IMG/VR virus record: IMGVR_UViG_3300030116_002323
Coordinates: 1-25,431 of that record
Origin: a virus
DNA length: 25,431 nucleotides
Direction: 5' to 3' (one strand)
Shown: positions 1 through 25,431 of the stretch, piece by piece
How the letters are laid out: every line of letters begins with the position of its first letter
How positions within the stretch are numbered: the stretch's first letter is position 1
Made by a program: the position numbers and the translations under genes
Notes under the pieces: generated by a model
The model's database searches: none
Seen by the model: only the letters and a program-made list of their open reading frames with translations
What the model was told of the DNA's origin: nothing

Positions 1-154
1 CTATTTCTACTAACGACTGTAGACCTGCTTCAGATACAGCCCCAAATCCTTCCATATTTTCTAAAATACTTGTATAGGCATTTAATAATATTTCTATGTC
101 TCCCTGTAGGTTTAATGTATTTAAGATGTAATCCTCAAAATCTATAGCACTTAA
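1..154. repeat. Left copy of the 154-bp terminal overlap
   Basis: Positions 1-154 match 25278-25431 at 151 of 154 bases. The differences are at 22 (G here, A in the right copy), 41 (C, T) and 77 (G, A). All three are synonymous in the minus-strand MuF gene that spans the junction (CTA/TTA Leu, GGG/GGA Gly, GCC/GCT Ala). The simplest reading is a circular or circularly permuted genome whose assembly overlaps itself, with variants from the phage population, so the real genome is about 25,277 bp. A physical direct terminal repeat is possible, but the mismatches argue against it. Confidence 0.9.
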
Positions 155-283
155 AATCCTAGATATATCCTCCTTAGTATATCCTTGACTTTTTAAGTCT
201 ATAACTTGCTGTGCTAAATCTCTTTGCACTCTTTCTATTGCAGATCCAAACTTATCTGATGCACTGTCTATAATCTTACTCAT
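1..283 (-). CDS. MuF-type head morphogenesis protein, N-terminal part (continues at the right end)
   Basis: The reading frame opens with ATG at 283, 8 bases inside the end of the portal gene, and runs off the left edge. Joined with 24793-25277 across the circular junction it gives a 255-residue protein; this part holds about the first 94 residues, starting MSKIIDSASDKFGSAIERVQ. The N-terminal section is helical with charged amphipathic stretches and no membrane segment. MuF proteins are minor head proteins encoded just after the portal in SPP1- and Mu-like phages, and this one follows the portal directly. The window cuts the gene; it is not a broken gene. Family assignment rests on the C-terminal half. 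Confidence 0.8.
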   Translation of the reverse strand, partial: MSKIIDSASDKFGSAIERVQRDLAQQVIDLKSQGYTKEDISRILSAIDFEDYILNTLNLQGDIEILLNAYTSILENMEGFGAVSEAGLQSLVEI

Positions 284-1595
284 TTACTGGCTTTTCTAAA
301 GCTTGTAATAAACCATTCGACTGTGTAGATTGTGGATTATTTATGTTTTTATTATTTAATATTATTTCCTCAGCTCCTTCTCTTGTTAGTTCTGCATCTT
401 TAGACATTAAATAGTCTACTGGAGTAGCAAGGTTGTTGCTAAATAACCAGTCCCATTTATTTCTCTCATTTTCAGGATCAGGAAACTCAATCTCTGTAAA
501 GTTAATAAAGATGTTATCAGGCATATTGATACCAGTCTCTGCAAGAGCAATTTGCTTTTCAATTTTATATATATGCTTTTCAAGTTGTCTAAATTTCTCA
601 ACAGCATCCTCTCTGCTTTCCATTAACTCTAAATTATTTAATTTTATAGCTACACCTGACTGATTGCCATTAACTCCCCAATCAAAACTCATGTGATGAT
701 TAGTAGATAATAATGTTAATTGATCTTTAATAGCATCTATAGAGGGCTGTATGTTAGTCTGTGGGTTTACACTATACATGTTACCATCTTCAATAACAGA
801 TAATTTATTTAATCCTATTTGTATATTATTAGCATCTACTCTACCATTACAGGCTAAAATACCATCTGACATCCTTAACTTAAATGCTAACTGTGTTAAT
901 TGCTGATCTATCTGCTTGTTAGTTTGTGCTATGTCAAATCCTTCTCCAGTAGTCCAAAAATTATCTATTGAGTCATTATGTAAAAATACAAATGGTAAAA
1001 TACCATAAGGATTAACACCATCTTCATTACCTTCCATGTGCATTATCTTACCATTATAATTAAACATATAATGCTCAGTGTCAGACCAATATACATAAGT
1101 CATGTCTTTAACATCACCTCTAGATCCTGATGGATGCCCTAAACAATACACAATGCCTATAGGATCCATAAAGTTATCATCACTAAATACAGGCTCAAAC
1201 TCTAATACTGGCTCATAAGTAAACCCATTACCATTCCATGCTATTCTTACAGCTATAGTCCCTAATAAATTGTGTATTCGTTCTATTTTTTTTAGCTTGT
1301 AATCTTTTTGACCAATTAGATCATAATACTTATCTGTGTCTATTGTTCTATTAGGACTATTTTTATATACTAGACTTATTCTATCTATTAATCTTTTAGT
1401 AATTTTTGATGTATATATATCTATCTCATTATTAATAGAGCCTTTAAATTTATCTTCTATGTATTTAGCAGTGTTATCATAAGTATAGTAGTCTATTGCC
1501 ATAGTTCTCTCAGCGAAAAATCTATCTATAATATCACCTTTATATTTTTGGAGAGTCTCCTCCATCATTTGTCCTGCATTACTATATATAATCAT
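276..1595 (-). CDS. Portal protein (SPP1 gp6-like)
   Basis: 439 residues. Its ATG at 1595 overlaps the end of the large terminase gene (ATGA), and its own stop overlaps the MuF start by 8 bases. The portal forms the dodecameric ring at the capsid vertex through which DNA is packaged and to which terminase and connector bind. Position immediately after terminase, length near 440, an N-terminal helical region, a central beta-rich wing region around residues 120-220 (FEPVFSDDNF, PYGILPFVFLHND), then long helices around 290-360 with LTLLSTNHHMSFDWGVNG and SGVAIKLNNLELMESREDAV fit the SPP1-type portal family. The C-terminus (from about 405) is Asn/Gln-rich and probably flexible. Recognised from pattern and context. 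Confidence 0.88.
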   Translation of the reverse strand: MIIYSNAGQMMEETLQKYKGDIIDRFFAERTMAIDYYTYDNTAKYIEDKFKGSINNEIDIYTSKITKRLIDRISLVYKNSPNRTIDTDKYYDLIGQKDYKLKKIERIHNLLGTIAVRIAWNGNGFTYEPVLEFEPVFSDDNFMDPIGIVYCLGHPSGSRGDVKDMTYVYWSDTEHYMFNYNGKIMHMEGNEDGVNPYGILPFVFLHNDSIDNFWTTGEGFDIAQTNKQIDQQLTQLAFKLRMSDGILACNGRVDANNIQIGLNKLSVIEDGNMYSVNPQTNIQPSIDAIKDQLTLLSTNHHMSFDWGVNGNQSGVAIKLNNLELMESREDAVEKFRQLEKHIYKIEKQIALAETGINMPDNIFINFTEIEFPDPENERNKWDWLFSNNLATPVDYLMSKDAELTREGAEEIILNNKNINNPQSTQSNGLLQALEKPVNE

Positions 1596-2803
1596 AAATT
1601 AAAAGTCCTTGTTACTGGAGGTCTTACTGGGTGTCTATAATGTAGACCATAAGTAGCAGAGTCTAAAGCATGAGTCCTCCTTATATCTGTCTTATCTATA
1701 CCTCCATTTTTATCTCTACCACATAACTCAAAATCTTTAATTAACTCTACACACTTAGGATCTACAGTAAGTTTTATAGATCCAGTAGCATCTTTAAGCT
1801 TGTAATTCAGTGCACTTATTCTATCTCTATGTGTTGGTGCTTTTCTAGCTGATATTACATTAAATCCGTAAGCTCTTAATATATCAAAATCACTACCACT
1901 AACAGATGTAGTGGATCTAGCTGATCCTGATGGATCAGGATATATATCCTTAACATGATTCCATTTTTCTTTTATTTTTCTTGCCATTTCATCAGTATTA
2001 CTATTAGTTAATCTAATCTCATCATAATAATGCAGTGTCCCATCACTAAACTCACTGCATAACACACTGCTCATATAATCACAATTAAAGTCTATGCCTA
2101 TCCATTTATAATGACCTAACTCATTAGCTTTCTTAACATGGGTATCTCTATCAAAATTATAAGCTACTCTATTTCCTGCTGATTCAAATGTAGCCTCAAA
2201 CTCCTGCCTAAAAGTCCTTTTATCCATAGATCTTTTAGCTTTATTTATTTCTTCAATAGGCACAAATCCACCATCTACTGTTTTAAATTGCCATGATTTC
2301 CAATCCTTATCAGATCCCTGACCTTTTAAAAATATATCATAGAAATGGTTATGACCATCAGGAGTCCCTATAAATAATGCACTAGAGTTTAATGTATCTA
2401 CTAATGATGGATATATTATTTCCTCCCACACATTAGGCTTCATAAAAGCATACTCATCTAATACCACTCTAGACAGTGAAACACCTCTAAGAGAGTCCTC
2501 ATTATCTGCACCTTTTATAGCTATTTCTGCTCCATTATTAAATTTAATACTTAAATCACTTTCATTAATTTTTAAGTGAGGTCTCCCACCAAGTAAGTTC
2601 TTTAGTAGAGGAAATATCACCATCCTCCCCTGCCTGTATGTAGGCATAATAATCCACCTTCTCTCCTGACTCTGTAATGAACCATTCAATATATATAGGA
2701 GGCTTAGACTTGTCTTTCCAAATCTTCTCCCTGCCACAATACATTTCCATCTGCTCTGATGGTTCAGGATCTTCCTGATATTCTTGGTCGTAACTAGATT
2801 CAA
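1592..2803 (-). CDS. terL: Terminase large subunit (ATPase and nuclease)
   Basis: 403 residues. This is the packaging motor: an ATPase translocates DNA into the prohead and a nuclease cuts the concatemer. Visible motifs are Walker A AGRRFGKT (24-31), Walker B VVLDEY (113-118), a coupling-type motif GTPDG (146-150), and RNase H-fold nuclease acidic residues at D238 (GIDFN), D290 (DPSG) and D381 (HALDSATYG). Length is normal for a compact TerL. The start is a TTG at 2803 embedded in the TTGA that ends the small terminase gene; no ATG lies before the Walker A motif, so translational coupling is likely. All key residues appear present. Confidence 0.95.
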   Translation of the reverse strand: MNLVTTKNIRKILNHQSRWKCIVAGRRFGKTSLSLLYILNGSLQSQERRWIIMPTYRQGRMVIFPLLKNLLGGRPHLKINESDLSIKFNNGAEIAIKGADNEDSLRGVSLSRVVLDEYAFMKPNVWEEIIYPSLVDTLNSSALFIGTPDGHNHFYDIFLKGQGSDKDWKSWQFKTVDGGFVPIEEINKAKRSMDKRTFRQEFEATFESAGNRVAYNFDRDTHVKKANELGHYKWIGIDFNCDYMSSVLCSEFSDGTLHYYDEIRLTNSNTDEMARKIKEKWNHVKDIYPDPSGSARSTTSVSGSDFDILRAYGFNVISARKAPTHRDRISALNYKLKDATGSIKLTVDPKCVELIKDFELCGRDKNGGIDKTDIRRTHALDSATYGLHYRHPVRPPVTRTFNL

Positions 2804-3129
2804 TTATTTTCAATGCCTTCAATATCAAGGATTTTAATTGGTTCAATTTCTTGAGTTTGGACTCTTTCAATAGCTTTCCCTTCTGTTCTATCAGCTATGA
2901 ACTGGACTGCCCATGCTTTACCCTGTATAGCATATTTATAAACATTTTGCATAACTACATCTATTTTTCTATCACCACTGTCCTGCTGTTCTTCACCTAT
3001 ATGCTTTAATATATCAGCTATAGATATAGATCCTTTAGGTCTGCCTTTACCTGCTTTATTACCTGCTATAAATTGACCTTTAGAGTTACGGTCTGCACCG
3101 TTTTTACCGTTATTTGACGGTTTGTCCAT
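2800..3129 (-). CDS. Terminase small subunit-like protein (DUF5681-like)
   Basis: 109 residues, ATG at 3129 with a GAGG ribosome binding site just upstream. The N-terminus is rich in Asn, Lys and Gly and contains QFIAGNKAGKGRPKGS (about 19-34), the basic motif seen in DUF5681-type phage proteins next to terminase genes. A helical region follows (IADILKHIGEE; KAWAVQFIADRTEGKAIERV about 70-90). The small subunit binds the packaging site and loads the large subunit; gene order directly before terL supports this. The first 15 codons hold four of the roughly 36 CpG dinucleotides of the whole genome, an oddity described separately. Assignment is by motif and position. Confidence 0.75.
   Translation of the reverse strand: MDKPSNNGKNGADRNSKGQFIAGNKAGKGRPKGSISIADILKHIGEEQQDSGDRKIDVVMQNVYKYAIQGKAWAVQFIADRTEGKAIERVQTQEIEPIKILDIEGIENN
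3088..3121. other. Phased ACCGT/ACGGT cluster, candidate packaging (pac/cos) site
   Basis: Four five-base motifs occur on the plus strand: ACGGT 3088-3092, ACCGT 3097-3101, ACCGT 3106-3110, ACGGT 3117-3121. Their CpG centres are 10, 9 and 10 bp apart, close to one helical turn. Neighbouring motifs also form inverted pairs, so short hairpins are possible in RNA. They lie inside codons 3-14 of the small terminase gene, and the CpGs fall both inside codons (CCG, CGT) and across codon borders (AAC GGT), which suggests constraint on DNA rather than protein. Headful phages such as SPP1 keep pac in or near the small terminase gene. Function is inferred. Confidence 0.45.
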
Positions 3130-3272
3130 ATTACCTCATTTATTGTGGTTAGCTAACCATAAAAAGTCTATTTTTAGTATCTGCACCAATATTATTACTT
3201 TATCACAGTTTTAAGGCTTAGACTGTTCCTATATATATAAGGCTAGGTTTAGGGTGTTTTTTGCATATTATT
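3130..3272. promoter_or_regulatory. Non-coding gap with a 14-bp perfect palindrome before the terminase genes
   Basis: This 143-base gap carries no convincing gene. A perfect palindrome, TGGTTAGCTAACCA, sits at 3146-3159, 17 bases upstream of the small terminase ATG and just before its GAGG ribosome binding site. With no loop it looks more like an operator for a dimeric protein than a terminator. The rest is AT-rich, including a TATATATATA stretch near 3232-3240. A late promoter here is plausible because the head operon starts after it, but I could not define a clear -35/-10 pair. The neighbouring HTH-like gene (3273-3587) is a candidate binder. Confidence 0.4.
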
Positions 3273-3587
3273 TTATTTATATATATTTTTTATAGCTATT
3301 ATAGTCTGCTTTCTAATTCTGCTTATCTGACTAATACTATAATAATTTTTTAAAAATATACTAATATCATCTAAAGTATATCCTTTAATAGTTAATTCTA
3401 TTATTATTATTTGATTTTTATTTAGGTAGGATTTAAGGTAACTCCATTCTAGATCCCAATTATCATCAGAGACACCTATAGCCTGTAAAAGTCTATCCTT
3501 AAATTTATAATCTCTTACAGGTTTTTGACTTTCAGCCTTTTGAAAGTCTATTAATGTTACTTTTTTACTCCAGTCTATTGATGGCAA
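3273..3587 (-). CDS. Small HTH-like protein upstream of terminase, candidate regulator
   Basis: 104 residues from a TTG at 3587, overlapping the end of the nuclease gene by 23 bases; no ATG is available near the start and the ribosome binding site is weak, so the exact start is uncertain. The C-terminal half (about 58-100) reads IELTIKGYTLDDISIFLKNYYSIS then QISRIRKQTIIAI, which looks like a helix-turn-helix of the sigma region 4 or ArpU type: a helix, a short turn, then a basic recognition-like helix. It is the last gene before the gap that precedes the terminase operon, the position of late regulators in many phages. Function is inferred from shape and position only. Confidence 0.45.
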   Translation of the reverse strand: MPSIDWSKKVTLIDFQKAESQKPVRDYKFKDRLLQAIGVSDDNWDLEWSYLKSYLNKNQIIIIELTIKGYTLDDISIFLKNYYSISQISRIRKQTIIAIKNIYK

Positions 3588-3870
3588 GGGTATCTATAAA
3601 GTCATCATAGTCTATTAACATTAAAGCTCTCCCATTATCTTCTCTAAAACATACTGCATCTACACCATCAGGAATCTGTAAATAAGATGCTATTTTTTTT
3701 CTCCTTTTGCATTGTATATTCCAATCCCCTACCACTATATCTACCTCTGAGCATTTACCTAATGACCTCCCATCACTAGCATAAGCTCTCTGACTAGGTA
3801 TTCCTTTTGTTTTAGCCTTATTTACACACTCTCTCTCAAATCCATTCCCTTTTACTTTGCTACTATTCAT
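3565..3870 (-). CDS. PD-(D/E)XK nuclease, Holliday junction resolvase-like
   Basis: 101 residues. I place the start at the ATG at 3870, preceded by GGAG at 6 bases, rather than the upstream ATG at 3900, which would overlap the previous gene by 38 bases with no comparable site. Visible core: GNGFERE with E12, SEVDIVV with D44, then IQCKRR with Q53 and K55, matching the E...D...(E/Q)xK core of resolvase and VRR-NUC-like nucleases. The Gln where the catalytic Glu normally sits is notable. RAYASDGRS (28-36) resembles the loop before the Asp in archaeal Hjr-type enzymes. Likely role is resolving branched replication or packaging intermediates, together with the ERF protein encoded upstream. Confidence 0.65.
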   Translation of the reverse strand: MNSSKVKGNGFERECVNKAKTKGIPSQRAYASDGRSLGKCSEVDIVVGDWNIQCKRRKKIASYLQIPDGVDAVCFREDNGRALMLIDYDDFIDTLAINRLE

Positions 3871-4063
3871 ATCTAACTCCACCCTGATTATAATGATCAT
3901 TAAATGTGTCTACACATTCTTTTAATTGATTATTAGTAGGAGAATTTACACTATATAAATGCTTACCATCTGCACTATTTAATTTAGTTAATGGTTCATT
4001 TTTATAATATAATCCTAACCCTGCATGATTTAAAAACACCTCTAATACTCTTAACATTATCAT
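3863..4063 (-). CDS. Hypothetical protein, 66 residues
   Basis: ATG at 4063 with GGAG six bases upstream; a second in-frame ATG follows two codons later. The stop overlaps the nuclease gene start by 8 bases, the pattern of a coupled phage operon. The protein is soluble-looking, with a hydrophobic N-terminal helix (LRVLEVFLNHAGLGLYY), a central beta-like part (DGKHLYSVNSPTNNQ) and a C-terminal helix (LKECVDTFNDHYNQG). I do not recognise a family. Its place between replication and nuclease genes suggests an early accessory function, nothing more specific. Confidence 0.6.
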   Translation of the reverse strand: MIMLRVLEVFLNHAGLGLYYKNEPLTKLNSADGKHLYSVNSPTNNQLKECVDTFNDHYNQGGVRYE

Positions 4064-4079
4064 TTATTACTCCTTATTA

Positions 4080-4331
4080 TTATTTATAAAATCTTACTTG
4101 ACTATCAGCATTTACAGTATCATCTGTAATTAATTTTAATCCAGTTACTCTAGTTCCTACACCTTTATCTATACCCTGAGCCCATTTTTTAGCATTTCTA
4201 AAACCCTTAACTACATCAGTCTTACACCATTTACCATTATCTAATACTATTTCAATTCTAGTATAAAAATTTTTACCTGATTTAGTAGGCTGTAAAGAAT
4301 GTATTTTTTTAATGTGTCCTTTATGTGTCAT
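4080..4331 (-). CDS. Hypothetical basic protein, 83 residues
   Basis: ATG at 4331 with TAGGAG upstream. The sequence is basic and looks like a small beta-barrel or OB-like fold: VxSLQPTKSGKNFYTRIEIVLDNGKW-type strands (10-36), then NAKKWAQGIDKGVGTRVTGL with a turn-rich stretch, then a final strand with DSQVRFYK. The pattern of alternating strands and a Gly-Val-Gly turn suggests nucleic acid binding, but no family is recognised. Preceded by a 119-base non-coding gap with repeated TGTGTAT motifs that could control it. Confidence 0.6.
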   Translation of the reverse strand: MTHKGHIKKIHSLQPTKSGKNFYTRIEIVLDNGKWCKTDVVKGFRNAKKWAQGIDKGVGTRVTGLKLITDDTVNADSQVRFYK

Positions 4332-4450
4332 TTTAATCTCCTAATATGTTTTTTTATGTGTATATTGTGTATTCTCCTCTTGAAATAAAATTTTCAATGT
4401 GTATTAAATACACTAAATACACAAATGTAGTTTATATAACATAATCTCCT
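4332..4450. promoter_or_regulatory. Non-coding gap with repeated TGTGTAT motifs
   Basis: No gene is supported in this 119-base gap. The 7-mer TGTGTAT occurs on the plus strand at 4357-4363, 4366-4372 and 4398-4404, and inverted (ATACACA) at 4417-4423, with a partial inverted copy at 4408-4413. The arms GTGTATT and AATACAC at 4399-4413 form a 7-bp dyad with a one-base centre. Such a cluster upstream of a gene resembles an operator array or a structured leader. A ribosome-binding-site-like GAGGAG (4376-4381 on the minus strand) lies in the gap with no usable start. Function is inferred. Confidence 0.35.
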
Positions 4451-4765
4451 TTATTTGCATTTAGGGCATATTTCCCTAATTAATTTATAAGTAGGTAATG
4501 ATCCTTTATCCCAAAAATCATACATATTATTTATTTTTTTAAGTCTTGAGTAATTACTAGGCTTTCTTAGCCATGTGCACTCACATACATTACAAAATTT
4601 AGGAGGCTTAGATATATAATCCTGTCTATTTAAAGCATCTATATTATCATTAACTCTATAATCTTTAGGATACCACCACCCATTATCTATATCTGTTTTT
4701 TCCAGTTTTTGAGTATGTTTTTTACATCCTTTTGACTTGCTATGTTTTGTGATGATTTTTTCCAT
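4451..4765 (-). CDS. Small CxxC zinc-ribbon-like protein
   Basis: 104 residues. It starts at ATG 4765 inside the replication gene and overlaps it by 79 bases in another frame; no later usable ATG precedes the conserved-looking part, so the overlap appears real, though a non-ATG start nearer 4690 cannot be excluded. The N-terminus is very basic (KHSKSKGCKKHTQK). Two CxxC pairs, CNVC at about 58-61 and CPKC at the extreme C-terminus (100-103), could hold one zinc ion. A double-tryptophan DNGWWYPKDYR precedes them. Small zinc-binding proteins of this kind are common in phage early regions, often with nucleic acid roles, but the function here is unknown. Confidence 0.6.
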   Translation of the reverse strand: MEKIITKHSKSKGCKKHTQKLEKTDIDNGWWYPKDYRVNDNIDALNRQDYISKPPKFCNVCECTWLRKPSNYSRLKKINNMYDFWDKGSLPTYKLIREICPKCK

Positions 4766-5469
4766 TGTTCCTGAAACACCTTATTCTGTTTTTTTTCATT
4801 AATATGCCTAATATCTTCATCTGATATATTTATAGTCTCATCTATTTCATCTAACCATCTTTCTTGATTTAAAAAAGTAGTTGGATGAGGTATATAAGCA
4901 CCTCCATCAGATTTCCAATTATCAGAAATTAAATATTTTTTAAGACCATTAACAATGTCATTATATTTATCTTCTAATTTTCTTGAGATCCATATCTGTC
5001 TAGCTTTCTTTTTAGATTTTTTATTAGGATACTGCATCCAAAATAGATCAAAATTAGGTATATTATTATTATTTATTACATTCTTACCTTTATTGTATGT
5101 GGTTGCTGACTGGTTGCTCTGTGGTTTTTTATTGGTTACAGTATCCTGAAAGTTATTGTAATTACAGATAGTTAAGTGTGTTAGATTAGTGGTTAGATTT
5201 TTATTAATCATTTTTAGTTTTTCAAGTAAATTAATATAAGTCCTGACTTTCTGCCTAGACCATCCCCATCTGTTTTGTAAAAATTTAACTGACCTTAACA
5301 CTTCACCTCTTTTACAAGTGTAGACAGTGCCTTTAATTAATACATCTGTAGTTTTATGATTAGCTAATAAAAGTAAATCTATCCAAGCTCTAGCTTTATC
5401 ATAAGGCTTAGTATCCCATAAAGGATTATCTTGTATTGATCTATAAAGCTTAATAAATCCATTATTCAT
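4687..5469 (-). CDS. Phage replication initiator/organizer protein (winged-helix N-terminus)
   Basis: 260 residues, ATG at 5469 with AGGAG upstream. Residues 1-110 look like the winged-helix N-terminal domain of phage replisome organizers: NGFIKLYRSIQDNPLW, then ARAWIDLLLLANH, a beta turn with KRGEVLRSVKFL, and RWGWSRQKVRTYINLLEKLKM as the DNA-contacting helices. A polar linker with NNNN follows. Residues about 142-215 have the C-terminal module typical of these proteins: DLFWMQYPNKKSKKKARQIW and GGAYIPHPTTFLNQERWLDE. Such proteins bind the origin and load host helicase, as lambda O or DnaD-like proteins do. No phage helicase or polymerase was found, so it probably recruits host machinery. 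The origin may lie in or near this gene. Confidence 0.8.
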   Translation of the reverse strand: MNNGFIKLYRSIQDNPLWDTKPYDKARAWIDLLLLANHKTTDVLIKGTVYTCKRGEVLRSVKFLQNRWGWSRQKVRTYINLLEKLKMINKNLTTNLTHLTICNYNNFQDTVTNKKPQSNQSATTYNKGKNVINNNNIPNFDLFWMQYPNKKSKKKARQIWISRKLEDKYNDIVNGLKKYLISDNWKSDGGAYIPHPTTFLNQERWLDEIDETINISDEDIRHINEKKQNKVFQEQWKKSSQNIASQKDVKNILKNWKKQI

Positions 5470-5557
5470 ATAATACTCCTAGAGAGGAGGGACACAGGTT
5501 ATATAACACCTCATGAGGAGCGACAAATAAGGTAACCCATGCCCCTATAATTAACAT
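5462..5557 (-). CDS. Possible 31-residue ORF in the gap before the replication gene
   Basis: An uninterrupted frame from ATG 5557 to TAA 5462-5464 fills the gap exactly and overlaps the next ATG by 8 bases, the spacing used by real genes in this genome. It would encode a short hydrophobic peptide beginning MLIIGAWVTLFVAP. Against it: no properly spaced ribosome binding site, and the same stretch is full of palindromes that could explain the sequence. It may equally be a non-coding control region. Confidence 0.25.
   Translation of the reverse strand: MLIIGAWVTLFVAPHEVLYNLCPSSLGVLYE
5476..5518. promoter_or_regulatory. Three adjacent dyads in front of the replication gene
   Basis: Three inverted repeats sit in 43 bases: CTCCT-AGAG-AGGAG at 5476-5489, the palindrome GTTATATAAC at 5498-5507, and the palindrome CCTCATGAGG at 5509-5518. 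On the minus strand the first stem would pair the AGGAG ribosome binding site of the replication gene (start 5469) with an upstream CTCCT, which could reduce its translation. The GAGCGACA motif at 5518-5525 adjoins the last palindrome. Roles as RNA control element, operator or origin repeats are all possible. Confidence 0.35.
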
Positions 5558-5558
5558 T

Positions 5559-5810
5559 CTAAAAAGGTATCTCCTCAGTTACCTTTTCTTCATTTTCATT
5601 TACTAAATCAGGTGTCAGATTAGTAACATCTATAACTGGCTTAAATTTTAAGCTTAGGTATTTTTTACCATTACTAGCCTCATTTTTCCATGCACTAATA
5701 TAATATACTGCTCCATCTATATTAGCTTTACCAGTTAAATCAGGTGATTTTTCCTTAGTTTTTTCAGCAGGAAATAGAGCACCTGTATCTAATTTATGCT
5801 CATAGCTCAT
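5559..5810 (-). CDS. SSB-like OB-fold protein (DUF736-like)
   Basis: 83 residues, ATG at 5810, three bases from the end of the ERF gene. The pattern DTGALFPAEKTKEKSPDLTG (8-27), then IDGAVYYISAWKNEASNGKK (31-50) and YLSLKFKP matches the small DUF736-type proteins: a TGALF start, a PDLTG turn and an ISAWK..GKKYLSLKF strand pair. These are considered small single-strand-binding-like OB-fold proteins. The acidic C-terminus ending in EEIPF resembles the EEIPF-type tail of bacterial SSB, the segment that recruits repair and replication partners. Its neighbours, ERF and the replication protein, support a recombination/replication role. Confidence 0.65.
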   Translation of the reverse strand: MSYEHKLDTGALFPAEKTKEKSPDLTGKANIDGAVYYISAWKNEASNGKKYLSLKFKPVIDVTNLTPDLVNENEEKVTEEIPF

Positions 5811-5813
5811 ATT

Positions 5814-6371
5814 TTAAAAATCCTCCATGTTTATTGTTTTAGGTTTATGTTTAATTACTTTAGGCTTATCTAATGATAGCTCATTACCATCATCATCTAC
5901 CTGCCCTAATCCTAGCACAGCAGTCAATAAATATCTCCTGCCATAAGTCATAGCCTGACCTATAGAATGTGGTGTTACATTCCCCTGCCTGTCCTTTATA
6001 GGCATCATTAACTCTGACTCTATAAACTCTCCTGATACATGCAGTAATTTAGTAGTAACGAAAAAAACACCATCTATAAATTTAGATCCTTGTGTGATTG
6101 CTATATCATATTTAGGCAATATATTTAATGCAGTCTCTAACACTGCTGAAAGATCAGCATAATCACTGCCAAAATGTGGATTTTTAGCATTTTTTTTAAC
6201 ACCTTTAGATAATTCTTTTTGTGCCTGTGCTAATTTATAATTAATTAATATTAAAGGACTTGTTTTAGCCTCTTTAATAATTTTATTAAAATGATCTCTT
6301 TGATAATTTAACATATCCTCTAGATCTTCTATAGCCTCTTTTTGCTTTTTATTTTCATATTTTAAAGTCAT
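5814..6371 (-). CDS. erf: ERF-family single-strand annealing recombinase
   Basis: 185 residues, ATG at 6371 overlapping the preceding small gene by ATGA. Family features: an N-terminal helix LINYKLAQAQKELSKG (about 43-58), the YADLSAVLETALNILPKYD segment where ERF proteins carry the conserved YADL motif, and near the C-terminus IGQAMTYGRRYLLTAVLGLGQ followed by DDDGNE, the T-Y-x-R-R-Y signature. ERF proteins anneal complementary single strands; in P22 the protein helps circularise terminally redundant DNA. That role suits this genome if it is packaged by headful. The C-terminal tail is short and basic, as usual. Confidence 0.85.
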   Translation of the reverse strand: MTLKYENKKQKEAIEDLEDMLNYQRDHFNKIIKEAKTSPLILINYKLAQAQKELSKGVKKNAKNPHFGSDYADLSAVLETALNILPKYDIAITQGSKFIDGVFFVTTKLLHVSGEFIESELMMPIKDRQGNVTPHSIGQAMTYGRRYLLTAVLGLGQVDDDGNELSLDKPKVIKHKPKTINMEDF

Positions 6372-6472
6372 TTTTTAGCTCCTTTTTTATGTTTAAAAAT
6401 TCTATCATACTCCTTAGCAAAATGCTTAGACCATTTTACTCTCTGCTCACTACCTTTACCATTTAATTTCAT
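6368..6472 (-). CDS. Tiny basic protein, 34 residues
   Basis: Found between the zinc-ribbon gene and erf; both junctions are ATGA overlaps (start 6472, stop 6368-6370), which strongly suggests a real translated gene. The product is highly basic, with KWSKHFAKEYDRIFKHKKGA in its second half, probably one amphipathic helix. No family recognised. It might be a nucleic-acid-binding or host-interaction peptide, but the sequence does not say. Confidence 0.55.
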   Translation of the reverse strand: MKLNGKGSEQRVKWSKHFAKEYDRIFKHKKGAKK

Positions 6473-6678
6473 GCTATACATCTCTCACAATAATAACCAG
6501 TTTCATCTGTGTAATTATTTTTTTTCATAAGTATTAAATTATAAGTTCCTAAAACATCATTACAGTGTGCACATTCCATATATTCTATATTCCAACAAGT
6601 AGCACAATATAAATCAGTCTTATTTTCAACTATTACACCATCATTTTCTTCACATCTTACACATGATCCTCTATCCAT
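6469..6678 (-). CDS. Four-CxxC zinc-ribbon protein, 69 residues
   Basis: Start chosen at ATG 6678, with GGAAGGG at seven bases; a TTG directly upstream is also in frame. Cysteine pairs are at C6/C9, C25/C28, C36/C39 and C64/C67, enough for two zinc sites with knuckles of about 19 and 28 residues between pairs. The pattern resembles double zinc-ribbon or LIM/RING-like treble-clef modules, likely binding nucleic acid or protein. Its stop overlaps the tiny basic gene. The specific function is unknown; the metal-site reading is from cysteine spacing alone. Confidence 0.6.
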   Translation of the reverse strand: MDRGSCVRCEENDGVIVENKTDLYCATCWNIEYMECAHCNDVLGTYNLILMKKNNYTDETGYYCERCIA

Positions 6679-6836
6679 CAATAATCCCTTCCTCTAAACC
6701 ATATAAAGCCATCATTATCTAATCTGCAAGTAATAAACCAACATAAAAATCCCCCTGATACAGTATATACAGAGGGATTTTCTATCAATAATAATACTAG
6801 ACCTAAGCACCATATAAAACCAAGTAAATATCTCAT
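6678..6836 (-). CDS. Small membrane protein, 52 residues
   Basis: ATG at 6836 overlaps the TAA of the upstream gene (TAATG); the TGA at 6678-6680 overlaps the next start. The product starts MRYLLGFIWCLGLVLLLIEN, one clear membrane helix, then a second hydrophobic stretch GGFLCWFITC (28-37), and a polar C-terminus with DNDGFIWFRGRDY. Two short helices are likely. It sits in the early region away from the lysozyme, so it is more plausibly a host-interaction or exclusion protein than the main holin. No family recognised. Confidence 0.55.
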   Translation of the reverse strand: MRYLLGFIWCLGLVLLLIENPSVYTVSGGFLCWFITCRLDNDGFIWFRGRDY

Positions 6837-7114
6837 TATTTAGCTCCTTTATAATAAACTTTAGTCCCAGTAACATTAATACCAAATGAGTCTAACTTAT
6901 CTTCATTTAAGTCTACATCTAAACTATATAAGCATTTATTAAAAAACCATAATAAAGCTACTAATAATTTACATTCCATTTTCAATCTAGCTAATCTGAC
7001 TGGATTGCAAAATGTAACCCTTTTAAGATTTTCTCTAGCTTGTATTTGTGCATCAGTTATAAGACTTAGCTGTGTGCTCATTTGTAACATTTGGCTAATT
7101 TGTTTTTTTGTCAT
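6836..7114 (-). CDS. Hypothetical protein, 92 residues
   Basis: ATG at 7114, overlapping the upstream stop (TAATG), with AGGAGCGAAATA upstream as ribosome binding site. The first 60 residues look all-helical: QISQMLQMSTQLSLITDAQI, then a basic stretch NLKRVTFCNPVRLARLKM and a hydrophobic helix KLLVALLWFFNKCLYSL. The C-terminus may form a beta hairpin (FGINVTGTKVYYKG). No family recognised; part of the early operon. Confidence 0.6.
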   Translation of the reverse strand: MTKKQISQMLQMSTQLSLITDAQIQARENLKRVTFCNPVRLARLKMECKLLVALLWFFNKCLYSLDVDLNEDKLDSFGINVTGTKVYYKGAK

Positions 7115-7476
7115 TATTTCGCTCCTTCTATTTTATTATAACAATAATCCTGCAAATCATCACCTAATCTAATTAGTCCTACACCAATTAGCTTATTATA
7201 CCATATTGCAGAATCTACTACATTTTTAATAGTTAATTCATTATGCACCATTAAATCTATAATTTCATCTTGTGTTATAGCTTGTTTTTGTATTTTGTTT
7301 AATTTTTTTATCACACATTTCCAATTAGCTATAATACCTTTCTGAAATTGTATTTCTTTATCTTGTGCATAAGTCATACCATCTTTATCAGATCCATACA
7401 GCTCATAATATTTATTTAATATTTTAATTTCAGCTTTTAGACATATCTCAAATCTATCTATAATATTACTTAACAT
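7114..7476 (-). CDS. Hypothetical helical protein, 120 residues
   Basis: ATG at 7476, with GGAGG upstream, overlapping the first early gene by 11 bases. The product is predicted helical throughout, with alternating charged residues (IDRFEICLKAEIKILNKYYE; QKGIIANWKCVIKKLNKIQK) that could form a coiled-coil-like bundle, and a C-terminal VVDSAIWYNKLIGVGLIRLG. No signal peptide or membrane helix. No family recognised. As second gene after the early promoter it is likely expressed at once after infection. Confidence 0.6.
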   Translation of the reverse strand: MLSNIIDRFEICLKAEIKILNKYYELYGSDKDGMTYAQDKEIQFQKGIIANWKCVIKKLNKIQKQAITQDEIIDLMVHNELTIKNVVDSAIWYNKLIGVGLIRLGDDLQDYCYNKIEGAK

Positions 7477-7735
7477 TTTGACCTCCTATTAATACACATA
7501 TATAAGACTCTATAGAGTTTAATAATATTTTTTGCTGTTTAGCTGTGCAAACTATATCAATATTATTAACATCTTTATAATAACCTATAAAATTTATAAT
7601 ATTTATAATATTCTTATTAGATAATCTCATAGATAATTTTATTATATCTCTCATAGTGCCTATAGGCAATATTCTTAAATCTAATGTATTATTTAGAGTT
7701 TTATTAAGTTTTTTTATTATTTTTGTTCTGTCCAT
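7466..7735 (-). CDS. Hypothetical protein, first early gene, 89 residues
   Basis: ATG at 7735 with AAGGAGC ribosome binding site and about 70 bases of leader downstream of the predicted promoter. The product is basic, rich in Ile, Asn, Leu and Lys: a basic helix TKIIKKLNKTLNNTLDLRIL, then MRDIIKLSMRLSNKNIINIINF (28-49), and a C-terminal VCTAKQQKILLNSIESYICV. It could be a small helical DNA- or host-protein-binding factor, but no family is recognised. Position as first gene after the promoter suggests a host takeover or regulatory role (inference). Confidence 0.6.
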   Translation of the reverse strand: MDRTKIIKKLNKTLNNTLDLRILPIGTMRDIIKLSMRLSNKNIINIINFIGYYKDVNNIDIVCTAKQQKILLNSIESYICVLIGGQNVK

Positions 7736-8047
7736 TTTTGCTCCTTGTTTGTTATTTTTAAATGTCGCTCATATAAAATACTAATAATAATTCAAATAAA
7801 CAAATAATTATTATTATATATTGTTAAGGAACTTAGGGCAAGGGTGTCCCCACTTTCTATACTATATAAAATATTATAAAACAAGTAAAAAAAGTATAAT
7901 ACTACTTTTTAAGATTTTACTTGCTTTGTATTATTTGGCTCAAATTTAGCGATAAATCAAAAGCAAGTGCTTTTATTAAATAAGTATATTAAAAATTAAT
8001 AATTTTAAGTATTTAGTATGTTTTTGAAAGTCTTAGAGGAGGATTTT
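7736..8047. other. 312-base non-coding hub between late and early regions
   Basis: The largest gap in the genome, after the last tail gene and before the first early gene. Besides the promoter it holds an imperfect dyad at 7882-7923: outer arms CAAGTAAA (7882-7889) and TTTACTTG (7916-7923), inner arms AAAAGTA (7890-7896) and TACTTTT (7903-7909), a six-base loop and a six-base bulge. A second small dyad AAAAGCA-AG-TGCTTTT lies at 7959-7974. The motif AAATGTCGCTCAT at 7760-7772 recurs at 19553-19565. The stretch 7976-8012 is almost pure A/T. Candidate roles are late-operon terminator, origin, or operator for the early promoter. Confidence 0.5.
7813..7841 (-). promoter_or_regulatory. Sigma-70-like early promoter
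   Basis: On the minus strand a -35-like TTGCCC (7836-7841) is followed by a 17-base spacer and a perfect TATAAT -10 (7813-7818). Transcription would start near 7805 and read leftward into the gene at 7735. The spacing is optimal and the position, directly before the first early gene of a one-directional genome, fits the main early promoter. Confidence 0.65.
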
Positions 8048-9043
8048 CTAAATTTCTTCTAATGTTAAGCTAACTGAATAATGATTTACAGCAGTTTGGT
8101 TAATTTTAGTGTTAAATATCCTAGCTAACATTATATTATTAGGAGTTTGAGCTGTTGTAAATGTTTGTGTATTGTCTAAATGGACTATTACTGGCAAGTG
8201 TGAGCCATAAGACTTATTTAATACAGCACTATAAAAATCAGTGCTATTAGACAATGCAGATCCACCATCATTTTCAGGATAAACTACATCATCAGACATA
8301 AAACTAAAATTAAATGTTAAGACCTTTTTACCTGCATCATATATGTTGCTAGGTGATGTAGCTGTAGCTAATTGCCATTGATCTAATACCCATGATTTTC
8401 TAGGTGCATTTAAAAAATTACTATATCTTCTGCCACCTTGTGATGTAGATATAACATTATTAAATACATCTTGTCTATTAAATTTTAAATCAGGATTAAA
8501 AGGAAAGTCATAATACTTACCTACCATTATAGAGCCTATTTTTACATCTGAATTAAAATTATTACCACCTACATCTGTTATACTTAATTTTATTTTCTGA
8601 TTCTGACTAGTTGTAGTAAACTCTACTAATGACCATCCATTTAATGCAGGTGTTATAGTATTGCTATTAGATACTGTAGCATTACACACTTCAGTTAATG
8701 TAGCAGGATTTTGAAATGATCCATCTGTGTCATCTGTAGTTATTACTATATTAGCATCTGCTTCTTTTAAATTGTGTCCTAATATAGCTATATAGTTAGA
8801 TCCTTGTCTAGAATCATCAGTAATATTAGTATTTATAATTATAGTAGTATCTGTGCTAGTCCCATTAACACTAATAGTCTGTATATTACTTGGATCTAAA
8901 TCAAATAACTCATGGACATTAGATCCACTAGCAAAAGATCCACCAGTAGATGTTATATCACTAGTAGTTATTTTACCATTTAATAATAACCAATTTACCC
9001 AGTCTACATATATTCTAGGTGTTTTTACTCTACCATAACTCAT
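8048..9043 (-). CDS. Tail-tip or fibre-associated structural protein, 331 residues
   Basis: ATG at 9043 preceded by GAGG. Last gene of the tail operon. The sequence is rich in Thr, Ser, Asn and Asp and beta-strand prone. The first part (about 25-115) has SVNGTSTDTTIIINTNIT and YIAILGHNL, the middle (115-180) looks like a beta-sandwich ending IGSIMVGKYYDFPFNP, and the last part (180-325) resembles a tail-associated domain with STSQGGRRYSNFLNAPRKSW and VLDQW. Composition and position suggest a distal tail (Dit-like) or fibre-attachment protein. I do not recognise an exact family. Confidence 0.6.
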   Translation of the reverse strand: MSYGRVKTPRIYVDWVNWLLLNGKITTSDITSTGGSFASGSNVHELFDLDPSNIQTISVNGTSTDTTIIINTNITDDSRQGSNYIAILGHNLKEADANIVITTDDTDGSFQNPATLTEVCNATVSNSNTITPALNGWSLVEFTTTSQNQKIKLSITDVGGNNFNSDVKIGSIMVGKYYDFPFNPDLKFNRQDVFNNVISTSQGGRRYSNFLNAPRKSWVLDQWQLATATSPSNIYDAGKKVLTFNFSFMSDDVVYPENDGGSALSNSTDFYSAVLNKSYGSHLPVIVHLDNTQTFTTAQTPNNIMLARIFNTKINQTAVNHYSVSLTLEEI

Positions 9044-9046
9044 TTA

Positions 9047-9163
9047 TTAATCCTCATTTATAGTGTCTATAATTTCATTAATTTTATTTATGATTTCTAA
9101 AATTTTATTTCCATATTCATCATCTTTAAATATAGATTCATCTTCAGTAGTTAATTTATTCAT
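9047..9163 (-). CDS. Tiny acidic protein, 38 residues, between fibre and last tail gene
   Basis: ATG at 9163 overlaps the fibre stop (TAATG), and its TAA at 9047-9049 lies just before the next ATG. The product is acidic with an isoleucine-rich amphipathic helix, YGNKILEIINKINEIIDTIN (17-36). It has heptad-like spacing of Ile and could form a small coiled coil. Overlap at one end and tight spacing at the other argue for a real gene. Function unknown; possibly a fibre chaperone or connector. Confidence 0.5.
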   Translation of the reverse strand: MNKLTTEDESIFKDDEYGNKILEIINKINEIIDTINED

Positions 9164-11064
9164 TATGTTACCTCTGCAATTATACTAAATACCATATACC
9201 AAAAATAACTTGCTGAGGTATTTGTAGTAGTTCTTCTTAATGATGGAATTAATATATCGCCTTCTGATAATGATACATTTAATCCAGTTTCTTCCATTTT
9301 ACTTTGTATATTAGCTGTTATATTATCTGTTTGCGTTGAACCAATTTGTGTTAAAGATGTATCACCAACACTTCCATAACTTGGTGTTCCAGTTGATAAT
9401 GCTAGTTGATATGTTTGTGAACTACTTGCATAACCTCTCATGTGATAAGATTTTAAAGTGCAATTTTTAGGAACTACAATACAAGGATTTTTACTATCTG
9501 TCCATGTAGTAGGTGGATTTGTTGATGTTGAAATAGTGTGTCCCCATAAATAAAAATTAGCACCATAAACATTAGATGGGTGGTAAAATCGCAAATATCT
9601 TGTCTGAAACCTTCCAGACCATTGTGGTGTCCAATAAGATACACCACCACCTCCACCACCTGCTAAACTTGCACCATTTGTTATTTGAACATCATTACCT
9701 GCATCATTTGTAAAATATAAATTATTAGGAGTATCATTTTTAACCCAAATCTGCCCTCTAGCTCCACTATCTGCATTAGCAGAAGATTGCTCTTTAATTT
9801 TTATAGGTTGCTCAAATCTAGTTTCTGTATCTTTAAATAGCACTGTTTCTGAATCATCCATTAATATATTTATATTTGATCCATCTGAATATATAGCATC
9901 ATTATTATTAATATCACCAAATCTAACATATCCCTGATCTACTTTTATATCACCTGTAGTGCTTACATCACCAGTAAAATCTGCTCCTGCTAAATTAGCT
10001 TTCAAATTTAATGCTGTTTGCTGTGCTGTAGATACAGGTTTATTAGCATCAGTAGTATTGTCTACATTATTTAAAGATAAACTAGTTTTTATTTCAGTAG
10101 CATCTTTACCCTCTAATCCATTAGATGTAAATACAGCTATATCACCATTAGCTACTGTAGCACTATCTATCTTAACTATATTAGTATTAGATATGCCTGT
10201 TATAGCTTCAGATTTTAAATTAAATATTTTTGATGCTTTTATATTAGAGTCTCTATCTTGAATTACTATTTTATAAGCTCCTAATGCTATATTATTAGGC
10301 ACAGCCCATGCAAAAGATCCATTATTATCTGCATCATATAACTGATTATGTGCTGTCCCTGATGCTAAATTAGTAAATTTACTATTATTTTTAAAGACAC
10401 AAATAATTACTCTACTTATATTGCCAGTGCTTGACCATGTAATATTAAATGATGAATCATTTACATTTATATCAGTAGTAGCATTTGTTATAGTTATAGA
10501 TTTATTAGTAGCTACACTAAAAGTATTTGCAGATATAGCTGTATTACTGCCACTAGATACTTTTATTTTATAATCACTAGCTACAGCCTGATTAGTTGGT
10601 ATTACATAATCATAATACTCACCTTTATAATTACTAATTATAGTAGATAATACACCACCTTTATCTAGCTCTATATTAAAACTTTCTAAAGATTCTGTTC
10701 TGTCCCATTTTACTCTTATAATTTCACCTTGATAAAAAGTTAATCCACTATCACTAGGATATAAATTACTTATAGCTTTGTCTTGTAATGTAAAAATACC
10801 ACTAGATTGTGTAGTTAAGTTATGTGAAATTCTTATTCTATATGTAGTCCCTGCTGTTAAGCCTGTAGTATCCCAATCATACTCACCATCATTTGTAGTA
10901 GATGCTGTAAGTTGTATCCAATTAACACCACTATCTACTGAGTAAAATATACTTACATTTGATATTAGTCCTGATGTTCTCCATTGTATTTTTACAGTTT
11001 CACCTATGTCTATTATATCACTAGGATCAGGATTTAATATTTGTATATTGTTAGCTATTGTCAT
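9163..11064 (-). CDS. Tail fibre / receptor-binding protein
   Basis: 633 residues, ATG at 11064. The N-terminal 285 residues hold about three related Ig-like repeats resembling the Kre9/KNH-type domain (IGETVKIQWRTSGLISNVSI; GEIIRVKWDRTE; SFNITWSSTGNISRVII), each ending in an IRIS- or YKIK-type strand. Around 310-360 is a classic fibre motif, SLNNVDNTTDANKPVSTAQQ, followed by a shaft-like region with ADFTGDVSTTGDIKVDQG. A hexaglycine hinge at about 469-474 precedes a 159-residue tip rich in Tyr, Trp, Ser and Thr, probably the receptor-binding head. Three of the genome's scarce CpGs lie in the tip and none in the rest of the gene, hinting at a separate origin of the tip. Confidence 0.8.
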   Translation of the reverse strand: MTIANNIQILNPDPSDIIDIGETVKIQWRTSGLISNVSIFYSVDSGVNWIQLTASTTNDGEYDWDTTGLTAGTTYRIRISHNLTTQSSGIFTLQDKAISNLYPSDSGLTFYQGEIIRVKWDRTESLESFNIELDKGGVLSTIISNYKGEYYDYVIPTNQAVASDYKIKVSSGSNTAISANTFSVATNKSITITNATTDINVNDSSFNITWSSTGNISRVIICVFKNNSKFTNLASGTAHNQLYDADNNGSFAWAVPNNIALGAYKIVIQDRDSNIKASKIFNLKSEAITGISNTNIVKIDSATVANGDIAVFTSNGLEGKDATEIKTSLSLNNVDNTTDANKPVSTAQQTALNLKANLAGADFTGDVSTTGDIKVDQGYVRFGDINNNDAIYSDGSNINILMDDSETVLFKDTETRFEQPIKIKEQSSANADSGARGQIWVKNDTPNNLYFTNDAGNDVQITNGASLAGGGGGGVSYWTPQWSGRFQTRYLRFYHPSNVYGANFYLWGHTISTSTNPPTTWTDSKNPCIVVPKNCTLKSYHMRGYASSSQTYQLALSTGTPSYGSVGDTSLTQIGSTQTDNITANIQSKMEETGLNVSLSEGDILIPSLRRTTTNTSASYFWYMVFSIIAEVT

Positions 11065-13550
11065 TATAATCCTAACTCTAATAAAGTTACTTTTAAATTT
11101 TGTATTTTTTTAGATATAGATGTTACTATAAAAGCTATATTATTAAGATTATCACCAAAATAATAATTTAATTTATCTAAATCACTATTTTCAAATGCTA
11201 CAATATCACCACACTGCAATTTATAAAATTTAGGATTTATTAATGTTAGTGTAATTTCTGCTCTAGGTCTAGCATGTAACTGAGCATAATAATTTACATG
11301 ACCTGCATCAACATCAAAAGTGTTACTAATTTTATTATCACTAACATTATATTTAACTATACCTTTTTCATTGTTAGTAGGTATATTTAACCCATTATAA
11401 ACTACTCCATCATTACTAGTGTCTGAGTTTCTTACTAAAGCATCTAATTTTACATATTTAACATTTTCATTTGTATAACCGAATCCGAATTGATTTCTAT
11501 ACTCTGTCTCATGTTCTGAATTATAAATATAAACACTATCTTTTGCAGGGTGTGGATTTCTTGATACATTCCATTTTGTAATAACATTATCTGTCAATGC
11601 TATATTTATATTTTTATAATCATTTTCATTAATATTAAATACTACATCCTCTGATCCGTAGCTACTTTTAATAAATATGTATTTAGGAGTGTCATTTTCT
11701 TGTGTATAAATAAAGCCTCCTTCATATTGATACTGGTTTAATTTATCACTTAATGTAGTAGGTTCATTTATAGTGTCTCTTATATTCCATGAGTTTCTTA
11801 GTGTTAATAACTCATCATAATTTATAGGTGTAGTAGTTCCTATATCTGTATATCTATATAAAAGCTCTCTATGTGCTTCTAATATGCTAGTTATAGGATT
11901 ATCAGCAGTAGATCCAGTAAATGTAGCTTTTATGCCATCTGCATTACTATATAAAATTTCCTCAGGAGGATCTGTGTATGTTCTTACCTCAAATTCATTT
12001 TCATCAGTTTTTACTGAGTGCTCTGCTATTATTATAATATCATATAATCTAAAATCAGCACTTATAGTCTCTCCATCAGGATTTTCATCATATACCTCTA
12101 CTAATAACTCACCTGATTCTACACCTCTAGTTAAATCTATTAATCTATAATTAGCTGAATAATCTTGATCAGTTATACTAGCACTACCTGTTCCAAACCT
12201 TAGATTATATACTATTTCTCCATTCCATAATATTCTAACACCATTAACATCTATTGCATTAGCTGTTCTATTTATATTAAACCATTGAAATTTTACTAAT
12301 AATTTACATTTTAACTCCTCATCATTAACATGAGATAAAGTGCCATCAGGCTTTTTAAATTCTACTTGTATTTTAGTAAATGCTGATCCAATAGTGTCCC
12401 CATCTTCATCTTCTCTAACTAAAGATGGGTATGATATCCTATCTGCTTGAGGTAATGAAAATCCTACATAAGATGAGTTACTCTCATCAAATAAATTAGC
12501 TATAGTATTTTCTGCTAAATATGATGAACCTTCTGTAATTTCTACATTTACAGGTCTTATAGCAAAACCTCTCCTAATACCTCTATCAGTCCATAAGTAA
12601 TGAGCTCCATTATGATTACTAGTAGCCTGATCATAAATATGCTCTAGATGTGCTTCTGTGTTATCATTCCAAGCCTGTAAACTATATAAAGGTAAAAATT
12701 TATCATAAGCTTTATCATAATAATAAAGCATAGTCATTCTAGGAGTTAATCCAGTATCAGGATTATTATATGTATAATCCTGTGCATAATCTGATATTAC
12801 ATAAGGTGCTCTGTCATTTTTTAAAGTAAATGTTTCATTAGTATCTATTTCAACATTTATATCAGGTGCATGTAATACAGGTCTAAAAGCATTAAAATTA
12901 TATCTATTACTATCTGTTATAATTTTTGCATCTATAGGAGAATAATTAGTGCATGAATTATCTGAGCATGATATTCTATCAGAGTATATACTAGGCTGAA
13001 ATATTTGAGCATATTGTGAATATTTACCAAACACTAAAGGTATAGGTATATTATCACTAGTTTTTTTATGAATATCTATTTCATCAAATACATTTAAATT
13101 TATAGCATTTATAGTTACACTATTTATATCATGCTCTATAGATTTTATTTTACCTACGAATAACTCTAAGCAATTAGACAAGCTACTATTATTATTTAAC
13201 TGGCTATATATTTTTAATTTTCTTCCTATATATTGATTATCTGTAGGATCTTTACTGTGTATAATTTGTGAAATCCATCTAGTATTACTATAATCTCTAT
13301 ACTCTTTATTAATAACTGTTATACTTACATTACCTGTTTTAGCTACTGATTTAAAAATATCTATAGATTGCTTTATACTAGGAGCATTAGATACTATTCC
13401 CATATAATCTACAGTATCTACTACAGTATCATGATAAGCTAAACCTGTGAAATTAGTTTCATCTTCATAATATAGCTGAAAAATCCAATTTTCTTGAAAA
13501 TTACCAGTCTTTAAAGTATTATCATAATGTGCAGGAACTGTTAAAGCCAT
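11064..13550 (-). CDS. Large tail hub/baseplate-like protein, 828 residues
   Basis: ATG at 13550 overlaps the tape measure stop; the stop overlaps the fibre start. The N-terminal 200 residues are beta-rich (YDNTLKTGNFQENWIFQLYY; KSVAKTGNVSITVINKEY; KLKIYSQL; DNIPIPLVFGKYSQYAQIF). The middle contains long Asn- and Asp-rich strands, and the last 150 residues end with a hub-like motif KFYKLQCGDIVAFENSDLD and LKVTLLELGL. Directly after the tape measure and before the fibre is where siphoviruses encode the tail hub (Tal) or central fibre to which receptor-binding proteins attach. I recognise the arrangement and general pattern, not a specific named family. Confidence 0.7.
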   Translation of the reverse strand: MALTVPAHYDNTLKTGNFQENWIFQLYYEDETNFTGLAYHDTVVDTVDYMGIVSNAPSIKQSIDIFKSVAKTGNVSITVINKEYRDYSNTRWISQIIHSKDPTDNQYIGRKLKIYSQLNNNSSLSNCLELFVGKIKSIEHDINSVTINAINLNVFDEIDIHKKTSDNIPIPLVFGKYSQYAQIFQPSIYSDRISCSDNSCTNYSPIDAKIITDSNRYNFNAFRPVLHAPDINVEIDTNETFTLKNDRAPYVISDYAQDYTYNNPDTGLTPRMTMLYYYDKAYDKFLPLYSLQAWNDNTEAHLEHIYDQATSNHNGAHYLWTDRGIRRGFAIRPVNVEITEGSSYLAENTIANLFDESNSSYVGFSLPQADRISYPSLVREDEDGDTIGSAFTKIQVEFKKPDGTLSHVNDEELKCKLLVKFQWFNINRTANAIDVNGVRILWNGEIVYNLRFGTGSASITDQDYSANYRLIDLTRGVESGELLVEVYDENPDGETISADFRLYDIIIIAEHSVKTDENEFEVRTYTDPPEEILYSNADGIKATFTGSTADNPITSILEAHRELLYRYTDIGTTTPINYDELLTLRNSWNIRDTINEPTTLSDKLNQYQYEGGFIYTQENDTPKYIFIKSSYGSEDVVFNINENDYKNINIALTDNVITKWNVSRNPHPAKDSVYIYNSEHETEYRNQFGFGYTNENVKYVKLDALVRNSDTSNDGVVYNGLNIPTNNEKGIVKYNVSDNKISNTFDVDAGHVNYYAQLHARPRAEITLTLINPKFYKLQCGDIVAFENSDLDKLNYYFGDNLNNIAFIVTSISKKIQNLKVTLLELGL

Positions 13551-14935
13551 TATATTAGTCCTAATCTTCTACTATTTTCTATTTCAGGCACTATAACATC
13601 TCTTATAAAATCTGCATCTGACACAGGTGAGTGAAAATGTAGATTTACACCTCCTGCCTGTGCTGTTCCTGTGCCTCCTAATGGTGTAATATTTACTGAC
13701 TCAGCACCATTTTCACCTGCTATAATCATAGTAGGCTCTGTAACTACCTCATTCATACCATCCTCAGCAAATTTAGGCACTAAAGACTCAAATAATATAT
13801 TTACTGCTGTTGCACCTACAGCACCAGTAATTAATCCTAATAATCCTTTAGTAGAAATTTCTTTAGCTAACATTCCTGCTATTGCTTCCATTAAATAAGC
13901 TTTTATTACTTTTCTTATAGACTCTAAAATATTATCAGATGATGCACCTGTAGCTATAGCTGTTTCTAATCTTGCTACTCTTTTCTGTTCTTCTGATTGC
14001 TCTATTATTTTTGCCATTTCCTTCTCACCATCAGCTATAGTTTTAGTTTTAGCAGGTATTTTTTCTATCTTTTTTAAGTAACTATCTAAATTGTCATTTC
14101 TTTTAACTTCTACTACATTTAAATCATCTGTAGCCTGTAAAGCTTCAGCTAAAGCATCGGTTTGAGCATTTGAGTTATCTTCTACTGCTTGTGTATTAGA
14201 TTCTAAATTAGTAGTAGCCTCATCTGCTGATCCTCCTATGTCTTTAAACCCTTTTACTACTTTAGTTGTAAATTCTGCTAGTCTCCTCATACCATCAATT
14301 AAAGGTAAAATTATAGGCATAAGAATCTCACCTATAGCCTCTGCTGTGTCTCCTAGTGCATTTTTCATCTGATCCATTTGACCTGAAAATGTCTTAGCCC
14401 CTTCACTAGCTTGACCTTCAAATAAATCTGCTAATATTTCAAGACCTTCTCCACTTTTTAACTGTTCAGCAGTTAGATCCTTCATTTCAGGGACTAACTC
14501 ACCTAACTCTCCTGCCATACCTGATAAAGTTTTAGAGGTATTTCTTACAGCAGTCTCTAAAGTTTGCCCTGTAGCTTCAGCCATATCTAAGGCTATAGGT
14601 ATTATTTCTTTTATTTGTGCCTCAGACATTCCTAGTGATGCTAGATATGCCTGTTGCTCTATTATAGCCTCATCACCAAATCTAGACACCTGCTGTAATG
14701 CTGATGCTTGATCTAATAATGCCTGTGATGTTTTACCTAAACCAGTAGCTAATTTTTTTTCTGCTTCTTCTTGTCTACCATAAGCATTAATAGAGGCTGT
14801 AATACCTGCTACTAATCCCTGAGCTGACATATAAGCTAATCCTATAGCTCCTATTTTTTTAGCTACAGATCCTAAATTTCTACTAGCTTTCTCTGTGCCT
14901 TTTGTTAATAATTGTATTACTACTTTATTTGCCAT
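13550..14935 (-). CDS. Tail tape measure protein (short)
   Basis: 461 residues, ATG at 14935; the frameshifted chaperone ORF overlaps its start by 11 bases. It begins NKVVIQLLTKGTEKASRNLG, then a hydrophobic helix around 28-48 (KIGAIGLAYMSAQGLVAGIT) and a helical body with AEEKLATGLGK-type segments, FSGQMDQMKNALGDTAEAIG followed by EILMPIILPLIDG (200-215), and further hydrophobic helices at 340-385. Tape measures set tail length at about 1.5 Angstrom per residue, which predicts a short tail near 70 nm. The C-terminus has a Gly-rich segment and ends in SDADFIRDVIVPEIENSRRL. Position after the chaperones is diagnostic. Confidence 0.88.
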   Translation of the reverse strand: MANKVVIQLLTKGTEKASRNLGSVAKKIGAIGLAYMSAQGLVAGITASINAYGRQEEAEKKLATGLGKTSQALLDQASALQQVSRFGDEAIIEQQAYLASLGMSEAQIKEIIPIALDMAEATGQTLETAVRNTSKTLSGMAGELGELVPEMKDLTAEQLKSGEGLEILADLFEGQASEGAKTFSGQMDQMKNALGDTAEAIGEILMPIILPLIDGMRRLAEFTTKVVKGFKDIGGSADEATTNLESNTQAVEDNSNAQTDALAEALQATDDLNVVEVKRNDNLDSYLKKIEKIPAKTKTIADGEKEMAKIIEQSEEQKRVARLETAIATGASSDNILESIRKVIKAYLMEAIAGMLAKEISTKGLLGLITGAVGATAVNILFESLVPKFAEDGMNEVVTEPTMIIAGENGAESVNITPLGGTGTAQAGGVNLHFHSPVSDADFIRDVIVPEIENSRRLGLI

Positions 14936-15592
14936 CTATAGCCTCTTTAATTTCACATTCTATAATAAAATAATCATCTACAAATTTTGCAGGTGTTAGC
15001 TCCATATTTTCATACATTGGTGTCCTTGTTTGTTTGCTAAATTGTATTGCTTTAATTAACACCTGATCCCTTTTATTATATAGATTAACTGGATTACAGA
15101 AAAATAAATGCTGATCATATAGTGCTCTACCTACTTTAAATCCTTCTTGTTTACTTTCATCATATAACCTTATTAATTCATTATGTATATCATCAATAGT
15201 TTGAAATTCTATAGGCTTTCTTAATGATGGACTAAGTGCTATATAAGGTAAATTATATGCACTATTAGGCTTAATTCCCTTACAAAAATACCAAGTATTA
15301 AGCCTTAATAGTATTTCATTTATTTTTTTTTTGCTTTATTTTTTATAATAAGTGGAAAGAGTTGTATAATGCCCTCAGCTCCTATGTCTGCTAATTCTTC
15401 ATCAGTCATGCCAGTGCATAATTTCACTACTTTCCCTGCCCTCTCACATAGATTTTTATCTAATAATTTACTGTGTTCTAATAATAAATCATTAAATTTT
15501 AAATCCTCCCACACATTCATTTTCTTTAAAACTATTTCTTTAGTTTTAACTACTTTAGAGCCTTTTTTTATTTCCAGTGTTATTTTACTCAT
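14925..15592 (-). CDS. Tail assembly chaperone long form by -1 frameshift (gpGT-like)
   Basis: The frame 14925-15323 has no usable start: its first ATG is about 100 codons in. It is open from the A-run at the end of the upstream ORF in the -1 frame to a TAA at 14925-14927 inside the tape measure start. A slip on A10 (15323-15332) joins the 90-residue protein to 132 more residues (INEILLRLNTWYFCKGIKPN onward), making about 222 residues. In lambda the G and GT products chaperone the tape measure while the tube is built, and this arrangement between tail tube and tape measure genes is its standard form. The T part is helical with two Cys and a conserved-looking NLPYIALSPSLRKP. Confidence 0.85.
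15262..15332 (-). promoter_or_regulatory. Programmed -1 frameshift signal: A10 slippery run plus stem-loop
   Basis: On the minus strand GC-A10 (15332-15323) is immediately followed by the zero-frame TAA. After an 11-base spacer comes a stem: CTATT and AGGCTTAAT (15311-15307, 15305-15297) pair with ATTAAGCCT and AATAG (15275-15267, 15266-15262), 14 bp with one bulged A (15306) and a 21-base loop. An A-rich slippery run plus a downstream stem is the usual signal for tail chaperone frameshifts; the spacer is slightly long compared with the typical 5-9 bases, though slippage within the ten As is flexible. Confidence 0.8.
15320..15592 (-). CDS. Tail assembly chaperone short form (gpG-like)
   Basis: 90 residues, ATG at 15592 overlapping the tail tube stop (TAATG). 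Sequence pattern: an N-terminal beta hairpin, KITLEIKKGSKVVKTKEIVL, then a helical body LKFNDLLLEHSKLLDKNLCE and VKLCTGMTDEELADIGAEGI, and a lysine-rich end KNKAKKK encoded by the slippery run. Length and fold pattern match short tail chaperones of siphoviruses, which coat the tape measure before tube polymerisation. It is the zero-frame product, and a minority of ribosomes should shift to make the long form. Confidence 0.82.
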   Translation of the reverse strand: MSKITLEIKKGSKVVKTKEIVLKKMNVWEDLKFNDLLLEHSKLLDKNLCERAGKVVKLCTGMTDEELADIGAEGIIQLFPLIIKNKAKKK

Positions 15593-16596
15593 TATGCTGT
15601 CTTTATACTTATTACTGTAGTAGCTGTATCTACTCCATCATACATGCCTCTATAATTTACAGTTTGCTTCCATGAATCTGCTGTATTTACTGCTACATTT
15701 TCTATCATAGCATTAGGCACAGCTATTCCCACAGAAGATGTCCCTGCACATACTATAGCCTTTTTAGCACTGTCATTAAAATTTATAGCACCACTACTAT
15801 TATCTCTTTTACATACAAAAGATCCTGTTACCTCATAAGGACTGATCACATATCCTACAGGTCTATCATTAGCTTTATCATATCCTGCTATATTTACAGA
15901 TCTGCTAATATTTGCATTAAATTCAGACATTAAAACAGATTGAGCAGATATTGTTGTAGTAGACATATCCATAAAATTCAAAGGTGTTCCTGCTGTAGTT
16001 GTTAGAGATCCACCACTACTACCTAATGTAGCTACATTATCTACCTCTGTAGGATTGTAATTAGTAATAAAAGTAGCTGTTACTTTTAATGCTCCTGCAT
16101 CTGAAAATCCATAACTAAAAGATAATCCTGTCATCATGCAAGATGTAAAAAATATATCCTTATTTAATGTAGCATCACTACTATCAGACTGTGCTCCTCC
16201 TTGCTGAATATATATAGTTACAGGAACTGCATTACTAGTCCCATGCTCATATTTTTTTACACTAGGACTAGATCCTAATAAAGCATTAGTCCCATCACCG
16301 TCTCCATACATAGCTAAACACATTCTATCTATTGCTGTAGGACTACCTAAAAACTCTAGAGATATTTCAAAGCTTTTTTTATCTTTAGCATGTTTAGCCT
16401 GATGTGTGCCCTGTGTTAATATTCCTGATTTTTGTGGTGCTACCTCTAAAGGTGCTGTAGCTTTTTCTGTAAAATTATAATTTGTGCAGTCTATAGTGTG
16501 CCATGTGCCACTATCAGCTACTGTAGGTGTTCCTAGTGTTACCTCAGTTCCTATATTGACTATAGTATCTGCTTTAGTCTGAAATGTATTAGACAT
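15592..16596 (-). CDS. Major tail tube protein
   Basis: 334 residues, ATG at 16596 with GGGAGATAATA upstream. Beta-rich, Gly/Thr/Ser-rich sequence with the start typical of tail tube proteins: TKADTIVNIGTEVTLGTPTV, then KSFEISLEFLGSPTAIDRMC (a conserved-looking strand and helix), a repeated immunoglobulin-like region around 150-200 (TGLSFSYGFSDAGALKVTAT), and C-terminal strands ending in VDTATTVISIKTA. Tail tube proteins stack as hexamers to form the tube. It lies between tail completion and tail chaperone genes, as expected. It is longer than a minimal tube protein (about 150-250 residues), so it may carry an added surface domain. Confidence 0.78.
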   Translation of the reverse strand: MSNTFQTKADTIVNIGTEVTLGTPTVADSGTWHTIDCTNYNFTEKATAPLEVAPQKSGILTQGTHQAKHAKDKKSFEISLEFLGSPTAIDRMCLAMYGDGDGTNALLGSSPSVKKYEHGTSNAVPVTIYIQQGGAQSDSSDATLNKDIFFTSCMMTGLSFSYGFSDAGALKVTATFITNYNPTEVDNVATLGSSGGSLTTTAGTPLNFMDMSTTTISAQSVLMSEFNANISRSVNIAGYDKANDRPVGYVISPYEVTGSFVCKRDNSSGAINFNDSAKKAIVCAGTSSVGIAVPNAMIENVAVNTADSWKQTVNYRGMYDGVDTATTVISIKTA

Positions 16597-16611
16597 TATT
16601 ATCTCCCTTTA

Positions 16612-17043
16612 TTATTTAACATATAAATAATTACATTTAACATTTAAATCTATTATTTGTAATTCTTCATTATCTTCATTTTCATCATCTGACACAAAAT
16701 ACTCAATAGAATCAACATAGAGACCATACATATTGCCAAAAGATTTAATATTATCAGAAATGAGCTTTTTAAGCCTGTCAGTCCTTGCCTTAGCATATTG
16801 CTCTCCTTTTTCTGTGTGTCTCTCTTGTAGGTAATACCTTACTAATATAGAGTATTCTAACTCCTCTGATTGCTGTGAAAAATTTAATGTGTCTACAGAT
16901 GTTACTGTAATTCTTATACTTTCATTTCCTGACTGTTTTTTATATTTAGAAGATATATAAACATTTTTAAAATAGTCATTTATAAAATCTCTTAATCTAT
17001 CTTCTATTTTATTATATGTTATTTTAGAATAAGTTAAACTCAT
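16612..17043 (-). CDS. Tail completion/terminator-like protein, 143 residues
   Basis: ATG at 17043 overlaps the connector stop. The fold pattern is an N-terminal helix (YNKIEDRLRDFINDYFKN), strands ESIRITVTSV and ELEYSILVRYYL, a long helix KARTDRLKKLISDNIKSFG and C-terminal strands LQIIDLNVKCNYLYV: an alpha/beta layout of about 140 residues as in lambda gpU-like terminator proteins that cap the tube at the head end. Position directly between connector and tail tube genes supports this. No catalytic motifs. Sequence similarity to gpU itself is not visible by eye, so the call rests on length, layout and order. Confidence 0.6.
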   Translation of the reverse strand: MSLTYSKITYNKIEDRLRDFINDYFKNVYISSKYKKQSGNESIRITVTSVDTLNFSQQSEELEYSILVRYYLQERHTEKGEQYAKARTDRLKKLISDNIKSFGNMYGLYVDSIEYFVSDDENEDNEELQIIDLNVKCNYLYVK

Positions 17044-18269
17044 CTATATAATCCTACACTATAAGCATTAGTATTTGTTTCAGCTATATTATGATTTCTA
17101 ACTACAATATCAAATTCATCACCTACATTCATTGTGTTACCACTAAATCTAGCATATAATCCATTACAAATCTCATCCATACCACCTGACACAGTTAATG
17201 TGTCTAAAGTTTCCCCATATAATTGATCATTACCAAATTTTTTAACTGAGCATATAGCTACACCATAAGCTCCCTGTGTAGTGCAAGTTAATTTAACTCT
17301 ATCAAATCTTTCACCTCTCCACTCTCCCCATGTCTCTACTAATTTCATAGATCCAGTATTAACTATTTCTACTATATCACCTGAGGAGTCAGTCTTATCT
17401 ACTTCAAAAGCTAATTTAATATGTCCATCATTTAATCTATCTACTATACCCGTTTTTTCTGTGTTAGTTACCTGATTATATAACTGCTCTGCATATTCTA
17501 AATCCTTAGTTTGTATCATGTATGATGCAGTTAATAAAGCATTAGCCCTTATTATACAGTAATCATATTCAGGATCTGATGCTATATCTAAATGAGCAGG
17601 AGGTATAGGTCTAGGAAATTTAGCATCTAGCAAACTACTTAACTCTTTAGCTCCATTTACTAACATTCTATTTACATAAGTTTTATAATCTTCACCTGTT
17701 TCAATTAATACATCATCATTAGGATTTCTAGATGCAGGTGAGAATAATATAAGCTGATCACTATAAGCATCATAATACCATTGATTATTCTCTGTTACTC
17801 TTACAGTTAAATGCACATTAGCACCATTTATAATAGATTTTGGTGTAGTTCCTAGCATACCTCTTTTTATTGTTAATGTATTAGTATCTATAGCCTCTAT
17901 TTGCACCTGTTCAACAACTGTAATATCACCTGAAACATATTGCAATTTTATAAAGTCTCCTAATTGTAAACCTGAGGCATCACTTACAGCTAAAGTATTA
18001 TAATTAATAGTGTCATTATCTATAATATTATCTAATAATGCCTGATTAGTTGTAGTAAGTGAGTTTCCACTAGTTCCAGATACTGCCACCTCTAATTTTT
18101 CACCATTAGAAAATAAATTAGTTATTAGTCCTGTATTATGTGCAATCCATACAGATCCAGTAATGTTATTAAAATCTCTAATTATTTCCTTACTATCATA
18201 AGAGTCTATATTAGGGATTATATCTTTTAAATCTCTTTGTGTAGCATATTTAAAATCACTTACAGCCAT
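17040..18269 (-). CDS. Head-tail connector/adaptor protein, 409 residues
   Basis: ATG at 18269. The N-terminus, FKYATQRDLKDIIPNIDSYD then IIRDFNN, looks like the start of gp6/DUF1320-type connectors. Residues 90-160 form a beta domain with a switch-like repeat (NTLAVSDASGLQLGDFIKLQ; NTLTIKRGMLGTTPKS), common in phage virion proteins. Around 195-260 a helical bundle (YKTYVNRMLVNGAKELSSLL; IIRANALLTASYMIQTKDLE) recalls the connector core. The C-terminal 120 residues are beta-rich and perhaps a decoration or carbohydrate-binding domain. The combination makes it much longer than simple connectors (about 110-150 residues); the core may be split by inserted domains. Function inferred from order, before tail completion. 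Confidence 0.55.
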   Translation of the reverse strand: MAVSDFKYATQRDLKDIIPNIDSYDSKEIIRDFNNITGSVWIAHNTGLITNLFSNGEKLEVAVSGTSGNSLTTTNQALLDNIIDNDTINYNTLAVSDASGLQLGDFIKLQYVSGDITVVEQVQIEAIDTNTLTIKRGMLGTTPKSIINGANVHLTVRVTENNQWYYDAYSDQLILFSPASRNPNDDVLIETGEDYKTYVNRMLVNGAKELSSLLDAKFPRPIPPAHLDIASDPEYDYCIIRANALLTASYMIQTKDLEYAEQLYNQVTNTEKTGIVDRLNDGHIKLAFEVDKTDSSGDIVEIVNTGSMKLVETWGEWRGERFDRVKLTCTTQGAYGVAICSVKKFGNDQLYGETLDTLTVSGGMDEICNGLYARFSGNTMNVGDEFDIVVRNHNIAETNTNAYSVGLYR

Positions 18270-18405
18270 TTTTTACCCCTTCTAACATTAATAGTTTATT
18301 ATTTTCTGCATCTTCTTTAGATGGAAATGTAGCAATATATTTACTATTTATATATAACTTAAAATCTCCACCTACTTGGATAATTTTAGCAGTATTATTA
18401 TCCAA
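18256..18405 (-). CDS. Hypothetical protein, about 49 residues
   Basis: Stop at 18256-18258, overlapping the connector start. Two starts are possible: ATG 18438 (60 residues, 41-base overlap with the preceding small gene) or the TTG at 18405, which overlaps the upstream stop in the way used elsewhere here; I prefer the latter, but both fit. The product has a strand-rich pattern KIIQVGGDFKLYINSKYIAT followed by a helix with EDAENNKLLMLEGVKN. No family recognised. It resembles short beta-hairpin/helix proteins often found near phage tails. Confidence 0.5.
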   Translation of the reverse strand: MDNNTAKIIQVGGDFKLYINSKYIATFPSKEDAENNKLLMLEGVKNGCK

Positions 18406-18550
18406 GCTTCTTTTTAACTTGAGCCCATAACTTATCATCTAATTTATTTTTAGAAGATGCTACTAAATAATCCATTAAAATTATTGCCATAGTTTTAATC
18501 ATTTGCTCAGTAAATATTTTTTTTAATATTAATCCTAATATAGTAGGCAT
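18398..18550 (-). CDS. Tiny amphipathic protein, 50 residues
   Basis: ATG at 18550 overlaps the upstream TAA (TAATG). It begins with a hydrophobic stretch LGLILKKIFTEQMIKTMAII (5-24) and continues LMDYLVASSKNKLDDKLWAQ. The hydrophobic part is short of a clean membrane helix and may lie along a membrane. With its neighbours it forms a series of tiny coupled genes after the lysozyme. It could be a holin/antiholin partner, but this is only a possibility from composition. Confidence 0.5.
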   Translation of the reverse strand: MPTILGLILKKIFTEQMIKTMAIILMDYLVASSKNKLDDKLWAQVKKKLG

Positions 18551-18666
18551 TAGTTTCTCCTATGTTTGTCTATTAATTGTAAAATATAAATTTTAATAAG
18601 TAAATATATAATCCAAATAGGTAAAGATATACCCATAATCATTAAAAAGTATTGTATATATATCAT
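18550..18666 (-). CDS. Single-helix membrane protein, 38 residues
   Basis: ATG at 18666 overlaps the upstream gene's TGA (ATGA), and its TAA overlaps the next ATG. Residues about 5-30 form one strongly hydrophobic helix (QYFLMIMGISLPIWIIYLLI), followed by a basic tail DKHRRN. The layout (short N-terminus, one helix, positive end) fits a type III holin or small regulatory membrane peptide. The junctions at both ends support translation. No family recognised. Confidence 0.5.
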   Translation of the reverse strand: MIYIQYFLMIMGISLPIWIIYLLIKIYILQLIDKHRRN

Positions 18667-19085
18667 TTTTTAGGCTTCTTATCTTTACCCCAAATTAGAT
18701 CACCATTACCTGAAACCATTTTTGAGTGTTTGTTTTGTATTCTTACAGATTTATCATCTAATATTATTTCTTTAGAGCTATCTTCCATCATGTGTGATAT
18801 TAAATCCTTACAAATTTCTACTAATGGATCAGGCTTATCTGCACCTGATAAAGATGATAAAATAGTAATTAACGAAATAACAACAGAACTTACTACACCT
18901 GAAATAACTGCTAAAGATTCAGCCTCTAAGTGCATAGCTGAAAATATAAGTGCTAAAATACATAATAAAATAACTGGTAGTGCACCTAATGACACTACAT
19001 ACATAGCCTTATCTTTTAGTATTCTCTGTGCTAATAATCTCTCAGCTTTCTTTTTATTTATTTGCTGTTGGTTTAATTCAGGCAT
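18663..19085 (-). CDS. Two-helix membrane protein with soluble C-terminus, 140 residues
   Basis: ATG at 19085 overlaps the metallophosphoesterase stop by 8 bases. An N-terminal basic helix (NQQQINKKKAERLLAQRILK) precedes two membrane helices, about 31-48 (VVSLGALPVILLCILALI) and 57-80 (LAVISGVVSSVVISLITILS), joined by a short loop. The C-terminal 60 residues are charged and soluble, with KDKKPKK at the end. This topology is seen in class II holins, but the long C-terminal domain is atypical. Placed one gene after the holin candidate, it may be a second holin, an antiholin or an unrelated membrane protein. Confidence 0.5.
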   Translation of the reverse strand: MPELNQQQINKKKAERLLAQRILKDKAMYVVSLGALPVILLCILALIFSAMHLEAESLAVISGVVSSVVISLITILSSLSGADKPDPLVEICKDLISHMMEDSSKEIILDDKSVRIQNKHSKMVSGNGDLIWGKDKKPKK

Positions 19086-19839
19086 ATATAGCTTGTCCCC
19101 ATAATGTAGTTTTACCGTTTATTATTTCTACTACCTCTACTTTAAAATCACCATTTTTAAAAAAATCAACAATAGCAAAAGCATGATTCCAATTATGTAA
19201 ATTACCTTTTAACCATTTATTTTTCTCACTACTCATATCTTTTAAACACCCTAAGCTCCATGCTGACTGTGTGCCACCTAATCCTGTCTCTGTAAATCGT
19301 TGTAAATCATGTGTATGACCATACATTATATTTTCTTTATATGATCCTAAATGTTTTTTAGCATGATGTATAGGCACATAATCACCATGTGTAAAATTAA
19401 GCTTACCTATTTTTAGCTTTTTTGTGCTAACATATTTCCAGTATTTATATCCTCTAGATTTTAAATTTAATGCTATTTCTGTTTTATATTGTGGTAAATA
19501 TGGGTGTTTTGTTACCCAATTATCTAACCACAGCTCATGATTTCCCTGTATAAAATGTCGCTCATTACATTGTATTTTATCTAATTCTTTATCTATTAAA
19601 TCCATTCCATCATTAACTAATTTAACTTCTTTATCTAGCATAGGTATTAACATCTCTAATGGTGGCTTCTCTCTATCTCTCCAATAATGTTTACTAAATA
19701 GCTCCCATTCTCCAGTGTCTCCTAAGTCTATATATATATCAGGCTTTACTACATTTATAGCCTGACATAGTATAGAAAATGCTTTTTTATCATGGACTGG
19801 TATATGTTTATCAGGAGTTACTAAAGCTCTTTTTATCAA
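19078..19839 (-). CDS. Calcineurin-like metallophosphoesterase
   Basis: 253 residues from a TTG at 19839 that overlaps the TGA of the holin candidate (TTGA). All five family motifs are visible: D10-K-H12 (PDKH), GD at 40-41 (LGDTGEW), GNHE at 99-102, H151 (THGDY) and GHTH at 174-177. These residues coordinate two metal ions that hydrolyse phosphomonoesters or phosphodiesters. Substrate is unknown; phage enzymes of this superfamily have been linked to nucleic acid end processing, but this one lies in the lysis region, not with replication genes. R94 uses CGA, one of the few CpG arginine codons seen here. Confidence 0.85.
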   Translation of the reverse strand: MIKRALVTPDKHIPVHDKKAFSILCQAINVVKPDIYIDLGDTGEWELFSKHYWRDREKPPLEMLIPMLDKEVKLVNDGMDLIDKELDKIQCNERHFIQGNHELWLDNWVTKHPYLPQYKTEIALNLKSRGYKYWKYVSTKKLKIGKLNFTHGDYVPIHHAKKHLGSYKENIMYGHTHDLQRFTETGLGGTQSAWSLGCLKDMSSEKNKWLKGNLHNWNHAFAIVDFFKNGDFKVEVVEIINGKTTLWGQAIYA

Positions 19840-19982
19840 TCTAATTCCTTATTAATTTTAATAGCTATGTAAACTAAAGTAGCTAGTGATGCTAAAGCAC
19901 TCATAATAGGAGGCACATACTCAGTCCAGTGTAGAGCACTTGTAACTATTCCTATTCCTGCTGTCCTTAAAGTGTCTACCAA
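19836..19982 (-). CDS. Small holin candidate with TTG start, 48 residues
   Basis: A frame starting TTG 19982, embedded in the last codons of the lysozyme gene (AATTGGTAG), and stopping at 19836-19838, where it overlaps the next TTG. It has an amphipathic N-terminal part, VDTLRTAGIGIVTSALHWTE, and a membrane helix PIMSALASLATLVYIAIKI (25-43), then a charged end KINKELD. Size, hydrophobic layout and position directly beside the lysozyme match small phage holins, which form membrane lesions that release or activate the endolysin. The alternative is a tiny gene of another kind, since no ATG exists; coupling overlaps at both ends argue for translation. Confidence 0.6.
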   Translation of the reverse strand: MVDTLRTAGIGIVTSALHWTEYVPPIMSALASLATLVYIAIKINKELD

Positions 19983-20386
19983 TTTTGTGCCTTTACTATA
20001 TTTGATAATTCTATAGCTCTATTAGGTGTCTGCTTTGCCCATTTACTATCTAACATTTCAGCAGATGCCTTATCCCATCTTTTAGCCTCTAAATGTGCTA
20101 TAGCTTTTTTAAACATACTAAACCCATTTACACCTAACTGATAACAACAGTTATAAACTACATCCTGCACAGGCTCAGGCATATATTTCATCCATTCAAA
20201 TTTTTTATTTACATCTTTAACTAACTTAGCTAACTTTCTCTCTAATATAATATCAGCTATATCCTGATCTAATTTTAAATCTTTAATAGCAAATCCATAG
20301 CCTATAGTCAATACTTGAGCTGAGCATAAATAAGCTGTAGACCTAAATCCTTCATGTTTTTTTATATCTTCTATTAATTTATTCAT
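19976..20386 (-). CDS. Endolysin, GH24 T4-type lysozyme (E/C/T active site)
   Basis: 136 residues, ATG at 20386 overlapping the upstream TAA, GGAGG ribosome binding site. The N-terminus gives the T4-lysozyme-family motif: E12 (HEGFR), C21 (YLCSA) and T27 (LTIGYG). It matches the E-8aa-(D/C)-5aa-T triad, with Cys replacing the usual Asp; such Cys variants are known in this family and D20C T4 lysozyme stays active. The rest is helical (EPVQDVVYNCCYQLGVNGFS; WDKASAEMLDSKWAKQTPNR). No signal peptide is visible, so export would depend on a holin. It hydrolyses peptidoglycan glycan strands to release virions. Confidence 0.92.
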   Translation of the reverse strand: MNKLIEDIKKHEGFRSTAYLCSAQVLTIGYGFAIKDLKLDQDIADIILERKLAKLVKDVNKKFEWMKYMPEPVQDVVYNCCYQLGVNGFSMFKKAIAHLEAKRWDKASAEMLDSKWAKQTPNRAIELSNIVKAQNW

Positions 20387-22386
20387 TATGGAGTCCCTCC
20401 TGATTGAAATGTATTAGATTGCCTAGCTGTAGGATTTACAGCCTTAGCACCAGTGTTATTTGATCTATTATATCTATTAATAGGACTATTAGGTGTATCA
20501 TTTACAATAGGACTTAAATTGTTTCCGTTATATTTATAATAAAAAGAACCAGTCCCATAAATATTAGCAGTATTATTTTTTACGTGCATTTCACCATTTA
20601 TAAAAAATGGAATCCATGATGATAATCCTGAATATTTATATATAGAACTAGACTGGTTATAATTACCACTATCACTAGATAAATTAAAAGGTGTTCCTGA
20701 ATTATATATGGCTGTAATATTAGATTGATCTAGTGCTCCATTCCATACACAAAACTCATCAAATCTAGTAGGAGCACCTGAATCTGTGTTATTTGATATT
20801 AAATTATCCTGACTATTACTAAATAAACTATTACCTGCTAATCCTGTATATACCTGCCTATTAACTGCTACACTAGGATTAGGTCTGTAAACTTCTGAAA
20901 TGGTATGAGTTAGAGCTAAAACACCATTTAAATATATTTTAAATTCAGACTCATCATAAGTAACTATTAAATTAAACCAATCATATATAATATTAGGCAT
21001 ATTATAATTAGTCTCTAAATCTTGATAGGTTATTAAAGAATTATTTTCTCCTGCACTAGTTCCTGCTTTAGTTAAACCTACATACAGAGATGATCCTGCA
21101 TCAAATATAATTAAATGAAAATAATTAGCATTTTGATCTAAAATAGATCCATTAAAACCCTTTCTAAATGATGCTGATCCTGAGCTATCTTTAACACCGT
21201 ATGAGTAAGGTCTAAAAAATCCTCCTATTGACTTGATCCATACACTGCAAGTATGCTGATTATTAGTTAAATGATCACTATTGCTAGTAATATAAGGTAA
21301 AAATCCCATTCCTCCTAATTCATTACTAAAACTATAATCATTAGAAAAACTTACAGCAGTAGCTGTAGATATATTTGTCAATGATGCTGAATTACTCATT
21401 AAATTATCTTGTGCATCCTCTGCTGTTACATATATATCATAGCTAGTATTTGCTGATAAACCAGTAAAATTTATATTTACTAAAGTAGTAGATGTTACAT
21501 TTAAAACACTAGAACTATCTGCTACTGTAACAGATCCATAATTACTACCTGCCTTAACTTGTGCTGATGTAGGAGCTGTAGATCCATTAGGAACTGCTAT
21601 GCCATACACATTACCTAGCTCATTTATTTGGCATAAAATTCTAATAACTGTATCAGATGGAGTAGAGTGTAAATATATAGAATTACCAAACTGATCAGGT
21701 ATAAATTCAGGTGCTACTGTATCATTATTATCAGTGTCTCCAGTATTATCATTATCATCATTTGTTAGTGTAGTTGCAGTTAATTGACTATATAAAATAG
21801 TAGAAATATTATCTTGATCATCTTGTATAGCTAAATATAAATCATAACTAGTGCCTACAGTTAATCCTTCAAATATTATATTATTTTGACTAACTGATGT
21901 AACATCTATAACTTTTACTAAATTATCAGCTAAACTAACATCACCACTATCAGTCCCTGCTATTACTTGATTTACAGATGGCTCTGTAGCATCATTAGGC
22001 AATAATACAGCATGAGCTGTGCCATTTTCATTCATAGAAAAACTATATATTATATGATTTTCACCTACTTCATTTATAGATATATCACTCAATAACACAG
22101 GAGGTGTAGTATCACTACTAGGATCATAATTAACTCCTACCCAGTTTTTAATACCATCATTAATAGATGATCCTGCAAAATATCTTTTTAATCTATCATT
22201 TAATGATAAAATACTATCACCTTGATTAGTTCCTGCTGTTCCTGCTTCATTATACAGTGCATCATTTAATGATCCTTTATTTAATGGAAATTTTAAATTT
22301 AAATAATCTTTTACCTGACCATTTAAATCATTTTCATTAGATGTGTCATGGTCAAATCCTGTTTTTAATTTGTCATTTATTGACAT
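20386..22386 (-). CDS. Large virion fibre/decoration-like protein with Ig-like and LamG-like domains
   Basis: 666 residues, ATG at 22386 with a strong AAGGAGG. The first 90 residues hold repeated SxND motifs (SINDKLKTGF, SLNDALYNEAG, SLNDRLKRYF, SINDGIKNWV), perhaps a capsid attachment segment. Residues about 95-205 and 225-345 are two related Ig/fibronectin-III-like domains with TPPVLLSDISINEVGENHII and LTVGTSYDLYLAIQDDQDNI-type strands. Residues about 345-575 look like a LamG/concanavalin-like jelly-roll (FKIYLNGVLALTHTISEV; FDEFCVWNGALDQSNITAIY), usually sugar binding. The C-terminus is Asn/Ser-rich. Position right after the capsid terminator suggests a head fibre or other virion surface protein; which is inference. 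Confidence 0.65.
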   Translation of the reverse strand: MSINDKLKTGFDHDTSNENDLNGQVKDYLNLKFPLNKGSLNDALYNEAGTAGTNQGDSILSLNDRLKRYFAGSSINDGIKNWVGVNYDPSSDTTPPVLLSDISINEVGENHIIYSFSMNENGTAHAVLLPNDATEPSVNQVIAGTDSGDVSLADNLVKVIDVTSVSQNNIIFEGLTVGTSYDLYLAIQDDQDNISTILYSQLTATTLTNDDNDNTGDTDNNDTVAPEFIPDQFGNSIYLHSTPSDTVIRILCQINELGNVYGIAVPNGSTAPTSAQVKAGSNYGSVTVADSSSVLNVTSTTLVNINFTGLSANTSYDIYVTAEDAQDNLMSNSASLTNISTATAVSFSNDYSFSNELGGMGFLPYITSNSDHLTNNQHTCSVWIKSIGGFFRPYSYGVKDSSGSASFRKGFNGSILDQNANYFHLIIFDAGSSLYVGLTKAGTSAGENNSLITYQDLETNYNMPNIIYDWFNLIVTYDESEFKIYLNGVLALTHTISEVYRPNPSVAVNRQVYTGLAGNSLFSNSQDNLISNNTDSGAPTRFDEFCVWNGALDQSNITAIYNSGTPFNLSSDSGNYNQSSSIYKYSGLSSWIPFFINGEMHVKNNTANIYGTGSFYYKYNGNNLSPIVNDTPNSPINRYNRSNNTGAKAVNPTARQSNTFQSGGTP

Positions 22387-22404
22387 AAACCTCCTTATAA
22401 TTAA

Positions 22405-22425
22405 GGGGAGGCACTAAACCTCCCC
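22405..22425 (-). terminator. Hairpin terminator/attenuator after the capsid gene
   Basis: GGGGAGG at 22405-22411 pairs with CCTCCCC at 22419-22425 around a seven-base loop. The GC-rich 7-bp stem stands out in this AT-rich genome. On the minus strand it is followed by TTAATTAT, not a strong T-run, so termination would be partial. A partial terminator right after the major capsid gene would make capsid mRNA more abundant than downstream mRNA, as in many phages. Confidence 0.7.
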
Positions 22426-22446
22426 CAAATTAACACACATTAACTA

Positions 22447-23304
22447 TTACGAAACATCATGAGTAATTAATACACCATGAGAGTCCTGTCCTTCACCTAC
22501 ACCATAGTATCCTCTACCTACAATATGGAAACCTCCAACTACTGCATCTCTTTCAGTTTCTATATTAACTAAGCCCTGACTACCTATAGCACAAACTATA
22601 GCACCTTTAGCAAACATGCCTGATGGATTGTCATTACTACCATCTTCTATTACACCTTCAGAATGATATACACCTGTCAATCCAATTTGTGTTACAAATC
22701 CTGTAGAGGCAAACTCCTCAGCAGGTGTAGTGTTACTAAATCCAGTTACAGCAGATGTATCTAACAATAATGGTCTCAAACCTTTACCACCATATATACC
22801 TTTAGCATTTGAAACAAAACTAAAAGGAGCTATACCTCCTGCACTTTTAATCATTCTCATAGCATCAAATAAATGTGTTAAAGTTATTTGAGTTGATGCT
22901 CCTCCTTGTGTTTGGCTAAAATCAGCAAATAAAGCACATACATCTAAATCAAATTTTTGAGCTACTGCATTACCCATAATAGCTCCTAAATCTGCACCTA
23001 CATTAGCACCTCCAAAATATGCTACATCTGCTACTGTAGTATGTGTAGACTTTTGATCTATTTTAACCTGTCTATCTGATGCTGTTATTTTTCTCATTGT
23101 AGATTTACCTGACTCAGTTCCGTCTACTTGTCCACTTGTTATCTGTGGATAAATAGGAAAATTAACTACAGCATTACCCTGAGTTGCTTGTGAAGATGTT
23201 ATTAAAGGTAATGTTACATTAACATTCTGAAACTTAAAAACAGCTTCACCCTTCATTACTCCCATAGCCTTATCTATACTACTTGCATCTGTAAAATCTG
23301 ACAT
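22447..23304 (-). CDS. Major capsid protein (HK97 fold likely)
   Basis: 285 residues, ATG at 23304. Gly/Ala/Val-rich with helices and a long beta region: VTLPLITSSQATQGNAVVNF (about 30-49) and a helix with VADVAYFGGANVGADLGAIM (90-110), NAVAQKFDLDVCALFADFSQ (112-131), LTHLFDAMRMIKSAGGIAPF (142-161) as the probable A-domain spine, and a C-terminal strand GAIVCAIGSQGLVNIETERD (about 236-255). Order (scaffold, small protein, capsid, terminator) and composition fit the HK97-fold family in siphoviruses that do not process the capsid protein. The short N-arm agrees with a separate scaffold gene. Confidence 0.85.
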   Translation of the reverse strand: MSDFTDASSIDKAMGVMKGEAVFKFQNVNVTLPLITSSQATQGNAVVNFPIYPQITSGQVDGTESGKSTMRKITASDRQVKIDQKSTHTTVADVAYFGGANVGADLGAIMGNAVAQKFDLDVCALFADFSQTQGGASTQITLTHLFDAMRMIKSAGGIAPFSFVSNAKGIYGGKGLRPLLLDTSAVTGFSNTTPAEEFASTGFVTQIGLTGVYHSEGVIEDGSNDNPSGMFAKGAIVCAIGSQGLVNIETERDAVVGGFHIVGRGYYGVGEGQDSHGVLITHDVS

Positions 23305-23306
23305 TT

Positions 23307-23564
23307 CTACTCACTTTCTTTTTTTAATTGTTCAAAGTCTACTCCTGTAAACATTAATTTTCTAGATTTGATTTTTCTGCCTAATTTATTAGTAGTAGCT
23401 CTATCTTCCATTTCATCTATAATTACATCATAGTCTACCTGTTGATCTTTATAAAATCCTACAGCCTCACCTTCAGGTGTAACACCCTGTGATAATGTAT
23501 CATCTTCATTTAAATCTAGACCAAAAGGCTTAAACCCTGATTTTATTTTCTTTATTTTAGCCAC
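23307..23564 (-). CDS. Hypothetical protein between scaffold and capsid genes, 85 residues
   Basis: Start GTG 23564 overlaps the scaffold stop (TAGTG). The protein is basic at the start (AKIKKIKSG), then Asp/Glu-rich (LNEDDTLSQGVTPEGEAVGF), with a final basic segment LGRKIKSRKLMFTG. Position suggests a head decoration or maturation protein. No family recognised; small virion genes at this place in siphoviruses are often head-stabilising proteins, which is the best inference. Confidence 0.55.
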   Translation of the reverse strand: MAKIKKIKSGFKPFGLDLNEDDTLSQGVTPEGEAVGFYKDQQVDYDVIIDEMEDRATTNKLGRKIKSRKLMFTGVDFEQLKKESE

Positions 23565-24118
23565 TATTTATCACTAGGTGTAAATACATTAAAAATACTG
23601 TTCTTTTTTTTGTATTCTTTATATCCTTCAGGATTATTTAATGCCAAATCATCAGGATTATCATACCCACCAAATCTACCTGCATTTTTATTATTTACTG
23701 GTGCAGGTTTATTAACATTTAAATCATTCACTATATTTTTTAAAATATTTATAGGAATGTCAGCAGACATATAATTTTCTCTTATATTTTCAGGCAATTT
23801 ATTTAAGTAATCTGCTCTAACTGTAGACTTAATATCATTATATTTAGCCTCAAATGCTTGAGCTTTCTCATATTTAGACTTATATTCATTAGCTAAATCT
23901 TGATATTTCTCCTGAGTTTCCAAATCTTTTAATTTTTGGATCTCATTATTTTTTTCTAGCTTTGCTAATTTTGCTTCTGTTGCCTGTGCTCTCTGTCTAT
24001 ACTTTTTGCTTTCTGCAATAGCAGTTGCCATGTCCTGAGCAGTATATGTAGCATCTGCACTCTTACTATTAGGGGTAACCTCTTGCTCTGTGTCTTGAGC
24101 TTTATTTTCTTCAGACAT
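23564..24118 (-). CDS. Capsid assembly scaffolding protein
   Basis: 184 residues, ATG at 24118 with AAGGAGA upstream. Acidic N-terminus (EENKAQDTEQEVTPNS), a central helical coiled coil of about residues 28-100 (AIAESKKYRQRAQATEAKLA, KDLETQEKYQDLANEYKSKY) rich in Ala, Glu and Lys, a linker, then a conserved-looking C-terminal GRFGGYDNPDDLALNNPEGY. Long coiled coil and an acidic, disordered start are typical of phage scaffold proteins that drive prohead assembly and are then removed. The order MuF, completion, scaffold, capsid supports it. Confidence 0.8.
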   Translation of the reverse strand: MSEENKAQDTEQEVTPNSKSADATYTAQDMATAIAESKKYRQRAQATEAKLAKLEKNNEIQKLKDLETQEKYQDLANEYKSKYEKAQAFEAKYNDIKSTVRADYLNKLPENIRENYMSADIPINILKNIVNDLNVNKPAPVNNKNAGRFGGYDNPDDLALNNPEGYKEYKKKNSIFNVFTPSDK

Positions 24119-24128
24119 TACTGTCTCC

Positions 24129-24317
24129 TTATTTTGTTTTATTTAAAATGTCATATAATATATGTATCAGACTGAGAGGATAAAGTAAAGAGCCTAACAT
24201 TATCCCCACTATATCAGTCTGACCTGTCCTAAGGATATTTCTCTGCTCACTTGATAAAACCCAAGTAAACAAACATCCTACATAACCTGTAAGATAAATC
24301 CATAATAAAGCCTTCAT
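24129..24317 (-). CDS. Two-helix membrane protein in the head operon, 62 residues
   Basis: ATG at 24317 overlaps the preceding gene's TGA (ATGA). Two membrane helices, about 3-20 (ALLWIYLTGYVGCLFTWV) and 37-55 (VGIMLGSLLYPLSLIHILYD), flank a polar loop EQRNILRTGQTD. It is unusual inside a head gene block; membrane proteins there have been tied to superinfection exclusion, but it may be a misplaced lysis helper. No family recognised. Confidence 0.55.
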   Translation of the reverse strand: MKALLWIYLTGYVGCLFTWVLSSEQRNILRTGQTDIVGIMLGSLLYPLSLIHILYDILNKTK

Positions 24318-24796
24318 AACTTTACCTTTATTTTCTGCTTTTTTTTATAATACTTATCAGCTTTCTGCTTTGTTAATTTTTCTATCTGCTTATTAACATA
24401 TTTAGCTAGTGTATTAGCTAAAGGCTTTTTTTTAGATGTTATTTCTCTACCATTTTTAGCATTATGCTTTACTCTCTCTGCAAATGCTCCCTCCCATCCT
24501 ATACTAACACCATTATTATCTACTTCTCTTACTTGTAAATCTCTTAACATATCACCAGTTAATGTTAGGTCAGGTGTTTCAGAAAATGATGTTTGTCTAG
24601 GAAATCTCAAATTGCCTTTACTTTCACCCCTAGTTTTTTTACCACCTTTTCTTTTGTATTTTTTATACTTTGCAGAGTAACCTGCAAAATCATCATCTAG
24701 ACCTTTACCTGCTTTAGTTCTTGTTACAATTCTTTTAGCTACATCTTCTCCAAGCTTTTTCCATTTAGCTCTGCCTATACTTAAATTTTTCTTCAT
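24314..24796 (-). CDS. Head completion / virion morphogenesis-like protein, 160 residues
   Basis: ATG at 24796 overlaps the MuF stop (ATGA). Very basic throughout, with a KKYKRKGGKKTRGESKG run at about 46-62. The middle, FSETPDLTLTGDMLRDLQVR (about 71-90), then VSIGWEGAFAERVKHNAKNG, resembles the LTxTGxML pattern of HK97 gp10 and Mu gpG-like minor virion proteins, whose C-termini are also basic helical tails. Placement after MuF supports a role in closing or finishing the head. Family recognised only at pattern level. Confidence 0.55.
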   Translation of the reverse strand: MKKNLSIGRAKWKKLGEDVAKRIVTRTKAGKGLDDDFAGYSAKYKKYKRKGGKKTRGESKGNLRFPRQTSFSETPDLTLTGDMLRDLQVREVDNNGVSIGWEGAFAERVKHNAKNGREITSKKKPLANTLAKYVNKQIEKLTKQKADKYYKKKQKIKVKL

Positions 24797-25431
24797 ACCT
24801 CTACACCTCTAGCTGTTACAGGATTATAATTTTTTTTGCTACCTATAAAATTATCTGCTTTTTTATTTTCTAGCTTTACTGTTGGTGTAAGCATAGTCCA
24901 TCTATGTCTACAATTATAGCCACCTCCATCAGTAAAAGCACTTGGAAATCTTTTATCTATTTCTTTTTTTGTTAAAGATCCTGCACTGATCATCTCTAAA
25001 CACACATCCCTAGTTCTTTCATCTAATGCACCCTGATAATAATACTTAGTATCATCAGGCATATCCTCAGTCATAAGCTCAGTTACTGACCTAGAGTAGC
25101 TATTTAATGATGTATTAGCTAATGTCTTAGCTTGTTCTTTAGTTAATACACCCCCAAATCCGTTTAAAATGCTATCTGTAAGCTCACTTTCTGTTAGTCC
25201 TGCTATTATACCCCTAGACAGTTCTTTTTTCATTGTATTTGCAAAATTTTTACACTCACCTACATAAAAAGTTCTATCTATTTCTACTAACGACTGTAAA
25301 CCTGCTTCAGATACAGCTCCAAATCCTTCCATATTTTCTAAAATACTTGTATAAGCATTTAATAATATTTCTATGTCTCCCTGTAGGTTTAATGTATTTA
25401 AGATGTAATCCTCAAAATCTATAGCACTTAA
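24793..25431 (-). CDS. MuF-type head morphogenesis protein, C-terminal part (N-terminus at the left end)
   Basis: Continuation of the gene whose start is at 283 across the circular junction; the frame is open to the right edge and the last 154 bases duplicate the first. The signature at residues about 185-240 of the full 255-residue protein is characteristic: SVTELMTEDMPDDTKYYYQG, ALDERTRDVCLEMI, and GGGYNCRHRWTML near the end, the D-x-RT...C...CRH pattern of MuF domains. Some related proteins carry toxin domains at the C-terminus; none is present here. MuF proteins enter the head and aid assembly. The stop at 24793 overlaps the next gene by ATGA. Confidence 0.88.
   Translation of the reverse strand, partial: LSAIDFEDYILNTLNLQGDIEILLNAYTSILENMEGFGAVSEAGLQSLVEIDRTFYVGECKNFANTMKKELSRGIIAGLTESELTDSILNGFGGVLTKEQAKTLANTSLNSYSRSVTELMTEDMPDDTKYYYQGALDERTRDVCLEMISAGSLTKKEIDKRFPSAFTDGGGYNCRHRWTMLTPTVKLENKKADNFIGSKKNYNPVTARGVEV
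25278..25431. repeat. Right copy of the 154-bp terminal overlap
   Basis: Matches 1-154 at 151 of 154 bases, with transitions at the positions matching left-copy bases 22, 41 and 77. All lie in the MuF gene and are silent. See the left copy for interpretation. Confidence 0.9.

Follow-up and report, generated by a model that had tools for sequence, protein, structure and literature searches.

A tripartite element at the start of a DUF5681-like gene is a probable packaging-recognition site in uncultured phages

What reads a short run of DNA in which a virus that otherwise avoids CpG dinucleotides has placed four of them, at intervals of about 10 bp, at the start of a gene adjoining its large terminase gene? 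The window (the whole 25,431-nucleotide stretch analyzed, from IMG/VR record IMGVR_UViG_3300030116_002323) contains 36 CpGs (observed/expected 0.07), or 35 unique ones when the CpG that is duplicated in the end repeat (1–154 = 25278–25431) is counted once. Four of these lie at 3089, 3099, 3108, and 3118, at spacings of 10, 9, and 10, and their coordinates confirm what a sequence-only reading had reported, namely four CpGs in 31 bases, all in ACCGT or ACGGT motifs. That reading had also judged the cluster improbable by chance and not explained by amino acid needs, and both judgments held up. Uniform placement of 35 CpGs put four within 31 bp in 0.05% (5e-4) of draws. When the synonymous codons of the first 16 codons were redrawn from the window's own usage, none of 200,000 draws reached four CpGs, the maximum being three, which was attained in 1.5e-5 of draws. 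Indeed, elsewhere in the window proline is never encoded by CCG (0/214), arginine is never encoded by CGT (0/242), and asparagine before G is encoded by AAC in only 2/191 cases, so that amino acid needs fail to account for the CpGs. The observed cluster is genuine and stronger than first claimed.

Layout of the element in the window

The features of the region, all on the minus strand, are as follows.

1592..2803, minus strand: large terminase (TerL; phrog_2, 5e-43), with a 4-bp overlap with the preceding gene
2800..3129, minus strand: 109-aa DUF5681-like protein, putative small terminase, directly upstream of TerL
3117..3121, minus strand: half-site 1 (W; gene-strand ACCGT)
3106..3110, minus strand: half-site 2 (W'; gene-strand ACGGT), separated from half-site 1 by 6 bp
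3097..3101, minus strand: half-site 3 (W'; gene-strand ACGGT), which repeats half-site 2 directly at a distance of 9 bp
3088..3092, minus strand: half-site 4 (W; gene-strand ACCGT), inverted, from direct reading of the sequence
3040..3087 (approximate), minus strand: N-terminal arm codons, up to a GRPKG motif; the arm co-varies with the half-sites in relatives

Read on the gene strand, the element is ACCGT-N6-ACGGT-N4-ACGGT-N4-ACCGT, extending from nucleotide +9 to +42 of the DUF5681-like gene and lying within codons 3–14. An inverted pair is followed 9 bp on by a direct repeat and then by a fourth, inverted copy, which falls at the arginine codon that in L001, one of the nearest relatives, contains the third CGG half-site. 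The tripartite pattern of inverted and direct half-sites outscored all of 1,000 dinucleotide shuffles (p about 0.001). A perfect 12-bp palindrome, GGTTAGCTAACC, occupies 3147–3158 and precedes the gene start by about 20 bp.

Conservation of the layout and exchange of its letters

Scans of viral contigs yielded 95 distinct loci of the main family, and a tripartite element of the form W-N-W'-N-W', in which W' is the reverse complement of W and the half-sites are about 10 bp apart, was present at the same place in 86 of them; these counts cover three half-sites. The half-sites fall into six classes across lineages (CGG, CAGG, CAGC, CAAC, CAAG, and ATGG), those other than CGG being spelled CCTG/CAGG/CAGG, (T)GCTG/CAGC/CAGC(A), (C)GTTG/CAAC/CAAC(G), CCAT/ATGG/ATGG, and (AA)CTTG/CAAG(TT)/CAAG(TT). 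The class patterns were defined after inspection, and a first scan that accepted any 4-bp word had a background of 17% of windows. Less biased support was therefore drawn from dinucleotide shuffling, which gave p ≤ 0.02 for 22 of the 31 representatives; the combined Fisher value of 6e-29 comes from loci that are not independent. Nine loci were unclassified or degenerate (L036, L054, L067, L118, L177, L235, L257, L261, and L277). No such element was found in the GC-rich L118 and L119, nor in L192, L193, and L195, three further phage records whose DUF5681 gene is not directly beside TerL. A scan for AACTTG-N6-CAAGTT-N4-CAAGTT returned three matches, all in known contigs that carry the gene, and no satellite copy.

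The nearest relatives, L001 and L002 (75% identical), have CCG-N8-CGG-N7-CGG, its CpGs phased at exactly 10 bp, among totals of just 9 and 7 CpGs in 8.3 and 6.4 kb. Thus, loss of the motifs in close relatives, which would have spoken against a binding site, was not seen. CpG-rich relatives also bear the CGG form. Because the letters of the half-sites differ between lineages, and classes other than CGG lack CpG, we reject CpG as an essential feature. Judged from these comparisons, the essential feature is W-N-W'-N-W' with a spacing of about 10 bp, and CpG richness is incidental.

In several lineages (L029, L036/L037, L069/L110/L111, and L076/L077), the element either precedes the start codon or does not share the frame of the protein, in which stops interrupt it. 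The element therefore acts as nucleic acid, and conservation at the level of the protein is rejected. Together with the codon statistics, the out-of-frame elements indicate conservation as nucleic acid beyond the protein sequence, in keeping with the proposal of the sequence-only reading that a binding site would appear in relatives as conserved DNA with variable codons. It is barely credible that a chance cluster of CpGs and codons shared from a common ancestor could produce this picture. The codons of the CGG class are in part similar (PIENGxNRN), but such an origin is contradicted by the codon statistics, by the occurrence of the element outside the reading frame, and by the spelling of the same layout in other letters.

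The letters change together with the neighboring codons. Three loci, L005 (CGG), L068 (CAGC), and L078 (CAAC), are 97–100% identical on both flanks and 30–60% identical in an exchanged cassette of ~110 bp, which consists of the element and the codons of the N-terminal arm. Identical cores with different half-sites were likewise found for L004–L011 versus L068, L073 versus L075, and L014 versus L033, and L047 and L055 have 100% identical cores with ATGG and CAGG sites, respectively. A tree of the cores, poorly resolved from few columns, requires 22 changes of class. Meanwhile, the arm signature [FW]xxGN was present at all 34 CGG loci and at none of the 52 loci of other classes. The four supported independent pairs all agreed on arm and half-site, in an underpowered phylogenetic sign test (p 0.125). 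Since the element and the arm codons are physically adjacent, the association may in part be linkage. A remote DUF5681 family, that of MAnkyphage (a phage of Megaira, a Rickettsiales endosymbiont), has the same layout, with CCATT/AATGG/AATGG, which is of the ATGG type, and the arm FQKGQ in L194 and L230, and CGTT/AACG(G)/TCGG, which is of the CGG type, and the arm FKLGN in L231. Recurrence of the association in this second, unrelated family lessens, but does not remove, linkage as a confounder.

The reader of the element

The protein of the window scored 23.8 bits against DUF5681 (PF18932), below the Pfam cut-off of 27.5, and all 26 aligned relatives matched that family at E ≤ 0.01 (best 8.5e-15). 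DUF5681 is a family without known function, and the one paper found to mention both DUF5681 and terminase only lists it among the proteins of a Salmonella phage. Neither sequence nor fold searches significantly matched the window protein to a known small terminase; fold comparison gave nothing at E ≤ 0.001, from a model with a pLDDT of only 69. A helix-turn-helix of the lambda type likewise had no significant fold or sequence match in this low-confidence model. Neither tblastn against a phage collection, which would have revealed isolate relatives, nor a search of bacterial genomes for host or prophage relatives produced a match. The position of the gene beside TerL marks the protein as a putative small terminase. 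The gene lies directly upstream of TerL even where TerL is only 28–35% identical to that of the window. The family is paired with two very different groups of TerL (L007, L012, L013, L022, L046, L054, L063, and L067 versus L001, L010, L009, and L060), which show 28–35% versus 51–86% identity to the TerL of the window.

We consider it probable that the element is the recognition site of a DUF5681-type small terminase, that is, a site at which packaging is initiated. The small terminase would be encoded by the very gene that contains its recognition element, and three (here four) half-sites of 3–6 bp, about one helical turn apart, would be presented on one face of the DNA. An oligomer of DUF5681 could dock through its N-terminal arms, one per half-site, and recruit TerL for the first packaging cut. 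Exchange of the element and the adjacent arm codons between phages as a single cassette, with the rest of the protein unchanged, would alter packaging specificity and keep site and reader matched. The site is indeed in or next to the putative small terminase gene, upstream of TerL. The suggestion of the sequence-only reading that this is a packaging site thus fits the layout and the relatives and appears to be the best inference; its emphasis on CpG richness did not survive.

The main rival is an operator read by the same protein. More broadly, DUF5681 or another phage protein could use the element to control transcription of the terminase operon, with packaging starting elsewhere, which we regard as unlikely but plausible. 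A combination of inverted and direct half-sites close to the beginning of a gene is typical of operators, and the association with the arm is equally expected under autoregulation. However, the position of the element relative to the start codon varies, from ahead of it to ~40 bp into the gene, which is unusual for a promoter operator, and the joint swapping of site and reader next to TerL suits packaging specificity better. The two functions could also be present together. Very improbable, in our estimate, is recognition by some other protein, such as a replication or recombination protein or an upstream methyltransferase, for which the terminase gene would be merely a convenient location. 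A methyltransferase-like C-terminus (identified by eye from the peptide) does lie directly upstream in many relatives, but L005, L068, and L078 have nearly identical upstream gene ends and different half-sites, which rejects the methyltransferase as the determinant, and in the window no gene of this kind directly precedes the DUF5681-like gene.

Alternatively, the element might act as RNA, W pairing with one W' or the other to form alternative hairpins that control translation from the beginning of the mRNA, so that the pairing only is conserved. Complementarity of W and W' holds for all classes while the letters change freely, and the four sites of the window fold as two 5-bp hairpins (−10.9 kcal/mol). 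Yet the predicted energies of 21 other elements are only −0.7 to −5.4 kcal/mol, and so the folding energies do not point to a stable structure across lineages. Moreover, the third copy is identical to the second, which is needless for a single hairpin, the spacing is maintained near 10 bp, and the half-site class tracks the arm of the protein. An RNA function is, in sum, decidedly doubtful.

Packaging mode and known packaging sites

The ends of the window (1–154 and 25278–25431) overlap by 154 bp with three mismatches (98% identity), which makes the genome about 25,277 bp long and either permuted or concatemeric. Overlapping ends were also present in 9 of 17 long related contigs. Across the ten assemblies including the window, the overlaps fall at scattered places with respect to the gene, as permuted genomes would produce. 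The scattered ends fit packaging of the headful (pac) type, the most likely mode, better than cos, but intracellular concatemers would look alike. Fixed virion ends at the element, as in a cos site, find no support here, given the scatter of the contig ends.

A close parallel is with the R sequences of cosB in phages lambda, 21, and N15, where the small terminase binds three short repeats, of which one is inverted (PMC4669245). Among lambda-like phages the letters of the repeats and the matching recognition residues differ, resulting in distinct packaging specificities (PMC4669245). The element shares with cosB the three repeats, the single inversion, and a specificity that differs between relatives. 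Unlike cosB, it has half-sites of 3–6 bp packed in about 24 bp, and no fixed genome ends were seen at it, and whereas the cosB reader uses the recognition helix of a helix-turn-helix, here it is an arm of DUF5681, in which no such similarity was found, that co-varies. By analogy, the element may work like the R sites of lambda. In SPP1 and SF6, which package by headful, the repeats of pac span the start of the small terminase gene, and the DNA-binding domain of SF6 shows little sequence preference for them (PMC4737164); the location is similar to that of our element, but co-variation here points to sequence-specific reading. P22 pac, too, is within the small terminase gene, but it is an asymmetric 22-bp sequence, and attempts to measure binding of pac oligonucleotides in vitro were unsuccessful (PMC9611059).

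According to a review of the field, the small terminases of pac packagers make weak, sequence-independent contacts, and current models leave specific recognition unexplained (PMC9611059). With a fixed geometry and half-sites spelled in at least six ways, each paired with an arm of its own on a nearly identical core, recognition becomes a directly testable question. If the packaging interpretation is correct, DUF5681 would gain a function, and packaging sites would become predictable from sequence in uncultured phages. More speculatively, and with rather less than even confidence, we suggest that DUF5681 is a class of small terminase whose short N-terminal arms read the helically phased tripartite site by a simple residue-to-half-site code, and that specificity is switched by way of the ~110-bp cassette, perhaps as an escape from satellites or from cross-packaging by competitors.

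CpG depletion is extreme in the window, L001, L002, and L036 (observed/expected 0.04–0.07), and relatives reach values of up to 1.45. The excess of GpC (1.41) is greater than that of TpG or CpA, and simple deamination is therefore no explanation for the depletion. Palindromic tetramers are absent as well: the window contains no GTAC (119 expected) and no GGCC (23 expected), L001 and L002 also lack GATC, L036 also lacks AGCT, L077 lacks GATC, CTAG, and GGCC, and L007 lacks CATG. This absence of tetramers, which differs between phages, looks like avoidance of host restriction sites.

Follow-up and report, generated by a model that had tools for sequence, protein, structure and literature searches.

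The seven genes at 18256-20386 on the minus strand of the window, i.e., the whole stretch of 25,431 nt from the virus record IMGVR_UViG_3300030116_002323 analyzed here, form a real and conserved cassette. The functions we infer for its proteins make it probably a late, translationally coupled lysis cassette with a 48-aa holin, to which p50 and the 140-aa and 38-aa proteins would belong as accessories and a phosphoesterase as partner or passenger.

The first-pass annotation had described a lysozyme gene joined by overlaps to several small membrane protein genes, and all seven ORFs were indeed recovered. From the lysozyme to the 49-aa gene they overlap by 7, 4, 8, 4, 1, and 8 nt, and the block overlaps its flanking genes by 1 and 14 nt. 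Overlaps of 1-11 nt are present in other gene pairs listed for the genome, too, and dense packing is therefore a style of this genome. The order lysozyme, 48-aa protein, phosphoesterase, 140-, 38-, 50-, and 49-aa proteins, and tail gene is repeated on two contigs (loci L002, L006, and L085; L003, L007, and L084), both with one additional 82-aa ORF between the 140-aa and 38-aa genes. A third contig (L004) shows the block order without this ORF and stops past the 49-aa gene. Given the same gene order in relatives, the block is not a chance arrangement, and the small ORFs, on whose conservation the first-pass annotation had made its reading depend, are kept.

Prevalence refers to 244 loci that were collected via the lysozyme, phosphoesterase, 140-aa, and 50-aa genes, so that the counts are biased, and some of these loci share a contig. 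Co-occurrence of modules was counted over 71 cassettes, 6 of which contain the 140-aa protein (p140). Pairs of dN/dS values compare the window gene with L085 and then with L004. They single out the 49-aa protein (18256-18405), which has no TM segment and occurs in 9 of the 244 loci, as the least certain gene of the block (0.57 and 0.67). Its length of 49 residues, as first annotated, holds for the TTG start at 18405, in keeping with relatives of 44-46 aa, while an ATG at 18438 would yield 60 aa.

The surrounding genes given below with coordinates are, like the block, on the minus strand. Upstream, a terminase (phrog_2, E 5e-43) and a head morphogenesis protein are found together with the major capsid protein (22447-23304), which in tblastn reveals 27-30% identity to the annotated capsids of five records, four of them Pelagibacter phages. 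Between the capsid and lysozyme genes lies a 666-aa LamG/fn3-like protein (20386-22386; Laminin_G_3 E 3e-5, fn3 E 1e-3, both below the Pfam cut-off). The tail side begins with a 409-aa structural protein (17040-18269; phrog_1101 tail, E 1e-3), whose family is present in 55 of the 244 loci, and includes the tape measure protein (13550-14935; phrog_991, E 3e-10). No named phage with DNA similarity to the window was found. Among relatives with enough sequence, a capsid or scaffold gene lies within 4 kb upstream of 36 of 49 distinct lysozyme genes, and a tail-side cluster gene within 6 kb downstream of 24 of 32, where the tail-side clusters are our own assignment and two of them are only partly supported as tail. 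The first-pass annotation had considered this position unusual. Since most testable relatives share it, and since the lysis genes of P2 (Y, K, lysA, lysB, lysC) and P2-like phages sit between capsid and tail-completion genes according to the available part of PMC3091744, we dropped position as the chief point of interest.

Among the block proteins, only the lysozyme (19976-20386; 136 aa, ATG start) has a clear lysis family. It is a member of PF00959 Phage_lysozyme (E 9e-13, 49.1 bits versus a cut-off of 22.3) and matches the endolysin family phrog_7 (E 6e-22). Phage_lysozyme enzymes share the catalytic arrangement E-(D/C)-T. The pattern E..(D/C)..TIG is present in 80 of 81 distinct relatives, 48 with the C form and 32 with the D form; the window sequence has E..C..TIG, and dN/dS amounts to 0.24 and 0.15. 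In the N-terminal 40 aa of the 81 sequences the maximal KD17 has a median of 0.58 and reaches at most 1.52. With no hydrophobic N-terminal anchor, identity as a SAR endolysin was ruled out, and a lysozyme that lacks such a membrane-targeting N-terminus should need a holin. As for a spanin lipoprotein, a simple pattern, which unusual lipoboxes may escape, gave no lipobox candidate on either strand of 16500-22500; the sole candidate of the window is located at 526 on the other strand.

The best holin candidate of the block is the 48-aa single-TM protein with a TTG start (19836-19982), which fits the description of a holin as a small TM protein beside an endolysin. Its gene has dN/dS of 0.08 and 0.12, and its family, present in 119 of the 244 loci with the window counted and so in about half of the collection, is an unrecognised family of holin candidates. 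In 113 cases, the gene stands immediately after the lysozyme gene 22 times, immediately before p50 35 times, and immediately before the phosphoesterase 33 times. No Pfam holin family was found among 22 members, and one of these matches a PHROG holin weakly (E 0.011). The 48-aa family and the coil+TM family c27 (38 and 10 of the 71 cassettes) share no cassette, which is expected if both fill one place.

Downstream of the phosphoesterase gene, the 140-aa protein (18663-19085) comprises a charged N-terminal helix, two hydrophobic helices, and a C-terminal tail; its AF2 model places helices at 6-50, 55-79, and 87-101 with a mean pLDDT of only 61. It is followed by a 38-aa single-TM protein with a basic C-terminus (18550-18666). 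dN/dS amounts to 0.09 and 0.74 for the former and to 0.91 and 0.12 for the latter. The 140-aa protein was found neither in named phages nor among PDB sequences up to E 1, its weak model had no fold match in BFVD below E 1e-3, and neither protein matches the described Pfam holin families. Both families occur together in all six non-redundant cassettes. Two further membrane-protein types, c4 (TM+coil) and c12 (TM+beta), never occur in the same cassette (25 and 23 of 71), p140 is found beside neither of them, and one of the three is present in 54 of the 71 cassettes. Hence, c4 and c12 act like alternatives for a single place, perhaps p140 too; as p140 is present in six cassettes only, the lack of joint cassettes with the other two types could reflect chance or descent, and the exclusivity tests on c4, c12, p140, and c27 ignore the relatedness of cassettes. 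A resemblance of c12 to the MscS beta domain, first judged by eye, was rejected (hhalign probability 3.3; best PDB match E 0.22, to an unrelated enzyme).

The phosphoesterase (19078-19839; 253 aa, TTG start) matches phrog_221 (E 1e-24) and scores 16.4 bits against Pfam Metallophos_2, below the cut-off of 27. Calcineurin-like metallophosphoesterases carry the motifs DxH, GD, GNH, H, and GHxH, which are intact here: among 25 aligned sequences D41, N100, H101, H151, H175, and H177 are invariant, and D10 and H12 are kept in at least 90%. The AF2 model (pLDDT 89.8) matches the folds of PolD DP1, LpxH, and Mre11 with Z of 14-16, while the profile has no match to PDB sequences at E 0.01. Family and fold matches place the protein clearly in the superfamily but in no one subfamily, and with three families tied by fold they point to no single substrate. 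The gene reveals dN/dS of 0.09 and 0.10. Some relatives have a different phosphoesterase in its stead, with a zinc-ribbon-like N-terminus and matches to PHROG exonuclease families.

The most widely shared accessory protein of the block is p50, an amphipathic protein of 50 aa (18398-18550), with profile matches in 132 of the 244 loci when a second DD family is counted in. By profile it belongs to phrog_402 (E 2.3e-9; residues 6-49 of 50 on positions 10-53 of 58), and it also matches phrog_2738 (E 5e-5). Neither family carries a function annotation, and no publication naming either was found in the literature searched. Its motif is (S/T)xxKxDDxxW, of which the DD pair is invariant in the 23 sequences of alignment A1 and replaced by DN in one other member; dN/dS is 0.42 and 0.25. 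The profile yielded only chance-level PDB matches (best E 0.57), and a scan with the p50 of Pseudoalteromonas phage pYD6-A, encoded by PYDG_00092, as query found no viral relatives.

In 6 of the 12 lineages reached outside this phage group, which are no random sample, a peptidoglycan hydrolase or holin whose family was confirmed is encoded at most about 1.5 kb from p50. These six, an autolykivirus and an N4-like phage included, are 1.249.A, pYD6-A, L251, L262, L264, and L268, with a peptidoglycan hydrolase or a LydA holin; L267, L268, and L279 were covered over about 3.1 kb only. In 1.249.A, gene 19 could be a virion-associated enzyme and no endolysin, by analogy with Slt of the related phage Jorvik, for which this is proposed in the accessible part of PMC10589892. 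No lysis gene was seen near p50 in four of the 12 lineages (PJNS034, cyanopodoviruses, L252, and L279), whose neighbours were scored in part, those of the cyanopodoviruses without profiles. Among 80 p50-seeded viral loci, the best 80 of 153 relatives, a peptidoglycan hydrolase cluster occurs within 3.5 kb in only 17, and c46, the main one of these clusters, was identified as an enzyme solely from its motif. A phosphoesterase is near p50 in 70 of the 80, a link that is partly circular, since the 12 sequences of scan alignment A3 are the window and loci first found via phosphoesterase or lysozyme scans. In two whole records that contain both p50 and an endolysin-family match, 11-13 kb lie between them, and in 8 of 12 records a search for two endolysin families gave neither. 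Thus, within the phage group p50 goes with the phosphoesterase more than with an endolysin and could serve a non-lytic late function. It also has holin or peptidoglycan hydrolase genes nearby in lineages that showed no such phosphoesterase next to it.

In a lysis cassette as we propose it, lysozyme would build up in the cytoplasm, the 48-aa protein would, at a set time, open the inner membrane, and the lysozyme would then get out to the wall and cut it. p50 and the 140/38-aa module, which may occupy the site of different small membrane proteins in other marine phages, would be membrane-interface accessories that set the timing or aid envelope disruption, and the phosphoesterase would be an enzymatic partner or a passenger of the cassette. 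A narrower reading, in which lysis is left to the lysozyme and the 48-aa protein only and the phosphoesterase, 140-, 38-, 50-, and 49-aa genes are late genes unconnected with lysis (for DNA processing, for the virion, or as morons), appears considerably less probable to us. It draws on the neighbourhood of p50, which favours phosphoesterase over peptidoglycan hydrolase by 70 to 17 loci, on the replacement phosphoesterase, whose N-terminus and exonuclease matches point to nucleic acids, and on PolD DP1 and Mre11 among the best fold matches; however, it accounts poorly for p50 beside lysis genes where no phosphoesterase was seen adjacent and for the alternation of c4 and c12, perhaps also p140, in one place. 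The first-pass annotation had raised a lysis system with several membrane proteins, and the block may contain more than one holin-like protein; we likewise doubt that the 48-, 140-, and 38-aa proteins all act as holins proper or make up a holin/antiholin set. Hydrophobic segments are present in each of them (max KD19 1.87, 2.89, and 2.24), and the available parts of the sources report up to four holin-like genes per Gordonia phage cassette (PMC9671378) and holin plus antiholin genes in P2 (PMC3091744), but the 140-aa and 38-aa proteins are found in 18 and 17 of the 244 loci versus 119 for the 48-aa family, and the 140-aa protein begins with a long charged helix and ends in a tail, in a model too weak for classing.

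Two more specific readings concern p50, and we regard both as improbable. One sees in it a disruptin-like cationic peptide that would do the work of spanins by breaking the outer membrane. phiKT gp28, which we take to be the disruptin, has 56 aa and a charge of +7; p50 resembles it in size and, for marine members, in charge, with a median of +6 (range +2 to +12) in 22 representatives, L251 and L252 included, and the block region is without a lipobox ORF. Against this stand nine outside-group members without the N-terminal TM extension, whose charge ranges from -1 to +4, and the conserved acidic DD pair, which is odd in such a peptide and missing in gp28. Homology of the two was ruled out, as gp28 matches only phrog_35982, another PHROG. 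According to the other reading, which builds on sequence resemblance, p50/phrog_402 might be an undescribed lysis factor common to tailed viruses (Duplodnaviria) and tailless ones (Varidnaviria), a mimic or derivative of the first helix plus linker in an LDD-type subfamily of the MscS mechanosensitive channels, and might act via host tension-gated channels or as a minimal tension-responsive pore. phrog_402 matches MscS-like channels of bacterial genomes at this one segment, with a profile-profile score of 34.9, where 150 column shuffles reached at most 17.8. With MscS proteins picked independently of p50 similarity, the score falls to 23.2 (at most 19.2 over 60 shuffles), and matches are limited to 5 of 28 of these channels, with none among 20 from an archaeal class, which weakens the idea. 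Membership of p50 in the MscS channels themselves, which are marked by a pore helix and a beta domain, was rejected, because the alignment covers only some 44 columns close to the N-terminus of MscS and is a segment resemblance.

Compared with described systems, our preferred reading of the block as a modular lysis cassette combines ordinary and new elements. P2 already shows the placement between head and tail, and cassettes with several membrane proteins have been described for P2, N4, and Gordonia phages. P2 pairs its endolysin with several membrane proteins, as far as the accessible text of PMC3091744 goes, and differs by its Rz/Rz1-like spanin pair, whereas the block has no lipobox ORF; the small proteins of both are set apart by description, those of the block matching no Pfam holin. 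N4 has a multi-protein cassette (gp60/60a-gp61-gp62-gp63) with a pinholin and a lysis regulator, according to the available part of the preprint PMC12642591, and, unlike the block, a SAR endolysin and spanins. pYD6-A is an N4-like phage in which the genes of a p50 relative, a TM-coil protein, and, on the opposite strand, an M15 peptidase adjoin the portal gene. They lie at the portal-side end of what is the gp60-gp63 interval in N4; no counterpart of the other N4 flank (gp64) was detectable in pYD6-A, and a search of a 25-kb part of N4 revealed no p50. The Gordonia phages, likened by description without sequences, also have several small membrane proteins per cassette (PMC9671378, accessible part) and differ in their Gram-positive hosts.

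Lysis is understood in detail for few model phages, according to the part of PMC9671378 available, and, judged by title, no paper on such a block was found in the literature on pelagiphage lysis or on a metallophosphoesterase with a lysis cassette. What is new here is the parts list of a modular marine cassette with exchangeable membrane modules, together with the link of phrog_402 to lysis, a small family with lysis neighbours in several unrelated viruses. As phrog_402 is present in the isolates pYD6-A, Vibrio phage 1.249.A, and E. coli phage PJNS034, its role is open to direct testing.

The window (25,431 bases, 30% GC) is probably a complete, permuted genome, since its ends, 1-154 and 25278-25431, overlap with 151 of 154 matches and three variant bases. 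On the minus strand, the gene order reads terminase, portal and, across the record ends, head morphogenesis, scaffold, capsid, a 666-aa LamG-like protein, the block and the tail genes including the tape measure, where the portal and scaffold genes were named by position. Among named records, the capsid protein matches those of four Pelagibacter phages and of DSL-LC06, with 27-30% identity; for the terminase, the nearest named phages (identity up to 41%) are quite different ones. The 666-aa protein (20386-22386), located between the capsid gene and the lysozyme, reveals weak LamG and fn3 matches, and relatives with 38-41% identity adjoin the same genes.

All seven ORFs which the first-pass annotation had assigned to a lysis block at 18256-20386 are present, and their order recurs in relatives. 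They encode a lysozyme (136 aa), a 48-aa protein, a phosphoesterase (253 aa), p140, p38 and p50 (140, 38 and 50 aa, respectively), and a 49-aa protein. Overlaps within the block measure 1-8 nt, and overlaps of 1-11 nt occur elsewhere in this genome, too. Two further contigs share the gene order except for an additional 82-aa ORF, which is absent from locus L004, where the order holds up to the contig end. Ratios of dN/dS are well below 1 for the lysozyme, the 48-aa protein, the phosphoesterase and p50, and low in one of two comparisons each for p140 and p38. Most of the small ORFs are genes; the 49-aa ORF is the least certain gene of the block.

The lysis interpretation was right in part. The lysozyme clearly belongs to PF00959 and has the catalytic arrangement E-(D/C)-T; as its N-terminus is not hydrophobic, it should remain cytoplasmic until a holin permeabilises the membrane. 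The best holin candidate is the 48-aa protein, whose function we infer from position, topology and prevalence: It starts with TTG, contains one transmembrane (TM) segment, overlaps the lysozyme gene, and its family is present in 119 of 244 loci. Among 22 diverse family members, none matches a Pfam holin and one weakly matches a PHROG holin. The location between head and tail genes, previously regarded as unusual for lysis genes, is ordinary: The lysis genes of P2, including several membrane proteins, lie between capsid and tail genes (excerpts of PMC3091744). Given this precedent, the experimentally shown five-protein cassette of N4 (parts of the preprint PMC12642591) and the Gordonia phages with up to four holin-like genes in one cassette (PMC9671378), the block is a variation on a known cassette type.

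The 253-aa phosphoesterase conserves its catalytic residues across 25 aligned sequences. Its AF2 model is good (pLDDT 89.8), and the fold matches tie between the PolD DP1 exonuclease subunit (best Z 15.8), LpxH (best Z 15.2) and Mre11/SbcD (best Z 14.5, to Mre11); both lipid and nucleic acid are possible substrates. A distant relative is encoded by Pelagibacter phage HTVC026P (E 2e-5 in a small search), about 0.9 kb after an M15 peptidase gene. At loci lacking the 253-aa type, the lysozyme is followed by a phosphoesterase of 404 aa whose N-terminus is zinc-ribbon-like (phrog_284 exonuclease, E 3e-58; L104:6436-7650 and 33 further loci); this gene often lies ahead of the 48-aa family.

Loci were gathered with four queries (p140, the phosphoesterase, the lysozyme and p50), and their genes were called and clustered. 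This resulted in 71 non-redundant cassettes with either kind of phosphoesterase and with 2.5 kb or more to each side; the window and L004 are not part of this set. The 48-aa family (38 of 71) and the coil+TM cluster c27 (10 of 71) share no cassette. Clusters c4 (TM+coil, 25 of 71) and c12 (23 of 71) do not co-occur (Fisher p 3e-6, in a test which, like all co-occurrence tests on the 71 cassettes, ignores relatedness). p140, present in six of the 71, is found beside neither of them, which may be chance at n=6; one of the three membrane-protein types c4, c12 and p140 is present in 54 cassettes. p38 accompanies p140 in all six, and so does the 82-aa ORF family, which is present in a seventh cassette as well; the window and L004 carry p140 and p38 and lack this family. 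The 253-aa (60 of 71) and 404-aa (11 of 71) phosphoesterases belong to different PHROGs and never occur together, and 17 cassettes contain none of p50, cluster c28 and a second small family discussed below. The natural reading of the cassette is a set of exchangeable places for a wall enzyme, a holin, an envelope protein, a phosphoesterase and a small amphipathic protein. The c12-type protein (L010:6778-7143, L018:6768-7133; alignment A9), never found in one cassette with the TM+coil protein, combines a single TM segment with a probably beta-rich tail; it seemed MscS-like by eye, which profile comparison did not support.

p50 is a member of phrog_402, a family without assigned function, and conserves a DD motif; the literature searched contains no mention of phrog_402 or phrog_2738. 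Within 2 kb of p50, the phosphoesterase is encoded at 70, the 48-aa family at 42 and either at 75 of 80 viral loci, the best 80 of 153 relatives. A peptidoglycan hydrolase cluster lies within 3.5 kb at 17 of the 80, the endolysin hits of two whole records are 11-13 kb away, and eight of 12 p50 records searched with two endolysin families match neither, which argues against a simple lysis-only role. The second small family (NWEY..KLSPSKKDDxxW; L008:8815-8967, L048:1344-1490 and others; alignment A2) has the DD motif in common with p50 (hhalign probability 90), and both stand in tandem at L048 and L079.

Beyond this phage group, 12 lineages with p50 relatives were examined, six of which encode a family-confirmed peptidoglycan hydrolase or holin within about 1.5 kb. 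The next gene is phrog_873 (described as endolysin, head category) in Vibrio autolykivirus 1.249.A, a phrog_465 endolysin in L251 and an M15 peptidase (E 1e-14) in L268. L264 has an M15 gene about 1 kb downstream (E 2e-12), and pYD6-A one nearby on the opposite strand (PF08291, E 3e-12). In L262, a LydA holin (PF16083, E 2e-23) lies two genes upstream, the ORF between being lytic-enzyme-like without a family hit. An adjoining enzyme is plausible in L263 (DUF5675) and L267 (motif only), and no lysis gene was seen near p50 in PJNS034, the cyanopodoviruses, L252 and L279. A TM+coil or coil+TM protein, by topology judged by eye, adjoins p50 or is one gene off in pYD6-A, 1.249.A, L252, L263, L264, L267 and L268. 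In pYD6-A, the p50 and TM-coil genes lie next to the portal gene (46% identity to N4 gp59) on its own strand, with the M15 gene and a PhoH-like gene intervening on the other; in N4, the portal gene's neighbours on the corresponding side are the lysis genes (parts of PMC12642591). No counterpart of the outer flank gene gp64 of N4 is detectable in pYD6-A, so this comparison is anchored at the portal side only. p50 is a widely shared, probably lysis-associated protein that lends itself to testing. Besides p50, this analysis adds the module logic and a candidate family of holins.

phrog_402 also matches cellular MscS-type channels. Among 199 genomes of one phylum, 28 are matched, with 32 matches in total: 28 in ORFs of 351-423 aa and four in small ORFs. 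None came up in 14 control genomes. Eleven long ORFs, aligned and used as a profile, retrieve MscS and YnaI structures, and the one scored against Pfam is MscS. The match site in the channels is the first helix plus linker, reading like KRTKTTLDD. The profile-profile score of 34.9 (maximum of 17.8 in 150 shuffles) falls to 23.2 versus 19.2 for channels chosen without p50 similarity, five of 28 of which match, and the signal is absent from 20 archaeal channels, all of one class. The resemblance is possibly convergence and is kept as a lead.

Forms of p50 with an N-terminal TM segment (L251, L252) suggest a cytoplasmic domain. The L251 contig was binned as Archaeoglobus and encodes tailed-phage-like genes and an M15-type endolysin; as archaea lack bacterial peptidoglycan, this assignment is possibly a binning error. 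In P-GSP1 and P-SSP3, both cyanopodoviruses, a longer protein starts with a signal-peptide-like segment and carries the p50 domain at its C-terminus, which would make the domain periplasmic. Cyanopodovirus proteins of phrog_1755/phrog_848 with this layout are encoded at L170:3449-4159 and L167:4386-5102; for many other cyanophages, the match is confined to the stretch preceding the p50 domain.
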